Below are positions 1 to 47,941 of a stretch of 47,941 bases of DNA, one piece after another. Within the stretch, counting starts at the first letter, position 1; each line of letters begins with the position of its first letter. The DNA comes from a virus, in IMG/VR virus record IMGVR_UViG_3300022200_000077, positions 1 through 47,941 of that record; one strand, given 5' to 3'. The notes under the pieces are model-generated. The model was not told where the DNA came from, did not search any database, and was given only the letters and a program-made list of their open reading frames with translations. The position numbers were made by a program, and so were the translations under genes.

Positions 1-47
1 TGACGTTATGTATAGACATAACGTCAGATGCTTAAGGTCAGCCTTAA
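1..47. repeat. Two adjacent perfect inverted repeats
   Basis: Positions 1-10 and 17-26 are perfect 10-bp inverted arms (TGACGTTATG / CATAACGTCA) around a 6-nt spacer. They are followed at 32-37 / 42-47 by TTAAGG / CCTTAA around TCAG. Neither has a T-run, so they are not typical terminators. They could be operators or a processing structure upstream of something outside the window. Bases 48-220 hold no convincing gene. Confidence 0.7.
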
Positions 48-220
48 CTATTAAGGGAGCCACCCGTGATTTTTTAATCTCATTATTCAAAGAACATTTT
101 CTCTTTTCTCAGGGGGTATGGGTCACCAACTTACCAACACCCACACCCCCGTCATTTGTTTTACAAAGTTACAAAACATTTTTCATCCCCACAAGCCCCT
201 TTCTATTTTTTTTTCACTTC

Positions 221-276
221 CGAGTTTGTCACTGTTTTACTACCGACTTTGTCACTGTTTTACTACCGAGTTTGGT
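221..276. repeat. 23-bp tandem repeat, about 2.4 copies
   Basis: A 23-bp unit beginning CGAGTTTGTCACTG starts at 221, 244 (one mismatch, G to C at the fourth base) and, partially, 267. It lies directly downstream of the tRNA cluster with respect to tRNA transcription. Function unknown; iterons or an array remnant are possible. Confidence 0.8.
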
Positions 277-283
277 ATTTTTG

Positions 284-355
284 TAGTCCCTGTAGGATTC
301 GAACCTACGACGACTTGCATGTAAGGCAAGGGCTCTACCACTGAGCTAAGGAACT
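284..355 (-). tRNA. tRNA-Val (UAC)
   Basis: The minus strand folds as a complete cloverleaf. The acceptor AGTTCCT pairs with AGGGACT, the D arm is GCTC/GAGC, and the anticodon stem CTTGC/GCAAG holds loop CTTACAT, so the anticodon is TAC. The T arm is GTAGG-TTCGAAT-CCTAC. CCA is not encoded. It reads GUA codons, which fit the A/T-rich codon use of this genome. It is last in a three-tRNA minus-strand cluster. Confidence 0.94.
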
Positions 356-360
356 ATTAA

Positions 361-432
361 GTTGCGTGTTCGGGGTTCGAACCCGATTGACCTTCCTTAT
401 GAGAGAAAGTTCTTTTCCTCTAAGCCACGCAA
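361..432 (-). tRNA. tRNA with CAU anticodon (Met-type)
   Basis: The minus strand shows a canonical T arm (CGGG-TTCGAAC-CCCG), an acceptor close to TTGCGTG/CACGCAA, and anticodon loop CTCATAA (anticodon CAT) on a stem with two G-T wobbles. The D arm is degenerate and I could not draw four clean pairs. It could be elongator Met, initiator, or an Ile tRNA if C34 is lysidinylated. Confidence 0.8.
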
Positions 433-438
433 TTTATG

Positions 439-509
439 TTGTCCCGCAAGGACTCGAACCTCAATTCTCTGGACCAAAACCAGATGTGCTGCCATTACAC
501 CACAGGACA
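439..509 (-). tRNA. tRNA-Gln (UUG)
   Basis: Minus-strand cloverleaf: acceptor TGTCCTG/CGGGACA, D stem GTGT/GCAC, anticodon stem TCTGG/CCAGA with loop TTTTGGT (anticodon TTG), and T loop TTCGAGT. It is the promoter-proximal gene of the three-tRNA cluster and serves CAA codons. Confidence 0.94.
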
Positions 510-550
510 ATTTAATACAACCAATATGTCAAAGAACATTAAAACAAAAA

Positions 551-577
551 ACCCCGAACTTTTGGTTCGGGGTTTGT
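551..577. terminator. Bidirectional rho-independent terminator
   Basis: Hairpin CCCCGAAC-TTTT-GTTCGGGG with A-runs on the left and T-rich sequence on the right. On the minus strand it lies between the 762-1019 gene and the tRNA cluster. The stretch 578-761 has only two short overlapping minus-strand reading frames, neither convincing. Confidence 0.85.
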
Positions 578-761
578 TATTTCATAGTTTTAGTTTTTCA
601 CCTAAATCATACAACTTCCGAACCAATATTATGTACACGCGGATACCAGCAATTTCTAAATTGCGACTTGCTGATAATGACCATGTGTTTATTAGTTCTC
701 ATTGTTTTTTAATTTATAACTATCACAAAATTAATAAAAGTTTTTTAATTGTCAATTTTTT

Positions 762-1019
762 TTAAAATCTTTTAGAGATGTTACGAATTATTTCTTCTTC
801 TTCGTTGGATAACATAACCCTATTCTCAATTAGTTTATCCATAATTTCATCCCATTCTAAATCCAAAACACTTTTTTTATCATCAGGTGTTGAGATTGAT
901 GTTCGACTAATATAACCACTGTCTACTAAAGATTCTATTAGTTCTTGGATTTCCCTTTCAGAACAATTATCAATAAATTCATAGGGTTCAATGTCAATGT
1001 AAGATTCAAATTCTGGCAT
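762..1019 (-). CDS. Small acidic protein, function unknown
   Basis: An 85-residue, glutamate/aspartate-rich soluble protein with no transmembrane segment. It reads as helical, with a repeated pattern of ELIESLVDSGYI then DKLIENRVMLS, reminiscent of small helical regulators, but I do not recognise the family. Its ATG is 3 nt beyond the stop of the RNA ligase gene, so it is the downstream member of the RNA-repair operon on this strand. Confidence 0.75.
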   Translation of the reverse strand: MPEFESYIDIEPYEFIDNCSEREIQELIESLVDSGYISRTSISTPDDKKSVLDLEWDEIMDKLIENRVMLSNEEEEIIRNISKRF

Positions 1020-1022
1020 AAC

Positions 1023-2057
1023 TTATAATTTTTTAAATTCAGGTTTAATTATTTTCCAAATAATAGGTGAAATATTTTTACTATCCAATAGTGCAAACAA
1101 AATTGATGGGTATTTGTGTTGTTTTGCAACAAAAGCAAAATTTTTGCGGTCACCATTAACTTGTTTAATCAGGTTCTGAGTATTTCTAAAAATGATATTA
1201 TAATCATTAGATATTGAATTGAGTAGGGATTTTAGTTCTTCTTCATATTCTTTGATTTTATCGTAGAACTCATCGGGAACGTCTTTGAGTAATTCATCCA
1301 TACTCCCACCATTAGATAGTACCTCCCATACCGCAGTGGTTGATAAATTGGTCATAATCTTATGAAGACGAATGTATTCTTCCCCCTTAACCTTCATTCG
1401 GTCTCCATTAGAAAAACAAACTACAAAACCTTCATGGTTATCTTTAACCATTCCTTTTAATGTGGTATAATCTTTAACACCGTCATATTTTTTAACCACA
1501 TCACAATTGGCCCCCTTCGCAATCATCTCTAATTGTTCATAGGTAGCTTCGGTTCCATCATCAGTTCGGATTGCCCCCAACAAAGTTAAGTTATCTTTAT
1601 CACCATAATCCACCACAATTCTATTCCAATTTGCGGTAAATTCAAATAAGTAGGTGATACCAATTGAAAAGTTATGTTCTAATTCTTCAAAGAATATTTT
1701 AGACGCCGCAACTGCTTGTTCTGAAGTAAATGAACCTCTTGAGGCAACAACCCACCCACCATCATACCAAAATACAATAATAAGCGAACCATCCATTTTT
1801 TCATATACATCAAACTCCGAAGTTGGTGTATGTTTACCCTCCTCCATATTAAAGAATTTTTTAAAGGGTCTTGCAACTATATTCCCTATATCGTCAGTCA
1901 CCAACCCTCTACATTGTAAGGTCACCTCATCCCATAAACCTTCGTATTGAACTTTCTCAGTGTAGTTCCAAATGGTTAAAGGTAAATCAGGGTGATTTTG
2001 TTTATAAATCAACCCATTATTGTGGTATTTGTTTAATATTCTTAATGAAAAATCCAT
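1023..2057 (-). CDS. RNA ligase, T4 Rnl1-like
   Basis: Probable ATP-dependent RNA ligase sealing 5'-phosphate/3'-hydroxyl RNA ends, as T4 Rnl1 does for tRNAs cut by host anticodon nucleases. Nucleotidyltransferase motifs are in order: motif I E-K-M-D-G-S at 86-91 (adenylated Lys87), a IIIa-like LFEF at 137-140, motif IV EGFVV at 209-213 and motif V MKVKGEEY at 221-228. The remaining C-terminal ~110 residues are helical, as in the Rnl1 tRNA-specificity domain. Length (344 aa) fits Rnl1 (374 aa). It starts 2 nt after the kinase gene, forming an end-healing plus sealing pair. Confidence 0.9.
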   Translation of the reverse strand: MDFSLRILNKYHNNGLIYKQNHPDLPLTIWNYTEKVQYEGLWDEVTLQCRGLVTDDIGNIVARPFKKFFNMEEGKHTPTSEFDVYEKMDGSLIIVFWYDGGWVVASRGSFTSEQAVAASKIFFEELEHNFSIGITYLFEFTANWNRIVVDYGDKDNLTLLGAIRTDDGTEATYEQLEMIAKGANCDVVKKYDGVKDYTTLKGMVKDNHEGFVVCFSNGDRMKVKGEEYIRLHKIMTNLSTTAVWEVLSNGGSMDELLKDVPDEFYDKIKEYEEELKSLLNSISNDYNIIFRNTQNLIKQVNGDRKNFAFVAKQHKYPSILFALLDSKNISPIIWKIIKPEFKKL

Positions 2058-2059
2058 AA

Positions 2060-2458
2060 TTAAAGTGTTATTTCAAAACGATTTTTCATAATTTCTAACT
2101 TATCTTCAGGAACTCCGTGTTGGTTTACACCTCCGTGACGGTTTTCAACAATAACTGAAAACACTTTATATCCGTATGTTTTTGCTAGGTCAAAGTATGG
2201 TCGCATTTCCCATTCTTGAGTAAATGTGTTTGATACAACAATCACCTCATTTTGACCTGTGGTGTGATTTAATATCATTGCAGTGTTGACAGAGTCTTGA
2301 CACCATTGGTGAGCCTCTTTAAGTTTACTGAAGTCAAACTTATATTCACCATCCACCATAAAGTATTGGTCTGTCTCAAAATGAGTCCCACCTAAGTTTT
2401 TAGCCAATGTTGATTTTCCCGAGCCAGGAACACCTCTTACAATATATAATATTTTCAT
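2060..2458 (-). CDS. P-loop polynucleotide kinase-like protein
   Basis: A 132-residue P-loop kinase with Walker A GVPGSGKST at 9-17, the ETD motif around Asp30 expected for the acceptor side, and a C-terminal HGVP...RFE segment. This pattern resembles the kinase domain of T4 Pnk and of the N4BP2-like family. There is no C-terminal HAD phosphatase domain as in T4 Pnk, so it could only phosphorylate 5' ends; the 27292-27864 HAD protein is a candidate phosphatase. Located immediately upstream of the RNA ligase. Confidence 0.85.
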   Translation of the reverse strand: MKILYIVRGVPGSGKSTLAKNLGGTHFETDQYFMVDGEYKFDFSKLKEAHQWCQDSVNTAMILNHTTGQNEVIVVSNTFTQEWEMRPYFDLAKTYGYKVFSVIVENRHGGVNQHGVPEDKLEIMKNRFEITL

Positions 2459-2463
2459 TTTTT

Positions 2464-2721
2464 TTAGATTATAAAACCTGATACATCATCATCTAAAGAT
2501 GAAATTTCAGATTCAAGGTCATCAATTTTTTCCGAAATATAGGACTCCAATTCATCTGAAATTGTCAGATATTTTTTACGTAATTCATGGAATTTTTCAT
2601 CACCGATTTCCTCAAAAGAACTATAGTGTTTAAAACAATAATGTAGTCCTTCCGCCCTGATTCTATATTGTACTAATTGGAGTTCCTCCACTTGGTTCAA
2701 AAGACTATCTATTTTTTTCAT
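2464..2721 (-). CDS. Small coiled-coil protein, function unknown
   Basis: 85 residues, charged, with heptad-like leucine/isoleucine spacing at both ends (residues 1-30 and 60-80), suggesting a helical hairpin or dimer. Its ATG overlaps the stop of the upstream metalloprotease gene by 4 nt (ATGA), so the two are probably translationally coupled. Family not recognised. Confidence 0.75.
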   Translation of the reverse strand: MKKIDSLLNQVEELQLVQYRIRAEGLHYCFKHYSSFEEIGDEKFHELRKKYLTISDELESYISEKIDDLESEISSLDDDVSGFII

Positions 2722-3443
2722 CGATTTAATTTAATTTTACAATTACTACAAAACTCTCTTGTATCTAACCCATGTGATTTCATTAAACAATTTGGGTTAT
2801 CACAGTGGTCAAGACCAAAGTTGTGACCCATTTCGTGAGTTGCGGTGTGAACTAAACTAGTATAACCATAGTTACCGTTTTGTTTCATTTGATAAGTACT
2901 CATAACGGACAACTTTGTATTATATCTTGCTCGACCACTAATTAATCCAGTAATTTCATCACTTTGACATAAAGGGTGGTCAGTAACATAGATATGATAA
3001 CCAGGACCTACATTACTATTATACTCCATACTCAATACTTTATATGCCAAAACATATGAAGAGCCATCTAAAAAATATTCACTACTTGGGTTATAAGGTG
3101 ACCCGATTACTGCGGTCATTCCATAAAAATCTTGGACTCCTTGTCTAACTGACTCCAAATCGCTTTGGGTGTAATCACCGAATCCATGTACATAAACAAT
3201 CTTGTTTGATGATTTGTTAACGGTTTCGTTAGTAGACGTATTAGTTTCGTCAACCACATTATCCTCAACGTAGGGTACGGTTTGAGTTTCTGAATATTTA
3301 CCAAGTTTGTGGTCTTTATCGTATGCGTCGGCAAATTTATGAAAGTCATAATCATATTTTTTTGCAAAATCATCAACTTTAACAAAAATCGCCGCAATTA
3401 AGAAAACGAATACAAGGTCTTTAAGGAGTGAGTGTTTTTTCAT
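2718..3443 (-). CDS. Archaemetzincin-like zinc metalloprotease, membrane-anchored
   Basis: Predicted peptidase of the archaemetzincin (M54) type. The signature is complete: HEMGH at 203-207, Gly210, His213 as third ligand, then Cys214, Cys219, Met221 and a CxxC at 232-235, matching the family pattern HExxHxxGxxHCx4CxM...CxxC, whose four cysteines bind a second zinc. Residues 9-22 form one hydrophobic segment, so the enzyme is probably anchored with its catalytic domain outside the cytoplasm. A TATCTTTG element lies 4 nt before the ATG. Archaemetzincins are best known from archaea and vertebrates, so a phage copy is unusual. Confidence 0.88.
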   Translation of the reverse strand: MKKHSLLKDLVFVFLIAAIFVKVDDFAKKYDYDFHKFADAYDKDHKLGKYSETQTVPYVEDNVVDETNTSTNETVNKSSNKIVYVHGFGDYTQSDLESVRQGVQDFYGMTAVIGSPYNPSSEYFLDGSSYVLAYKVLSMEYNSNVGPGYHIYVTDHPLCQSDEITGLISGRARYNTKLSVMSTYQMKQNGNYGYTSLVHTATHEMGHNFGLDHCDNPNCLMKSHGLDTREFCSNCKIKLNR

Positions 3444-3447
3444 ATCA

Positions 3448-3455
3448 CAAAGATA
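3448..3455 (-). promoter_or_regulatory. Host-type -7 element (TATCTTTG)
   Basis: Matches the Bacteroidota TA-n2-TTTG -7 box, 4 nt before the ATG of the metalloprotease gene. Transcription would begin at or next to the start codon. Confidence 0.65.
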
Positions 3456-3470
3456 CTAAAAATTTTCTAA

Positions 3471-3731
3471 TTACCAAACAAAACCTTGATTTTTTAATTC
3501 TTCACCTGTTAAAATTTTTAATAAATTAGGATTATTTTTCCATTCTTTCCAAGTGTCAAACTCTTTAAGTTTTTCTAAAACATTTTCAGAAATTAAAACA
3601 AAACCTTCAGGGGCAATACCATCATATTTATGATAATGAGAATATTTAATTTTTTCATCAATCATTTTTTGAAAATCTTCGCTGTTAACAAAATTTTCAT
3701 GGTCTTGTTGTAATATTTCGTCTCGTTTCAT
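3471..3731 (-). CDS. Hypothetical protein
   Basis: 86 residues with many Lys/Glu/Asn and several aromatic residues; no signal peptide or membrane span. The centre (YDGIAPEGFVLISENVLEKL) looks like a small alpha/beta fold. It lies directly downstream of tRNA-Arg on the same strand with only 14 nt between them, so the two may be co-transcribed and the tRNA released by processing. Family not recognised. Confidence 0.7.
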   Translation of the reverse strand: MKRDEILQQDHENFVNSEDFQKMIDEKIKYSHYHKYDGIAPEGFVLISENVLEKLKEFDTWKEWKNNPNLLKILTGEELKNQGFVW

Positions 3732-3745
3732 TTTTACAATTTTAG

Positions 3746-3817
3746 TAGGTCCACCAGGACTCGAACCTGGAATAGAAGCTTAGAAGGCTACTGTTATATC
3801 CCTTTAACTATGGACCC
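3746..3817 (-). tRNA. tRNA-Arg (UCU)
   Basis: Minus-strand cloverleaf: acceptor GGGTCCA/TGGACCT, anticodon loop CTTCTAA (anticodon TCT), and T arm CCAGG-TTCGAGT-CCTGG. The anticodon stem GTAGC/GCTTC has one T-T mismatch. It is separate from the other tRNAs, squeezed between two protein genes. AGA is the dominant arginine codon in the neighbouring genes. Confidence 0.92.
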
Positions 3818-3822
3818 TAATT

Positions 3823-4002
3823 TTATAGTTTTTTAAGTATATATTTGTGACCCGAATCAGAGTTAGTTTCAAACAATTTTCTCAACTTTTCAGCCTCTTC
3901 TTCCGTCTCAAACTCCATAACCTCGTTTTGGCTATCTAAAATAATAACTGGTACCTCAATTTGTGAGATATAGTGTTTAATCATTTTTATAATTACGTAC
4001 AT
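3823..4002 (-). CDS. Small protein, function unknown
   Basis: 59 residues from the ATG at 4002, chosen because it lies exactly 4 nt behind a TATCTTTG element, the spacing seen at other genes here. The alternative ATG at 3984 would give 53 residues. A beta-rich first half (IEVPVIILDSQNEVMEFET) is followed by a helix and a basic C-terminus. It lies just upstream of tRNA-Arg. Confidence 0.65.
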   Translation of the reverse strand: MYVIIKMIKHYISQIEVPVIILDSQNEVMEFETEEEAEKLRKLFETNSDSGHKYILKKL

Positions 4003-4006
4003 ATAA

Positions 4007-4014
4007 CAAAGATA
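4007..4014 (-). promoter_or_regulatory. Host-type -7 element (TATCTTTG)
   Basis: Gap of 4 nt to the ATG at 4002. The element lies downstream of the convergently irrelevant glycosyltransferase stop region on the same strand, so the small gene and tRNA-Arg have their own promoter. Confidence 0.65.
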
Positions 4015-4039
4015 ATATAAATTTGGTTGGTAGACAAGT

Positions 4040-5116
4040 CTACCTTCTTTTTCCACCAAAAACATTTGGTATTAGATTACTTGGTTTTGACTTTACAATT
4101 TTATTTTTACGGACTTGTTCAACTAAACCACCTTTTTTAATTTCAGTTAACTTATTTCTATCAGTTGGTTTGTTATGTACTTGCGGTTTTTTGGTTTCAG
4201 ATGGAGAATATACTTTTGGGTTACTTAATATTTGATTTATTAAATCATACTTAATACTATCGTCAATTTGAACTTTTTTTGGTGAAATCGGTTTTTCACC
4301 AACTTTTAAAAAAATATCATTAAGTACGTCTGATGAATTTTTTTTACGTACAACTTGTTGGATATCATTTTTAACATCTCCCTCAACCAAAGTTAGTTTT
4401 TCATATGGTGGTAATGAATACACATATTTGGCAGTTCTACCTTGTAACTTAGAATCACCAATCGCACCATTATTGGAATATGATTGTTTATTGTGCCAAT
4501 TATATATGTACGTGACTTCATCCAAATAATGGTAGTGTTCGTTTCCCGACATTTCCAGCATTGGAACGCCAATACCTATATCAACCGCAGCTCTTAAATA
4601 ATCATTTTCAAATATTAAATCTTCGAGTTTAATTGACCTAAATAAAAAAGAACGATATGTTCTCATGTGTGAAAAATTCCAAGCGGAACTTCTAGCTTTA
4701 TCTGCGTTTGCTTTACCATATTTCATACTTCTACCACTAGTATCAACCCATCTTGAACCGCAAATCCAAACATCATTATTGGTGTATATTTTATTAATTA
4801 ATCCTAAAACTAAATTATCACTCAATTTATCATCACCATCAATTTCAATAATAACATCATTCCATTCTATTTCAGGATTGTTATGTATAACGTCAATAAA
4901 ATTTTTAGCTTTAAATTTTTTAGTATTATTTTTAATTAGTCTAAATCTGTCGTCATTACCGATAACAGATTTTGCAATTTCGTAAGAATTATCTGTTGAC
5001 ATATCGTCAATAAAATACGCTATATAATTTGTGAAATATTGATTTTTAATTGATTTTATACAATCCTCTATAAATTTTTCAGAATTCCAAAAAGTGCTAA
5101 CAATAACTAGTTTCAT
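4040..5116 (-). CDS. Family 2-type glycosyltransferase (GT-A fold)
   Basis: 358-residue inverting GT-A glycosyltransferase. The N-terminal strand KLVIVSTFWNSEKFIEDCI is followed by DDMSTD at 37-42 (nucleotide-sugar binding) and EIDGDD at 91-96 containing the metal-binding DxD. The C-terminal third (about 240-358) is lysine-rich and low-complexity, so probably a tail or membrane-contact region. It may glycosylate phage DNA, a virion protein or host surface glycan; the sequence does not decide. It diverges from the plus-strand sugar cassette that begins at 5193. Confidence 0.88.
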   Translation of the reverse strand: MKLVIVSTFWNSEKFIEDCIKSIKNQYFTNYIAYFIDDMSTDNSYEIAKSVIGNDDRFRLIKNNTKKFKAKNFIDVIHNNPEIEWNDVIIEIDGDDKLSDNLVLGLINKIYTNNDVWICGSRWVDTSGRSMKYGKANADKARSSAWNFSHMRTYRSFLFRSIKLEDLIFENDYLRAAVDIGIGVPMLEMSGNEHYHYLDEVTYIYNWHNKQSYSNNGAIGDSKLQGRTAKYVYSLPPYEKLTLVEGDVKNDIQQVVRKKNSSDVLNDIFLKVGEKPISPKKVQIDDSIKYDLINQILSNPKVYSPSETKKPQVHNKPTDRNKLTEIKKGGLVEQVRKNKIVKSKPSNLIPNVFGGKRR

Positions 5117-5132
5117 AAAATACTACACAATC

Positions 5133-5144
5133 TATTTATAAATA
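5133..5144. promoter_or_regulatory. TATTTATAAATA palindromic box
   Basis: A perfect 12-bp palindrome that presents the TATTTAT box to both strands, 16 nt before the 5116 start on the minus strand and 48 nt before the plus-strand cassette. It is the only copy here that is symmetric, suggesting a divergent promoter. Confidence 0.5.
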
Positions 5145-5192
5145 GGCCATCTAAACTATTTTTAGTTCAGATATTTAAAAATCTAAGACATA

Positions 5193-5762
5193 ATGCCAAA
5201 TAATACATTTATAATACCAAAATATAGAGTTTTTCATGTAATACCTTGGAATTCAGATAAAAATATTGGTAAGTCCTACAATGAAACAATGTCTTTGGTT
5301 CGTTCAAATGATTGGGTTTGTTTTATTGATGGTGACTCAGTTCACACATCACATTTTTTTGGTAGTAGGATTGAGGAAGTTATCGAATCAAACCCATCCT
5401 ATTCTTTATTCACCTGTTATACTAATAGAATTGGGTGTGGTTATCAAATAGCACCTAAAGTAGATGGTAAAAACAATGACCAAAAATACCACCGTGATTT
5501 TGGTGAGAACTTATGGAATCAATATAAGACCGAAGTTATGGACATAACAAAAAGTGGTCCTTTAAGTGGTGTAATGATTTTAATCAGAAAATCAGAATGG
5601 GAACGTGTTGGTGGTTTTAAAGAAGAGAAAATGTTATCGGTTGATAACGATATTCATGATAAATTTACAAAAGCAGGATTAAAAGTTGGGTTAATGAAAG
5701 GTCTTTATTTACAACATTGGTATCGTGGTGGTGACCCTTCAGATAAAAAACATTTACTATGA
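5193..5762 (+). CDS. Short glycosyltransferase-like protein (GT2/GT-A)
   Basis: 189 residues. FIDGDS at 44-49 is a DxD-type motif, preceded by NIGKSYNETMSLV, typical of the helix before the DxD strand. SGPLSGVMILIRKSEW-RVGGF near residue 122 is the acceptor-side block of GT2 enzymes. The usual first Rossmann strand with its Asp pair is shortened, so the protein is a compact or N-terminally reduced GT-A domain. Its TGA overlaps the next ATG by 4 nt (ATGA), indicating coupling with the methyltransferase. Confidence 0.82.
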   Translation: MPNNTFIIPKYRVFHVIPWNSDKNIGKSYNETMSLVRSNDWVCFIDGDSVHTSHFFGSRIEEVIESNPSYSLFTCYTNRIGCGYQIAPKVDGKNNDQKYHRDFGENLWNQYKTEVMDITKSGPLSGVMILIRKSEWERVGGFKEEKMLSVDNDIHDKFTKAGLKVGLMKGLYLQHWYRGGDPSDKKHLL

Positions 5763-6358
5763 CATATAAATTTTTAGACGTTGGTTGTAAAGTCGGAGGT
5801 TCATTTGACATTTCAAATAAATTTGGGTTTTCACCTAAAGATGGGTTGGGGGTTGATATTAATGAGACGAATGTAAATAAATTTATTAAACAAGGATTCA
5901 ATGGGATGGTTGCTGATGCAACTAATCTACCTTTTGAAGATGGGTCATTTGAATTAGTAATATTTTCTCACGTAATTGAACATATCCCCACAGAAGATAT
6001 GGGTCATAAGGCATTATTAGAATGTATTAGGGTTTCATCAAAATATGTTTTTTTAGCACTACCTTTTTTTGACGAAGATGACTATCTTAATTCACTTGGT
6101 TTAAAAACATTTTATTCAGATTGGGAAGGTCACAAAAACAAAATACATTTAAAAAAGATTAAAGAAGATTACTTACTAGGGTTAGATTATTCTGTGAATA
6201 TGGTTAAAAAAATCACCGATAGTAATTTTTCAGAAATTTTACCTATGTCAGCACCAGAAGATTCTTTCGATTATGATAAGAATTTACACGGTGAAAAACC
6301 ATTAATAGTGTTTGATAGAGATATCTGGAGAGAATATAATATAGTGATTAAAAAGTAA
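5759..6358 (+). CDS. Class I SAM-dependent methyltransferase
   Basis: 199 residues with a Methyltransf_11-like fold. Motif I FLDVGCKVGGSF at 5-16 binds SAM, an acidic GVDIN follows at the end of strand 2, then DATNLPFEDGSFELVIFSHVIEH at about 52-75 (motifs II-III and the catalytic-site loop). The substrate is unknown; its position inside a glycosyltransferase cassette suggests sugar or glycan O-methylation. It overlaps the genes on both sides, so the cassette is transcribed as one unit. Confidence 0.88.
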   Translation: MTYKFLDVGCKVGGSFDISNKFGFSPKDGLGVDINETNVNKFIKQGFNGMVADATNLPFEDGSFELVIFSHVIEHIPTEDMGHKALLECIRVSSKYVFLALPFFDEDDYLNSLGLKTFYSDWEGHKNKIHLKKIKEDYLLGLDYSVNMVKKITDSNFSEILPMSAPEDSFDYDKNLHGEKPLIVFDRDIWREYNIVIKK

Positions 6359-7038
6359 TGAAGATTGTAGTATATAGTGTAAATATTGGGGGTTATGATG
6401 ATTTATGGACCCCAAAAGTTGTTGACCCAAATGTCCGTTATATCTTATTTACGGATAACAAATACTTCAAATCAAACGTTTGGGAAATCAATCATGTTGA
6501 TTTTTTAGGTAATGATATGGACAATCGTCTAAAATCAAGGTACGTAAAAACCCATCCACATATTGTATTACCAAACCACGATGTCAGTGTTTGGATTGAT
6601 AATTGTTTTTCTTACAAATTCTCAGACACTAAAAAAATGGTTGAGGAAATAGGTATCACTAATAATTTAATTATGTGTTATAAACATGATGTAAGGAATT
6701 GTCTATATGATGAGGCTAAAATTATTAAATTCATGAAATTAGATTATTCTGACGTTGTTGATTCACAAATGAATAAGTATCGTGAAGAGGGATTCCCTAA
6801 AAAAATGGGGTTATATCAATCAGGATTCATGGTTCGAAAAAACATTAAAAATGTAAATAATTTTAATAATACTTGGTGGGAAGAGATTAAGTCATTTAGT
6901 GGTAGGGACCAATTATCACAAGTATATTCTTCTTGGAAAACCGAAACCCCAATAACACCAATTACTAATGGCGGGGACGTATATAATAACAAGTATCTAA
7001 ACCCTAAAATAAAACATTTGAAAAAATGGTCGATATAA
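6358..7038 (+). CDS. DUF616/TOD1-MUCI70-like glycosyltransferase
   Basis: 226 residues resembling the DUF616 family of putative glycosyltransferases: the opening KIVVYSVNIGGYDDLWTP, then VRYILFTDN, RLKSRYVKTHPHIVLP, the DxD-like VWIDNCF, and GLYQSGFMVRKN near the middle. It begins with the A of the previous TAATG and overlaps the next gene by 13 nt. Donor and acceptor cannot be told from sequence. Confidence 0.8.
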   Translation: MKIVVYSVNIGGYDDLWTPKVVDPNVRYILFTDNKYFKSNVWEINHVDFLGNDMDNRLKSRYVKTHPHIVLPNHDVSVWIDNCFSYKFSDTKKMVEEIGITNNLIMCYKHDVRNCLYDEAKIIKFMKLDYSDVVDSQMNKYREEGFPKKMGLYQSGFMVRKNIKNVNNFNNTWWEEIKSFSGRDQLSQVYSSWKTETPITPITNGGDVYNNKYLNPKIKHLKKWSI

Positions 7039-7610
7039 TTGCAGTAACATACGGACAAACGGACATTTTAAAATGTTTCATAAATTCCATTAGGTCACAA
7101 ACTTGTGATAAATGGAGGTTATTTATAATTCATGATGGACCAAATAAAAAGTTAAAAAGGTCTCTTGAAAAAGAATTATATGTAAACACAAATAGAATTA
7201 CATTTATAGAACATCCAGTTAGAACTGAGAATTACGGTCATTTTTTAAGAAAATGGGCGTTAGAGAATGTGGTGACAAGTGACTATGTCTTGTTAACCAA
7301 TGGTGATAATTATTACACCCCAAATATGGTTGAGGAAATTAGTAAACGAAATGAGGACTTTATCTATTTTGATTTAATACATTCCCACAAAACAAAGTCA
7401 AACAGTAACGAATCAACTTATGGTTATATGAAAAGTGAATTAAAAAGAGGTTTCATTGATATGGGTAACGTAGTTATTAAATCTGAATTAGCCAAAAAAG
7501 TAGGTTTTAACTCCTCAGAATATCATGCAGATTGGGGTTATTTTGAGGAAGTGTTGAATTTGTCACCAACAATATCTAAAATTGATAAGGTATTATTTGT
7601 ACACAATTAA
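7026..7610 (+). CDS. Family 2 glycosyltransferase
   Basis: 194-residue GT-A domain. IIAVTYGQTDILKCFINSI at the N-terminus, LFIIHDGPN carrying the first acidic motif, and VLLTNGDNYYTPNMV with NGDN in place of the usual DxD. It ends shortly after the GHADWGYF-like SEYHADWGYFEEV block that holds the catalytic base in GT2 proteins. The start is inside the previous gene (13-nt overlap). Fourth sugar-transfer gene of the cassette. Confidence 0.85.
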   Translation: MVDIIAVTYGQTDILKCFINSIRSQTCDKWRLFIIHDGPNKKLKRSLEKELYVNTNRITFIEHPVRTENYGHFLRKWALENVVTSDYVLLTNGDNYYTPNMVEEISKRNEDFIYFDLIHSHKTKSNSNESTYGYMKSELKRGFIDMGNVVIKSELAKKVGFNSSEYHADWGYFEEVLNLSPTISKIDKVLFVHN

Positions 7611-7612
7611 TT

Positions 7613-8104
7613 ATGGATAAAGTTTTAGTGTTAAATTCTGATTATACACCAATAAATGTAACCACAGTTATACGTGGTTTCGTTTTGGTTAGTAAAGGTA
7701 AAGCGGAGATTTTAAAATCATCCGATAACCCTATTATTGCAGGGTACCAAACTTTTGTTCGACCTGTGATTATTAGATTATTAAATTATGTTAGATATAG
7801 AGTTAAAAACTTAAAGATTAATCGTAATAGGATTTTCAAAAGAGATAACCATCAATGTGTTTATTGTGGTTCAAAAAGAAGTTTAACTATAGACCACGTT
7901 GTCCCAAAATCTAAAGGGGGTAATAATAGTTGGACTAACCTTGTAACTTGTTGCTCGCCATGTAATAGGAAAAAGGGGGATAAAACTCCTGAAGAGGCCA
8001 ATATGAAATTACAAATTAGACCTTATGAACCCACATTATTTTCTGATGTAATCAACCCATCAATTTCTGATATTTGGGATGATTTTAAAAAATCGTATTC
8101 GTAA
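7613..8104 (+). CDS. HNH endonuclease
   Basis: 163 residues. The HNH core has CxxC at 82-85, the DH pair at 94-95 (LTIDHVVPKSKGG), Asn109 and a second CxxC at 114-117 (zinc ribbon), typical of HNH_5-type nucleases. The first 70 residues (LVLNSDYTPINVTT) are a common N-terminal part of phage and bacterial HNH proteins of this type. It starts 2 nt after the glycosyltransferase stop and ends before a strong terminator. It could be homing, packaging-related or host-DNA degrading. Confidence 0.9.
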   Translation: MDKVLVLNSDYTPINVTTVIRGFVLVSKGKAEILKSSDNPIIAGYQTFVRPVIIRLLNYVRYRVKNLKINRNRIFKRDNHQCVYCGSKRSLTIDHVVPKSKGGNNSWTNLVTCCSPCNRKKGDKTPEEANMKLQIRPYEPTLFSDVINPSISDIWDDFKKSYS

Positions 8105-8110
8105 AAAACA

Positions 8111-8134
8111 AAAGGGTATCTTTCGATACCCTTT
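8111..8134. terminator. Bidirectional terminator
   Basis: AAAGGGTATC-TTTC-GATACCCTTT, 7 nt after the HNH stop. A second weaker hairpin (TCGGA-TTTTAC-TCCGA, 8183-8198) follows before the convergent minus-strand gene. Confidence 0.9.
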
Positions 8135-8203
8135 GCTAGATGTGAACTACCCCCTTTCTTTTAGATGGTTTATACACACTCGGATTTTACTCCGATAGTT
8201 TCT

Positions 8204-9931
8204 TTATGATAATGCTTTTTCTTTCATTACCTCCCCAGCCATGTTCATTTTATCCTGAATACCACTTAATGATGGACAAATTAAATCACCAATAAAGTTT
8301 TCAAGTTTTTGACCAAACTCAGTGTCCTCAAATGTCTCGATTAATGAGTTTCTGATGATGTCATAAACAGGACCCTCCATTCCTTTATCATTTTGTATTT
8401 TTCTTACGATACCTTCACCAACTGATTTAGAAATTAAATCACTAAGATAATCACATTTAAATATTTTTCCGTTAAAATAATCACCAATAGGTACGTTACC
8501 AACCCCAACTACGATTATATTCGCGATATATCCATTAGGGTCCATTGGAGTTAATTTCTCGACTAAAAATTGCGCGAATCTTTCTTTTAACGTATTAAAG
8601 ATACCTTCACCAGCGTTACCAAAAAGACCTTTAACAATATCCATGAATCCTTCAGTAACTAGTGTATTATTAAAACCTTGCGAGTTTAAATAAAACATTT
8701 CATAAATTAAGTCATCCGCAAACTTTTCTTTTTGTTTTTTTGTTTTTGGTTTTCCTGATTCAGCAATAATTTGAAATCTTTTTTGGATTATATTATTTTC
8801 TTCGATTAACGCTTTTTTTTTACCTTCAGATAACTCATTTAAGTTTTCTCTAATAATTTTCTTTAAGATTGATTCTCTAATTTGGGATTCACTACCAGTT
8901 GATAATTTGTAGCTAACTGTAGTACCATTTCTAAACTTATATGTTGGGAAGTACTGTAGTTCAGCTAACTTTTTACTAAAGCTTCTATTGAACAAATTAT
9001 CTTTTTTAATTGTTACATCATCTCTACATACAACAAGATAGTCTTTAGCAGCATCAACCTCATTTTGCGGAATAGGTAATTTCTTTTGTGCCGCTTCATA
9101 ATAATTTGTAATTAATCCTTGGCAAGCCTCTTTAGTCGCACCTTGTTCAATCTGTGCAGTAAAATTAACAATGTTGGTATATATAGGGTTTTCTTTAACC
9201 CCTTTAGCACCAACCTTTTCTTTACATAATTTTACACCACTAACTTCTTTTTGGTCAATAGAGGCTGCTCCAGCGATTAAATCTTGTGACGTACATTCAC
9301 GATACCCCATTGTGTTAACCCAATAGTCTATAGTATCAGTCACATTCGCACCTTGACTACAAACCCAAATATAAGGAGAACCTTTTTCCATTAATGATTT
9401 AACATCAGCTCTAGAACCTAATTCTTTTTTAGTTGCAATAAAGTCACTTAACTTAGTTAATTTACACGTACCATTTACTTTATCTGTATTCTTAACATTT
9501 GTATCACCATAAGTATAAATTCTAGCTATTTTAGAAGTTGTAACGTCATTAACAAACGTCCTTAACTCTTCATTCATACCATCTTCAACTAATTTTCTCA
9601 AGAATGCACAATTCCATTTATAATTTCCAGGGCTCTTTTTAGTTAACCCTGAATCCCAATATTCTAATTTACCCTCAGATTCACCAGCGTTTTGTGGGAA
9701 AATTTTAACCATAGGGTATCCTGATATTTTTTTAGAATTTTGGAATAATAATAACGTACCTTCTTGTCCAAAATCATAAGCTATAGTGTCTTGTGGAAAA
9801 CAACCTGAAACAAATGCGGTTTTTAAATCTCCGTTAGGTATTTTATTTGCTTCTTTATTTGATGTTCCATCGTTATTTAAACCTTGTTCTATTAAAACTT
9901 TTTTAACTATTTTTGAAATATTGTCTTTCAT
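8204..9931 (-). CDS. Large putative internal virion protein with N-terminal tag
   Basis: 575 residues, no recognised enzyme motif. It opens with MKDNISKIVKKVLIEQG, a version of the recurrent leader ending in an (I/L)xE site (LIEQ). A second leader-like stretch sits internally near residues 350-372 (ESILKKIIRENLNELSEG). Processing could therefore yield two products. The N-terminal half is cysteine-containing, with short repeats such as WNCAFLRKLVEDGM and YIWVCSQG. The C-terminal half is hydrophobic and helical. A TATTTAT box lies 14 nt upstream. Confidence 0.8.
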   Translation of the reverse strand: MKDNISKIVKKVLIEQGLNNDGTSNKEANKIPNGDLKTAFVSGCFPQDTIAYDFGQEGTLLLFQNSKKISGYPMVKIFPQNAGESEGKLEYWDSGLTKKSPGNYKWNCAFLRKLVEDGMNEELRTFVNDVTTSKIARIYTYGDTNVKNTDKVNGTCKLTKLSDFIATKKELGSRADVKSLMEKGSPYIWVCSQGANVTDTIDYWVNTMGYRECTSQDLIAGAASIDQKEVSGVKLCKEKVGAKGVKENPIYTNIVNFTAQIEQGATKEACQGLITNYYEAAQKKLPIPQNEVDAAKDYLVVCRDDVTIKKDNLFNRSFSKKLAELQYFPTYKFRNGTTVSYKLSTGSESQIRESILKKIIRENLNELSEGKKKALIEENNIIQKRFQIIAESGKPKTKKQKEKFADDLIYEMFYLNSQGFNNTLVTEGFMDIVKGLFGNAGEGIFNTLKERFAQFLVEKLTPMDPNGYIANIIVVGVGNVPIGDYFNGKIFKCDYLSDLISKSVGEGIVRKIQNDKGMEGPVYDIIRNSLIETFEDTEFGQKLENFIGDLICPSLSGIQDKMNMAGEVMKEKALS

Positions 9932-9945
9932 ATTCTTTTTTTTTT

Positions 9946-9952
9946 ATAAATA
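9946..9952 (-). promoter_or_regulatory. TATTTAT box
   Basis: 14 nt before the ATG of the 8204-9931 gene, followed by a run of ten A residues on the sense strand. Confidence 0.55.
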
Positions 9953-9965
9953 TTATTATTAATAA

Positions 9966-11201
9966 TTAAAGTTCGTCGCCCGTAACAATATTAGGTATAA
10001 AACTGTTGTCGTCATCTGTCGATGAACCTCCACAATTTTTAATAATTTTATCATATACATCTTTAGTAATTGTTGTAGGATAACCCTTATCAATTAATTT
10101 ACCTTCAGTTTCAGGTCCATAACAACCATCTACTTTAGCACCAATACAATTTTGGATTTCTTCAATCTTATCACTCTTACACCATTTTTCCATTGGGAAT
10201 GAACTACATGGTTTACACTTTGATGTTGGTGGGGGAGGTGGTGGTGGGGGTACTGGTGAACCACCACATTCAATAATATATTCTTTACTACCAATTGTAA
10301 TTATTATAGGTCCTTCACCTTCCCATTTACCATCATATCTACCATTAAGTGATTCACAATCTCCATTATCATAGAATATAGCACCACCAGCAGCATCAAC
10401 ATCATCGTTACCTGTTTTTGTAATAATTAATGCATTATCTAAACCTTTTTCTTGGATTAACTTAGCGTCGTCACCTGATAGTTTATTTCTTAAACAAGCT
10501 GGAAATGGAGATTCTTCATCCGAGGTTAAGTATTGCCACAACCAATATAAAATACCCGCACCAATTAAATATTTAACAGCCTTTTTGTATGGGAAATTTT
10601 TAATTTTATCCCACCATGGTGGTCTATTTGGTATGGGTGGTGGTGGGGTAGGGATAGGGTCTGGAACAGGGTCTGGAACTATCTTCTTACCACCTTTTTT
10701 CAAATATGTGTCCGCCAATAACTCAGCTTCTTCTCTAGTATATTTAGTGTCTTGTAATAATCTTTCTACAATCTGTTCTCTACTTTTTCCAGCGTATTTT
10801 TCTCCAAATTTACCCATAGACGTGATTGCTTCAGCACCTGCAGTTCTCATCTCTAAACTACTTCCTCTTAAAAATAATGTTTTAGCCACTTCACCAGTTC
10901 CTGAAGGTCCTAATTTACCTAATCTAACCGCTTCTAATACATCAGCGGTTTTAGTTAACTTAACACCATCTACAGTAACCATATTTTTCCAAGTAGCAGT
11001 TCCTTCTCTAAACCCACCCTCAAGACTTCTCAAAGCGGCTTCACTATCTCTACTCATAACTTTAGACATATCCTCTAAAGCAACTTTCCAAAGTTGTTCA
11101 CTTAATAAAGATTCTGTATTTTCAGTTAAAGTTTTTTTAGTGTCATAACCCATAAGTAATTTAACTCTGGTTAATTCTTCATTTATAATTTCTGTTTTCA
11201 T
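9966..11201 (-). CDS. Tagged, proline-rich putative virion protein with PG-binding-like C-terminus
   Basis: 411 residues from the ATG at 11201, chosen because the protein then begins with the leader MKTEIINEELTRVKLLMGY seen in a sister form at 38030-38659. Possible (I/L)xE sites include LLSEQ near residue 35. Then: a helical domain, a proline linker (PDPVPDPIPTPPPPIP), one hydrophobic segment (KAVKYLIGAGILYWLWQYL), a cysteine-rich part, a second poly-Pro linker, and a C-terminal GAKVDGCYGPETEGKL stretch resembling a peptidoglycan-binding repeat. The layout suits a protein that reaches the host envelope during DNA entry. Confidence 0.8.
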   Translation of the reverse strand: MKTEIINEELTRVKLLMGYDTKKTLTENTESLLSEQLWKVALEDMSKVMSRDSEAALRSLEGGFREGTATWKNMVTVDGVKLTKTADVLEAVRLGKLGPSGTGEVAKTLFLRGSSLEMRTAGAEAITSMGKFGEKYAGKSREQIVERLLQDTKYTREEAELLADTYLKKGGKKIVPDPVPDPIPTPPPPIPNRPPWWDKIKNFPYKKAVKYLIGAGILYWLWQYLTSDEESPFPACLRNKLSGDDAKLIQEKGLDNALIITKTGNDDVDAAGGAIFYDNGDCESLNGRYDGKWEGEGPIIITIGSKEYIIECGGSPVPPPPPPPPTSKCKPCSSFPMEKWCKSDKIEEIQNCIGAKVDGCYGPETEGKLIDKGYPTTITKDVYDKIIKNCGGSSTDDDNSFIPNIVTGDEL

Positions 11202-11214
11202 ATTTTTATTTTTT

Positions 11215-12663
11215 TTAAAAGAGACCAATTTGTGCAATTTCAGTATCACTTAATTGATTTAATCGATTAACATTTTCTTTAGATGTTAGAGATTTTTTTG
11301 CCGCCTCAACATCTTCAGGTGTTACTTCACCGCTTTCAACTTTGTGGTGACAGGTCCATCCATCAAGACCTAATGCCGCACATAATGCACCAGTTAATAT
11401 TATTGTTTGACCTGTTTTTTTAGCGACAACAGGCCATGGTTTAGTAAATTTAAAGTCTTTAGAAAATTGTTTAAGTCCTTTACCAGCATCAGAAAGTTTG
11501 GTACCCGCTTTTTGAATTAACCCTGGTTGTTTAACGGTCGCGAGTTCAGCACTTTTAGTTGTTGCACCACCTAATTCTTGTACTGTTTTTTCCATGAATG
11601 AAGTGGCTTTAGTTCCAAAATTTTTTAACCACGTAATACCTAATTTTTCACCAATCCAAGTCGCAGATTTACCGATAAAACCAACTATTTTAGAAATACC
11701 TCCCTTAAGTAAATTTACCGCTTTAGCCAATACACCACCTTTTTTTGCCGCAGCAACCGCTAATTCAGCACCACCTTTAATGCCTCTAAGTGCCCCTCTA
11801 AGTATTCCACCCAAAGCGGGTAATAGTAGACATACCGCATCAATAATAATATCCGCAAAACTCCATTTGTACTCACCACTTTCGTATTTTCCACTTAACA
11901 TTTTATAAACGTCCCAAATAAGTAGAGAACCAAAAACAATACTATCGGCAATTTGACCCACACCTGGTATAAAAGTAACTGCGGTCATAACACCCATACC
12001 AACAGCTGAGAAGGCGGCACTTCTAATCCCTTCCATTAAACACTCAACAAAGTTATTAGTTAGACAGTTCCAAGCTTTTGAGACTGCGTTTTTAACTGAA
12101 TTCCAAACGTTTTTGGCTTTATCAATTCCCCATTGTACAAGTCCTTTTTGTTTAATTTGTTTTGCTTGGTCTTTAGTCCAATCGACAACACCCTTAGCTT
12201 GGTCTCCAATCCATTTACCAGCTCTTTCAACACCACCTTTCCAATCCCAAGAAAATGGATTGTACCAAGCTTCTAAAAGAACTTTAAGACTTTCCCAAGA
12301 TTCATTAATACGGGATTCAACAATTAGTTTGTCAACAGATTCATTAATTAACAATAGTTTAGAACCAAATTGTTCTTCCCATTCTTTAATAATGCTAACA
12401 TTATTTTTTAATTCAAATATTTCTAACAATTGGTATAAAAACTTTCTAGATGAATTCGCGTATTCTGTTAGAGATATTTTATTTAATTTGTAGTAAAGTT
12501 CTTTGTGTTCTTTTAAAATATCAATGGCTATTGGTAAATTTTCAAAAGTATAATTAATAACATTTCCGTTATTTTGGAAATAGTCACCTGTTTGCACCAT
12601 TCCTCTATTAGTAAAAATATACTTAAGGTTTTCAGATACTCCTTGAAATTGTAGTGTACTCAT
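11215..12663 (-). CDS. Large membrane-active putative virion protein
   Basis: 482 residues. About 125 N-terminal residues end in a cluster of possible prohead-protease sites (LLINES, LIVES, RINES, LLEAW), after which a helical, tryptophan-rich part begins (PFSWDWKGGVERAGKW). Residues about 215-270 form a hydrophobic region with FIPGVGQIADS, similar in style to membrane domains preceding toxins in polymorphic toxin proteins. Gly/Ala/Lys-rich amphipathic helices follow. No catalytic motif seen. Likely an ejected or pore-forming protein. Confidence 0.78.
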   Translation of the reverse strand: MSTLQFQGVSENLKYIFTNRGMVQTGDYFQNNGNVINYTFENLPIAIDILKEHKELYYKLNKISLTEYANSSRKFLYQLLEIFELKNNVSIIKEWEEQFGSKLLLINESVDKLIVESRINESWESLKVLLEAWYNPFSWDWKGGVERAGKWIGDQAKGVVDWTKDQAKQIKQKGLVQWGIDKAKNVWNSVKNAVSKAWNCLTNNFVECLMEGIRSAAFSAVGMGVMTAVTFIPGVGQIADSIVFGSLLIWDVYKMLSGKYESGEYKWSFADIIIDAVCLLLPALGGILRGALRGIKGGAELAVAAAKKGGVLAKAVNLLKGGISKIVGFIGKSATWIGEKLGITWLKNFGTKATSFMEKTVQELGGATTKSAELATVKQPGLIQKAGTKLSDAGKGLKQFSKDFKFTKPWPVVAKKTGQTIILTGALCAALGLDGWTCHHKVESGEVTPEDVEAAKKSLTSKENVNRLNQLSDTEIAQIGLF

Positions 12664-12682
12664 TAATTTACTTATTTAACAT

Positions 12683-12689
12683 ATAAATA
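12683..12689 (-). promoter_or_regulatory. TATTTAT box
   Basis: 19 nt before the ATG at 12663, heading the two large tagged genes 11215-12663 and 9966-11201. Confidence 0.55.
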
Positions 12690-12714
12690 CTTTGAAACAA
12701 TAAAAAAATTATTT

Positions 12715-12951
12715 TTATAACAAAGTATTTGCTTTACCTCTTGCAATCCCATTACCATTCCATTTTTGTTGTTCGGGGTTATAGGTTGGGCCAAATTTTC
12801 TACCACTACTCCACTTGGTTACGGTGGGGTATGTACCACCGCCGCCACCACCAGAATTAGAGGTTGCGTCTTGTTCACCAATTTCACCATTACCATCGCT
12901 TGGGGTAAATTCTTTCATTAATGAAATAATATAGTCTACATCGGTTCTCAT
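12715..12951 (-). CDS. Small glycine-rich protein
   Basis: 78 residues: a short helical start (MRTDVDYIISLMKEF), an acidic/Asn/Ser linker, a run of six glycines, then a basic aromatic tail (KWSSGRKFGPTYNPEQQKW). No cysteine or membrane span. A TATTTAT box stands only 4 nt before the ATG, as for the tagged genes, and the Gly linker suggests a structural or tail-associated peptide. Family not recognised. Confidence 0.72.
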   Translation of the reverse strand: MRTDVDYIISLMKEFTPSDGNGEIGEQDATSNSGGGGGGTYPTVTKWSSGRKFGPTYNPEQQKWNGNGIARGKANTLL

Positions 12952-12955
12952 AATA

Positions 12956-12962
12956 ATAAATA
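12956..12962 (-). promoter_or_regulatory. TATTTAT box
   Basis: 4 nt before the ATG at 12951. Confidence 0.55.
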
Positions 12963-12975
12963 CCTATAAAATAAA

Positions 12976-12998
12976 AAAACCTGTCAATGACAGGTCTT
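12976..12998. terminator. Terminator hairpin
   Basis: ACCTGTCA-TGACAGGT around a single A, preceded by an A-run that becomes the T-run for minus-strand transcripts leaving the 13003-13335 gene. Confidence 0.8.
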
Positions 12999-13002
12999 TA
13001 AT

Positions 13003-13335
13003 TTAAAAAAAATCAGGGTTTGGTAATCTATCCGAATATATTAGATAATATTCATTTAAAAACGATATTATTTCTTCTTGGTCTAACTCATCATCGTCAT
13101 CAAAAAAACTACCGAAGAACTCATCATTATTTTCATCATCATCGTCTTCATTATACATCTCGATTAAATTACTTTCAGTAAAATCATCAAAATTATACCC
13201 AAAAGACGTTACTTCATCTAATTGTATTTGGTCTGTTCTTATTTCATCATCACCATCAATAGTTAATCTAAAAGTAACTTCTAGTATTTCTGATGTTTCA
13301 TTTATGTAATAAGATACTAATTCTTTAATTTCCAT
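13003..13335 (-). CDS. Highly acidic small protein
   Basis: 110 residues, with Asp/Glu blocks (YNEDDDDENNDEFF, FFDDDDELDQEE) covering the C-terminal half and a beta-rich N-terminal half (LEVTFRLTIDGDDEI). It lacks the TATTTAT box; a TTTCTTTG sequence further upstream may be a diverged host-type box. DNA mimicry or cation binding are possible; nothing in the sequence proves either. Confidence 0.72.
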   Translation of the reverse strand: MEIKELVSYYINETSEILEVTFRLTIDGDDEIRTDQIQLDEVTSFGYNFDDFTESNLIEMYNEDDDDENNDEFFGSFFDDDDELDQEEIISFLNEYYLIYSDRLPNPDFF

Positions 13336-13398
13336 GTTATTATTAATTAGTTGTGTTTATAACAAAGAAATATCTATAAAATATTAAAAAGACAAGAT

Positions 13399-13929
13399 TT
13401 AATTATATTTTTTAAATCTATTAAACATATCAATTGATTCTTGGATATTAAAAGAGATTTCACCCATTTCGTCTTCGTCAAAATCATCACCAAAAACATC
13501 TTCTTCCCAATTATCCTCATAATTATCGTCATCATCCAAATCATGGTCAAAATATTCACCATCAGTTTCAGGACTCATTAATACCATAATTTCATTTTCA
13601 GTATCATCTACATCTACAGTTCCGTTTGGTAAATCGTATGGACCGTCACCAATCATATCTAATTTTTCACCTAAACTCATATAGTATTCATCATCAACGA
13701 TATCCTCATTTTCTGTAACACTTTCATTTATACCCATATTCCTATAAGTCATAACATCACCTTGATTGTTAACAGTAATACCACCCTTATCATTGGCGTA
13801 ATCTTGGGTATATAATGGTTGCATGTTTGAAGTAACATTATTTGTTGCATAACCATTATACAACTCTTTGTGTTTGTCGAGGATATTTTCTTTCTCCTCA
13901 TTATTCATCTTGAAAAAATATGCATTCAT
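13399..13929 (-). CDS. Acidic protein with Asn-rich head and (I/L)xE sites
   Basis: 176 residues. A helical start (NNEEKENILDKHKELYNGY) is followed by a Thr/Asn-rich part and GINESVTENEDIVDD, containing two leader-like INES/TEN stretches. The second half is extremely acidic (DDDDNYEDNWEEDVFGDDFDEDE) and ends in an amphipathic helix IQESIDMFNRFKKY. An ATG at 13908 is an alternative start. The TATTTAT box and acidic tail resemble scaffolding or core-type proteins, but this is inference. Confidence 0.72.
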   Translation of the reverse strand: MNAYFFKMNNEEKENILDKHKELYNGYATNNVTSNMQPLYTQDYANDKGGITVNNQGDVMTYRNMGINESVTENEDIVDDEYYMSLGEKLDMIGDGPYDLPNGTVDVDDTENEIMVLMSPETDGEYFDHDLDDDDNYEDNWEEDVFGDDFDEDEMGEISFNIQESIDMFNRFKKYN

Positions 13930-13944
13930 GTCTTTCTTTTAGTT

Positions 13945-13951
13945 ATAAATA
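13945..13951 (-). promoter_or_regulatory. TATTTAT box
   Basis: 15 nt before the ATG at 13929. Confidence 0.55.
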
Positions 13952-13988
13952 TATTGATAGGTAAGAATGTTTTAATTATAATTATAGT

Positions 13989-14297
13989 ATGAAAGTAGAT
14001 ATTAATGAATATGCTGAAGGGGCGATATTATTAGATGGTCTTGAATCGGCAATTGTGGGTATAACAGATGAATTTGGCACAGGTCGTAGAATGTTATACT
14101 CAAAAGATAAAATCATTTCAATTCTCCAAGAAAGAGATGGAATGACTTGGTCTGAAGCCGAAGAATTCTTTGATTATAATATCAAGGGTGGTTATTTTGG
14201 TGAACAAAATCCCGTATTTTTAGAATTATCATTAACACCAATGAAAAATGATGAAGGTGATTGGGAATTTGATTTTGACTTTAACTCAGAAGAGTAA
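13989..14297 (+). CDS. Conserved small phage protein
   Basis: 102 residues of a layout I recall from many phage genomes: an N-terminal LESAIVGITDEFG strand pair, then LYSKDKIISILQERDGMTWSEAEEFFDYNIKGGYFGEQNPVF, where a helix-loop-helix ends in a conserved GE-x-P-x-F. Function is not established to my knowledge. It is an isolated plus-strand gene whose end overlaps the convergent 14286-14978 gene by 12 nt. Confidence 0.82.
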   Translation: MKVDINEYAEGAILLDGLESAIVGITDEFGTGRRMLYSKDKIISILQERDGMTWSEAEEFFDYNIKGGYFGEQNPVFLELSLTPMKNDEGDWEFDFDFNSEE

Positions 14298-14978
14298 CAT
14301 ATAGTTTTGAACCACCGCCTGAGAGAATCTTCTTAGTTCACGATTGATTTGTTGTAAATCGGCTTCCTTACCGTTAGCCTCCAAATACTTAATAATTCCA
14401 TGAACCATTTCTGATTGAGCTTGGTCTGCCATATCTAACAACTCGTCAAATTTTTCTTCATTAGGGATATCTTTGTATTTGAACTCGTGTTTAAGTCTTT
14501 CCCTACCAATATAAAGATAAGGTGATGCCGCGAACATATTGGTAATACCTGAGTCTCTAAGAGTTAACAAATATTTTCTTAAGAACTGAGCGTTAAAGTA
14601 TTTGAATACATCGGCATTACTACCACTAATCACTTTCTTAAAACTATCAATATTCATTTCAAGAATACTTTCAACCATTTTACTTTTTTTAAGTAATTTT
14701 TGTTCTTTACTATTATTTTTAATAACCGATTTAAACTCAGACTCTTTTAATTTGTTTTTTTTTCTTTTAGTAATATTTTCTTCAGTATCCCACATATCAA
14801 CACTTGATATAATCGCCAATAGACCACCATTATCCCATTTTACATAGTATTGGTCATCACCAAATAACTTTGAGTGCCTTAATACAGTTCCAGCGGTACC
14901 TGGAGGAATTGTTGATATTTCATCTTCCATATGTAAAATAACAACTCTGTCACCAACTTTTAATTCGGGATTAATCAT
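14286..14978 (-). CDS. KOW/SH3-like domain protein
   Basis: 230 residues. The first ~65 form a small beta-barrel module: ELKVGDRVVILHM, PPGTAGTVLRH, DDQYYVKWDNGGLLAIIS and DMWD, typical of KOW/SH3-type barrels that bind RNA, DNA or protein. After a lysine-rich linker comes a leader-like SEFKSVIKN...SKMVESILEMN, then an all-helical C-terminal domain. A TATTTAT box lies 18 nt upstream, so it is probably late and virion- or assembly-related. Confidence 0.75.
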   Translation of the reverse strand: MINPELKVGDRVVILHMEDEISTIPPGTAGTVLRHSKLFGDDQYYVKWDNGGLLAIISSVDMWDTEENITKRKKNKLKESEFKSVIKNNSKEQKLLKKSKMVESILEMNIDSFKKVISGSNADVFKYFNAQFLRKYLLTLRDSGITNMFAASPYLYIGRERLKHEFKYKDIPNEEKFDELLDMADQAQSEMVHGIIKYLEANGKEADLQQINRELRRFSQAVVQNYMLLF

Positions 14979-14996
14979 TTAACGCAATATTTAATA

Positions 14997-15003
14997 ATAA
15001 ATA
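14997..15003 (-). promoter_or_regulatory. TATTTAT box
   Basis: 18 nt before the ATG at 14978; back to back with the plus-strand copy at 15013. Confidence 0.55.
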
Positions 15004-15012
15004 GTATCAAAG

Positions 15013-15019
15013 TATTTAT
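15013..15019 (+). promoter_or_regulatory. TATTTAT box
   Basis: 6 nt before the ATG at 15026; divergent from the copy at 14997. Confidence 0.55.
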
Positions 15020-15025
15020 TAGTAT

Positions 15026-15661
15026 ATGAACAAAACCATTTTAATAAACGAGGGTCAAAAAAAATTGATTTTAAAAGAATCAATTAATGATAGTTTTGGA
15101 GAAATAATTAAAGGTAGTTATGAATTTACCAAAAAAATTATAAAAATGTCTTCAGAACAAATGGGTATGAATTTAGAATTCTTACTAACATGGGGAGCTA
15201 GTATTGGTGGTTTTGTCGGTCCATTAAACGATTTTATTGCAGGTAAATTCCCTGAATTAAGTGATATGGAATTAAGTTTAATCATAACTGGTGTTATTTC
15301 GCTATACTATATTGATAATAAAGAAACCGTAAAAAAAATATTAGGTAAAATAAAAGAAGTAGGTTTGTATGATGAATTTGGCGTATTACTTAAAAAAAGT
15401 GGTGAGTTAAAAAGTACGTTTGTTGATTTTATTACAAGTTTAAATATAACCCTACATAAGGTAACAAATATTATGTCTTATGCATTTATAATACCAATTA
15501 TACCAATAATTTATGAATCAGTTAATAGTGGTGTTATAAGTTCTTCAGATTATAAAGAAATTGCGTTAAGACTAAGTTCTTTTGGTTTGTTAACCGTTGC
15601 TGGTGTTTTAGTTAGAGAGTTGTTTGGTAAATTAATTAAGAGATTTAGTAATCACCGTTAA
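15026..15661 (+). CDS. Tagged membrane protein
   Basis: 211 residues. The leader MNKTILINEGQKKLILKES is a clear form of the shared tag, with LKE as the possible processing site. Behind it are several hydrophobic segments: about 50-70 (FLLTWGASIGGFVGPL), 80-95, 145-168 (SYAFIIPIIPIIYESV) and 180-200 (LLTVAGVLVREL). The downstream end overlaps the convergent gene by 17 nt. Membrane proteins packaged with DNA could form an entry conduit; function otherwise unknown. Confidence 0.8.
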   Translation: MNKTILINEGQKKLILKESINDSFGEIIKGSYEFTKKIIKMSSEQMGMNLEFLLTWGASIGGFVGPLNDFIAGKFPELSDMELSLIITGVISLYYIDNKETVKKILGKIKEVGLYDEFGVLLKKSGELKSTFVDFITSLNITLHKVTNIMSYAFIIPIIPIIYESVNSGVISSSDYKEIALRLSSFGLLTVAGVLVRELFGKLIKRFSNHR

Positions 15662-16409
15662 CAAAGTCGTCAATTTTTGATGTAAATAAATCAAGACCAA
15701 CATCGTGGTTTTGTGAGTCAACTTTTATCCCTAAAAATTCAGTGTAGTAAAAAATACCATATACGTAATAGTCACAATACCTCGAATCCATATCGTCGTT
15801 TAATAAACTCCAAGCAACATCAGTACTACTAATTCTTTCGTTATCAAACACAAATGGTAATGAACCACATATAAACTCAGCAAAATCCTTGTCAGTCACT
15901 TCTTGTGAAACACCATTGATTAAAAAGTCCGTAACTTTACCATCATAGTAAAATGTCAAACCAGTCTCATCCTCATTTGGTTCAACCTTAGATAAATCAT
16001 AATCACAAATAAAGGTTACTTCAGCTATTTGTCGATTAAGATACATTTGTCTAGTTAATTTTCCTGAATGATATTTAACACCTTTCATTAATTTTTTAAC
16101 AAACTTATCGGATATTGAATAATTAGAAATACTAACTTCCTCACCATTAAATAGAGTTTGGAATATATCGATATCAAGGTTATCGTCAATACCTATAATT
16201 TTTTTTATCTCATCGGTAATGTCAGGGACCGCACAATCATAAAATATATCGTATATGTAAGATGTGTAATCTTCAGTTGGGATAACATTTAAATCTGTTG
16301 CAATCCATTCATCGTCCCTTATGTTTGAGTTGTTAAACTCTATAAGGTATTTACCTTTCCTATGTTTAATCTTCTCAAGGTATTTTATTACCGCATCTAA
16401 TTTACCCAT
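15645..16409 (-). CDS. Hypothetical protein
   Basis: 254 residues, acidic, rich in Asp and Tyr, no membrane span. It reads as a folded alpha/beta protein (QIAEVTFICDYDLSKVE, TFYYDGKVTDFLINGV). I do not recognise the family. Its ATG shares one base with the stop of the upstream metalloprotease-like gene, so the two are a coupled operon under the TATTTAT box at 17389. Confidence 0.72.
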   Translation of the reverse strand: MGKLDAVIKYLEKIKHRKGKYLIEFNNSNIRDDEWIATDLNVIPTEDYTSYIYDIFYDCAVPDITDEIKKIIGIDDNLDIDIFQTLFNGEEVSISNYSISDKFVKKLMKGVKYHSGKLTRQMYLNRQIAEVTFICDYDLSKVEPNEDETGLTFYYDGKVTDFLINGVSQEVTDKDFAEFICGSLPFVFDNERISSTDVAWSLLNDDMDSRYCDYYVYGIFYYTEFLGIKVDSQNHDVGLDLFTSKIDDFVNGDY

Positions 16410-17383
16410 TATTGTTTATAACTTAAAATTTTATCAATAATAAGATTAACTTCATCATTATTTAAACCGTGTATGTCTTTATTATTATCAAACCAATTTT
16501 TGGCAACATCCTTTATAGGTTTTTTGGTTAATTTTGATAATCTTTTAAAACCTTGGTATTGTGCAGGTATTTCATGCTCTTGTGAGTAGTAAGCCAAAGA
16601 CTCTTCGGGCTCTTCATCTTTATCCATAAATTCACCCCTATATTCTTGCATACCATGCTCAAGTTCATGACCTAATAGTTCGTTTAATTCACCAACTAAA
16701 TCATATAATTGTGATTGTATTTTATTTGGGTTAAAAACTACTAAAATTTCAACAACTTGTTCCCCATCAACATAGTATCCATTAATCATAAACCTGTCAA
16801 TTTTTTTATCTGTTTTTAGAGTTAATTCAACACTAAAATCAAATGGTGGTCTACTAAAAGAATATTCTTCATAATCGTCAGGTAAATAAAAAAAACCTCT
16901 TTTTTTATTTTTAACTTTAGTAATAACATCTTTAACAACAGTTCTAATAGCTTCTTTATTCATTTTTGATTCACTAATTATTTTTTTGTTTAAACTATAC
17001 CTAATAATATTCTCTTTTAATTTATCATCAACAGTGATATTTGATAATAAGACTCTAACATTAGTTCCTGCAAATATAGTTAAAATATCTTTAATTTCCT
17101 CAAGTAATTTATAATTCACATCACTATTCATTATCACGAGTTTTACCGCATCACCATCATTCAATCTTTTTATAAAATCACTTTTTAATTTAATAATATT
17201 AACATCAACTTTAAGGTAGTGCATATATTCACCGATGGTAATCATTTGTTTATAACCTGATAAACTAATGGTATAGTCAAAATCTATTTGGTGTCGAATA
17301 CTTGAGAACATAGGTCCTCTATAAGTAAAAACCTTATTAGACAATAGTTTATTAGTAATCTCTATTTGTTTTTCTGACAACAT
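16409..17383 (-). CDS. HExxH putative metallopeptidase fused to an N-terminal domain
   Basis: 324 residues. The C-terminal domain carries HELEH at 239-243 and Glu271 in QEHEIPAQ as a plausible third zinc ligand, giving a gluzincin-like layout. The first ~134 residues are a separate alpha/beta domain of unknown role. Between them, residues 135-158 (IISESKMNKEAIRTVVKDVI) look like the tag that elsewhere sits at the N-terminus, so the protein may be a fusion of a small domain to a tagged peptidase, processed in the middle. Confidence 0.78.
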   Translation of the reverse strand: MLSEKQIEITNKLLSNKVFTYRGPMFSSIRHQIDFDYTISLSGYKQMITIGEYMHYLKVDVNIIKLKSDFIKRLNDGDAVKLVIMNSDVNYKLLEEIKDILTIFAGTNVRVLLSNITVDDKLKENIIRYSLNKKIISESKMNKEAIRTVVKDVITKVKNKKRGFFYLPDDYEEYSFSRPPFDFSVELTLKTDKKIDRFMINGYYVDGEQVVEILVVFNPNKIQSQLYDLVGELNELLGHELEHGMQEYRGEFMDKDEEPEESLAYYSQEHEIPAQYQGFKRLSKLTKKPIKDVAKNWFDNNKDIHGLNNDEVNLIIDKILSYKQ

Positions 17384-17388
17384 ATCCT

Positions 17389-17395
17389 ATAAATA
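17389..17395 (-). promoter_or_regulatory. TATTTAT box
   Basis: 5 nt before the ATG at 17383. Confidence 0.55.
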
Positions 17396-17431
17396 CTTTT
17401 TTTTAAGGAATTGTTTCATTATACTTTACCT

Positions 17432-17851
17432 ATGGAACTTCTAAACACTCACCCAATCAAAAAATCCGACTTAGGATTCCACGGAAATCTCTTCGGTGGA
17501 AAATTATTAGCGTGGATTGACGCTGCCGCGGCAGGATATTCGATGCAATTATGTGACACACCAAGAATGGTCACAGTATCAATCGATAAATGTTTTTTTG
17601 AAAAACCTGCGAAGGAAGGTCAACTACTTAAAATATACGGAAAACCATCCTCAATAGGTAATACTTCAGTAACACTTTATATGGAAGCTAGGGCACATAA
17701 TGTTTACACTGGGTCACAAACAATAATTTTAAAAACAAATATTAGATTTGTCTCAATTGACAATGAAGGTAACCCAATTCCAATAAGTGAACGAGGTAAA
17801 AGAAAAATACAACAAACAATAGATTTAGAAAACAATGAAGAACATGAATAA
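17432..17851 (+). CDS. Acyl-CoA thioesterase, YciA-like hotdog fold
   Basis: 139 residues from the ATG at 17432; the frame is open from 17411 but the family normally begins near MELLNTHP. The hotdog signature FHGNLFGGKLLAWIDAAAAG spans 16-35, with Asp30 on the central helix as the expected catalytic acid, followed by the strand VTVSIDKCFFEKPAKEGQL. The family hydrolyses acyl-CoA thioesters as hexamers. This is an uncommon phage cargo; it could alter host lipid or acyl-CoA pools. It overlaps the next ORF, so the two form one operon. Confidence 0.88.
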   Translation: MELLNTHPIKKSDLGFHGNLFGGKLLAWIDAAAAGYSMQLCDTPRMVTVSIDKCFFEKPAKEGQLLKIYGKPSSIGNTSVTLYMEARAHNVYTGSQTIILKTNIRFVSIDNEGNPIPISERGKRKIQQTIDLENNEEHE

Positions 17852-18872
17852 AAAGAAGTTTGATTTTAAAGATATTACTATTGTACCTGAAATAGTATCA
17901 TCTATCTCAAGTCGTAAAGAAATTAATATTTTCACAGAAGATAAAAAATTACCTTTAATTGTGTCACCAATGGATACTGTTGTAGATAATGAAAACTATT
18001 TTAAATTCTTAAATAAAGATATGGTTGTTTGTCTACCTAGAGGTGAGTCTCAGATTAATGATGTTTTTTGGTCACTATCTTTGGAAGATTTTGATTTAAT
18101 AATATATAATGAAATTATTATGGAAGCGGATGAACCTGTTCATATTTTAGTTGATATTGCAAACGGCCATATTGAAAAATTACATAATCTTTGTGAAAAG
18201 TTCGTGAAACAAAACAAAAAAAATATTCATAAACTTATGGTTGGTAATGTGGCAAATCCTAAAACATATGCGACTTTATCTGAAATAGGTGTCGACTATG
18301 TTAGAGTTGGTATTGGTGGTGGTTCAGGGTGTTTAACTTCCGCGAATACAGGTATTCATTACCCTATGGCGTCACTAATTAACGAAAGTTTTAAATTAAA
18401 GAAAACTAATAATTACAAAACAAAAATAGTCGCCGATGGTGGATTTAAAAATTACGATGATATTATTAAGGCGTTAGCACTAGGTGCTGATTATGTAATG
18501 TTAGGTGGTATATTAAATAAAACATTAGAGTCTTGTTCTCAAACAAAATTATTTAATTTAATACCTCTTAATGAGAATATCAGTAATACAATATGGATTA
18601 AATACCCTTTTTTAAGAAAATATATGTATAAAAACTTTAGAGGTATGAGTACTAAAGAAGTTCAAAGAAAATGGGGTAAATTAAAATTAACAACGTCTGA
18701 AGGTATTAGTAAAACTAACAAAGTAGAATATACTTTAAGTCAATGGGTTGATAATTTTAACGACTATTTAAGGTCGGCAATGTCATACACCAATTCAAGA
18801 AATTTAGAAGATTTTAAAAATTGTGAAATTGTTTTTATCACCAAAAACGCACTTGAGCGTTTCGACAAATAA
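17835..18872 (+). CDS. IMP dehydrogenase/GMP reductase-like protein
   Basis: 345 residues with a TIM-barrel of the IMPDH/GMPR family. FDFKDITIVPEI and LIVSPMDTVVD match the family start. GIGGGSGCLT at 159-168 holds the catalytic Cys166, and VADGGFKNYDDIIKALALGADYVMLGG at 199-225 is the phosphate-binding part. FRGMSTKEVQRKWG is the flap region. The usual GPGSICTT is changed to GGGSGCLT and there are no CBS domains, so it is closer to GMP reductase in layout; activity is uncertain. A second ATG at 17844 is possible. Confidence 0.88.
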   Translation: MKNMNKKKFDFKDITIVPEIVSSISSRKEINIFTEDKKLPLIVSPMDTVVDNENYFKFLNKDMVVCLPRGESQINDVFWSLSLEDFDLIIYNEIIMEADEPVHILVDIANGHIEKLHNLCEKFVKQNKKNIHKLMVGNVANPKTYATLSEIGVDYVRVGIGGGSGCLTSANTGIHYPMASLINESFKLKKTNNYKTKIVADGGFKNYDDIIKALALGADYVMLGGILNKTLESCSQTKLFNLIPLNENISNTIWIKYPFLRKYMYKNFRGMSTKEVQRKWGKLKLTTSEGISKTNKVEYTLSQWVDNFNDYLRSAMSYTNSRNLEDFKNCEIVFITKNALERFDK

Positions 18873-19424
18873 TTAAATGAACGTTATGGAGACTTTAAGG
18901 TCTCCATTTCCTTTTATAACTCTATGAAAAACTCCTTCAGGAATTAAATAACTTTTACCAACCTCTAAAATAACGGGTAATTCGTTATCTAGTTGTACCT
19001 TCCAGTTATTAGATTCTAAAACCTTAACAATTCGGTCTTCTTTATCTCTGTGCCACTTTAATTCACCATCGTCAACAGATTCGGTAAAAACTCTAATTTT
19101 TTTATCTTCACTAATGGTTTCTTGATAAGGAGTTTTATCCTCAAACCAAACAGGTGTTTGATAATTAATAATGACTCTTGAAGATACTGAATCTTCACCC
19201 CCAAAATCTAACCCCATATAAACATAATGTTTAATAATCTTTTCAATTGTTTTATCATTAGTTTGCGGTTCGGTCTGAACAAATACAACAATTTCTTTGT
19301 ATTTGTTTTCTTTTATGTTATCAATAGTCAATACAATGTCCTCGCCAGTTAAATCTTTAATTTTGGGCTCCGCAAATTTTGTTAAATAAGCTTGAACGAT
19401 TCTTTTTAATACTCTGTTTGACAT
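18873..19424 (-). CDS. Cupin-like protein, possibly tagged
   Basis: 183 residues from ATG 19424. The N-terminus MSNRVLKRIVQAYLTKFAEP is an amphipathic helix similar to the shared leader, though without ITE. The C-terminal ~65 residues are a small cupin barrel: WHRDKEDRIVKVLESNNW, then LEVGKSYLIPEGVFHRVI, keeping one His in each cupin motif. Start and previous stop overlap (TAATG), so it is coupled to the 19424-19999 gene. It could be a structural cupin or a metal-dependent one. Confidence 0.78.
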   Translation of the reverse strand: MSNRVLKRIVQAYLTKFAEPKIKDLTGEDIVLTIDNIKENKYKEIVVFVQTEPQTNDKTIEKIIKHYVYMGLDFGGEDSVSSRVIINYQTPVWFEDKTPYQETISEDKKIRVFTESVDDGELKWHRDKEDRIVKVLESNNWKVQLDNELPVILEVGKSYLIPEGVFHRVIKGNGDLKVSITFI

Positions 19425-19999
19425 TACCAATAACCCCCATAAGTTTTACCGCCCCATAAATGACCGTATCTATTAATTCTACACGCCCAATACCCTGCAG
19501 TCATTCTATCTTTTTTAGCTTTACAATTGTGTCTAGATGCAAAAGCCTTTCTAGCCTTTGGGTTTGAGACTTTAGCGGTTAGTCCTCCATGGACATCACC
19601 AAACGAGATTTTCTTTACTTTTTTAGTGGATGGGTTTTTAACATATACCACATATTTTTTACCACCACCTGAATTTCTCATAGGTTTTCCTAATTGTACT
19701 TTTCTACCTTGGTATTCAGCCTCATTGATAGATTCCTCAATATAGGGTACCTCTAATCTAACTATTTTACCTGTCGATAATTTAACTTGTTTTCCAAAAT
19801 CAGACTCAACTAACCATCTATCATCTAAACCAATTTGTATTAAATTTTTATTATACAAATTTCTAACTTCATTAATTAAGTTAAAAAAGTTTTCAGAATA
19901 TGGTCTATAAACGTTTTCGGTTAAAGATAAACCTTCATTTAGATGAAACTCTAATTCTTTAGATATTTTGGTTTCTGTTATTAAATTTAATGGTGTCAT
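19424..19999 (-). CDS. DUF5872-like domain protein with leader
   Basis: 191 residues from ATG 19999, which lies one base after the stop of the upstream membrane gene. The first ~95 residues carry repeated leader-like sites (LITETKIS, LNEGLSLTEN, VESDFG, SINEAE). The last ~95 form a compact basic domain: KVQLGKPMRNSGGGKKYVVY, RKAFASRHNCKAKKDRMTAGYWACRINRY, ending GGKTYGGYW. I recall such domains in many marine phage proteins (DUF5872-like). Processing would free the basic domain, which could bind DNA. Confidence 0.8.
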   Translation of the reverse strand: MTPLNLITETKISKELEFHLNEGLSLTENVYRPYSENFFNLINEVRNLYNKNLIQIGLDDRWLVESDFGKQVKLSTGKIVRLEVPYIEESINEAEYQGRKVQLGKPMRNSGGGKKYVVYVKNPSTKKVKKISFGDVHGGLTAKVSNPKARKAFASRHNCKAKKDRMTAGYWACRINRYGHLWGGKTYGGYW

Positions 20000-20000
20000 T

Positions 20001-20216
20001 TTATTTAGAAAGTTTTTGAAAGTAAAAGTATAAGCCAAAACATACTGCCGAGATACAATACAAGATTAAATTGGCGTAGAATATACTGTTTGTTAGAGTA
20101 AAAAGATAATATTGTATTGCATCGAACCCAAATGGATTGAAGAACATTCCAAGCATTAAAAACTTCACAGATATGTTTTCGAGGAATATCTTCCTCCATG
20201 TCCTTATTGGATTCAT
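20001..20216 (-). CDS. Small integral membrane protein
   Basis: 71 residues, with a basic N-terminus (NPIRTWRKIFLE) and two hydrophobic segments (VKFLMLGMFFNPFGFDAI and ANLILYCISAVCFGLYFYF). The frame was chosen over an overlapping 72-residue frame because composition and topology are natural. Its stop is directly before the DUF5872-like start. A TATTTAT box lies 46 nt upstream. Confidence 0.7.
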   Translation of the reverse strand: MNPIRTWRKIFLENISVKFLMLGMFFNPFGFDAIQYYLFTLTNSIFYANLILYCISAVCFGLYFYFQKLSK

Positions 20217-20262
20217 CGTCCATATTTTGGTATTTAAAGTTTATGTTTTTAAACCTTTTAAT

Positions 20263-20269
20263 ATAAATA
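20263..20269 (-). promoter_or_regulatory. TATTTAT box
   Basis: 46 nt before the ATG at 20216, an unusually long distance; it heads the minus-strand set 20216 to 18873. Confidence 0.45.
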
Positions 20270-20301
20270 CCTTGAATAATGGATAATTACAAATTATGAA
20301 A

Positions 20302-20308
20302 TATTTAT
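20302..20308 (+). promoter_or_regulatory. TATTTAT box
   Basis: 18 nt before the ATG at 20327. Confidence 0.55.
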
Positions 20309-20326
20309 TGTTTAAAGACCGTATAT

Positions 20327-20833
20327 ATGAGTAAGTTTATAATTAACGAAAAAGAAATTCGTAAGATTGTTAGAAAATACATCTTAGAACAAGTTAGTCC
20401 AAATGGTGAGCCAGAAAAAAAACAAAGATGTGTTTCACGTAATGTAATTCCATTAAATGATATGGTAGGTCCATCCGATAGTTTTAAACCATATGCTGGT
20501 AAACTTTTAAGGAGAGATGGTGGTATTAATGGTATGACAGATACATTAGATATGTTAAGAACTTTGAGGTTACATCCTGACATTAATGATGGTGGAGAAC
20601 ATTTATCTTATAGTTTAATGAACCATTTAAATAAGTTTAGAAATAAAAACTATTTTGACGAAACAAATGGTGGGTGTGTTAAAGCAATGGACAAAGTAAT
20701 AGAGCTTTATCGTGAAAACGAACACGGTGAAGAGTTAGTTAAGGATATTGAAAAAGTTTTAAAACACAATGACCCTACTCCAAGGGCAAAAGAATATCTA
20801 AAAAGATGTCTTGTGTTAGTTAAAGAAAAATAA
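20327..20833 (+). CDS. Tagged protein, function unknown
   Basis: 168 residues. Leader MSKFIINEKEIRKIVRKYILEQ with ILEQ as the likely processing site, then a soluble, mainly helical domain (TDTLDMLRTLRLHPD, SYSLMNHLNKFRNKNYFDE, AMDKVIELYRENEHGEEL). No catalytic motif recognised. A good example of the tag fused to a plain globular domain. Confidence 0.8.
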   Translation: MSKFIINEKEIRKIVRKYILEQVSPNGEPEKKQRCVSRNVIPLNDMVGPSDSFKPYAGKLLRRDGGINGMTDTLDMLRTLRLHPDINDGGEHLSYSLMNHLNKFRNKNYFDETNGGCVKAMDKVIELYRENEHGEELVKDIEKVLKHNDPTPRAKEYLKRCLVLVKEK

Positions 20834-20883
20834 TCCTCCTTTACGGGGGACTTTTAGGACCGTTACTGTTAAGGTAACAAATT

Positions 20884-20912
20884 AAAGGGGAATTCGCTAC
20901 TCCCCTTTTTTA
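20884..20912 (+). terminator. Terminator
   Basis: AAAGGGG-N11-CCCCTTTTTT. A second hairpin, GTTAC-TGTTAAG-GTAAC at 20861-20877, stands directly upstream. Confidence 0.82.
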
Positions 20913-20928
20913 TTTCCATTATTTTTAT

Positions 20929-20936
20929 TATCTTTG
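20929..20936 (+). promoter_or_regulatory. Host-type -7 element (TATCTTTG)
   Basis: 15 nt before the ATG at 20952, directly after the terminator of the preceding gene. Confidence 0.65.
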
Positions 20937-20951
20937 TAAAAATCTATTGTT

Positions 20952-21587
20952 ATGGAAATAAAATTTGCACCTACTTTTGAAAAAAGTTTAAAAAAATTGA
21001 TTCGTCGTGAAACTTGGTGGTACAAAACTTACGAGTTTTTCCGCTATGATATTGGTCGTTTTTTAGGTAATGTTTGGAGATTCCGAAAGGGATTATCACA
21101 ACATTATTGGTGGGACCATCACGGAATGCTAATGTTTATGGAGTCAGCGCTAATTCATATGTCTGATAGACTAGAAAAAGACGGTTTGGAGGTTGATGAA
21201 TCTCGTCTTAAGAAAGTGGAGAAGATACGTAGAGCGGTTCAAATCATTCAAAATTATAACAATGATTTGTTTATTGACATGGCTGAGGCGGAACTTGGAG
21301 AACTTTATTCCAGAGGATTTGACATGAATGATTTTGTTGAGACAGGTGAGACTATCGATAATCCTTTAGGTGAAAAAAATGAAAAAACATACTATTGGGT
21401 TGATAGGCTTTCTGAAGAAGAATCTGAACATAACCGTAAAGTTTATCAAAGAGCTCGTGAAATTAGCGATAGCGAGTGGATAGAGTTTTGTGAAATTCTT
21501 AAAGGTCAAGATTATGTAAAGTTTGATAAAAACATCGATTTTTACAAACAATTTGATGGTTCTGGTTTAAAAGGTTGGTGGGATTAA
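20952..21587 (+). CDS. Conserved phage protein, function unknown
   Basis: 211 residues, tryptophan- and arginine-rich: RRETWWYKTYEFFRYDIGRFLGN, then WRFRKGLSQHYWWDHHGMLM, followed by a helical half with KVEKIRRAVQIIQNYNND. I recall similar proteins from large phages without assigned function. No membrane span despite the aromatic content. It is preceded by a host-type promoter and followed by a tiny membrane gene, suggesting early or middle expression. Confidence 0.8.
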   Translation: MEIKFAPTFEKSLKKLIRRETWWYKTYEFFRYDIGRFLGNVWRFRKGLSQHYWWDHHGMLMFMESALIHMSDRLEKDGLEVDESRLKKVEKIRRAVQIIQNYNNDLFIDMAEAELGELYSRGFDMNDFVETGETIDNPLGEKNEKTYYWVDRLSEEESEHNRKVYQRAREISDSEWIEFCEILKGQDYVKFDKNIDFYKQFDGSGLKGWWD

Positions 21588-21597
21588 TAAATTTAAC

Positions 21598-21605
21598 TAT
21601 ATTTG
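21598..21605 (+). promoter_or_regulatory. Host-type -7 element (TATATTTG)
   Basis: 4 nt before the ATG at 21610, giving a probable leaderless transcript. Confidence 0.65.
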
Positions 21606-21609
21606 TACT

Positions 21610-21702
21610 ATGAAAAATTTTTTTAAGGATAATACACCGATGATAATTGTCGGTTTATGGTTTATATCGATAATGTTATTAGCAATTTATTTAACTAATT
21701 AA
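21610..21702 (+). CDS. Tiny single-pass membrane peptide
   Basis: 30 residues: MKNFFKDNTPM followed by one hydrophobic span (IIVGLWFISIMLLAIYLTN). Support for reality comes from its own TATATTTG element exactly 4 nt upstream and from fitting between two well-supported genes, 6 nt before the phosphoesterase ATG. Confidence 0.65.
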   Translation: MKNFFKDNTPMIIVGLWFISIMLLAIYLTN

Positions 21703-21708
21703 TATAAT

Positions 21709-22404
21709 ATGAAAATCACATTAATTTCAGATACTCACAACAAACACAAGTTAATCACTGAGGATTTACCTGGCGGCGAATTGTTACTACACGCTGGTGA
21801 CTCAACAAGTATGGGTTACAAACACGAGTTGGGGAATTTCTTCGATTGGATGAATAGTTTAAGTAATTACGACCACAGAGTTTTCATCGCTGGTAATCAT
21901 GATTGGGGTTTTCAGGACCACTCCGACTTTGTTAAAAAAACTTTGGAGGATTACCCCCACATTGATTACCTCGAAGATGACATGTATGTTCTTGGTGACG
22001 ATTACCAAAGTGCAGTTAAGATTTGGGGTAGTCCATGGCAACCAGAGTTCTACAATTGGGCGTTCAACTTACCAAGAAATGGTGAAGAACTAAAGGCTAA
22101 GTGGGATATGATTCCTATGAACACCGACATCTTAATTACTCACGGTCCTGCTTGGGGTTATGTTGATAGTGTTGAGGGTCGCAGAGGGGAACACTTGGGT
22201 TGTGAGTTACTTGCGGAAAGAATCAAAGTTGTAAAACCAAAGATTCACCTTTGTGGTCACATCCACACTGGTAATGGTTATATGTTTGATGGTGATACTC
22301 ACTACATCAACGCGGCGGTTCTTAATGAAAGATACAACTACGCTCACAAACCATTCCACATCGATTGGAATCCTGAAACTAACGAACTTGTGTTCTTAGA
22401 TTAG
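21709..22404 (+). CDS. Calcineurin-like metallophosphoesterase
   Basis: 231 residues with all metal-binding blocks: SDTHNKH at the N-terminus, LLLHAGDS, FIAGNHDWG, THGPAWGYVDS and CGHIHTGNGY. The arrangement resembles the MPPED-type phosphodiesterase group. The substrate could be a cyclic nucleotide, RNA 2',3'-cyclic phosphate or a signalling nucleotide; not decidable here. Downstream is a bidirectional terminator shared with the endolysin gene. Confidence 0.92.
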   Translation: MKITLISDTHNKHKLITEDLPGGELLLHAGDSTSMGYKHELGNFFDWMNSLSNYDHRVFIAGNHDWGFQDHSDFVKKTLEDYPHIDYLEDDMYVLGDDYQSAVKIWGSPWQPEFYNWAFNLPRNGEELKAKWDMIPMNTDILITHGPAWGYVDSVEGRRGEHLGCELLAERIKVVKPKIHLCGHIHTGNGYMFDGDTHYINAAVLNERYNYAHKPFHIDWNPETNELVFLD

Positions 22405-22412
22405 TAAAAAAG

Positions 22413-22439
22413 AAATGGGGGTCACTGACCCCCATTTTT
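22413..22439. terminator. Bidirectional terminator
   Basis: ATGGGGGTCA-C-TGACCCCCAT flanked by A-run and T-run, between convergent genes. Confidence 0.9.
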
Positions 22440-22442
22440 AAT

Positions 22443-23324
22443 TTATAAACTCATTAACATGTCCATTAATTCCTGTTGTGGGAACATATCCACTTTATCT
22501 TTTCTAGTGTTTGTGTGTGTCCACAAACCTTTTACTTTTCCATAATACGCATTTTCATTAAATTCAAAAGCGTCTGCCCCTTTTTCTTTAACTAATTCAG
22601 GTAAACCAGCTCTTACATCAATACTATCTCTTTCACCAATCCATAAAATCCATTTATGTAATTTACTAATTTGTGCGTCTGAATATCGGTGCCAAGTTTT
22701 ATGTCCTCTAAAAGGTTTTGATAATTCCACAATTTGTGATTCTACAACTGGTGTTCCTTGATACGCCTTTCCGTTAACAACATACCCAAAGTTACATACT
22801 TCAATAGCAACTGAGTTTTTGTGCATTTTTTGAGAACCGTTAGCCCCTAAATGCCAACCATAGTTTCCTTCAGGGAACGCTTGGACCATTTCTCCATCGT
22901 ATTTGTCGTCGTTTCCTTTAATTGAAGGCCCTCCTAATACGAATTCAGTTGCAATCGCGCCCCTATTATCTTTACCCCAATTGTTAATTGTATTGTAAGG
23001 GTTATGCCAACCTGCCGTGTGGTGTAAGAACACCCATTCAGCATTAATAGGACCTTGTTTATATTCACCTATAGGTAAAAAGTGTCTATGAATCACCAAA
23101 CCATTTTCTGTGGTATAAACATTTTCTGACAAATCTGTAGTTGCTAACCCCATAGCGTCCCATGTTTTAGGTCCCACAATACCATCAGGTGTTAATCCAT
23201 TTTTCTTTTGCCATTTTTTAACTGCAGCATCTGTTTTAGGCCCAAAATCACCATCAGTGTTTAGTCCGAGAAACTCTTGGAGTTCTTTAACTTCTTTTCC
23301 TTTACTTCCGAGTTTTAAAATCAT
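22443..23324 (-). CDS. Endolysin: N-acetylmuramoyl-L-alanine amidase with PG-binding domain
   Basis: 293 residues. Residues 1-60 are a peptidoglycan-binding repeat domain (LGSKGKEVKELQEFLGL, DGDFGPKTDAAVKKWQ, DGIVGPKTW). Residues about 75-270 are an Amidase_2/PGRP-type zinc amidase, with FLHHTAG giving the first zinc His and RGHKTWHRYSD the second, plus WHLGANG and VAIEVCNFG. It cleaves the amide bond between MurNAc and the stem peptide. No signal peptide, so release would depend on a holin such as those at 40395 or 27919. A TATTTAT box precedes it, as expected for a lysis gene. Confidence 0.93.
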   Translation of the reverse strand: MILKLGSKGKEVKELQEFLGLNTDGDFGPKTDAAVKKWQKKNGLTPDGIVGPKTWDAMGLATTDLSENVYTTENGLVIHRHFLPIGEYKQGPINAEWVFLHHTAGWHNPYNTINNWGKDNRGAIATEFVLGGPSIKGNDDKYDGEMVQAFPEGNYGWHLGANGSQKMHKNSVAIEVCNFGYVVNGKAYQGTPVVESQIVELSKPFRGHKTWHRYSDAQISKLHKWILWIGERDSIDVRAGLPELVKEKGADAFEFNENAYYGKVKGLWTHTNTRKDKVDMFPQQELMDMLMSL

Positions 23325-23339
23325 AATATATCTTTATAT

Positions 23340-23346
23340 ATAAATA
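23340..23346 (-). promoter_or_regulatory. TATTTAT box
   Basis: 15 nt before the endolysin ATG. Confidence 0.55.
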
Positions 23347-23365
23347 TAAAAATAATTTATTTTTA

Positions 23366-23551
23366 TTACTTTTTACCCCCTAATTTAGTTCTTTTCACGC
23401 TTGTACGCACTGGAGGTTTTTTATACTTAATTTCAACCTCATATGGGTTTACCATACTAATTTTAGAATTGTATCTCCATATACTTATGGTTTCTTCATC
23501 CTCATAAACTCTTTCCCATTTTTTATGTTCTTGTTCTTGTTTTTTTGCCAT
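23366..23551 (-). CDS. Small basic protein
   Basis: 61 residues from ATG 23551, chosen because a TATATTTG element sits 4 nt before it. Lysine-rich ends flank a beta-like centre (TISIWRYNSKISMVNPYEVEIKYKK). Family not recognised; possibly nucleic-acid binding by charge. Confidence 0.68.
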   Translation of the reverse strand: MAKKQEQEHKKWERVYEDEETISIWRYNSKISMVNPYEVEIKYKKPPVRTSVKRTKLGGKK

Positions 23552-23555
23552 AATA

Positions 23556-23563
23556 CAAATATA
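23556..23563 (-). promoter_or_regulatory. Host-type -7 element (TATATTTG)
   Basis: 4 nt before the ATG at 23551; a second near-copy (AATATTTG) follows 8 bp further upstream. Confidence 0.6.
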
Positions 23564-23574
23564 CAAATATTTTT

Positions 23575-24405
23575 TTAGACCGCCAAAACTTCTAGATTAT
23601 TTAGTTCATAAGCTCTCGCCATACGAGTCATTCCAATACCACCACCAAAACGAGGAAAGAAGGTGAAAGATAAGAACTCTTCTAATTCTTTCTCAACTCT
23701 TTCTTTACCAAATAGTTCAAACAACTTGGCGGAATAACCGCCATCTTCGATGGTATAAAACATATTTCTCATTTCTTCAACATTACAACTTCTTTCCGCA
23801 GAACCAATAGTTTCTTGACCAAATAGTATAACATCAACTTTATTAAATATTCCGTTTTTATCGTGTTTCATATTCCAAAATGGGTTTGTTCTTAATGGAA
23901 AATTCTGTAATGACACAACCGAACTTTTTTCTTTCCACATCCTTGTTTCGTGTTCATCTTCTAAAATAGGTATTCCACCATATTCTTGACAAACCTCATC
24001 ATAATTAACTTCAATTATATCATCATCAAAACCAAGATGATTTAGTAAATCATTTTCTAATTTAATCAAGTCTTTCATAGTACCTTTTGATTCGAACTCA
24101 AACATTGGGAAAATTAACTCATGCCTGCCAGGGATTGGGTTTTTTTCTTCTCGATATGAAGTTGATACGCAGAAAACTCCATTCCATTCAGGGTTTTTTA
24201 ACAATTCATACTCTAACCACATTTGACCTGTTTGAGGTAGTGGCCAAATTAATCCACCATACTCAAATGTTTTAACTGAATGCGGATTTTCACACGCAGC
24301 TAAAATCGATAATCTAGATTGTGTTGGTACCTCAACAAAACCTTTCTCTAAGAAGAACTCTCTCATCTTCTGTACTAACTCGTTGTAAATTTTTGTGTTT
24401 TTCAT
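23575..24405 (-). CDS. Class II aminoacyl-tRNA synthetase-like enzyme (asparagine synthetase AS-AR type)
   Basis: 276 residues: the catalytic core of a class II synthetase of the Asp/Asn/Lys group without the anticodon-binding domain. Motif 2 is STSYREE...PGRHELIFPMFEFE (Arg85 in the loop); motif 3 is GGGIGMTRMARA at 254-265. Archaeal AS-AR proteins have this stand-alone core and make asparagine rather than charging tRNA, and QNFP-LRTNPFW plus IGSAERSCN resemble that active site. It could also be an amino-acid ligase acting on another acceptor. Confidence 0.82.
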   Translation of the reverse strand: MKNTKIYNELVQKMREFFLEKGFVEVPTQSRLSILAACENPHSVKTFEYGGLIWPLPQTGQMWLEYELLKNPEWNGVFCVSTSYREEKNPIPGRHELIFPMFEFESKGTMKDLIKLENDLLNHLGFDDDIIEVNYDEVCQEYGGIPILEDEHETRMWKEKSSVVSLQNFPLRTNPFWNMKHDKNGIFNKVDVILFGQETIGSAERSCNVEEMRNMFYTIEDGGYSAKLFELFGKERVEKELEEFLSFTFFPRFGGGIGMTRMARAYELNNLEVLAV

Positions 24406-24411
24406 TTTATT

Positions 24412-24537
24412 TTATTTTTGGTTTATTTTTATTTCCGTAAGGGCAAAAAAAATCCCCTCAATAGAGGGGATTAATAATGGTCGAATGTCTTGTTTCTTAA
24501 ATTTCTGTAATGTAATATCTCTAAAATATGTGACCAT
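24412..24537 (-). CDS. Possible 41-residue peptide upstream of the synthetase-like gene
   Basis: An open frame from ATG 24537 starts plausibly (MVTYFRDITLQKFKKQDIRP) but then runs through the 24451-24472 hairpin and stops 7 nt before the next ATG. It may be a leader peptide whose translation affects the hairpin, or chance. No promoter element fits well. Confidence 0.25.
   Translation of the reverse strand: MVTYFRDITLQKFKKQDIRPLLIPSIEGIFFALTEIKINQK
24441..24473 (-). terminator. Terminator or attenuator upstream of the synthetase-like gene
   Basis: AATCCCCTC-AATA-GAGGGGATT, with eight T residues following on the minus strand. It lies between the region upstream and the synthetase-like gene on the same strand, with no well-supported gene before it, so it may act as an attenuator. 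Confidence 0.7.
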
Positions 24538-24540
24538 TGG

Positions 24541-24721
24541 AAATAAATATATTATATTTGATTAAAAGGTCAAGTTTAACTATACTTTTTAACTAAAATG
24601 TTATTTTGTCACATTGTGTTATATAAATAAATTAGATTTATGACATTTTGTCAGTATTTACAAATTGGCACATTTTTGTTAGAGTTGTTGTATAAATAAA
24701 AAATAAAATTAAATAATTAAT
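24541..24721 (+). promoter_or_regulatory. Regulatory region upstream of the UVR-protein/dnaK operon
   Basis: This gene-poor stretch contains two TATAAATA copies on the plus strand (24622 and 24692 areas), the palindromic TGACATTTTGTCA near 24639, and a related TTTTGTCACATTG upstream. There is no CIRCE element (TTAGCACTC type). The repeated TGTCA words could be an operator controlling the chaperone genes; otherwise I see nothing in it. Confidence 0.45.
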
Positions 24722-25183
24722 ATGGATTTATTTGGAGGATTTAGAAATGATAAACATCTCGATGACATGATGAAGTCGATAAACGAGAGATTAAAAAAGT
24801 TTGGTTTTGAATCATTTAACTTTGATTTTGACATGAAAATGGAGTCGGGTATTGACTCTAAAGATGGTGAGTGGACAAAAACAACTTACACCAGTGAAGA
24901 TGGTACAACTCACATTGTTACCATGACTAAAGGTTTTGGTGGTAATAAACCATCTTACGATAAGTCGGATAATATTGAGTACTTAAGGTCTCAATTATCC
25001 TCAGCTATTGAATCTCAGAATTTTGAAAAGGCGGTTGAGATTCGTGATAGAATTAACGAACTTAAAAACACCGAAAATAAAATAGTTGAGTTGGAATCTG
25101 AGTTATCTAACTCAATCAAAGAACAAAACTTTGAGAAGTGTATCGAACTTAGAGATAAAATAAAAAAATTAAAAAACAAATAA
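24722..25183 (+). CDS. Tandem UVR-motif protein (McsA-like adaptor)
   Basis: 153 residues. The C-terminal half has two tandem UVR motifs: [20 protein letters not shown]... at about 88-118 and [20 protein letters not shown]... at 123-153. This motif mediates protein contacts in UvrB/UvrC and in McsA and ClpC. The N-terminal half ([19 protein letters not shown], then a beta part with [19 protein letters not shown]) lacks the McsA zinc fingers. It ends 1 nt before dnaK, so an adaptor or co-chaperone for that DnaK is a fair inference. Confidence 0.82.
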
Positions 25184-25184
25184 T

Positions 25185-27041
25185 ATGGGAAAGATTATAG
25201 GAATTGATTTAGGAACAACTAACTCTTGCGTCGCGGTTATGGAAGGGAGTGAACCTGTTGTGATAACAAATAGTGAAGGTAAAAGAACAACACCTTCCAT
25301 AGTAGGTTTTACTGGTTCAGGTGAAAGAAAAATTGGTGACCCCGCCAAAAGACAATCAATCACAAACCCTGAAAAAACAATTTACTCGATTAAAAGATTT
25401 ATGGGGACTTCATTTGAAGAGTCTAAAAATGAAGTTAAAAAAGTCCCTTACAAAGTTGTAAACCAAAAAAATAGTCCTCGAGTATCTATTGACGACAGGA
25501 TGTATTCACCACAAGAATTGTCCGCAGCGGTACTCCAAAAAATGAAACAAACCGCGGAAGACTATTTGGGGCAAAGTGTAACGGACGCGGTCATTACAGT
25601 ACCTGCGTATTTTAATGACTCCCAACGACAAGCAACTAAAGAAGCTGGTGAAATTGCGGGTCTTAACGTACTTCGTATTATTAACGAACCTACCGCGGCA
25701 GCTTTGGCGTATGGATTGGATAAAAAATCAAAAGACATGAAAATTGTTGTATTTGATTGTGGTGGTGGAACACATGACGTTTCAGTTCTTGATTTAGGTG
25801 ATGGAGTATTTGAAGTTTTATCGACGGATGGAGACACTCATTTAGGTGGTGATGATTTTGACCAAGTAATAATTGATTATTTATCGTCAGAATTCAAAAA
25901 AGAAAATGGTATTGATATCACTAAAGACCCAATGGCGTTACAACGTCTTCGTGAAGCTGCGGAAAAAGCTAAGATTGAGTTATCATCTTCACCAAGTACT
26001 GAAATTAATTTACCATACATTACCGCAGATTCTACAGGTCCAAAACATTTAGTTATAACACTTAATCGGGCTAAGTTTGAATCTTTAACCGAATCTTTGG
26101 TTAAAAGAACTATTAAACCTTGTGAAACCGCATTAAAAAATGCCAATCTAAATCCATCGGACATTGATGAAGTAATTTTGGTTGGCGGGTCAACACGTAT
26201 TCCCGCAGTCCAAGAAGCGGTTAAAAAGTTTTTTGGTAAAGAACCTTCTAAAGGTGTGAACCCTGATGAAGTTGTTGCTCTTGGCGCGGCAATTCAAGGC
26301 GGTGTATTAGGTGGTGACGTAACTGATGTATTATTATTAGATGTAACACCATTGTCTCTTGGTATTGAAACGATGGGTGGGGTTTTCACCAAACTTATTG
26401 AGTCAAATACAACAATCCCTACCAAAAAATCTGAAACTTTCTCAACGGCAGTTGATAACCAACCTTCAGTAGAAATTCACGTACTTCAAGGAGAAAGAAC
26501 AATGGCTAAAGATAACAGAACTATTGGTCGTTTCCACTTAGATGGTCTACCACCATCAATGAGGGGTGTTCCTAAAATTGAAGTTACTTTTGATATTGAT
26601 GCAAACGGTATTATTAATGTTTCGGCAATTGATAAGGCGACCAACAAACAACAATCAATCCGTATCGAATCGTCTTCAGGTCTTTCAAAAGAGGAAATTG
26701 AAAAAATGAAAATTGAAGCTGAACAAAACGCTGAGGCGGATATGAAGTTAAAAGAAGATGCCGATACACTTAACTCAGCAGATTCTTTATTGTTCCAAGT
26801 AAACAAGTCAATGAGTGATTTAGGGGATAAAATAAGTGAAGAACAAAAATTGGAAATTAATTCAACAATCGATAAGTTAAAGGAGTCACATAATCAGAAA
26901 AATGTTTCTGAAGTTAAAACTTTAATGGAGGAGTTAAATAGTAAATTCCAAAAAATTACTCAGGATTTATATGAAACCGCATCTGAAACTCAAGAAAACG
27001 ATTTTGATGCATCGGATGTTGAGTTTGAGGAAGTAAAATAA
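25185..27041 (+). CDS. dnaK: Chaperone DnaK (Hsp70)
   Basis: Full-length 618-residue Hsp70. The ATPase domain has [16 protein letters not shown], the [20 protein letters not shown] block, [15 protein letters not shown] and [12 protein letters not shown]. The substrate domain starts [13 protein letters not shown]. It ends in an acidic tail ([10 protein letters not shown]). An odd change: the phosphate-2 loop reads [10 protein letters not shown] at 191-200, where nearly all Hsp70s have DLGGGTFDVS. No dnaJ or grpE is visible, so it probably uses host co-chaperones or the UVR protein before it. Overall it resembles Bacteroidota DnaK, suggesting capture from a host. Confidence 0.97.
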
Positions 27042-27066
27042 ATTGATTTTATTATAAAAAATATAG

Positions 27067-27096
27067 AACCCCCGCTTTTCATAGTGGGGGTTTTTT
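27067..27096 (+). terminator. Terminator after dnaK
   Basis: ACCCCC-GCTTTTCATAGT-GGGGGT followed by six T residues; the next promoter begins right behind it. Confidence 0.88.
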
Positions 27097-27098
27097 AT

Positions 27099-27106
27099 TA
27101 TCTTTG
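27099..27106 (+). promoter_or_regulatory. Host-type -7 element (TATCTTTG)
   Basis: 4 nt before the ATG at 27111 and immediately after the dnaK terminator. Confidence 0.65.
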
Positions 27107-27110
27107 TTCT

Positions 27111-27284
27111 ATGGAAAAGTTAATTATGCTGATGAGTATTGTGTGTTTTATCAGCTCATCATTTTTTTTAGTTGCTAAGGTTACGAAAACAAATCAGTTT
27201 TTCACGTTTTTGTTTAGACTTATCGGTATATTAGGTGTTGGGTTACCTATCTTATTTTGGTTAAAACTGAACTCGATAATTTAA
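27111..27284 (+). CDS. Small two-pass membrane protein
   Basis: 57 residues from ATG 27111, set by the -7 box 4 nt upstream. Two hydrophobic segments: LIMLMSIVCFISSSFFLVA and FLFRLIGILGVGLPILFWL, joined by a short polar loop KVTKTNQ. Family not recognised. It shares an operon with the HAD gene 7 nt downstream. Confidence 0.72.
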   Translation: MEKLIMLMSIVCFISSSFFLVAKVTKTNQFFTFLFRLIGILGVGLPILFWLKLNSII

Positions 27285-27291
27285 TTAAAAA

Positions 27292-27864
27292 ATGAAAGTA
27301 ATATTTTTAGACCATGACGGAGTAATCTGTTTATCCTCAGAGTGGGGTGGTCGTCACAAGAAACAAAAAAAATGGGGTGGTCGTAAATTATCTATGACCA
27401 ACAAAGAGGTTCCATTAGATTATAGATTTGACAACTTTAATAAAAAAGCGGTTAAGGTACTTAATGAAATCTTAGAAGAAACTGGTGCTGAACTCGTTAC
27501 ATCATCAGATTGGAAAAATTGGGCTAACCTTGAGGAAATGGGTGAATACTACGAGAAACAAGGTATTATCAAAAAACCAATCGCATTAACTAAAAATTTG
27601 GGTCAGTGTAATTGGTACAATAATATGGTTTGGGTTTGGTCACCTAAATGGGATTTAGAAATGACTCGTGTTATTGAGATTAAACAATTTTTACACGACC
27701 ATCCTGAGGTTACTCATTGGGTCGCAATTGACGACTTAGATATGGGTAAAAATGATGAGAGTTGGAAAGATTGGGGGTTAGATAACTTTGTTCTAACACC
27801 AAAGGGAAATGAAGGAATTAAACAGTTAGGTATCAAAGAAAAGATTATAAAATTCCTTAAATAA
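27292..27864 (+). CDS. HAD-superfamily phosphatase-like protein (HAD_SAK type)
   Basis: 190 residues. Motif I FLDHDGVI near residue 5 (DxD nucleophile/acid), motif II LVTSSDWKNW and motif IV AIDDLD. This layout matches the HAD domain found in Swiss-Army-Knife RNA repair proteins. If active it would remove terminal phosphates from RNA or small molecules. The kinase at 2060-2458 lacks the phosphatase half of T4 Pnk, so this protein could supply it, though the two lie 25 kb apart. Confidence 0.85.
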   Translation: MKVIFLDHDGVICLSSEWGGRHKKQKKWGGRKLSMTNKEVPLDYRFDNFNKKAVKVLNEILEETGAELVTSSDWKNWANLEEMGEYYEKQGIIKKPIALTKNLGQCNWYNNMVWVWSPKWDLEMTRVIEIKQFLHDHPEVTHWVAIDDLDMGKNDESWKDWGLDNFVLTPKGNEGIKQLGIKEKIIKFLK

Positions 27865-27890
27865 TAATGCCATTCTTTTGTCACAAATTA

Positions 27891-27917
27891 AACCCCTCCC
27901 ACAAAGAGGGGTTTTTT
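27891..27917. terminator. Bidirectional terminator
   Basis: AACCCCTC-CCACAAA-GAGGGGTT with a following T-run, between the convergent HAD and holin-like genes. Confidence 0.88.
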
Positions 27918-27918
27918 A

Positions 27919-28146
27919 TTATTCTTCAATTTTGTCGTCTTCTTTAAAGAAATTTGTTAAGAATTTACCAACAACACCTAATAGTATTGACGATATAATC
28001 ATTGATTTCAACTCGATAGTGGTAAAAATATCTTTTAGGTTGTCAAATTGCCACAACCCACCAATTGATAAGACTGTTGCTGACGCTAAAAGAGAGTCCC
28101 CAATTCTTCTCCATTTTTTAGGAGTCGGTTTCCAATAATTACTCAT
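27919..28146 (-). CDS. Small two-pass membrane protein, holin-like
   Basis: 75 residues. A basic amphipathic start (SNYWKPTPKKWRRIGDS) precedes two membrane segments (LLASATVLSIGGLW and SMIISSILLGVVGKFLTNFF) and a charged C-terminus (KEDDKIEE), the general layout of small phage holins. A second ATG at 28149 precedes the chosen start. A TATTTAT box lies about 20 nt upstream, as at the endolysin gene. It could equally be another small phage membrane protein. Confidence 0.68.
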   Translation of the reverse strand: MSNYWKPTPKKWRRIGDSLLASATVLSIGGLWQFDNLKDIFTTIELKSMIISSILLGVVGKFLTNFFKEDDKIEE

Positions 28147-28167
28147 CATATTTTTTTACCTTTACTT

Positions 28168-28174
28168 ATAAATA
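28168..28174 (-). promoter_or_regulatory. TATTTAT box
   Basis: 18-21 nt before the two possible starts of the holin-like gene. Confidence 0.5.
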
Positions 28175-28189
28175 TTTTAACATGTCTTA

Positions 28190-28324
28190 TTATCTTCCTT
28201 GACCTCGATATTTTTTTGGTTTCTCCTCTTTAGGTCCAAATTTCTTTTTTAATTTACCAACACTTTTTTTACCGAATGATGTTTTCATCGAATTAGATGA
28301 ACTTAATTTACTTCCTTTAGCCAT
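28190..28324 (-). CDS. Small highly basic protein
   Basis: 44 residues: MAKGSKLSSSNSMKTSFGKK, then SVGKLKKKFGPKEEKPKKYR and GQGR. About one third are Lys/Arg and there are no hydrophobic stretches, so it is likely disordered and able to bind DNA or RNA. Codon choice is like that of the neighbours and a TATTTAT box stands 34 nt upstream. Possibly a DNA-condensing virion peptide. Confidence 0.62.
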   Translation of the reverse strand: MAKGSKLSSSNSMKTSFGKKSVGKLKKKFGPKEEKPKKYRGQGR

Positions 28325-28358
28325 TTTAATATTTTAATTTATTGTTTATTTACACCAA

Positions 28359-28365
28359 ATAAATA
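28359..28365 (-). promoter_or_regulatory. TATTTAT box
   Basis: 34 nt before the ATG at 28324. Confidence 0.45.
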
Positions 28366-28381
28366 TAAATTTAATTAAAAA

Positions 28382-28410
28382 AAAAGTGGGGATAAAATCC
28401 CCACTTTTTC
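28382..28410. terminator. Terminator plus structured spacer
   Basis: AAAAGTGGGGAT-AAA-ATCCCCACTTTTT. Two further small inverted repeats (CTCTC-GCAAT-GAGAG at 28423-28437; GTGATA...TATCAC at 28438-28462) follow before the next gene. Confidence 0.85.
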
Positions 28411-28483
28411 ATATATATAAAGGCTCTCGCAATGAGAGTGATAGTTATTATAAATATATCACTTTTTCTAAAAAATCAATGTT

Positions 28484-28684
28484 TTAATGCCACCCACCAA
28501 TAATTTTTTGTAAATCAAACATCATTGATTTCATATCAGTATTCATGTTTTTTGGTGAGATTTTTTTAAGTTGCTCCATTGAGTCAAACATTTTTAATCC
28601 GTATTTTTTCCACCATCGATTAACCATGTAAGTCATTGTAATTAAAACTACTACTAAAATTGTTAAAATAATATTTAGGTACAT
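28484..28684 (-). CDS. Single-pass membrane protein
   Basis: 66 residues: one N-terminal span (YLNIILTILVVVLITMTYMV), then a basic and amphipathic cytoplasmic part (NRWWKKYGLKMFDSMEQLKKI) ending in GGWH. It could be a spanin or holin accessory by layout, but no cysteine lipobox is present. No clear promoter element. Confidence 0.68.
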   Translation of the reverse strand: MYLNIILTILVVVLITMTYMVNRWWKKYGLKMFDSMEQLKKISPKNMNTDMKSMMFDLQKIIGGWH

Positions 28685-28767
28685 ATATTTTTTTTATTAA
28701 GTATACACAATAATAACCCACATGTCAAATAGATTGATTAAGTTATTTTTTAAATTATATTTAAATT

Positions 28768-29037
28768 ATGAAAAAATGTTTAGAGGTTTTACTTAACAAA
28801 ATTTTTAAAAAAGATTTAGAATTACTTTTTGGTAATGGTAGTATAATCCACGTTAATAGTTGTAAATACTCAACTAACAATCTAACATTTGTAATTGATT
28901 GCAAAATTTTAGTTTCAGATGTTAAATTAACAGAAGAAGTCTATCCCGACGGTTTAATTATTTTGGTTGAAGACTCTTGGAAATATATGGGTTTTGATGA
29001 AAAGATATCGGTTATAACCTCAATTGACCTTCTTTAG
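28768..29037 (+). CDS. Small conserved-looking protein
   Basis: 89 residues, alternating strands and one helix: IHVNSCKYSTNNLTFVIDCKIL, then VYPDGLIILVEDSWKYMGF. Layout suggests a small alpha/beta fold. Four cysteines without a metal-site pattern. Its 3' end overlaps the convergent 29012-29206 gene by 26 nt. Family not named. Confidence 0.7.
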   Translation: MKKCLEVLLNKIFKKDLELLFGNGSIIHVNSCKYSTNNLTFVIDCKILVSDVKLTEEVYPDGLIILVEDSWKYMGFDEKISVITSIDLL

Positions 29038-29206
29038 AAATCAATCCGTTATTCACATATTGATAATAAACACTTTCAACAACAGAAATCCTATCCATTT
29101 CATTTTTATCTAAAAGTTTTGAGGTAACCTCCGTACTGAATTCATTAAAGACTCCACTAATGTGAGCAGCCCAATACAATTCTTCAATAATTTCTTCGTT
29201 AGTCAT
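29012..29206 (-). CDS. Small acidic helical protein
   Basis: 64 residues, acidic N-terminus (TNEEIIEELYWAAHISGV) and a helical middle. No membrane span or known motif. It overlaps the end of the plus-strand gene, as frequently happens between convergent genes in this genome. Confidence 0.65.
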   Translation of the reverse strand: MTNEEIIEELYWAAHISGVFNEFSTEVTSKLLDKNEMDRISVVESVYYQYVNNGLISKEGQLRL

Positions 29207-29248
29207 TATACCAAAGTTTAAATGTGTTCAATAAATATCACTTAAATA

Positions 29249-29256
29249 CAAATATA
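29249..29256 (-). promoter_or_regulatory. Host-type -7 element (TATATTTG)
   Basis: 42 nt before the ATG at 29206; farther than usual for this element here. Confidence 0.5.
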
Positions 29257-29311
29257 CGAAAAAGTATTTGATTATTCGAGTGATTATACTTAAACTTATA
29301 AAAAAAATATT

Positions 29312-29737
29312 ATGAAACAAATTGAAAATGGTGATAGTGTTAAAGTTCACTACACAGGAAAATTAGAGGACGGTACAATTTTTGACTCGTCTATGGTTGA
29401 AGGTAGAGAGCCTTTAGAAGTCGTATTGGGTAACAATATGTTGATTAAAGGTTTCGAGAATGGTCTTATGGGATTAACTGAGGGTGAAACTAAGACTATT
29501 GAAATTGAACCTTCCGATGCTTATGGTGAATATACCGAAGAAATGATTAATGAAATTCCAAGAGCTCAAGTACCTGAAAATGTACAGGTTGGTGAAAGAC
29601 TCCAAGGAATGAGTCCAATGGGTCCAATCAATGTTCATGTTATTGAAGTTAAAGATGACACTGTAGTGATTGATGCAAACCATCCTTTGGCAGGTAAAAA
29701 ATTGACTTTTGAAGTAGAAGTTATTAGTGTTAATTAA
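29312..29737 (+). CDS. FKBP-type peptidyl-prolyl isomerase, SlyD-like
   Basis: 141 residues. VKVHYTGKLEDGTIFDSS starts the FKBP domain, with LIKGFENGLMGLTEGETK completing its first half. An inserted IF (chaperone) domain follows (about 70-120), and DANHPLAGKKLTFEVEV near the C-terminus is the typical SlyD return strand. The histidine-rich nickel tail of E. coli SlyD is absent. Catalyses cis-trans isomerisation at proline and chaperones folding. Third proteostasis gene of the window with dnaK and clpP. Confidence 0.94.
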   Translation: MKQIENGDSVKVHYTGKLEDGTIFDSSMVEGREPLEVVLGNNMLIKGFENGLMGLTEGETKTIEIEPSDAYGEYTEEMINEIPRAQVPENVQVGERLQGMSPMGPINVHVIEVKDDTVVIDANHPLAGKKLTFEVEVISVN

Positions 29738-29749
29738 AAACAAATAAAA

Positions 29750-30064
29750 ATGGAAGAGAAATTAAAATTAATTAAAGAAAAACTTAAATCTATTTTTAAA
29801 CATACCTTAATTTATTTGATTATAGTATTTGCGGTAATATCGTCATTCTTTGTTGGTATTTATTACAATGAGGTAACAAAAAAAGAAAAAAAATATGAGG
29901 TTACCAAGATTATTAAGGATGAGGTTAGTTTAGCTATTGACGAAAATAGTAATTTAATCATTATAGAAAATAAAACAGGTGATTATACAATTTATGAAGA
30001 TTCTGTTGGGGTTTCTATCTTTAGATTATACGCTAAAAACGTCTGGGGACAACATAAACAATAG
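29750..30064 (+). CDS. Single-pass membrane protein
   Basis: 104 residues: a basic helix (EEKLKLIKEKLKSIFKH), one span (TLIYLIIVFAVISSFFVGIYY), then a periplasmic-type domain with alternating strands (SLAIDENSNLIIIENKTGDYTIYEDSVGVSIF). Lies between the isomerase and the lytic transglycosylase with 5-12 nt gaps, so co-transcribed with both. Spanin-like placement next to a cell-wall enzyme, but unproven. Confidence 0.72.
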   Translation: MEEKLKLIKEKLKSIFKHTLIYLIIVFAVISSFFVGIYYNEVTKKEKKYEVTKIIKDEVSLAIDENSNLIIIENKTGDYTIYEDSVGVSIFRLYAKNVWGQHKQ

Positions 30065-30069
30065 ACATT

Positions 30070-30624
30070 ATGAAAGTTAAACACATTTTTTTATTTGTAG
30101 TTTTATTACTCTCAACTTTAGTTGTGGTAAGTCATTTTAATATTACTACAATTTTTAAATGTGATAATAATGAAGTGGTGATAGGTGGGTCAGGTGGTTA
30201 TCCAAAATCACCTGTATCACTTAAAATGTACGATTTACTTGAGAAGTATAGTTCTGAGTACGATGTCCCAAGATATATTGCTTACAACGTGGCTTTTTTA
30301 GAAACTAGATATCAAGGGCCATTTGATTGGTCATATGACCCATATTTAACCTCAAGTGCAGGGGCTGTAGGACCAATGCAAATTATGCCTTCAACAGCAA
30401 ATTATATTAATAAGAGAAAAATTAACAAAGAAACTCTTAAAAACGATTTAGAATTGAACATTGAGACGAGTATGAAGTTGTTGAGTAAACTTTACGAAAG
30501 GTATGAAAATTGGGGGGTTGTTTGTGGTTGTTACAATACTGGTAGACCAATAGTTAATGGGTACGCGGTTTTCTGTTCAAGTAATAAAAATTATAGAGAT
30601 AATTGGATTTACGTAGAAAATTAA
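30070..30624 (+). CDS. Membrane-anchored lytic transglycosylase (SLT domain)
   Basis: 184 residues. A signal anchor (IFLFVVLLLSTLVVVSHF) is followed by an SLT-type domain: YIAYNVAFLETRYQG carries the catalytic Glu, AVGPMQIMPSTANYIN is the GxMQ motif, and VVCGCYNTG corresponds to the AYNxG motif. Cleaves MurNAc-GlcNAc bonds leaving an anhydro end. Its N-terminal anchor places the enzyme in the periplasm, unlike the cytoplasmic endolysin at 22443. Confidence 0.9.
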   Translation: MKVKHIFLFVVLLLSTLVVVSHFNITTIFKCDNNEVVIGGSGGYPKSPVSLKMYDLLEKYSSEYDVPRYIAYNVAFLETRYQGPFDWSYDPYLTSSAGAVGPMQIMPSTANYINKRKINKETLKNDLELNIETSMKLLSKLYERYENWGVVCGCYNTGRPIVNGYAVFCSSNKNYRDNWIYVEN

Positions 30625-31014
30625 TTATTCGTACATTTTAGGTAATTTTTTTGGGTTAACCTTCTCAAAAGTTTTAACTAACGAACCAGCTTTAGAATTA
30701 GCCTCATCTTCGATAGGACCCCCAATATCGGGTCCTTTTTCTTTGTTAGAAACACTGAATTGGTGTTCATGTACCCATTCATGTGCTAAAGTTCTACAAA
30801 TATCTCTATTCATCCTATTTTTAGATAGGACTTTTAACTCATGTTTGTTGTTACGGCTACCAGTAGACATACCCTCTTTTTTATTACCTAAAAACATGAT
30901 TGTGATGTCTTCTTTAAGAGGTAACTCATTTTGTAAGAATTTAATAAAATTATTAAAAAACTCGTGGTCTTTATGTTTTATACCAGAATGGATATGTTTT
31001 ACGGTGACTTTCAT
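30625..31014 (-). CDS. Small HExxH putative metallopeptidase
   Basis: 129 residues. HEWVH at 78-82 (TLAHEWVHEHQF) with the conserved block GPIEDEANSKAG at 99-110, whose Glu residues can supply the third zinc ligand, as in minimal gluzincins. The N-terminal half is a small alpha/beta domain (FNNFIKFLQNELPL, ITIMFLG). I recall comparable short peptidase-like proteins in marine phages. It starts 4 nt behind a TATTTAT box, so presumably late. Confidence 0.8.
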   Translation of the reverse strand: MKVTVKHIHSGIKHKDHEFFNNFIKFLQNELPLKEDITIMFLGNKKEGMSTGSRNNKHELKVLSKNRMNRDICRTLAHEWVHEHQFSVSNKEKGPDIGGPIEDEANSKAGSLVKTFEKVNPKKLPKMYE

Positions 31015-31018
31015 AATG

Positions 31019-31025
31019 ATAAATA
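31019..31025 (-). promoter_or_regulatory. TATTTAT box
   Basis: 4 nt before the ATG at 31014; divergent partner of 31051. Confidence 0.55.
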
Positions 31026-31050
31026 TATTTAACTTATTTAATAAGTAAGA

Positions 31051-31057
31051 TATTTAT
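31051..31057 (+). promoter_or_regulatory. TATTTAT box
   Basis: 16 nt before the ATG at 31074. The palindrome CTTATT-TAATAAG (31033-31045) lies between the two divergent boxes. Confidence 0.55.
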
Positions 31058-31073
31058 TTAAAAAGTATAATTT

Positions 31074-31901
31074 ATGCGTAAAAAATTAATAATCACCGAA
31101 GAGGAAAAAAACGACATCAGGGGTTTATATGGACTTGAGAACGAAAATAACCCTTTGGCGTTATTATTAAAGGCCGCCTTGGGTGTTAAATCTGATAATA
31201 AAACAGATGACGTTAGTAACACCAATAAGAAAGATTCATCTTTAGATTTCAATACTTCAAATCTAACAACTGGAAATGTTGAATTAAAAGGAAACTTTAA
31301 TAGTGAACAAGAAAAAGTTATTAAATTGATTATAGACGAAATGGAAAAACAAGGGATTAAAGACCCTTTAGCCCAAATTGGTATTCTTTCAGTAATTGAT
31401 AAAGAAAGTGGTTTTAGAACCTATAAAGAGATTGGGTATGGTGGTACTTCAGATAGTAGAATTGAAAGTGTTTTTGGTAAGAGAGGAACTAAATGTAAAC
31501 ACCTAAAAAAAGATAACCCTAAGTTTTTTGATTGTGTTTATGGAAAAGACTCAGGTGTTAGATTAGGTAACGACCAACCAGGTGACGGATGGAAATATGT
31601 TGGTAGAGGTCTGAATGGTATTACAGGTAAAGCAAACTATAGAAAATATGGTAATATGATTGGTGTTGATTTAGTAGGTAATCCTGAACAAGCGGAGGAC
31701 CCTAGAACTGCCGCAAAAATAGCTATCGCATTTTTTACTAAAGGTAAACCATCATCTTCTTTCCCTAAATTTAATAGTAAAGAAGATTCTGTTAATTATT
31801 TTGCAGATTTAAATGCTGGGAGAGCCAATTCCAAATTCGGTAGAACTGCTGCTATAGCATCATCAAGTAAGTTTGATGTTGATTATTCTAACTTAGCTTA
31901 A
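31074..31901 (+). CDS. Tagged GH19-type (chitinase-fold) peptidoglycan hydrolase
   Basis: 275 residues. Leader MRKKLIITEEEKNDIRGLYG, a Thr/Asn/Ser linker to about residue 75, then a lysozyme-like GH19 domain: LSVIDKESGFRTYKEIGYGG with the catalytic Glu in DKESGF, KYVGRGLNGITGKANYRKYG, and DPRTAAKIAIAFF. As an enzyme cutting cell-wall glycan with the shared tag at its front, it is the best functional hint that tagged proteins travel in the particle, since a virion-borne muralytic enzyme helps entry. Confidence 0.88.
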   Translation: MRKKLIITEEEKNDIRGLYGLENENNPLALLLKAALGVKSDNKTDDVSNTNKKDSSLDFNTSNLTTGNVELKGNFNSEQEKVIKLIIDEMEKQGIKDPLAQIGILSVIDKESGFRTYKEIGYGGTSDSRIESVFGKRGTKCKHLKKDNPKFFDCVYGKDSGVRLGNDQPGDGWKYVGRGLNGITGKANYRKYGNMIGVDLVGNPEQAEDPRTAAKIAIAFFTKGKPSSSFPKFNSKEDSVNYFADLNAGRANSKFGRTAAIASSSKFDVDYSNLA

Positions 31902-32621
31902 GTATTTTGACATATTAATTGCCGCTTGTAAAGCGTCGTCTAAATTTTCTATCACTTTTTTACCTCTACGTTTGAATGGTATAACACTAGTAATACCGTC
32001 TAAAAATAACCATTCTTGGTCAAATTCATCACCTTTTTGATAAGTTTTGGTAAATTTTTTAACATACCCATCCCATTCTTCTTCAGGATAATCTTCCTTT
32101 TTAGGGACATAGTTTTCATCAAACAATCTATCACCTATTTGAAACAAATTACCTCCTCGATGTGAGTACCCATAATAACCTTTAACACCATCTATACCAC
32201 TAAGAACTGTCTTATAACCATATGCGGTTCTCCATACAATCGCAACACCACGAGGATATTCATCACACACGGTCATACCATTTTTAAAGTACCACCAAGC
32301 TTCCTCAATACTACCAATATAGGTACCATCTTGACTTAAGAATGAGTTATATAAAGTGTGTTCATTATTAGGACCAAACTTATGCTCACCAATCTTACCA
32401 TCGGTGTACATTTGTATAAGTTCTAGTTTTACAGGGTCAATCTCTTGACCAAAACCGTCCTCAGTCTTTACATAATTAATTTTAAGTCTACTAACTAATT
32501 TAGTAAAACCAAGATTCAAATGAACCTTATTTAGTTTATTAGCCCCACTTGAATAATGAGGATTTTTCTCAAATTTCAATCTAAGTTTACCTTTATATGG
32601 TGTTTGGTTTTTAATAAACAT
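31893..32621 (-). CDS. Hypothetical protein
   Basis: 242 residues, rich in Tyr, Trp and Gly with a beta-type pattern (GYKTVLSGIDGVKGYYGYSHRGGNLFQIGD). No signal peptide or known motif. It is the third gene of a minus-strand operon with 32623-33147 and 33150-33341, separated by 1-2 nt. Unlike the tagged genes it has no TATTTAT box. Confidence 0.75.
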   Translation of the reverse strand: MFIKNQTPYKGKLRLKFEKNPHYSSGANKLNKVHLNLGFTKLVSRLKINYVKTEDGFGQEIDPVKLELIQMYTDGKIGEHKFGPNNEHTLYNSFLSQDGTYIGSIEEAWWYFKNGMTVCDEYPRGVAIVWRTAYGYKTVLSGIDGVKGYYGYSHRGGNLFQIGDRLFDENYVPKKEDYPEEEWDGYVKKFTKTYQKGDEFDQEWLFLDGITSVIPFKRRGKKVIENLDDALQAAINMSKYLS

Positions 32622-32622
32622 A

Positions 32623-33147
32623 TTAATTTAAATAAAAAGTATATCCTTTACTCCAGTAGTCACCATAATCACGGAATTGCGATAAATCCACATTGTTATA
32701 TTTTAACCCAGTCATTAGTTCAATAACTTCACCAACACTAACAATAATTGGTTCCAAATGTTTGGGGTCAAAATCCTCCTCAATATCTAGGTCATAAATC
32801 ATAGGAGTCCCTTTAATATAATCTTCAACAAGAAGAGTGTTTGGGTCTTCAAACAAATATTCAACATCCTCTGTTTGAAGGTTTAGATTGTCGTCAGACT
32901 CCCAAATTTTGTCACCGTTTTCGTTGTAAACTCTAATACTCAACAAATATGGGTTTGGGTATAACCCTAAAACAACTTCATCAGTATCCAAGAAGTCATC
33001 AACTTCTAAGATATTACAAATTTCCGTTACATCCATCCCATCATCAACAACATCACCATCAACAAGTTGTTGTTTTTGGTCATCAGTAAGGTTAAATACA
33101 TAAACCTCACCACCTTTACCACTTACTTCAATTTTATACTTTTTCAT
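32623..33147 (-). CDS. Acidic hypothetical protein
   Basis: 174 residues, strongly acidic. The first 25 residues form a beta hairpin (YKIEVSGKGGEVYVFNLTDDQ), then acidic segments and VLGLYPNPYLLSIRVYNENGDKIWES. No catalytic motif. Position between two small genes with 1-2 nt spacing shows an operon with thyA upstream. Confidence 0.73.
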   Translation of the reverse strand: MKKYKIEVSGKGGEVYVFNLTDDQKQQLVDGDVVDDGMDVTEICNILEVDDFLDTDEVVLGLYPNPYLLSIRVYNENGDKIWESDDNLNLQTEDVEYLFEDPNTLLVEDYIKGTPMIYDLDIEEDFDPKHLEPIIVSVGEVIELMTGLKYNNVDLSQFRDYGDYWSKGYTFYLN

Positions 33148-33149
33148 TT

Positions 33150-33341
33150 TTATAGTTGATTACAAAGTTCTTTACAAATTTCATACTCCTCAATTTTTTC
33201 AAAATATGGTAATATATGATTTATCATCATAATTTTATCGTCATTTGAATATCCTTCAAATTGAAAGTTATCATCTTTCATAGTTTGATACATATTCCAC
33301 ATCGATTTATCTAAAATTTCGGTATCTAAAATCTCTTTCAT
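33150..33341 (-). CDS. Small acidic protein
   Basis: 63 residues, helical, with ILPYFEKIEEYEICKELCNQL at the C-terminus. It lies 5 nt after the thyA stop and 2 nt before the next gene, so it is translated from the thyA transcript. Family not recognised. Confidence 0.68.
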   Translation of the reverse strand: MKEILDTEILDKSMWNMYQTMKDDNFQFEGYSNDDKIMMINHILPYFEKIEEYEICKELCNQL

Positions 33342-33346
33342 AACTT

Positions 33347-34558
33347 TTAATTTGATAATGGTGCTTTAATTGTTGGATGTGATTGATAATCTTTCAATGT
33401 AAAATCACTCACCACATAAGATTCAATACTTGGTCTTGACCCTTCATAAGTTGGGAACTGATTTAATGTTGGTAACTCAAATGGTTCTCTACCAATCTGT
33501 TCTTTTGCTTGTTCAATATGATTTAAGTATAAGTGAGTATCACCCAAGTTTCCAATCAATTGGTCAGGAACCATATTCACTTCTTTAGCTAAGATAGTAA
33601 GTAATAGTCCGTAAGAAGCAATGTTGAATGGTAAACCTAAGAATGTATCTACTGAACGTTGATTCCACATTAAAGAAATTGCTCTACGTGGAATACCATA
33701 AGAATCCATGTGTTCGTGAAAATAATCTGTTGAACGATTCATTGGTACTCGTGAACCATTGTATATATCAATACGTTCATCTAAATTCAACTCTCTTGTA
33801 TAAACTTGAAATCCGTAATGACAGGGTGGTAAAACCATTTGGTCTAATTCACCTACATTCCAAGCATTAACCATCAATCGTCTTGAGTCAGGATTTGTTT
33901 TAAGGTCGTTGATTAGGTTTTGGATTTGGTCTATACCTACTAAATAATGTTCACGTCCTTCAGTACCATATACTACTTTTAAGATGTCATGTTGTCCTTC
34001 GTGAAACCCTTTCCAATCTCTCCATTGCTTACCATACACGGGCCCGAGTTCACCCCACTTCTTAGCAAACTCATCATCGGTTTTGATTTTGTTGATGAAC
34101 TCTTCTTGTGTTAAATAAAAGAAAGGTTTCTCGGCTTTACCCTCTAAATAAGCATTTATTTGCCCTATCTTATATTCCTTTGATGTGTTTTCTAGCAATG
34201 GATAACCCCAACATTGGTCATTGTGTCCTTTTGCTAATTCTTCACCATTAAAATTATTTGAGTCAACTTCAAATTGTCTACACCAATTCTTATAAGCGTC
34301 CCCATCCCAAATATGACAATTATTATCAACTAAGTATTTGATATTTGTATCACCTCTTAAAAACCATAGTAGTTCTGTCACCATAGTTTTCCAAGCCATC
34401 TTCTTGGTAGTAAGTACTGGAAAACCATCTTGCATATTATGACGAATGGTATAACCAAAAATACTTTTGGTTCCTGTACCTGTTCGGTCTTTCTTTTCAA
34501 CTCCGTAATCTAAAATAGTTTGGAGTAATTCTTGGTATTGTTTATCTAGTTTGTTCAT
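33347..34558 (-). CDS. thyA: Thymidylate synthase (ThyA type) with insertions
   Basis: 403 residues from ATG 34558 (a second ATG lies at 34567), against about 264 in E. coli. Conserved parts: DRTGTGTKSIFG (dUMP phosphate site), LLWFLRGDTNI, WGELGPVYGKQWR, LPPCHYGFQVY with the catalytic Cys, QRSVDTFLGLPFNIASY and GDTHLYLNH. Insertions lie between about 90-175 (HIWDGDAYKNW onward) and around the QWRDWKG region. It converts dUMP to dTMP using methylene-tetrahydrofolate, supporting phage DNA synthesis in an AT-rich genome. Confidence 0.96.
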   Translation of the reverse strand: MNKLDKQYQELLQTILDYGVEKKDRTGTGTKSIFGYTIRHNMQDGFPVLTTKKMAWKTMVTELLWFLRGDTNIKYLVDNNCHIWDGDAYKNWCRQFEVDSNNFNGEELAKGHNDQCWGYPLLENTSKEYKIGQINAYLEGKAEKPFFYLTQEEFINKIKTDDEFAKKWGELGPVYGKQWRDWKGFHEGQHDILKVVYGTEGREHYLVGIDQIQNLINDLKTNPDSRRLMVNAWNVGELDQMVLPPCHYGFQVYTRELNLDERIDIYNGSRVPMNRSTDYFHEHMDSYGIPRRAISLMWNQRSVDTFLGLPFNIASYGLLLTILAKEVNMVPDQLIGNLGDTHLYLNHIEQAKEQIGREPFELPTLNQFPTYEGSRPSIESYVVSDFTLKDYQSHPTIKAPLSN

Positions 34559-34640
34559 AAATCCCAAATTGTTTTTCGTTTCTTTTTAAACTTATTTAAA
34601 ATTAATTCAATAATGAATATTATCTTTTGAAATACCCTTC

Positions 34641-35039
34641 TCATCGTTGTTTAATCCATTTTCTATCCGAATTTAGTAAAAACTCACCAATAAAACAATC
34701 CTTTTTGTCCCAATCTTCAGGAGAAAGTAAAGAAAGGGTGTTAATACCCTTAAAATTATACAAAAAGTAACTTTTACCAACAATAGGGTCAAAAGAAATT
34801 TTAGATTCCCAAACCATAACCGAATCGTTGTATTCTTGGTAAAGTTTTTGGATTTTTTCCACCAATTCGTCTTTTTCTCTCTCAAAAACGTCTAACATTT
34901 TCTTTGAGGATTCTTTTTTAACCAAACCAACGTTGGGTAAATCAAACTTTGGTGCAGTTACATTAGTGGGATACGACTTTTTACTAGCATCGTACCCATT
35001 TTCTTCGCTCCATACTACTAAATCAGGTTTTTTCATCAT
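34641..35039 (-). CDS. DUF2452-like protein
   Basis: 132 residues matching the pattern of the DUF2452 family: VVWSEENGYDASKKSYPTNV at the start, a Pro-containing TAPKFDLPNVGLVKKE, a central helix, and FDPIVGKSYFLYN then LSLLSPEDW. The function of that family is not known to me. The ATG overlaps the stop of the next upstream gene by 4 nt (ATGA). Confidence 0.78.
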   Translation of the reverse strand: MMKKPDLVVWSEENGYDASKKSYPTNVTAPKFDLPNVGLVKKESSKKMLDVFEREKDELVEKIQKLYQEYNDSVMVWESKISFDPIVGKSYFLYNFKGINTLSLLSPEDWDKKDCFIGEFLLNSDRKWIKQR

Positions 35040-35278
35040 ACATGGTATATTGAGAACTCGAATCCTGTAAAATCAGTGAAATAACTAGTTAATCCAATCT
35101 CTTTAGTGTCAGTACCGTTGAGCCTTACTCCAACAAAGACTGCAGGAGTATCTTTAACCCACTCACCAGACTCATTTAACTGATTTCTTTCCAATATTTC
35201 ATAATTAACCACCTCTATTTTACCTTCGGGGTACAATTTCTCCAACATGGATTCAAATAATTCTCGTCTCACAATCAA
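35036..35278 (-). CDS. Hypothetical protein
   Basis: 80 residues, a small alpha/beta protein (MLEKLYPEGKIEVVNYEIL, AVFVGVRLNGTDTKEIGLTSY). Translationally coupled to the DUF2452-like gene. Family not recognised. Confidence 0.68.
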   Translation of the reverse strand: MIVRRELFESMLEKLYPEGKIEVVNYEILERNQLNESGEWVKDTPAVFVGVRLNGTDTKEIGLTSYFTDFTGFEFSIYHV

Positions 35279-35394
35279 GTTTAGGTGAAATTTTAAGTTT
35301 TATCAATATTTTTGTACTAACCGCTTGTATTATCGGAAAAGATTTTCTAATTTTGTGGTGTAATCAATATTTTAATTAAAACAAAAAGAAAACT

Positions 35395-35631
35395 ATGGCA
35401 ACAAAATCAGGAGGACGCGGTCGTTACATCACTAAGGTTGGTTTTTACGACATTTATGCAAAAGACGCAATGAAAAAAGGTACTAATGGTAAAAAATCTG
35501 TATCATCAACAGAATATGTTGTTTACCATTCAAAAAAAATTGTTGAGAAAGGATTAAAGACTAAGGATTTGGCGGTGACTAAAGCTATTGAGTTGTTAGG
35601 TGATAAATATAGGGCGGTTTATAGTCTTTAA
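35395..35631 (+). CDS. Small basic protein
   Basis: 78 residues, lysine-rich with a Gly-rich start (ATKSGGRGRYITKVGFYDIY) and a beta strand pair around STEYVVYHSKKIVEKG, ending in a helix. A nucleic-acid-binding role is possible by charge. TATTTTTG near 35308 could be its -7 box, giving a leader of about 80 nt, unlike most genes here. Confidence 0.7.
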   Translation: MATKSGGRGRYITKVGFYDIYAKDAMKKGTNGKKSVSSTEYVVYHSKKIVEKGLKTKDLAVTKAIELLGDKYRAVYSL

Positions 35632-35636
35632 TATTA

Positions 35637-35661
35637 AAAAGTCGGTTTTCCGACTTTTTTT
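35637..35661 (+). terminator. Terminator
   Basis: AAAAGTCGG-TTTT-CCGACTTTTTTT. Confidence 0.88.
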
Positions 35662-35703
35662 ATTTGAGATTATTTATTTTTTCACCTATATTTTATAAAA
35701 AAA

Positions 35704-36387
35704 ATGATTAATATGGATTTTGGAAAAGATTTTAGAAAGTATGCGATGAGCGAACATGGTTTGTCATCAATGAACCTACACTATTTTGAAAATAGTATCG
35801 AGAACTCTATGACTCCTTACATTTTAGAAGAGCGTGAGATGAGAGTTACTCAAATGGATATCTTTTCTCGTTTGATGAGAGAACGTTTATTGTGGGTTGC
35901 AGGCCCTGTTGATGATAGAATGTCAACAGTAGTTCAAGCACAATTAATGTATTTAGATTCGGTTGATAGTACCGATATCACTATGCACATAGATAGTCCT
36001 GGTGGTTCAGTAAAATCAGGTTTGAGTATGGTTGATGTTATGGATTACATTAAATGCGATATTCGTACCGTAAATACTGGTATGGCGGCGTCAATGGGTT
36101 CGGTTTTATTAGGTGCGGGTACTAAAGGTAAACGTTCATCATTACGTTTTTCTCGTACAATGCTACACCAATCATCAGGTGGGTTTAGAGGTAATATTCA
36201 AGATGCGGAGATTGACATGACTGAATGGAAAAAAATTAACCAAGTACTATTTGACTTGTTAGGTAGTTATTGTGGTAAACCTGCTAAACAAGTTATGAAA
36301 GATGCCAGTCGTGATTTATGGTTGACTTCTGATGAAGCTCTTAAGTATGGTATTATTGATGAGATTGTAACTAGTAAGAAGAAATAA
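35704..36387 (+). CDS. clpP: ClpP-type serine protease
   Basis: 227 residues. The catalytic triad is complete: Ser130 in TGMAASMGSVLLG, His155 in RTMLHQSSGG, Asp204 in DASRDLWLTSDEA. IDSPGGSVKSGLSM forms the oxyanion/handle region, and EREMRVTQMDIFSRLM is the N-terminal segment typical of Bacteroidota ClpP. ClpP rings need an AAA+ partner; none is encoded here, so the phage ring may join host ClpX/ClpA. A role as capsid prohead protease is less likely, but it is the only clear ClpP-like enzyme in the window. Confidence 0.95.
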   Translation: MINMDFGKDFRKYAMSEHGLSSMNLHYFENSIENSMTPYILEEREMRVTQMDIFSRLMRERLLWVAGPVDDRMSTVVQAQLMYLDSVDSTDITMHIDSPGGSVKSGLSMVDVMDYIKCDIRTVNTGMAASMGSVLLGAGTKGKRSSLRFSRTMLHQSSGGFRGNIQDAEIDMTEWKKINQVLFDLLGSYCGKPAKQVMKDASRDLWLTSDEALKYGIIDEIVTSKKK

Positions 36388-36413
36388 AAAAAGGGGTTTA
36401 AAACCCCTTTTTA
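36386..36413. terminator. Bidirectional terminator
   Basis: AAAAGGGGTTT-AAAACCCCTTTTT between convergent clpP and the 36415-36741 gene. Confidence 0.85.
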
Positions 36414-36414
36414 A

Positions 36415-36741
36415 TTATTTAGATTTTTTACAAAATGGTTTACCCTCTTTTGAATTAAAAACAATTACATTATCTTTTTCTTCCCCTTTAGTTAGACCCA
36501 ATTTTGTTGAGTTAAATTTCCAACAATCGGGTAGTTGATTAATTTCGGAATTACCCAATGGTTTTACTGTCGTTGTTTGTGTTGTAGTCGGAGCAACAGT
36601 TGTCGTTTGTGTTGTAGTACCTGATTGTGGTGGTTCGGTTGTACCGCTAGTTGTTGTGGTTCCTGATTGTTGTTCTCTTAATATAAATTTTTTATCAAGT
36701 CTAACATTGGCTTCGTGAATACTTCGTAATTTATTACTCAT
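36415..36741 (-). CDS. Tagged Thr-rich small protein
   Basis: 108 residues. Leader-like head MSNKLRSIHEANVRLDKKFI ends at ILREQ, then a low-complexity Thr/Gln/Ser/Pro stretch of about 50 residues, and a short folded end with DCWKFNSTKLG and KPFCKKSK (two Cys). After processing only the flexible linker and the C-terminal knob would remain. Similar C-terminal knobs end the 46214-46534 protein (KCWKSL...TDCGS). Confidence 0.75.
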   Translation of the reverse strand: MSNKLRSIHEANVRLDKKFILREQQSGTTTTSGTTEPPQSGTTTQTTTVAPTTTQTTTVKPLGNSEINQLPDCWKFNSTKLGLTKGEEKDNVIVFNSKEGKPFCKKSK

Positions 36742-36756
36742 AAGATTATTTTAATA

Positions 36757-36763
36757 ATAAATA
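36757..36763 (-). promoter_or_regulatory. TATTTAT box
   Basis: 15 nt before the ATG at 36741. Confidence 0.55.
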
Positions 36764-36767
36764 TAAG

Positions 36768-37031
36768 TTATTTATTCTTTAGTTTATCTACGTAAATATA
36801 TTTTATTGTGTCACCAATGTGGTAAACATCATTTTGGTTGGTAATTATTTTTTCACCACAATCAGTTGTATAGTAATACTTACTATATGGTTCTAAGGTA
36901 CTAATATTCTTTTTTACCTCAACACTTACAATCACACATTTTATAACTAAATCATTTTTTGTAATTTTGTGAGGTTCCCTACAAGAATATAATGACAACC
37001 CAATAAATAAGTAATAAAGTTTTTTAATCAT
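36768..37031 (-). CDS. Putative lipoprotein
   Basis: 87 residues. KKLYYLFIGLSLYSC is a short lipoprotein signal with a lipobox-like LYSC, mature Cys17. The rest is a small beta-rich domain (VIKCVIVSVEVKKNI, YTTDCGEKIITNQNDVYHIGDTIKYIYV). Phage lipoproteins often serve superinfection exclusion or as o-spanins; neither is shown here. Confidence 0.75.
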   Translation of the reverse strand: MIKKLYYLFIGLSLYSCREPHKITKNDLVIKCVIVSVEVKKNISTLEPYSKYYYTTDCGEKIITNQNDVYHIGDTIKYIYVDKLKNK

Positions 37032-37071
37032 ATTTAATTTTACATAAAAAAAATAATCAAGTCAAATAAGT

Positions 37072-37569
37072 TTAATTGATTGAAAGTTTGTCTGACATCA
37101 TTTGACTTAACGTTTGCCCGCCGCTAACATTTAACCCACTTGTTACACTACTTTTTTGTGTTTGAGTCGTACCAGACGTTACATTGGTTTTTGGTATCCC
37201 AGCAGTACCTGAAGTACCTTGAGTACCTGATGTTCCATCGGTACTTGGTGTTTCTTGTTTAGTTTGTTTTTCTTTTACTTTTGTGATTAAAACTGTTAAC
37301 TGAGAATCCGCCTCATTTTGAGTAGGATACTCCTTAAAATATTGTGAAAATTCACTAAATTCTGGTAGTGAAATAGGGTCTACATTGGTCCCATTTTTAT
37401 TAATATATATTTTATATCCTTTTGGGTTCAAAGTGCTTTGAGGAAATTGTTGTGTATACCATTGATTATATGGTTTTGCCGCATCGTAAAAACTAACCTC
37501 ATTAATTATATATCTCCTTTCTAAAAGGATATTTGCTCTTTGTATTGATTGTTTTTTATGATAACTCAT
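37072..37569 (-). CDS. Tagged protein with Thr/Ser/Gly-rich tail
   Basis: 165 residues. The head MSYHKKQSIQRANILLERRY continues IINEVS, comparable with the 36415-36741 gene (both have R-A/S-x-x-A-N, hydrophobic, then R/K-x-I-x-x-E). A small domain follows (YDAAKPYNQWYTQQFPQSTL, GYKIYINKNGTNVDP), then a repeat region of TSGT/GTSG units at about 108-145. Stop and upstream start overlap by one base, so it is coupled to the 37569-38027 gene. Confidence 0.75.
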   Translation of the reverse strand: MSYHKKQSIQRANILLERRYIINEVSFYDAAKPYNQWYTQQFPQSTLNPKGYKIYINKNGTNVDPISLPEFSEFSQYFKEYPTQNEADSQLTVLITKVKEKQTKQETPSTDGTSGTQGTSGTAGIPKTNVTSGTTQTQKSSVTSGLNVSGGQTLSQMMSDKLSIN

Positions 37570-38027
37570 TATTTAATAATATAATCATCAACATTTATTG
37601 TTACTATAGAATTTAATTCATTTTCACCAGTATCGATATATATTTTATAATTATTTGGTAATTTGGAATAAAAGAAATTAATTTTATCTCTTACTTCTTT
37701 ACCATAATCATAAGAATCGTCAAGAAACTTATTCCATTTAGGTGTAAACCCTTCTAATGGGTTCCCGTTTTTGTTGGTTGTTAATCCAAAAAATAATGAT
37801 GCCCCTCTATCCCTATAATTATCTTTGTCAAGATAAAGATTTGTTTGTTCGGCTAATTTTTTAATGTTAATAAATAAATCAATATATAAAATATATTTAT
37901 ATTTTTTATAATTACTATCTAATTGCCAACCAACAATAAATGGATACTTTTTTGCCGCGGCTTTAATCGACATATCCAAACCTTTAACTTGCAAATCATT
38001 AAAATTATTATCTCTAAATTCCTCCAT
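37569..38027 (-). CDS. Hypothetical protein
   Basis: 152 residues, Tyr/Lys/Asn-rich, with DLFINIKKLAEQTNLYLDKD in the middle and a beta-type end (KIYIDTGENELNSIVTINVDDY). No leader tag and no motif recognised. Coupled to its neighbours on both sides (2-nt gap upstream, 1-nt overlap downstream). Confidence 0.72.
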   Translation of the reverse strand: MEEFRDNNFNDLQVKGLDMSIKAAAKKYPFIVGWQLDSNYKKYKYILYIDLFINIKKLAEQTNLYLDKDNYRDRGASLFFGLTTNKNGNPLEGFTPKWNKFLDDSYDYGKEVRDKINFFYSKLPNNYKIYIDTGENELNSIVTINVDDYIIK

Positions 38028-38029
38028 AA

Positions 38030-38659
38030 CTATTTACACCCGTAAATTGTATTACCTCTTTTCATGTTTTTAAAATCAAGAAAAATTAAAAATGTGATAT
38101 ACGCTAATGGTGATTTTTTCCAACTAAAGGCACATTTGAATAATTTACTTTCAGCTTTATAAATAAGACATCGTAAAAGTCTTAATATAATCCAAGTACC
38201 CAAAATAACCCAACCCCAAATAGGTATTAAAGTTAATACAGGTTGTAATACAGTAATTAACTCAGCTTGTTCTTTAATAGGTTCTTTATCCTCAGGATTT
38301 TTCATCTTATTTTTAACGTAAGATATCATTTGTTTGATATCATCAATAGATGCGTTAGGTAAAATCTCACTCAATTTACTATCTAATTGATTTTTGATTT
38401 CTTCTAAACTTGAAGGTATTGCTAAAGTATCACCACTACTAATAATGTCGTTAATCCCTAATGTTTGGATTTCATTATTAATTTGTTCAACCTTTTCTAA
38501 ACCTTTTCCTGTTTCAAAATTAATACACGCTTCGGGAGAGCCAATATCTTCAAAAGGACCACCTTCATTGATTTTTTGTTCAGATATGACCACACCTCTT
38601 TTATACCCCAAAAGATATTTCATAGTGTTTAATTCTTCATTTAATATATTTTTAGACAT
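38030..38659 (-). CDS. Tagged membrane protein
   Basis: 209 residues. Leader MSKNILNEELNTMKYLLGY, then GVVISEQKINEGG with two possible processing sites (ISEQ, INEG). A helical part and one strong hydrophobic region follow (ITVLQPVLTLIPIWGWVILG, then TWIILRLLRCLIY). Its leader is a close relative of that of the 9966-11201 protein (N/I-E-E-L-N/T-x-M/V-K-x-L-x-G-Y). AATTTATAA upstream is an imperfect TATTTAT box. Confidence 0.78.
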   Translation of the reverse strand: MSKNILNEELNTMKYLLGYKRGVVISEQKINEGGPFEDIGSPEACINFETGKGLEKVEQINNEIQTLGINDIISSGDTLAIPSSLEEIKNQLDSKLSEILPNASIDDIKQMISYVKNKMKNPEDKEPIKEQAELITVLQPVLTLIPIWGWVILGTWIILRLLRCLIYKAESKLFKCAFSWKKSPLAYITFLIFLDFKNMKRGNTIYGCK

Positions 38660-38688
38660 GATATTATATTCTACTTTTATAAATTATT

Positions 38689-39654
38689 TTAAAAATTACT
38701 ATAAACAACCGACTCCTTATCAATAAAGGTATTGTTTTTAGGGAATTCATTTATTGGTTTTGCAACACATTTTAACGGTTTAATACTTTCTATTGAAACT
38801 GGTTGGTATTTTTTAAGTACTAACATTTTTTTACCTGAAGTGAAAACTAAATAATCCACATACTGTTCATTAACTGTGATTCTATTTCTTTTAAACACTT
38901 TATAACCCCCTTTTTCTTTGATTCCAGATGAAACCATATCACAAGGGGTTTGGTCTAATTTTGATAAACTACCAACACTTTTAACCTGTGTTTTAAAAAT
39001 ATCACCATCCTTTTCAAAAATCATATCTACACCTAACTTAGTATCGATAGGACTACCTTCAGAAGCTCGGTAGATTAAATTATATCCGAGTTTAGTCATT
39101 TCATCAATTACAAATTCTTCCGATTTATCACCCTTAGTGGTATTTAACCTGTTGTTTTGTATGTATTTATCGTAATTACCTTTTAAGTATTTTTGATAAT
39201 AGTGTTCAGGTCTATCAAACATTTGGTTCGATAAATTATTAATCTCTTTTACTTCACTGTATTTATTAGTTTTTAAATTCTCAACTATTTTACAAACACA
39301 ATATTTTTCATCGATTAAAATATCTGTAATTAATACCGCCAAATCACTATAGTTAGTGTTTAGTTTATTAATAGGCATCCAATTACCATCATCATCGTAC
39401 ATCATTTTAATCGACATTACATCATCAATTCTTTTATCGTCGAAATTAAAAAATCTTTTAAGGATATCCTTATCTTTTTTGTACTGTTCAGAATTTTTTG
39501 GCATGTATTGTTTATGCCTATCAAGAGCAACGTCTATTGGTCTGCGAAAAAACTTTTTTGTTTCAACGGTGTTTAACAAAGTAGTTAATTCGTTGATACA
39601 TTTTTCATTTAGGCAAACACTTTCAAATTGTTCTTGGGTGATTAATATCTCCAT
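38689..39654 (-). CDS. PD-(D/E)xK-type nuclease-like protein with N-terminal tag
   Basis: 321 residues. The tag-like start MEILITQEQFESVCLNEKCI precedes a helical part. Residues 174-226 fit a restriction-endonuclease-like core: KGDKSEEFVIDEMTKLGY with Glu180, GVDMIFEKDGDIFKTQVKS with Asp210 and Q-V-K at 223-225 (Q in place of the second acid, as in several PD-(D/E)xK families). If packaged, it would enter the host with the DNA and could act on host or competitor DNA. Catalytic activity is a prediction. Confidence 0.72.
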   Translation of the reverse strand: MEILITQEQFESVCLNEKCINELTTLLNTVETKKFFRRPIDVALDRHKQYMPKNSEQYKKDKDILKRFFNFDDKRIDDVMSIKMMYDDDGNWMPINKLNTNYSDLAVLITDILIDEKYCVCKIVENLKTNKYSEVKEINNLSNQMFDRPEHYYQKYLKGNYDKYIQNNRLNTTKGDKSEEFVIDEMTKLGYNLIYRASEGSPIDTKLGVDMIFEKDGDIFKTQVKSVGSLSKLDQTPCDMVSSGIKEKGGYKVFKRNRITVNEQYVDYLVFTSGKKMLVLKKYQPVSIESIKPLKCVAKPINEFPKNNTFIDKESVVYSNF

Positions 39655-39659
39655 ATAGA

Positions 39660-39666
39660 ATAAATA
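39660..39666 (-). promoter_or_regulatory. TATTTAT box
   Basis: 5 nt before the ATG at 39654; a second copy lies at 39672-39678. Confidence 0.55.
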
Positions 39667-39680
39667 TCTGTATAAATAAA

Positions 39681-39702
39681 AAACCCCCTTAAAAGGGGGT
39701 TA
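39681..39702. terminator. Terminator
   Basis: AACCCCCTT-AAAAGGGGGTT with A-run upstream, stopping minus-strand transcripts of the 39721-39909 gene. Confidence 0.8.
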
Positions 39703-39720
39703 TAGAAATTATGAAGGTTA

Positions 39721-39909
39721 TTAACGTGTCATCAAAATGTTTATTTGTTGCATAATTTGACGTTGTCTAGCTTCTAACTGAACAATTTCAGTTATTTGGG
39801 CTCTATTCAAATCAATGTTTTGACCTTTAATTTCATTAATTTTGTTATGTAGTCTAGTGTGTTCATTTAACAACTGACCATAAAGTGATGCTTTTTGAGA
39901 TTCGTTCAT
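39721..39909 (-). CDS. Small coiled-coil protein
   Basis: 62 residues, almost wholly helical: LYGQLLNEHTRLHNKINEIK, then RAQITEIVQLEARQRQIMQQ, with heptad hydrophobics. Such a short Gln/Glu-rich helix hairpin may be a dimerising adaptor. No known family; no clear promoter box. Confidence 0.68.
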   Translation of the reverse strand: MNESQKASLYGQLLNEHTRLHNKINEIKGQNIDLNRAQITEIVQLEARQRQIMQQINILMTR

Positions 39910-39947
39910 AATTTTAAGTTTAATTTTTAATTTAGTTATGTAAATAA

Positions 39948-40325
39948 TTAAGACCTTTCTTTATCAATAATATTAACAGGTAATCCATAATTTTTTTCAA
40001 ACCAAGGTCTTAATAGTTGTTTAAAATTTTCAACACCAAAAACATTTATTACGTTTCTGAAAAACCATTCAGCGTAATATAATGCTGGTGACTCATTTTC
40101 TTCGGTATAATCATTACCTGTTGGGTGGTATTGTAGTGCCCATTCGTCATCTTCCCAATCATCCTCAACATTTTCGTAATAATTGTAGACATCTAAATCA
40201 ACATATCTGTTTTTTTCAGAAACATAGTAGTCATAACTTTTATCAGCTCTTTCTAAATCCTTAAACTCAGTCATAATAGAGTTAAAAATGGTTTCTAACT
40301 GTTTATGTTTAATTTTTATATCCAT
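39948..40325 (-). CDS. Acidic small protein of the WF-L-V paralogous family
   Basis: 125 residues. The head MDIKIKHKQLETIFNSIMTE is a helix related to the leader, the middle is Asp/Glu/Tyr-rich, and the end LLRPWFEKNYGLPVNIID matches the ends of the proteins at 42938-43318 and 43318-43689 (VFKxWFxxxFxLxVxTI). Family expansion by duplication is likely. Function unknown. Confidence 0.75.
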   Translation of the reverse strand: MDIKIKHKQLETIFNSIMTEFKDLERADKSYDYYVSEKNRYVDLDVYNYYENVEDDWEDDEWALQYHPTGNDYTEENESPALYYAEWFFRNVINVFGVENFKQLLRPWFEKNYGLPVNIIDKERS

Positions 40326-40329
40326 ATAT

Positions 40330-40336
40330 ATAAATA
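40330..40336 (-). promoter_or_regulatory. TATTTAT box
   Basis: 4 nt before the ATG at 40325. Confidence 0.55.
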
Positions 40337-40344
40337 GTTAAAAA

Positions 40345-40374
40345 ACAAAAACCCCACCTTGTGAGTGGGGTTCT
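40345..40374 (-). terminator. Terminator
   Basis: ACCCCAC-CTTGTGA-GTGGGGT; on the minus strand it is followed by a T-rich run, downstream of the holin-like gene. Confidence 0.78.
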
Positions 40375-40394
40375 AAATTCTATAATAGAATAAA

Positions 40395-40568
40395 TTAAGC
40401 CTTTGCTTTGTCGACTACAGACCAAATAATACCAGTTAATGTGATAACACCACCAATTACTTCTGTCAAAGTAGCTTCGTCAATTAAACCTTTAGTAACT
40501 AGGATACCACCAACAAATGTTAAAGTGTGTCTTAAAATACCTAATACTTGTGCTTTAGTTAATTTCAT
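40395..40568 (-). CDS. Holin-like small membrane protein
   Basis: 57 residues: MKLTKAQVLGILRHTLTFVG, then GILVTKGLIDEATLTEVIGG and VITLTGIIWSVVDKAKA. Two amphipathic to hydrophobic helices with a short acidic turn and a basic C-terminus, a layout I recall from short phage holins (for example those with LRxxLTxxGGxLVxKG). Its start is 35 nt behind a TATTTAT box. It would give the endolysin at 22443 access to the cell wall. Confidence 0.75.
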   Translation of the reverse strand: MKLTKAQVLGILRHTLTFVGGILVTKGLIDEATLTEVIGGVITLTGIIWSVVDKAKA

Positions 40569-40603
40569 GTTTTTTTTTGTTAAAAAAGTTTATTTTATTA
40601 CTT

Positions 40604-40610
40604 ATAAATA
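40604..40610 (-). promoter_or_regulatory. TATTTAT box
   Basis: 35 nt before the holin-like ATG. Confidence 0.45.
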
Positions 40611-40632
40611 TATCTAAAGCGATTAAAACACT

Positions 40633-40791
40633 TTATTTCTCAATATCACTCATTCTTCTTATTGAGTATGAGATAATGTACCCACCAAAGAAACAATTCA
40701 ATAATGAAGGAAATCCATTACCTGAAAATCCAACAATTAGTGATGTAAAACCTAAAATAACACCAAAAATTAATTCTTTCTTACTAATCAT
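40633..40791 (-). CDS. Small two-pass membrane protein
   Basis: 52 residues: MISKKELIFGVILGFTSLIV, GFSGNGFPSLLNCFFGGYII and SYSIRRMSDIEK. Two hydrophobic spans around a GNGFPS turn and a basic, polar end. It sits between the holin-like gene and a short orphan reading frame; together they may form a lysis module (holin plus antiholin or accessory). Confidence 0.65.
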   Translation of the reverse strand: MISKKELIFGVILGFTSLIVGFSGNGFPSLLNCFFGGYIISYSIRRMSDIEK

Positions 40792-40793
40792 TT

Positions 40794-40878
40794 TAAATTA
40801 AAATTCTATCGGTAACTTTACCACTATTTTCAAAAATATATTCAGTTTTAGCGGGTTTAGTTTCATTTTTTTTTTAAA
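40794..40878 (-). pseudogene. Possible broken small gene
   Basis: A frame ending just before the 40791 ATG reads KPAKTEYIFENSGKVTDRIL, plausible coding sequence with native codon choice, but has no ATG: the only ATG (40876 region, after a run of ten A) is one base out of frame. Either a frameshift near the A-run, a non-standard start or chance. Confidence 0.35.
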
Positions 40879-40901
40879 AATAAAAAATAATTGGAATAAA
40901 A

Positions 40902-40927
40902 AAAGGGTTGATTAACCCTTTTTTAAA
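40902..40927 (-). terminator. Terminator
   Basis: AAAGGGTTgatTAACCCTTTT, flanked by A-run and T-run, after the 40935-41282 gene. Confidence 0.8.
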
Positions 40928-40934
40928 ATCTTAT

Positions 40935-41282
40935 TTACCAATCAATTCCTGGACCCCAAGTTCGTTCATCAATAATTTCATAACCACTAAACTCAACACC
41001 AGGAAACCACGACTTAACGTAGTCCTCAACATGTGCGGTGACATTATCAAAATCGTATCTGTTTCTGTTTACATGAATACCAATATCAACAACAATAGGT
41101 TTACCCATACGAATATCTTTTACCACGATTTTATCAATCGATTCAACCTCATCAATCTCGTCCATTTCACCTAAACCCCAATCTTCAGACTCTTCTCTTA
41201 GTTCATTTAAAGCACCATCAATCAAATCCTGAATTATGGATTTCATTTTTTTGTGTTGTGATTCTGTTATGATTAGTTTCAT
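40935..41282 (-). CDS. Tagged acidic protein
   Basis: 115 residues. Tag MKLIITESQHKKMKSIIQDL, then GALNELREE as the likely site. A beta-type domain follows: IDKIVVKDIRMGKPIVVDIG, YDFDNVTAHVEDYVKSWFPG and a Trp-rich end. No catalytic motif. One of the cleanest examples of the tag. Confidence 0.8.
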   Translation of the reverse strand: MKLIITESQHKKMKSIIQDLIDGALNELREESEDWGLGEMDEIDEVESIDKIVVKDIRMGKPIVVDIGIHVNRNRYDFDNVTAHVEDYVKSWFPGVEFSGYEIIDERTWGPGIDW

Positions 41283-41295
41283 TAAGGTTTTTACT

Positions 41296-41302
41296 ATAAA
41301 TA
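41296..41302 (-). promoter_or_regulatory. TATTTAT box
   Basis: 13 nt before the ATG at 41282. Confidence 0.55.
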
Positions 41303-41345
41303 CAAATTTTTTAAAAAAAAAATTGGTTTAGTTAGTTATTGTTCG

Positions 41346-41353
41346 TATATTTG
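41346..41353 (+). promoter_or_regulatory. Host-type -7 element (TATATTTG)
   Basis: 7 nt before the ATG at 41361, divergent from the tagged gene. Confidence 0.6.
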
Positions 41354-41360
41354 CATCATA

Positions 41361-41648
41361 ATGAAAAACCTAAAAAACAAAGAATTAATTTTACATAAAA
41401 TGTACGACAAGTCACTAATAAAAGGTCGTACAGAATTTAAAGTTTTGGTAAATCAAATCAATTCAAATTACTTTGTGACTATTAAAATAGAGTGCGACGG
41501 CAATAAATTATGGGGTAACAATGCTTGTGAAAATTATAGAAAATTTATTTTAAATGAAATTAAGGATTATGGAGAAGAATTATTCCAATCGATAACAAGA
41601 CTTGTGTTCCCTGAAAACAATGCTAACGTAAAAGTTATATTTCTTTAA
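41361..41648 (+). CDS. Small protein, function unknown
   Basis: 95 residues, basic start (KNLKNKELILHKMYDKSLIK), beta strands in the middle (EFKVLVNQINSNYFVTIKIE) and a helical end. The only plus-strand gene in the long minus-strand block from 36.4 to 47.4 kb, and one of the few there with a host-type promoter, so it is probably expressed at another time than its tagged neighbours. Confidence 0.7.
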   Translation: MKNLKNKELILHKMYDKSLIKGRTEFKVLVNQINSNYFVTIKIECDGNKLWGNNACENYRKFILNEIKDYGEELFQSITRLVFPENNANVKVIFL

Positions 41649-41662
41649 TAATCTTTTTTTAA

Positions 41663-42517
41663 TTATCTATCAATATTAAATGATGAGGTATTATAACCCT
41701 TTTCTCCTAGTAAATCTCTTAAATATTGAGCAATTTCAGACTTTTTATTCCATCCAGTGTGTTGTCTAAAACCTAATTTAAGTTCAACAATATTACGTCC
41801 ATAGCTAATTTTTAATTGTCTATAGTCATTTGGGTACTTATCAGCCAACGCTCGTTTAATTACCCTACCTTCTTTTTTAACCCACTCATCAAAATTAAGT
41901 AAATTTGTCGTCCCATATATTGATAATTCACCAAAAATAGGTTTACCACGTTTAATACCCATGGTCTCTTCAATAAATCTAATTAAGGTACTACTTATTT
42001 TATTCGAAATTTGTTGGAGGGGTCTTTCAATACTAGTGTCTTTAACCGCTTGAATAAAATCAACATCGGCGATTACTGTAACATCATAAGGATTATCTTC
42101 AACAATACGAACATTAACATAATTAGGTAAATCCAACATTTTTATTCCAATATCTAAACCACGTTTGTGTTGTACTGAGAAATTCCTTTGTGACCTTAAA
42201 CTAGGTAATGAGTGTTTACCAAGTTTAACAATTTCTCTACCCGTTCTACTCATTAAACTTGTTTTACTACTATACCTGATAAATCCTGTATCAATACCCA
42301 TATCTTTACAAAATTCTTTAAGATACGTATTAAATAAGTAACTAAATGGTCTAGCACCAATTTCATCACCGTGTTTTGATTTAACCCACGGTCTAAAGTA
42401 AGTTAATAAAACCTCAATAAAATCTTCATCATCATAACCCGACAAATCAACATTCTCCAAAACTAAGTTTTTAGAGATTGCCAAATTATATTGAGATTCT
42501 GTAATAACAACTTTCAT
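41663..42517 (-). CDS. Tagged protein, function unknown
   Basis: 284 residues from ATG 42517, 4 nt behind the TATTTAT box; the open frame extends 8 codons further up. Tag MKVVITESQYNLAISKNLVL then ENV, site VLEN. The body is a large alpha/beta domain without known motif (VNVRIVEDNPYDVTVIADVD, RNIVELKLGFRQHTGW). Its first residues and its upstream DNA nearly equal those of the 42590-42919 gene while the bodies differ. Confidence 0.8.
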   Translation of the reverse strand: MKVVITESQYNLAISKNLVLENVDLSGYDDEDFIEVLLTYFRPWVKSKHGDEIGARPFSYLFNTYLKEFCKDMGIDTGFIRYSSKTSLMSRTGREIVKLGKHSLPSLRSQRNFSVQHKRGLDIGIKMLDLPNYVNVRIVEDNPYDVTVIADVDFIQAVKDTSIERPLQQISNKISSTLIRFIEETMGIKRGKPIFGELSIYGTTNLLNFDEWVKKEGRVIKRALADKYPNDYRQLKISYGRNIVELKLGFRQHTGWNKKSEIAQYLRDLLGEKGYNTSSFNIDR

Positions 42518-42521
42518 AACA

Positions 42522-42528
42522 ATAAATA
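42522..42528 (-). promoter_or_regulatory. TATTTAT box
   Basis: 4 nt before the ATG at 42517, within the block shared with 42924-42930. Confidence 0.58.
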
Positions 42529-42540
42529 TAATGATAAACA

Positions 42541-42568
42541 AAAAACCCCACCTGTTAAAGATGGGGTT
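42541..42568 (-). terminator. Terminator
   Basis: AACCCCACCT-GTTAA-AGATGGGGTT; nearly the same hairpin recurs at 46570-46597. Confidence 0.78.
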
Positions 42569-42589
42569 GATAATTTTGTTTTATTTAAA

Positions 42590-42919
42590 TTAGTCTTCGT
42601 CGTCGTAGTCCTCATCATCCTCATCATCACGACCAACAGAATCAAAAAATTCTTCAAATAATTGGTCGGAGTATAAGTCAATCATTAAATCACGAATCTC
42701 ACCATCTTCGTCCGCCTCATCAAGGCCAGCATCGGTGATTACCCAACTAATAATATTGTCTGTGTACTCAAATTCATCACCAAAATCGGATGGGTCAGTC
42801 TCTTCAATATATTTGTTAATTAAAGATTCAATTTCAGTCATTCTGCGAAGAAGATAACGGGGTAATCCAACGTTTTCCAAAATTAAATTATATTGAGATT
42901 CTGTAATAATAACTTTCAT
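42590..42919 (-). CDS. Tagged acidic protein
   Basis: 109 residues. Tag MKVIITESQYNLILENVGLP with LILEN as the site. The remainder is helical and increasingly acidic, ending DDEDDEDYDDED. Acidic short proteins with this tag could act in the capsid core. It is separated from its 41663-42517 neighbour by a terminator, so each is transcribed from its own box. Confidence 0.8.
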   Translation of the reverse strand: MKVIITESQYNLILENVGLPRYLLRRMTEIESLINKYIEETDPSDFGDEFEYTDNIISWVITDAGLDEADEDGEIRDLMIDLYSDQLFEEFFDSVGRDDEDDEDYDDED

Positions 42920-42923
42920 AATA

Positions 42924-42930
42924 ATAAATA
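42924..42930 (-). promoter_or_regulatory. TATTTAT box
   Basis: 4 nt before the ATG at 42919. Confidence 0.58.
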
Positions 42931-42937
42931 TAACAAA

Positions 42938-43318
42938 TTAAAGAATAGTTTTTATATCAAGTCCGAAATTTTCTTTAAACCATTCCTTGAAGACGGGTTT
43001 CCAATTGTCTCCAAACAGACTGTCTAATTTTTCTGAGTCACGAGAGTCCTCAAAATGTAACATGGGAGATTGTTCAATCCTATGTCTAAGTATTTCGGTA
43101 TCATCACCGTCCCAATAATCTTTACCGTACCATCTGAAAATGGTTCCGTCACCTTCATCATAATCGTAATCCCCAAAATAAAATATATACGAACTATCGT
43201 CAGGGTTTCCGTCATCATCATAACCTTCAGTATAGTTAATATCATCAACGGGATACGCTCCCTCAATGTAATTAAGGATGAGGTTGTGTAATCTATTTTC
43301 TGTGATAATTAATTTCAT
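42938..43318 (-). CDS. Tagged acidic protein, paralog of the next gene
   Basis: 126 residues. Tag MKLIITENRLHNLILNYIEG, a very acidic Tyr/Asp middle (YFGDYDYDEGDGTIFRWYG), then LDSLFGDNWKPVFKEWFKEN and FGLDIKTIL. Alignment by eye with 43318-43689 shows the same order of blocks (YIEG/YIDG, SLFGDNWKPVF/SMFGHRWKPVF). It begins on the last base of the upstream stop (TAATG type overlap). Confidence 0.8.
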   Translation of the reverse strand: MKLIITENRLHNLILNYIEGAYPVDDINYTEGYDDDGNPDDSSYIFYFGDYDYDEGDGTIFRWYGKDYWDGDDTEILRHRIEQSPMLHFEDSRDSEKLDSLFGDNWKPVFKEWFKENFGLDIKTIL

Positions 43319-43689
43319 TAGTATATTGTTGTTACTGGTAAATCAAATTTATCAATAAACCATTGTTTGAATACGGGTTTCCATCTATGACCGAACATAC
43401 TATTTAATTCTTTTTCGGGGTAAGTCATTACCTCAACAATGGGTGACATATCAACAAGTCTCTGATGACGTTCCTTATCTTTTTTGATATGTTTATTACT
43501 GTTATAGTAATCAGCACTTGTCCAAGTAAATAAGTAATCACCATCGTAGTCGTCAAGGAAGAAATCGTAAGCACCGACCAATTCACCATCGTTACCCAAA
43601 GCTTTAGACATATTCACATCACCAAGTACACCATCAATGTAGTTATATATGGCTTTCTCTAACTTATTTTCGGTGATGATTATTTTCAT
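43318..43689 (-). CDS. Tagged acidic protein, paralog of the previous gene
   Basis: 123 residues. Tag MKIIITENKLEKAIYNYIDG, acidic middle (YDFFLDDYDGDYLFTWTSAD), and the common end NSMFGHRWKPVFKQWFIDKF with DLPVTTIY. First gene of the pair; only it has a TATTTAT box, so both are made from one transcript. Tag identity with unrelated genes is higher than in their bodies. Confidence 0.8.
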   Translation of the reverse strand: MKIIITENKLEKAIYNYIDGVLGDVNMSKALGNDGELVGAYDFFLDDYDGDYLFTWTSADYYNSNKHIKKDKERHQRLVDMSPIVEVMTYPEKELNSMFGHRWKPVFKQWFIDKFDLPVTTIY

Positions 43690-43693
43690 ATCA

Positions 43694-43700
43694 ATAAATA
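43694..43700 (-). promoter_or_regulatory. TATTTAT box
   Basis: 4 nt before the ATG at 43689. Confidence 0.55.
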
Positions 43701-43715
43701 TGCAATAAAATAAAA

Positions 43716-43885
43716 GCGGCGGGGGGGGGTCTTTATTAAGATGGACACCTAATGGTTTACACTATAGTGTTTTACTGTAAACAACCAAGAAAAACCCGAA
43801 GGGGTTCGGACGGTCAGAAAACGGACGGAGTCCGTCGACGGGCGGGGGAAAAAACACCGACGAAGTCGGGTTCGGTTTATGTTGC
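43716..43885. other. GC-rich hairpin island
   Basis: A stretch of about 170 bp unlike the AT-rich surroundings. Contents in order: a run of nine G (43721-43729); arms GTTTAC/GTAAAC (43755-43760/43777-43782) around the 12-bp palindrome ACACTATAGTGT (43759-43770); stem CCGAA-GGGG-TTCGG (43796-43809); stem ACGGAC-GGA-GTCCGT (43821-43835); GGGCGGGGG (43840-43848); stem CCGAC-GAA-GTCGG (43857-43869). No reading frame. Candidate structured RNA, replication origin or packaging signal. Confidence 0.7.
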
Positions 43886-43911
43886 ACCCATAAAAGTATG
43901 ATAAAAAGATA

Positions 43912-44193
43912 TTAATCTTCGTCAGGGTGATATATGTAAAACCAAATTCGATTATCGATACCTGTCATTTTAATTATTTCACGAATATCTGATTTAATTT
44001 TTTCCCATTCACCAGAATCATTTATAGGTTCAAAGTCAGAAGAATTAATTGTTAGAGCAACATTAAATACCAAATTCTTATTCTTATCAATATAATGACT
44101 ATATACAGGTTCACTTGTTACATTAACATCAGTAAACATAGGATACTTGTTTTCAATAATATGCTTAAGAATTTTACGTATAACTTCTTCCAT
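43912..44193 (-). CDS. Tagged small protein
   Basis: 93 residues from ATG 44193, 5 nt behind the TATTTAT box. The head MEEVIRKILKHIIENKYPMF is a variant leader with IIEN as the site. The rest alternates strands and one helix (NKNLVFNVALTINSSDFEPI, EWEKIKSDIREIIKMTG, WFYIYHPDED). An earlier in-frame ATG at 44217 lies upstream of the box and is less likely. Confidence 0.75.
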   Translation of the reverse strand: MEEVIRKILKHIIENKYPMFTDVNVTSEPVYSHYIDKNKNLVFNVALTINSSDFEPINDSGEWEKIKSDIREIIKMTGIDNRIWFYIYHPDED

Positions 44194-44198
44194 ATACA

Positions 44199-44205
44199 AT
44201 AAATA
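44199..44205 (-). promoter_or_regulatory. TATTTAT box
   Basis: 5 nt before the ATG at 44193. Confidence 0.55.
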
Positions 44206-44216
44206 CCATAAAAACA

Positions 44217-44243
44217 AAAAACCCCCTTTATGGAGGGGGTTAT
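44217..44243. terminator. Terminator
   Basis: AACCCCC-TTTATGGA-GGGGGTT with strong A-run on the left. Confidence 0.82.
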
Positions 44244-44250
44244 CGGTGAA

Positions 44251-44325
44251 TTAAAGTTTACACCAACCAAGACATACCTTTCCGAAGGTAATCTTTTTAA
44301 TAAATAAACATATATTTTTTCTCAT
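44251..44325 (-). CDS. Possible 24-residue cysteine-containing peptide
   Basis: ATG at 44325 opens MRKNICLFIKKITFGKVCLG then WCKL, a basic peptide with three cysteines that ends just before the terminator. A CTTATTTG sequence lies 2 nt upstream, close to but not matching TA-n2-TTTG. Too short to be sure. Confidence 0.35.
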   Translation of the reverse strand: MRKNICLFIKKITFGKVCLGWCKL

Positions 44326-44350
44326 ACAAATAAGTATAATACAAAATTGT

Positions 44351-44773
44351 TTAATATGATAATTTGGCTCGTTTAATTGGTGTAACAAGAATATGAAAAT
44401 CAAAAGACCTGGCATGAAAAACATAATTCCCCCACAATTCAATTTCCGCAATTTCGGTTTGTCTTCTATACCCCAATGTTGTGGGTATTTGATATCCGAT
44501 TGATTTATTATAACTCCTTAACCAAAATGGGGATAGGAAAAAATTATTATACTCAATTATATTTTGCCAATAAAAATGTGAAACATCAGGATTAAGTGGA
44601 TGCCAAGTAACCCCCACTCTAGGTCCGAATTTAAAATCACCTTCAGTAAAAAACTCCTGATAAAACAATTGTACCCCGACCCCCTTGTTATTTGCGGTTA
44701 ATCCTGGAACAATTTCCTGAGAATAAGAACCAAAAGACAAAAGAGTAAAAATAACATATATAATAATTTTCAT
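44351..44773 (-). CDS. Secreted, outer-membrane-type beta protein
   Basis: 140 residues from ATG 44773. MKIIIYVIFTLLSFGSYSQ is a signal peptide of the Bacteroidota type, cleaved near SYSQ. The mature part alternates short hydrophobic strands with turns (GVGVQLFYQEFFTEGDFKFG, PRVGVTWHPLNPDVSHFYWQ) and may be a small beta-barrel or lipocalin-like domain. Presumably moves to the host envelope, perhaps to alter the phage receptor or block other phages. Confidence 0.72.
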   Translation of the reverse strand: MKIIIYVIFTLLSFGSYSQEIVPGLTANNKGVGVQLFYQEFFTEGDFKFGPRVGVTWHPLNPDVSHFYWQNIIEYNNFFLSPFWLRSYNKSIGYQIPTTLGYRRQTEIAEIELWGNYVFHARSFDFHILVTPIKRAKLSY

Positions 44774-44779
44774 CACACA

Positions 44780-45038
44780 TTAAATAGTGAAAATTAAAAA
44801 ATAAAATAACATATAACGGTCATAAAAAACCCCACTGATGAGGTGGGGTTTCTGATGTGAATGTCTGAATATCCACACATCTATTGGAAAAAATATGCAC
44901 GCTCCTACAAAGTTAAATACTAATGTGGCTGGCAGGAACCCCCCAACCGAACACATTGACAAATAAATGTAATAACGGTACTGTAATAATAGTACTCAAT
45001 TGCCACTTAAGGGCATATTGTAAAAACCTTTTTTTCAT
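44780..45038 (-). pseudogene. Small membrane protein gene split by a frameshift at a six-base G tract
   Basis: ATG 45038 gives MKKRFLQYALKWQLSTIITV, PLLHLFVNVFGWG and then a stop at 44913. In the next frame, opening at the same point, FLPATLVFNFVGACIFFPID and VWIFR continue a typical membrane protein. The switch point is C6 on the plus strand (44939-44944). Removing one base would join both halves into one two-pass protein of a kind I recall from phages and plasmids of Bacteroidota. Sequencing error, a real mutation or frameshifting are all possible. The C-terminal end crosses the 44826-44852 hairpin. Confidence 0.65.
44824..44853. terminator. Terminator hairpin
   Basis: AACCCCAC-TGATGAG-GTGGGGTT inside the 3' part of the second reading frame of the split gene. 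Confidence 0.75.
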
Positions 45039-45079
45039 TATAACATTAATATAAGAAATATATCTATAACTATCAAATA

Positions 45080-45712
45080 TTATCTAGAATTTCTTTTACT
45101 AGTAGGAGTGACAGCTCTATTATTATTTCTGGGTTTAGTATTATAACTAGGAGTATGTCTATCTATAGCGGGTTTATTGTACGACGGTCTCGCATTATAT
45201 GAAGGTCGTTCATATGACTTCGGTGTATTTCTTTCTGTCGTCTTATATACCTCTCGCTGTTTCCTTTCATATTGGTTAATGCGGTCACCATTGTAGTCGT
45301 AGACATATTCTCTTCCTCCTGTAGTATTAGAGCTATTGTTTTCTCGATAACCGTAATAATTATAGGCATACCAATTGTAGTAATTATTGTTATGGAACCC
45401 ATATGAATACGGATATACCCAATAATAATATGGCTGATAATACCATACATTATATCCCCAATTCCAACCGTACCATGGAGCCCAACTTACGCCCCATCTC
45501 CAGGTAGGATAGTATGGCCACGGGTTATAACAATTAGAATAATACCCGAACCCATAGTATGGAGTGTAGAATCTATTTATGTATGGTGAATATGTAATAA
45601 TTTCTACATTATAGTATTCATAGGTATTATAATAATTCGACTCATAGTATTGTGCAGAAGTGATTGTAATACCAATAATAATACTAAGTAATAGTGTAAG
45701 TAACTTTTTCAT
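45080..45712 (-). CDS. Secreted Tyr/Asn/Trp-rich low-complexity protein
   Basis: 210 residues. MKKLLTLLLSIIIGITITSA with Gln following is a clear signal peptide. Residues 22-130 consist mainly of Tyr, Asn, Trp, Pro and Gly (for example YYGFGYYSNCYNPWPYYPTW and NVWYYQPYYYWVYPYSYGF). The last 70 residues are basic with repeats RPSYN, KPSYN-like and TPSYN. Composition suggests an adhesive, prion-like or amyloid-forming surface protein, similar to short secreted proteins of Bacteroidota. Perhaps captured from the host. Confidence 0.78.
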   Translation of the reverse strand: MKKLLTLLLSIIIGITITSAQYYESNYYNTYEYYNVEIITYSPYINRFYTPYYGFGYYSNCYNPWPYYPTWRWGVSWAPWYGWNWGYNVWYYQPYYYWVYPYSYGFHNNNYYNWYAYNYYGYRENNSSNTTGGREYVYDYNGDRINQYERKQREVYKTTERNTPKSYERPSYNARPSYNKPAIDRHTPSYNTKPRNNNRAVTPTSKRNSR

Positions 45713-45728
45713 ATTTTTTTAATTTAAT

Positions 45729-45742
45729 ACATACGAGTATGT
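45729..45742. promoter_or_regulatory. Operator-like palindrome
   Basis: ACATAC-GA-GTATGT, perfect 6-bp arms, 17 nt before the ATG of the secreted Tyr-rich protein. No TATTTAT box here, so this gene probably has other control. Confidence 0.5.
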
Positions 45743-45774
45743 GCTCGAAAGTAATTTATTTAAATAATTTAAAG

Positions 45775-46164
45775 TTAAGATATCTTTGTAAGAATTATTT
45801 TACCTAGACTTCCACCCATTGAAAATGTGGCTTTTCCATTACCATTCTTAATAGCGTTATCAACATCATCTTTATCAAAAGTTTTTGTTTGACCTTTATT
45901 AGTTGTAAATTTATAATTTTTACCGTACCAAGCACCATCCACTTCTTCAATACTTGATATAGCGACAGGACCTGTGTAAACAGGAGATTCAATTTTGGTT
46001 TTATAAAGATGTCCACCTATTTTTATATTAGCTTTACCAGTTGTTGTCACTTTAACTCCACCCATAGTCGTAGTAGTTTCTTTTATTACTATTTTCTCTT
46101 CAGAGATAACTCTTTTAACTAAGTTTATTAGTTCGGATTCTGTAAGTCTAACTATTTTTTTCAT
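45775..46164 (-). CDS. Tagged beta-rich protein
   Basis: 129 residues. Tag MKKIVRLTESELINLVKRVI then SEE, the most typical long form of the leader, with ISEE as the site. The body is glycine-, threonine- and lysine-rich beta structure (TTMGGVKVTTTGKANIKIGG, YKFTTNKGQTKTFDKDDVDN). No enzyme motif. The cleavage product would be a small beta domain of about 105 residues. Confidence 0.8.
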   Translation of the reverse strand: MKKIVRLTESELINLVKRVISEEKIVIKETTTTMGGVKVTTTGKANIKIGGHLYKTKIESPVYTGPVAISSIEEVDGAWYGKNYKFTTNKGQTKTFDKDDVDNAIKNGNGKATFSMGGSLGKIILTKIS

Positions 46165-46180
46165 AATATATTATTTAGTA

Positions 46181-46187
46181 ATAAATA
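46181..46187 (-). promoter_or_regulatory. TATTTAT box
   Basis: 16 nt before the ATG at 46164. Confidence 0.55.
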
Positions 46188-46213
46188 TATTAATAAATAA
46201 AAAATATTATTTA

Positions 46214-46534
46214 TTATTTTGGTAAATACCCCGCTGAACCATCTTTCACATTACCAATACTTCCACAATCGGTTACAACAATACCATCTTTTAAACTTTT
46301 CCAACACTTTCCACTTTTGGTTTTACCATTTGGATATAATATCTCAGTACCACCAAAGTCACTGTTAAACATTTTCCCACCATCAGGAGTATCTGATAAA
46401 CCTTTTAAATTTTCATCGTCTTTTGGAAACTCAGGTTTTTGTGGTGATGACTGAATGGTTGATTGTTCACTAATCAATGGTCTAACATCCCCAATTGATG
46501 ATTCCAATAATTGTTTAAATCTATTTAGTTCCAT
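46214..46534 (-). CDS. Tagged small protein with C-terminal knob
   Basis: 106 residues from ATG 46534. Leader MELNRFKQLLESSIGDVRPL then ISEQ (sites LLES, ISEQ), a Ser/Pro/Gln linker, then LYPNGKTKSGKCWKSLKDGI with VVTDCGS: a small domain with two cysteines. The TATTTAT box stands 16 nt upstream of the chosen start; the longer frame would place the box inside the gene. Confidence 0.77.
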   Translation of the reverse strand: MELNRFKQLLESSIGDVRPLISEQSTIQSSPQKPEFPKDDENLKGLSDTPDGGKMFNSDFGGTEILYPNGKTKSGKCWKSLKDGIVVTDCGSIGNVKDGSAGYLPK

Positions 46535-46550
46535 AATATATTCTTTTCTA

Positions 46551-46557
46551 ATAAATA
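46551..46557 (-). promoter_or_regulatory. TATTTAT box
   Basis: 16 nt before the ATG at 46534. Confidence 0.55.
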
Positions 46558-46569
46558 TATTGATAAACA

Positions 46570-46597
46570 AAAAACCCCACCTATAAAGATGGGGTTA
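46570..46597 (-). terminator. Terminator
   Basis: AACCCCACCT-ATAA-AGATGGGGTT, near-copy of the hairpin at 42541-42568. Confidence 0.78.
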
Positions 46598-46608
46598 TTG
46601 AAGGGTAA

Positions 46609-46803
46609 TTAATCCTCAATTAATTCGTACTCCTCATCGGCGTCCCCAACTTTATCATGAATGAATTCAAAATCCAAATCATAACCAACCTCTTCCCAAA
46701 ACTTGTCCTCATCTTCTTTGTAAAGTTTTAGTTGTTCTTCAGTTAAGTCCACCTCATACACATGAATATCGTTAATATATTCATACTTTCTTAATGTTGC
46801 CAT
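46609..46803 (-). CDS. Small acidic protein
   Basis: 64 residues: a beta strand (IHVYEVDLTEEQ) and a long acidic helix part (LKLYKEDEDKFWEEVGYDLD), ending DADEEYELIED. No tag and no TATTTAT box. It is first of the group of short genes near the right end that lie between repeated intergenic elements, so may be an early gene. Confidence 0.68.
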   Translation of the reverse strand: MATLRKYEYINDIHVYEVDLTEEQLKLYKEDEDKFWEEVGYDLDFEFIHDKVGDADEEYELIED

Positions 46804-46854
46804 AGTTGTTAAGTTTATTAAGGTTTATTTACACTGAATAATATAATAAACCTT

Positions 46855-47035
46855 TTTGAATTTTCAAAATTTTTCCAGAAATTTTTTTTTCGATATTTGA
46901 CTATAATTGAAAAGGGGGGTCGTGTTTTAGAAACACTCGTAAATTTTACCACCGTTTAATTTTCACAAAGTGTAAAATGAAATCCTTGCAAAGTGTAAAG
47001 TGGATATTCCCCAAATTTTTTTTGATTTAAAGGGT
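46855..47035. repeat. Intergenic region with repeated elements
   Basis: Holds two copies of a (C)CAAAATTTTTT-type core (46868 and 47009 areas) and the direct repeat CAAAGTGTAAA at 46966-46976 and 46989-46999 (period 23). The G6 run at 46914-46919 is another odd feature. I see no reading frame in 46804-47087. Confidence 0.55.
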
Positions 47036-47039
47036 AAAA

Positions 47040-47074
47040 TAAAAAACCCCACTCTTATTAGGAATGGGGGTTTA
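47040..47074 (-). terminator. Terminator
   Basis: Imperfect hairpin ACCCCACTC...GAATGGGGGT with A-run before it, after the 47088-47384 gene. Confidence 0.65.
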
Positions 47075-47087
47075 AAATCATAGTTGA

Positions 47088-47384
47088 TTAAGAATATATT
47101 TTGGAGATAACTTCCTTACATAATTCAAACCCCTTATGGAAGTCCTTATCTTTATTAGATTCATCACTAACGTATGATACCGAATGAACAAACCCAAGGG
47201 TAAATTTAGAAAGAAGGTGAACAAACGCACCATCAGGGTTCATAATGTCCACACTAAGACCTGAACTCCCATTTCGATTCTCATAGACAATCTTAAATTT
47301 CTTATCGAACATAGATATAATCTTTGTTCCAAAATATTCACTACCACTAACTCGTTTTGATTCAAACAATATTTTACATTTCAT
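47088..47384 (-). CDS. Small protein, function unknown
   Basis: 98 residues. KCKILFESKRVSGSEYFGTK, FKIVYENRNGSSGLSVDIMN and a helical C-terminus (FHKGFELCKEVISKIYS). Beta-rich with one terminal helix; no known motif. A TATATTTG element 23 nt upstream suggests expression by the host polymerase. Confidence 0.7.
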   Translation of the reverse strand: MKCKILFESKRVSGSEYFGTKIISMFDKKFKIVYENRNGSSGLSVDIMNPDGAFVHLLSKFTLGFVHSVSYVSDESNKDKDFHKGFELCKEVISKIYS

Positions 47385-47407
47385 ATACTAAAGGTTTTAA
47401 TGAAATA

Positions 47408-47415
47408 CAAATATA
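47408..47415 (-). promoter_or_regulatory. Host-type -7 element (TATATTTG)
   Basis: 23 nt before the ATG at 47384. Confidence 0.55.
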
Positions 47416-47460
47416 CGAAATAAGTTGGATTTTCCCCAAAATTTTTTCCAGAAAATTTTT

Positions 47461-47495
47461 ACAAATACTTTATTTAAGGGATTGAACCCCCCTTT
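47461..47495 (+). repeat. Dispersed intergenic repeat, copy 1
   Basis: ACAAATACTTTATTTAAGGG then ATTGAACCCCCCTTT. Nearly the same 34-35 bp recur at 47887-47920. A CCCCAAAATTTTTT core lies about 30 bp before it. It precedes the plus-strand gene at 47577 and ends with a small CCCC/GGGG hairpin. Confidence 0.65.
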
Positions 47496-47576
47496 GGGGT
47501 GTCAAAATGTCATATATGGGGGGACTTGTCACAGAAAAATATTTTCCATACATTTAACACATAAAATCCTTTAATA

Positions 47577-47840
47577 ATGCAAAAAGTAAAAAACCGTAAA
47601 TTTAGAATTGAAGACAATATCTTTCGTAAACAAAGTAAACTCATAAAATTTAAAGACCTATACCCCGAATATAAGTTCGCACGAACAATGTTTAATGATG
47701 TACATATCATCTTTGAAGTGTCCTCAGGATATGTTGTTGGACAAGGTAAAACCTATACCTTCGCTCGTAACGTAGCAAAAAACTACCTTAATTTTACACA
47801 AGGTAAATTTAGTATTATTGTAGACGCATACAAACTATAG
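47577..47840 (+). CDS. Small basic protein
   Basis: 87 residues, Lys/Arg/Phe/Tyr-rich: QKVKNRKFRIEDNIFRKQSK, ARTMFNDVHIIFEVSSGYVV, and a basic helix with FARNVAKNYLNF. No membrane span, no tag. The last complete gene of the window, flanked on both sides by the dispersed repeat, which probably contains promoter signals. Confidence 0.7.
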   Translation: MQKVKNRKFRIEDNIFRKQSKLIKFKDLYPEYKFARTMFNDVHIIFEVSSGYVVGQGKTYTFARNVAKNYLNFTQGKFSIIVDAYKL

Positions 47841-47886
47841 GTGAAACCTCCAATTTTTCCCAAAATTTTCATATAGGTTTTTTTAT

Positions 47887-47920
47887 ACGAATACTTTGTT
47901 TAAGGGATTATCCCCCCTTT
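47887..47920 (+). repeat. Dispersed intergenic repeat, copy 2
   Basis: ACGAATACTTTGTTTAAGGG then ATTATCCCCCCTTT, differing from copy 1 by a few substitutions and one gap. No gene is visible from 47841 to the end of the window. Confidence 0.65.
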
Positions 47921-47941
47921 TTGACCCCCAAAACCCACTAT

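Follow-up and report, generated by a model that had tools for sequence, protein, structure and literature searches.

A short modular N-terminal tag on unrelated proteins of T4-related phages, a probable capsid-targeting-like leader

The window, i.e., the whole stretch of DNA analysed here, is the 47,941-bp viral record IMGVR_UViG_3300022200_000077, a fragment with 31% GC. Five neighboring genes on its minus strand begin with MK(V/L/I)(V/I)ITE(S/N), with ATG codons at 41282, 42517, 42919, 43318 and 43689. Gene 1 (41663–42517 in the ORF list, 284 aa) has the leader MKVVITESQYNLAISKNLVLENVD (42446–42517), in which I-T-E occupies residues 5–7 and V-L-E residues 19–21. A late-type promoter box, TATTTAT (42522–42528), lies 4 nt before its ATG, and a leaderless mRNA is predicted. 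Gene 2 (42590–42919, from the ORF list and alignment) encodes an acidic protein of 109 aa with the leader MKVIITESQYNLILENVGLP (42860–42919), which has I-T-E at residues 5–7 and I-L-E at residues 13–15, and again a TATTTAT box (42924–42930) 4 nt before the ATG. The two genes are separated by a terminator-like hairpin, AACCCCATCTTTAACAGGTGGGGTT TTTTG, which runs on the minus strand from 42568 to 42544 and leaves about 25 nt for the gene 1 promoter. The TTG at 42541, proposed by the mechanical ORF call, is an unlikely start.

The other three tagged genes are also on the minus strand. Gene MKLIITESQHKKM (40935–41282, 115 aa) has a box at 41296–41302, 13 nt before the ATG, and gene MKIIITENKLEK (43318–43689, 123 aa) has one at 43694–43700, 4 nt before the ATG. 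Gene MKLIITENRLHN (42938–43318, 126 aa) is operon-internal, with an ATG that overlaps the stop codon of the gene before it, and for that reason has no TATTTAT. Elsewhere in the window, a plus-strand gene (15026–15661) with a box 6 nt before its ATG has the variant leader MNKTILINEGQKKLILKE, its body being found with MKIIITESQYKKILFE in other contigs, and a minus-strand gene (45775–46164) has a third leader type, MKKIVRLTESELINLVKRVISEE; the protein with this third leader gave no match in INPHARED. PHROGs and Pfam returned little for the window proteins. Two further open reading frames read like a full-length DnaK chaperone (25185–27041) and an FKBP-type isomerase (29312–29737); these are either phage-borne chaperones or host DNA.

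The first-pass annotation of this DNA had described promoter box, start codon and tag as an almost identical block of about 45 bp in front of genes 1 and 2, and alignment bears this out. The first 36 coding nucleotides are identical at 34 positions, 14 of 20 upstream nucleotides agree, and the same codon is used at 9 of 10 shared residues, with 5.2 expected from codon usage. Among all pairs of the 84 ORF starts in the window (−40 to +48, self and overlapping frames set aside), this pair gave the top local alignment, with a score of 43 and the next at 28. The block is somewhat longer than proposed: it extends from about 14 nt upstream of the ATG to about codon 22, where an 18-nt insertion in gene 1 marks its end and the bodies diverge. 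BLASTP aligns the two proteins only as far as residue 28 of gene 1 and residue 22 of gene 2, and therefore both the leader-length block and the unrelated bodies are real. The best reading of the block is recent local copying that took in the adjoining box.

Weaker copies of the block had also been proposed before 41282, 43318 and 43689. The boxes at 41282 and 43689 are present, as given above, and DNA-level likeness of the tag is absent: 41282 shares 4 of 6–7 codons with the pair (3.2–3.6 expected from codon usage), and for 43689 the figure is 2 of 4–5 (2.2–2.6 expected). All three genes have the tag in common with the pair as protein only. Among themselves, the genes at 43318 and 43689 resemble a pair of paralogues.

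To place these genes among relatives, tagged loci were gathered from IMG/VR by a degenerate tag-pattern search, which yielded at least 119 stretches, many on contigs of 100–380 kb. Three of them (L006, L008 and L090) come from one contig that is 99–100% identical to the window across these genes. Counts are approximate, because the tag pattern decided which loci were included, gene calls were mechanical (longest ATG) and the set includes contigs that are related to each other. The consensus tag is MKIIITESQY, with the pattern MK(I/L/V)(I/V)ITESQY. When the tagged proteins were clustered by body after removal of the first 14 residues, at least 64 clusters were obtained, so the tag is indeed modular. 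Most bodies belong to no recognizable family; those that do include an RNA polymerase sigma factor, a tRNA nucleotidyltransferase, an M23 peptidase, a phage lysozyme and a DHH plus SET protein, with weak matches to PARP-like and SprT-like domains. PADLOC, run on the tagged proteins, found one weak Cas3-like match.

Several arrangements of tagged genes deserve mention in their own right. The sigma-70-like factor (regions 2 and 4) at L035:6783-7346:- has both the tag and a late box, and may be injected to set off transcription in the next host cell. Two tagged proteins with a YHG motif (L018:3588-4127:- and L018:2154-3014:-), the first with a weak PARP match, bring to mind the ADP-ribosyltransferases that other phages package, T4 Alt for example. 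In three contigs the tag occurs twice in tandem within one ORF (MKLVITESQYNRVFNKIKTKLVITESQYNKILLES...), at L028:10524-12053:+, at L067:42-2057:- and on the minus strand of L078. L012 (957-4286), L010 and L009 contain rows of tagged genes on one strand, mostly with a box on the first gene only, which face opposite-strand genes with another leader type (MNLQESIRRILREE).

The genomic context suggests that the viruses are a lineage of large T4-related phages. The head cluster of the relatives is T4-like, with equivalents of gp17, gp20, gp21, gp22 and gp23 named by order and similarity. The nearest isolates by capsid protein include Flavobacterium phage immuto, and this nearness, together with TAnnTTTG-type promoters, suggests Bacteroidetes as the host group; this assignment is provisional, since a Microcystis phage lies just as close. 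Among annotated isolates immuto is the nearest, and it carries related leaders of the (I/L)xE type, e.g., MENFDLKKFLVENR and MKKSQLRQIIKEA, with only a weak TATTTAT signal; a literature search found nothing on its virion proteins. The MKxIITES pattern is absent from the huge phages LR745206 and LR756502, whose DHH proteins bear other leaders ending in FINE.

The tag is often followed by a second motif of the type (I/L)xE. Between residues 11 and 20, [IL]xE was present in 36 of 62 tag representatives, whereas shuffling gave 8.9 (at most 17 in 2000 shuffles) and [IL]xD was present in 9. It is E, not D, that is enriched at this junction, although helix propensity could lie behind part of the preference. 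The other 26 representatives have no second [IL]xE; the I-T-E within the tag also has this form, and the distal V-L-E of gene 1 is not a strict one. An independent comparison used genes without the MKxIITE tag, chosen solely as box-bearing heads of transcription units. These had [IL]xE in residues 5–24 in 68% of cases, as compared with 29% of genes with host-type TAnnTTTG promoters (P = 2e-9), and the two groups did not differ in [IL]xD, nor farther along the protein.

A protease that would recognize this motif is encoded by relatives. Peptidase_S77 (PF03420, the gp21 family) was found within T4-like head clusters in 14 of 28 related records, and was not found in the other half, many of which are fragments. 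The major capsid proteins of the relatives have LINE↓A or LISE↓T at the T4 gp23 cleavage position. In the window itself, a 48-kb fragment of which part of the genes were scanned, no gp21 or gp23 gene was recognized, and the link to the protease runs through the relatives. T4 gp21 cleaves after L/I-X-E, and Asp at P1 stops processing; ten N-terminal residues of IPIII, the T4 capsid-targeting sequence (CTS), are enough for capsid targeting (PMC9026906). With the (I/L)xE junction and the gp21-type protease of the relatives, our best guess by analogy is that the tagged proteins are packaged cargo, as the first-pass annotation had predicted.

Structure prediction fits a leader that stands apart from the body. 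In the AlphaFold model of gene 1 the body is modelled and residues 1–22 have pLDDT below 50, which disfavors the idea that the tag is part of the fold; the gene 2 model, in which the leader is modelled with moderate confidence (pLDDT around 60), is not decisive. A fold search with gene 1 gave no usable match in the PDB (best E 3.3e-3, TM about 0.2–0.3) and one uncharacterized phage protein in BFVD (E 3.5e-4).

Unlikely, yet the strongest of the alternatives, is that the tag is never cut and acts as a docking motif, a short strand plus helix that would direct late proteins to some other assembly site (e.g., tail or baseplate) or to a common phage partner, with the glutamate lying in an amphipathic helix. 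Residues 8–10 (SQY), just after the first I-T-E, are also strongly conserved, and a helix is predicted at residues 7–17, both of which would suit docking. The same holds for the lytic or cell-wall enzymes among the bodies, and these (lysozyme, M23) count against packaging, which they do not require. What docking leaves unexplained is the choice of E over D at the junction, the recurrence of the motif at the cleavage position of the major capsid protein, the gp21-type protease in relatives, and the fixed distance from this glutamate to the body under leaders of unequal length.

This last feature became apparent where one body was found with several leaders. The gene 1 body (YDDEDF...) is kept in five other viral contigs, with MKYIITESHLNHYLRIIAEQ and similar leaders in L009–L012 and MKKTLTLTESELIKVINRIVES in L082 instead of MKVVITESQYNLAISKNLVLENVD, and (I/L/V)xE lies 6–9 residues ahead of the body under every leader. 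A body with the motif YMFF occurs with five different leaders, the junction glutamate again being 6–9 residues ahead of the motif, and the DHH body with leaders of 7, 11 and 16 residues and a nearly fixed glutamate position. In the YDDEDF, YMFF, DHH and SprT-like families alike, different leaders on one body meet at (I/L/V)xE. The leader of gene 1 resembles that of its neighbor and not those of its orthologues, as local copying predicts.

These leader exchanges also bear on plain gene duplication, in which genes 1 and 2 would be paralogues with bodies diverged past recognition. The two genes are adjacent on the same strand, and arrays of tagged genes do hold true paralogues (43318/43689 and L048). 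Duplication is nevertheless improbable, since the gene 1 body persists in contigs where its leaders differ from that of the window, the BLASTP match to gene 2 halts at residue 28, and gene 2 itself resembles other tagged proteins, which in an alignment share its tag and its arginine-pair motif, L.RR. L048 illustrates how leader and body part company. It has three tandem minus-strand paralogues with up to 54 consecutive identical bases at the start of the body, one of them with a different leader, and a sharp DNA breakpoint at the leader/body border. In the two that share the tag, a count by eye gave differences in about half of the shared tag codons but in only 1 of the 24 codons shared by the bodies. 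The expectation that the tag would be more alike than the body at synonymous sites is therefore reversed in L048, where body DNA is near-identical and tag codons have diverged or the leader has been exchanged. The L048 paralogues contain repeated leucine-rich-like units (SLGNLQSVGG), and these internal repeats may drive recombination.

At a broader scale, the synonymous-site comparison gave different answers between and within contigs. When tags on different bodies were compared between contigs, codons were identical at 58.5% of shared residues, as against 59.4% in ordinary start regions of the same contigs; this codon-usage background indicates that the tag is kept by selection on the protein. 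Tag serine codons swap between TCN and AGY. Within contigs, tag codon identity was 0.673 versus 0.587 after permutation, beyond the maximum (0.6375) of 300 label permutations, and local DNA copying therefore occurs. The copies include the box in the 42517/42919 pair and in L036, and have no common upstream DNA in L073, L037 and L047. The best reading is that the leader spreads through local copying and that the box is occasionally transferred along with it.

The box itself appears from its distribution to be a phage-wide promoter-like element. In tagged and untagged genes, sense TATTTAT peaks at 4–6 and 13–17 nt before the ATG, with few at 7–12, and the antisense word ATAAATA is flat with no peak before the ATG; mere AT richness is thereby ruled out. 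Bases 5–7 after the box are AAA in the 13–17 class (91, 92 and 87% A) and the ATG itself in the 4–6 class. The simplest reading of this shared offset is a transcription start 5–7 nt past the box, which would make the mRNA leaderless or give it a leader of about 8–12 nt. In relatives (L144–L149) the box stands in front of the genes for portal, terminase, protease and tail sheath, and on that basis we infer that it is late.

As had been proposed, tagged genes are tied to this late-type promoter: the box is present at 51 of 58 (88%) tagged genes that head a transcription unit, versus 31% of untagged heads and 2% in a control interval, and the test agrees when redone at cluster level. Among operon-internal genes the box is as frequent with the tag (17%) as without it (18%). 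The proposal that signal and tag move together fails as a rule, because about two thirds of tagged genes are operon-internal and mostly boxless, most box-bearing genes are untagged, and the L073, L037 and L047 copies lack common upstream DNA. Box and tag are thus linked yet separable, associated via late expression and not welded together. Least probable of all is that the DNA block is the functional unit, a promoter plus a downstream translation or transcription element of a leaderless mRNA with the peptide as by-product: the pair does share box, ATG and first codons, many genes have the box 4–6 nt from the ATG and tag codons are shared in excess within contigs, but operon-internal tags lack the box, synonymous identity between contigs is that of ordinary start regions, serine codons swap and untagged genes use the same box.

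We conclude that the tag is probably a cleavable leader of T4-related phages, similar to the T4 capsid-targeting sequence, with swappable bodies. A leader of about 7–21 residues, MKxIITESQYxxL-[IL]-x-E or an equivalent (M[NS]LQESIRRILREE or MKKIxxLTESxLxxLVKRVIxE), would be fused to many unrelated bodies and steer them into the prohead core, where the gp21-type prohead protease of the phage would then cut after (I/L)xE. Expression would be late, from the TATTTAT promoter, with transcription starting 5–7 nt downstream and often at the A of the ATG, which would yield a leaderless mRNA. Leaders pass by copying from gene to gene within a genome, and a body can have its leader exchanged for another. 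The sequences themselves show the modularity, the junction motif, the promoter geometry and the protease genes of relatives, and the steps that we infer here are the late timing of expression, leader cleavage, packaging and injection; a search of the literature found no virion proteomics and no mapped 5' ends for these phages. More tentatively, a T4-related lineage of Bacteroidetes phages may load dozens of unrelated proteins, including a sigma factor and a tRNA nucleotidyltransferase, into the capsid for injection by means of one exchangeable cleavable leader and late leaderless expression, the leaders spreading via local gene conversion, sometimes with the promoter.

The closest known parallel is the T4 CTS and the T-even internal proteins. 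In both systems a short N-terminal leader with an (I/L)xE junction is found on unrelated bodies, T4-like head genes and a gp21-type protease (here in relatives) are accompanied by polymorphic gene arrays, and DNA is reshuffled near the leader, as the T-even loci reportedly are. The leader here (MKxIITESQY) is, however, unrelated in sequence; the T4 leader is MKTYQEFIAEA, which has only MK and the junction in common with the consensus MKIIITESQY. Other differences are the presence of at least three leader types and at least 64 body clusters including enzymes, the TATTTAT promoter with predicted leaderless mRNAs, the separability of promoter and leader, and the other host group. The present system is known from sequence, with packaging predicted, whereas the T-even internal proteins are injected anti-restriction factors (PMC12373910); their loci were treated by Repoila et al. 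(1994, as cited in PMC12373910 and PMC3012670).

The box can likewise be compared with the T4 late promoter (TATAAATA, gp55 sigma). Both have an A-T rich, octamer-like −10 element, no clear −35 hexamer, and head and tail genes downstream. The sense motif here, A-TATTTAT, is instead the reverse complement of the T4 motif core, so that the sense strand has a motif other than TATAAATA. The predicted start here lies 5–7 nt downstream, often without a 5' leader. Ejection proteins of phiKZ and SPN3US offer a further parallel, as these are large phages with a glutamate-specific prohead protease and many processed head proteins, and their ejection-protein propeptides are cut after x-x-E (PMC9026906). 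Those propeptides are not described as a single short leader shared by many unrelated cargo genes, and the protease here matches the T4 gp21 family PF03420. Neither the tag strings nor the leaders were described in the literature searched; since most subscription journals fell outside the search, this is weak evidence that they are new.

The results hint at an extensive system of interchangeable cargo, comparable to the internal proteins that phage T4 injects. If this is true, the leader would be a sequence handle that predicts virion cargo among unknown genes from DNA alone. For phages of hosts in which mRNAs are without Shine-Dalgarno signals (PMC6847099), the system would also offer a case in which leaderless late transcription can be tested, and the genomes would hold a natural record of leader swapping in which the breakpoints are visible.
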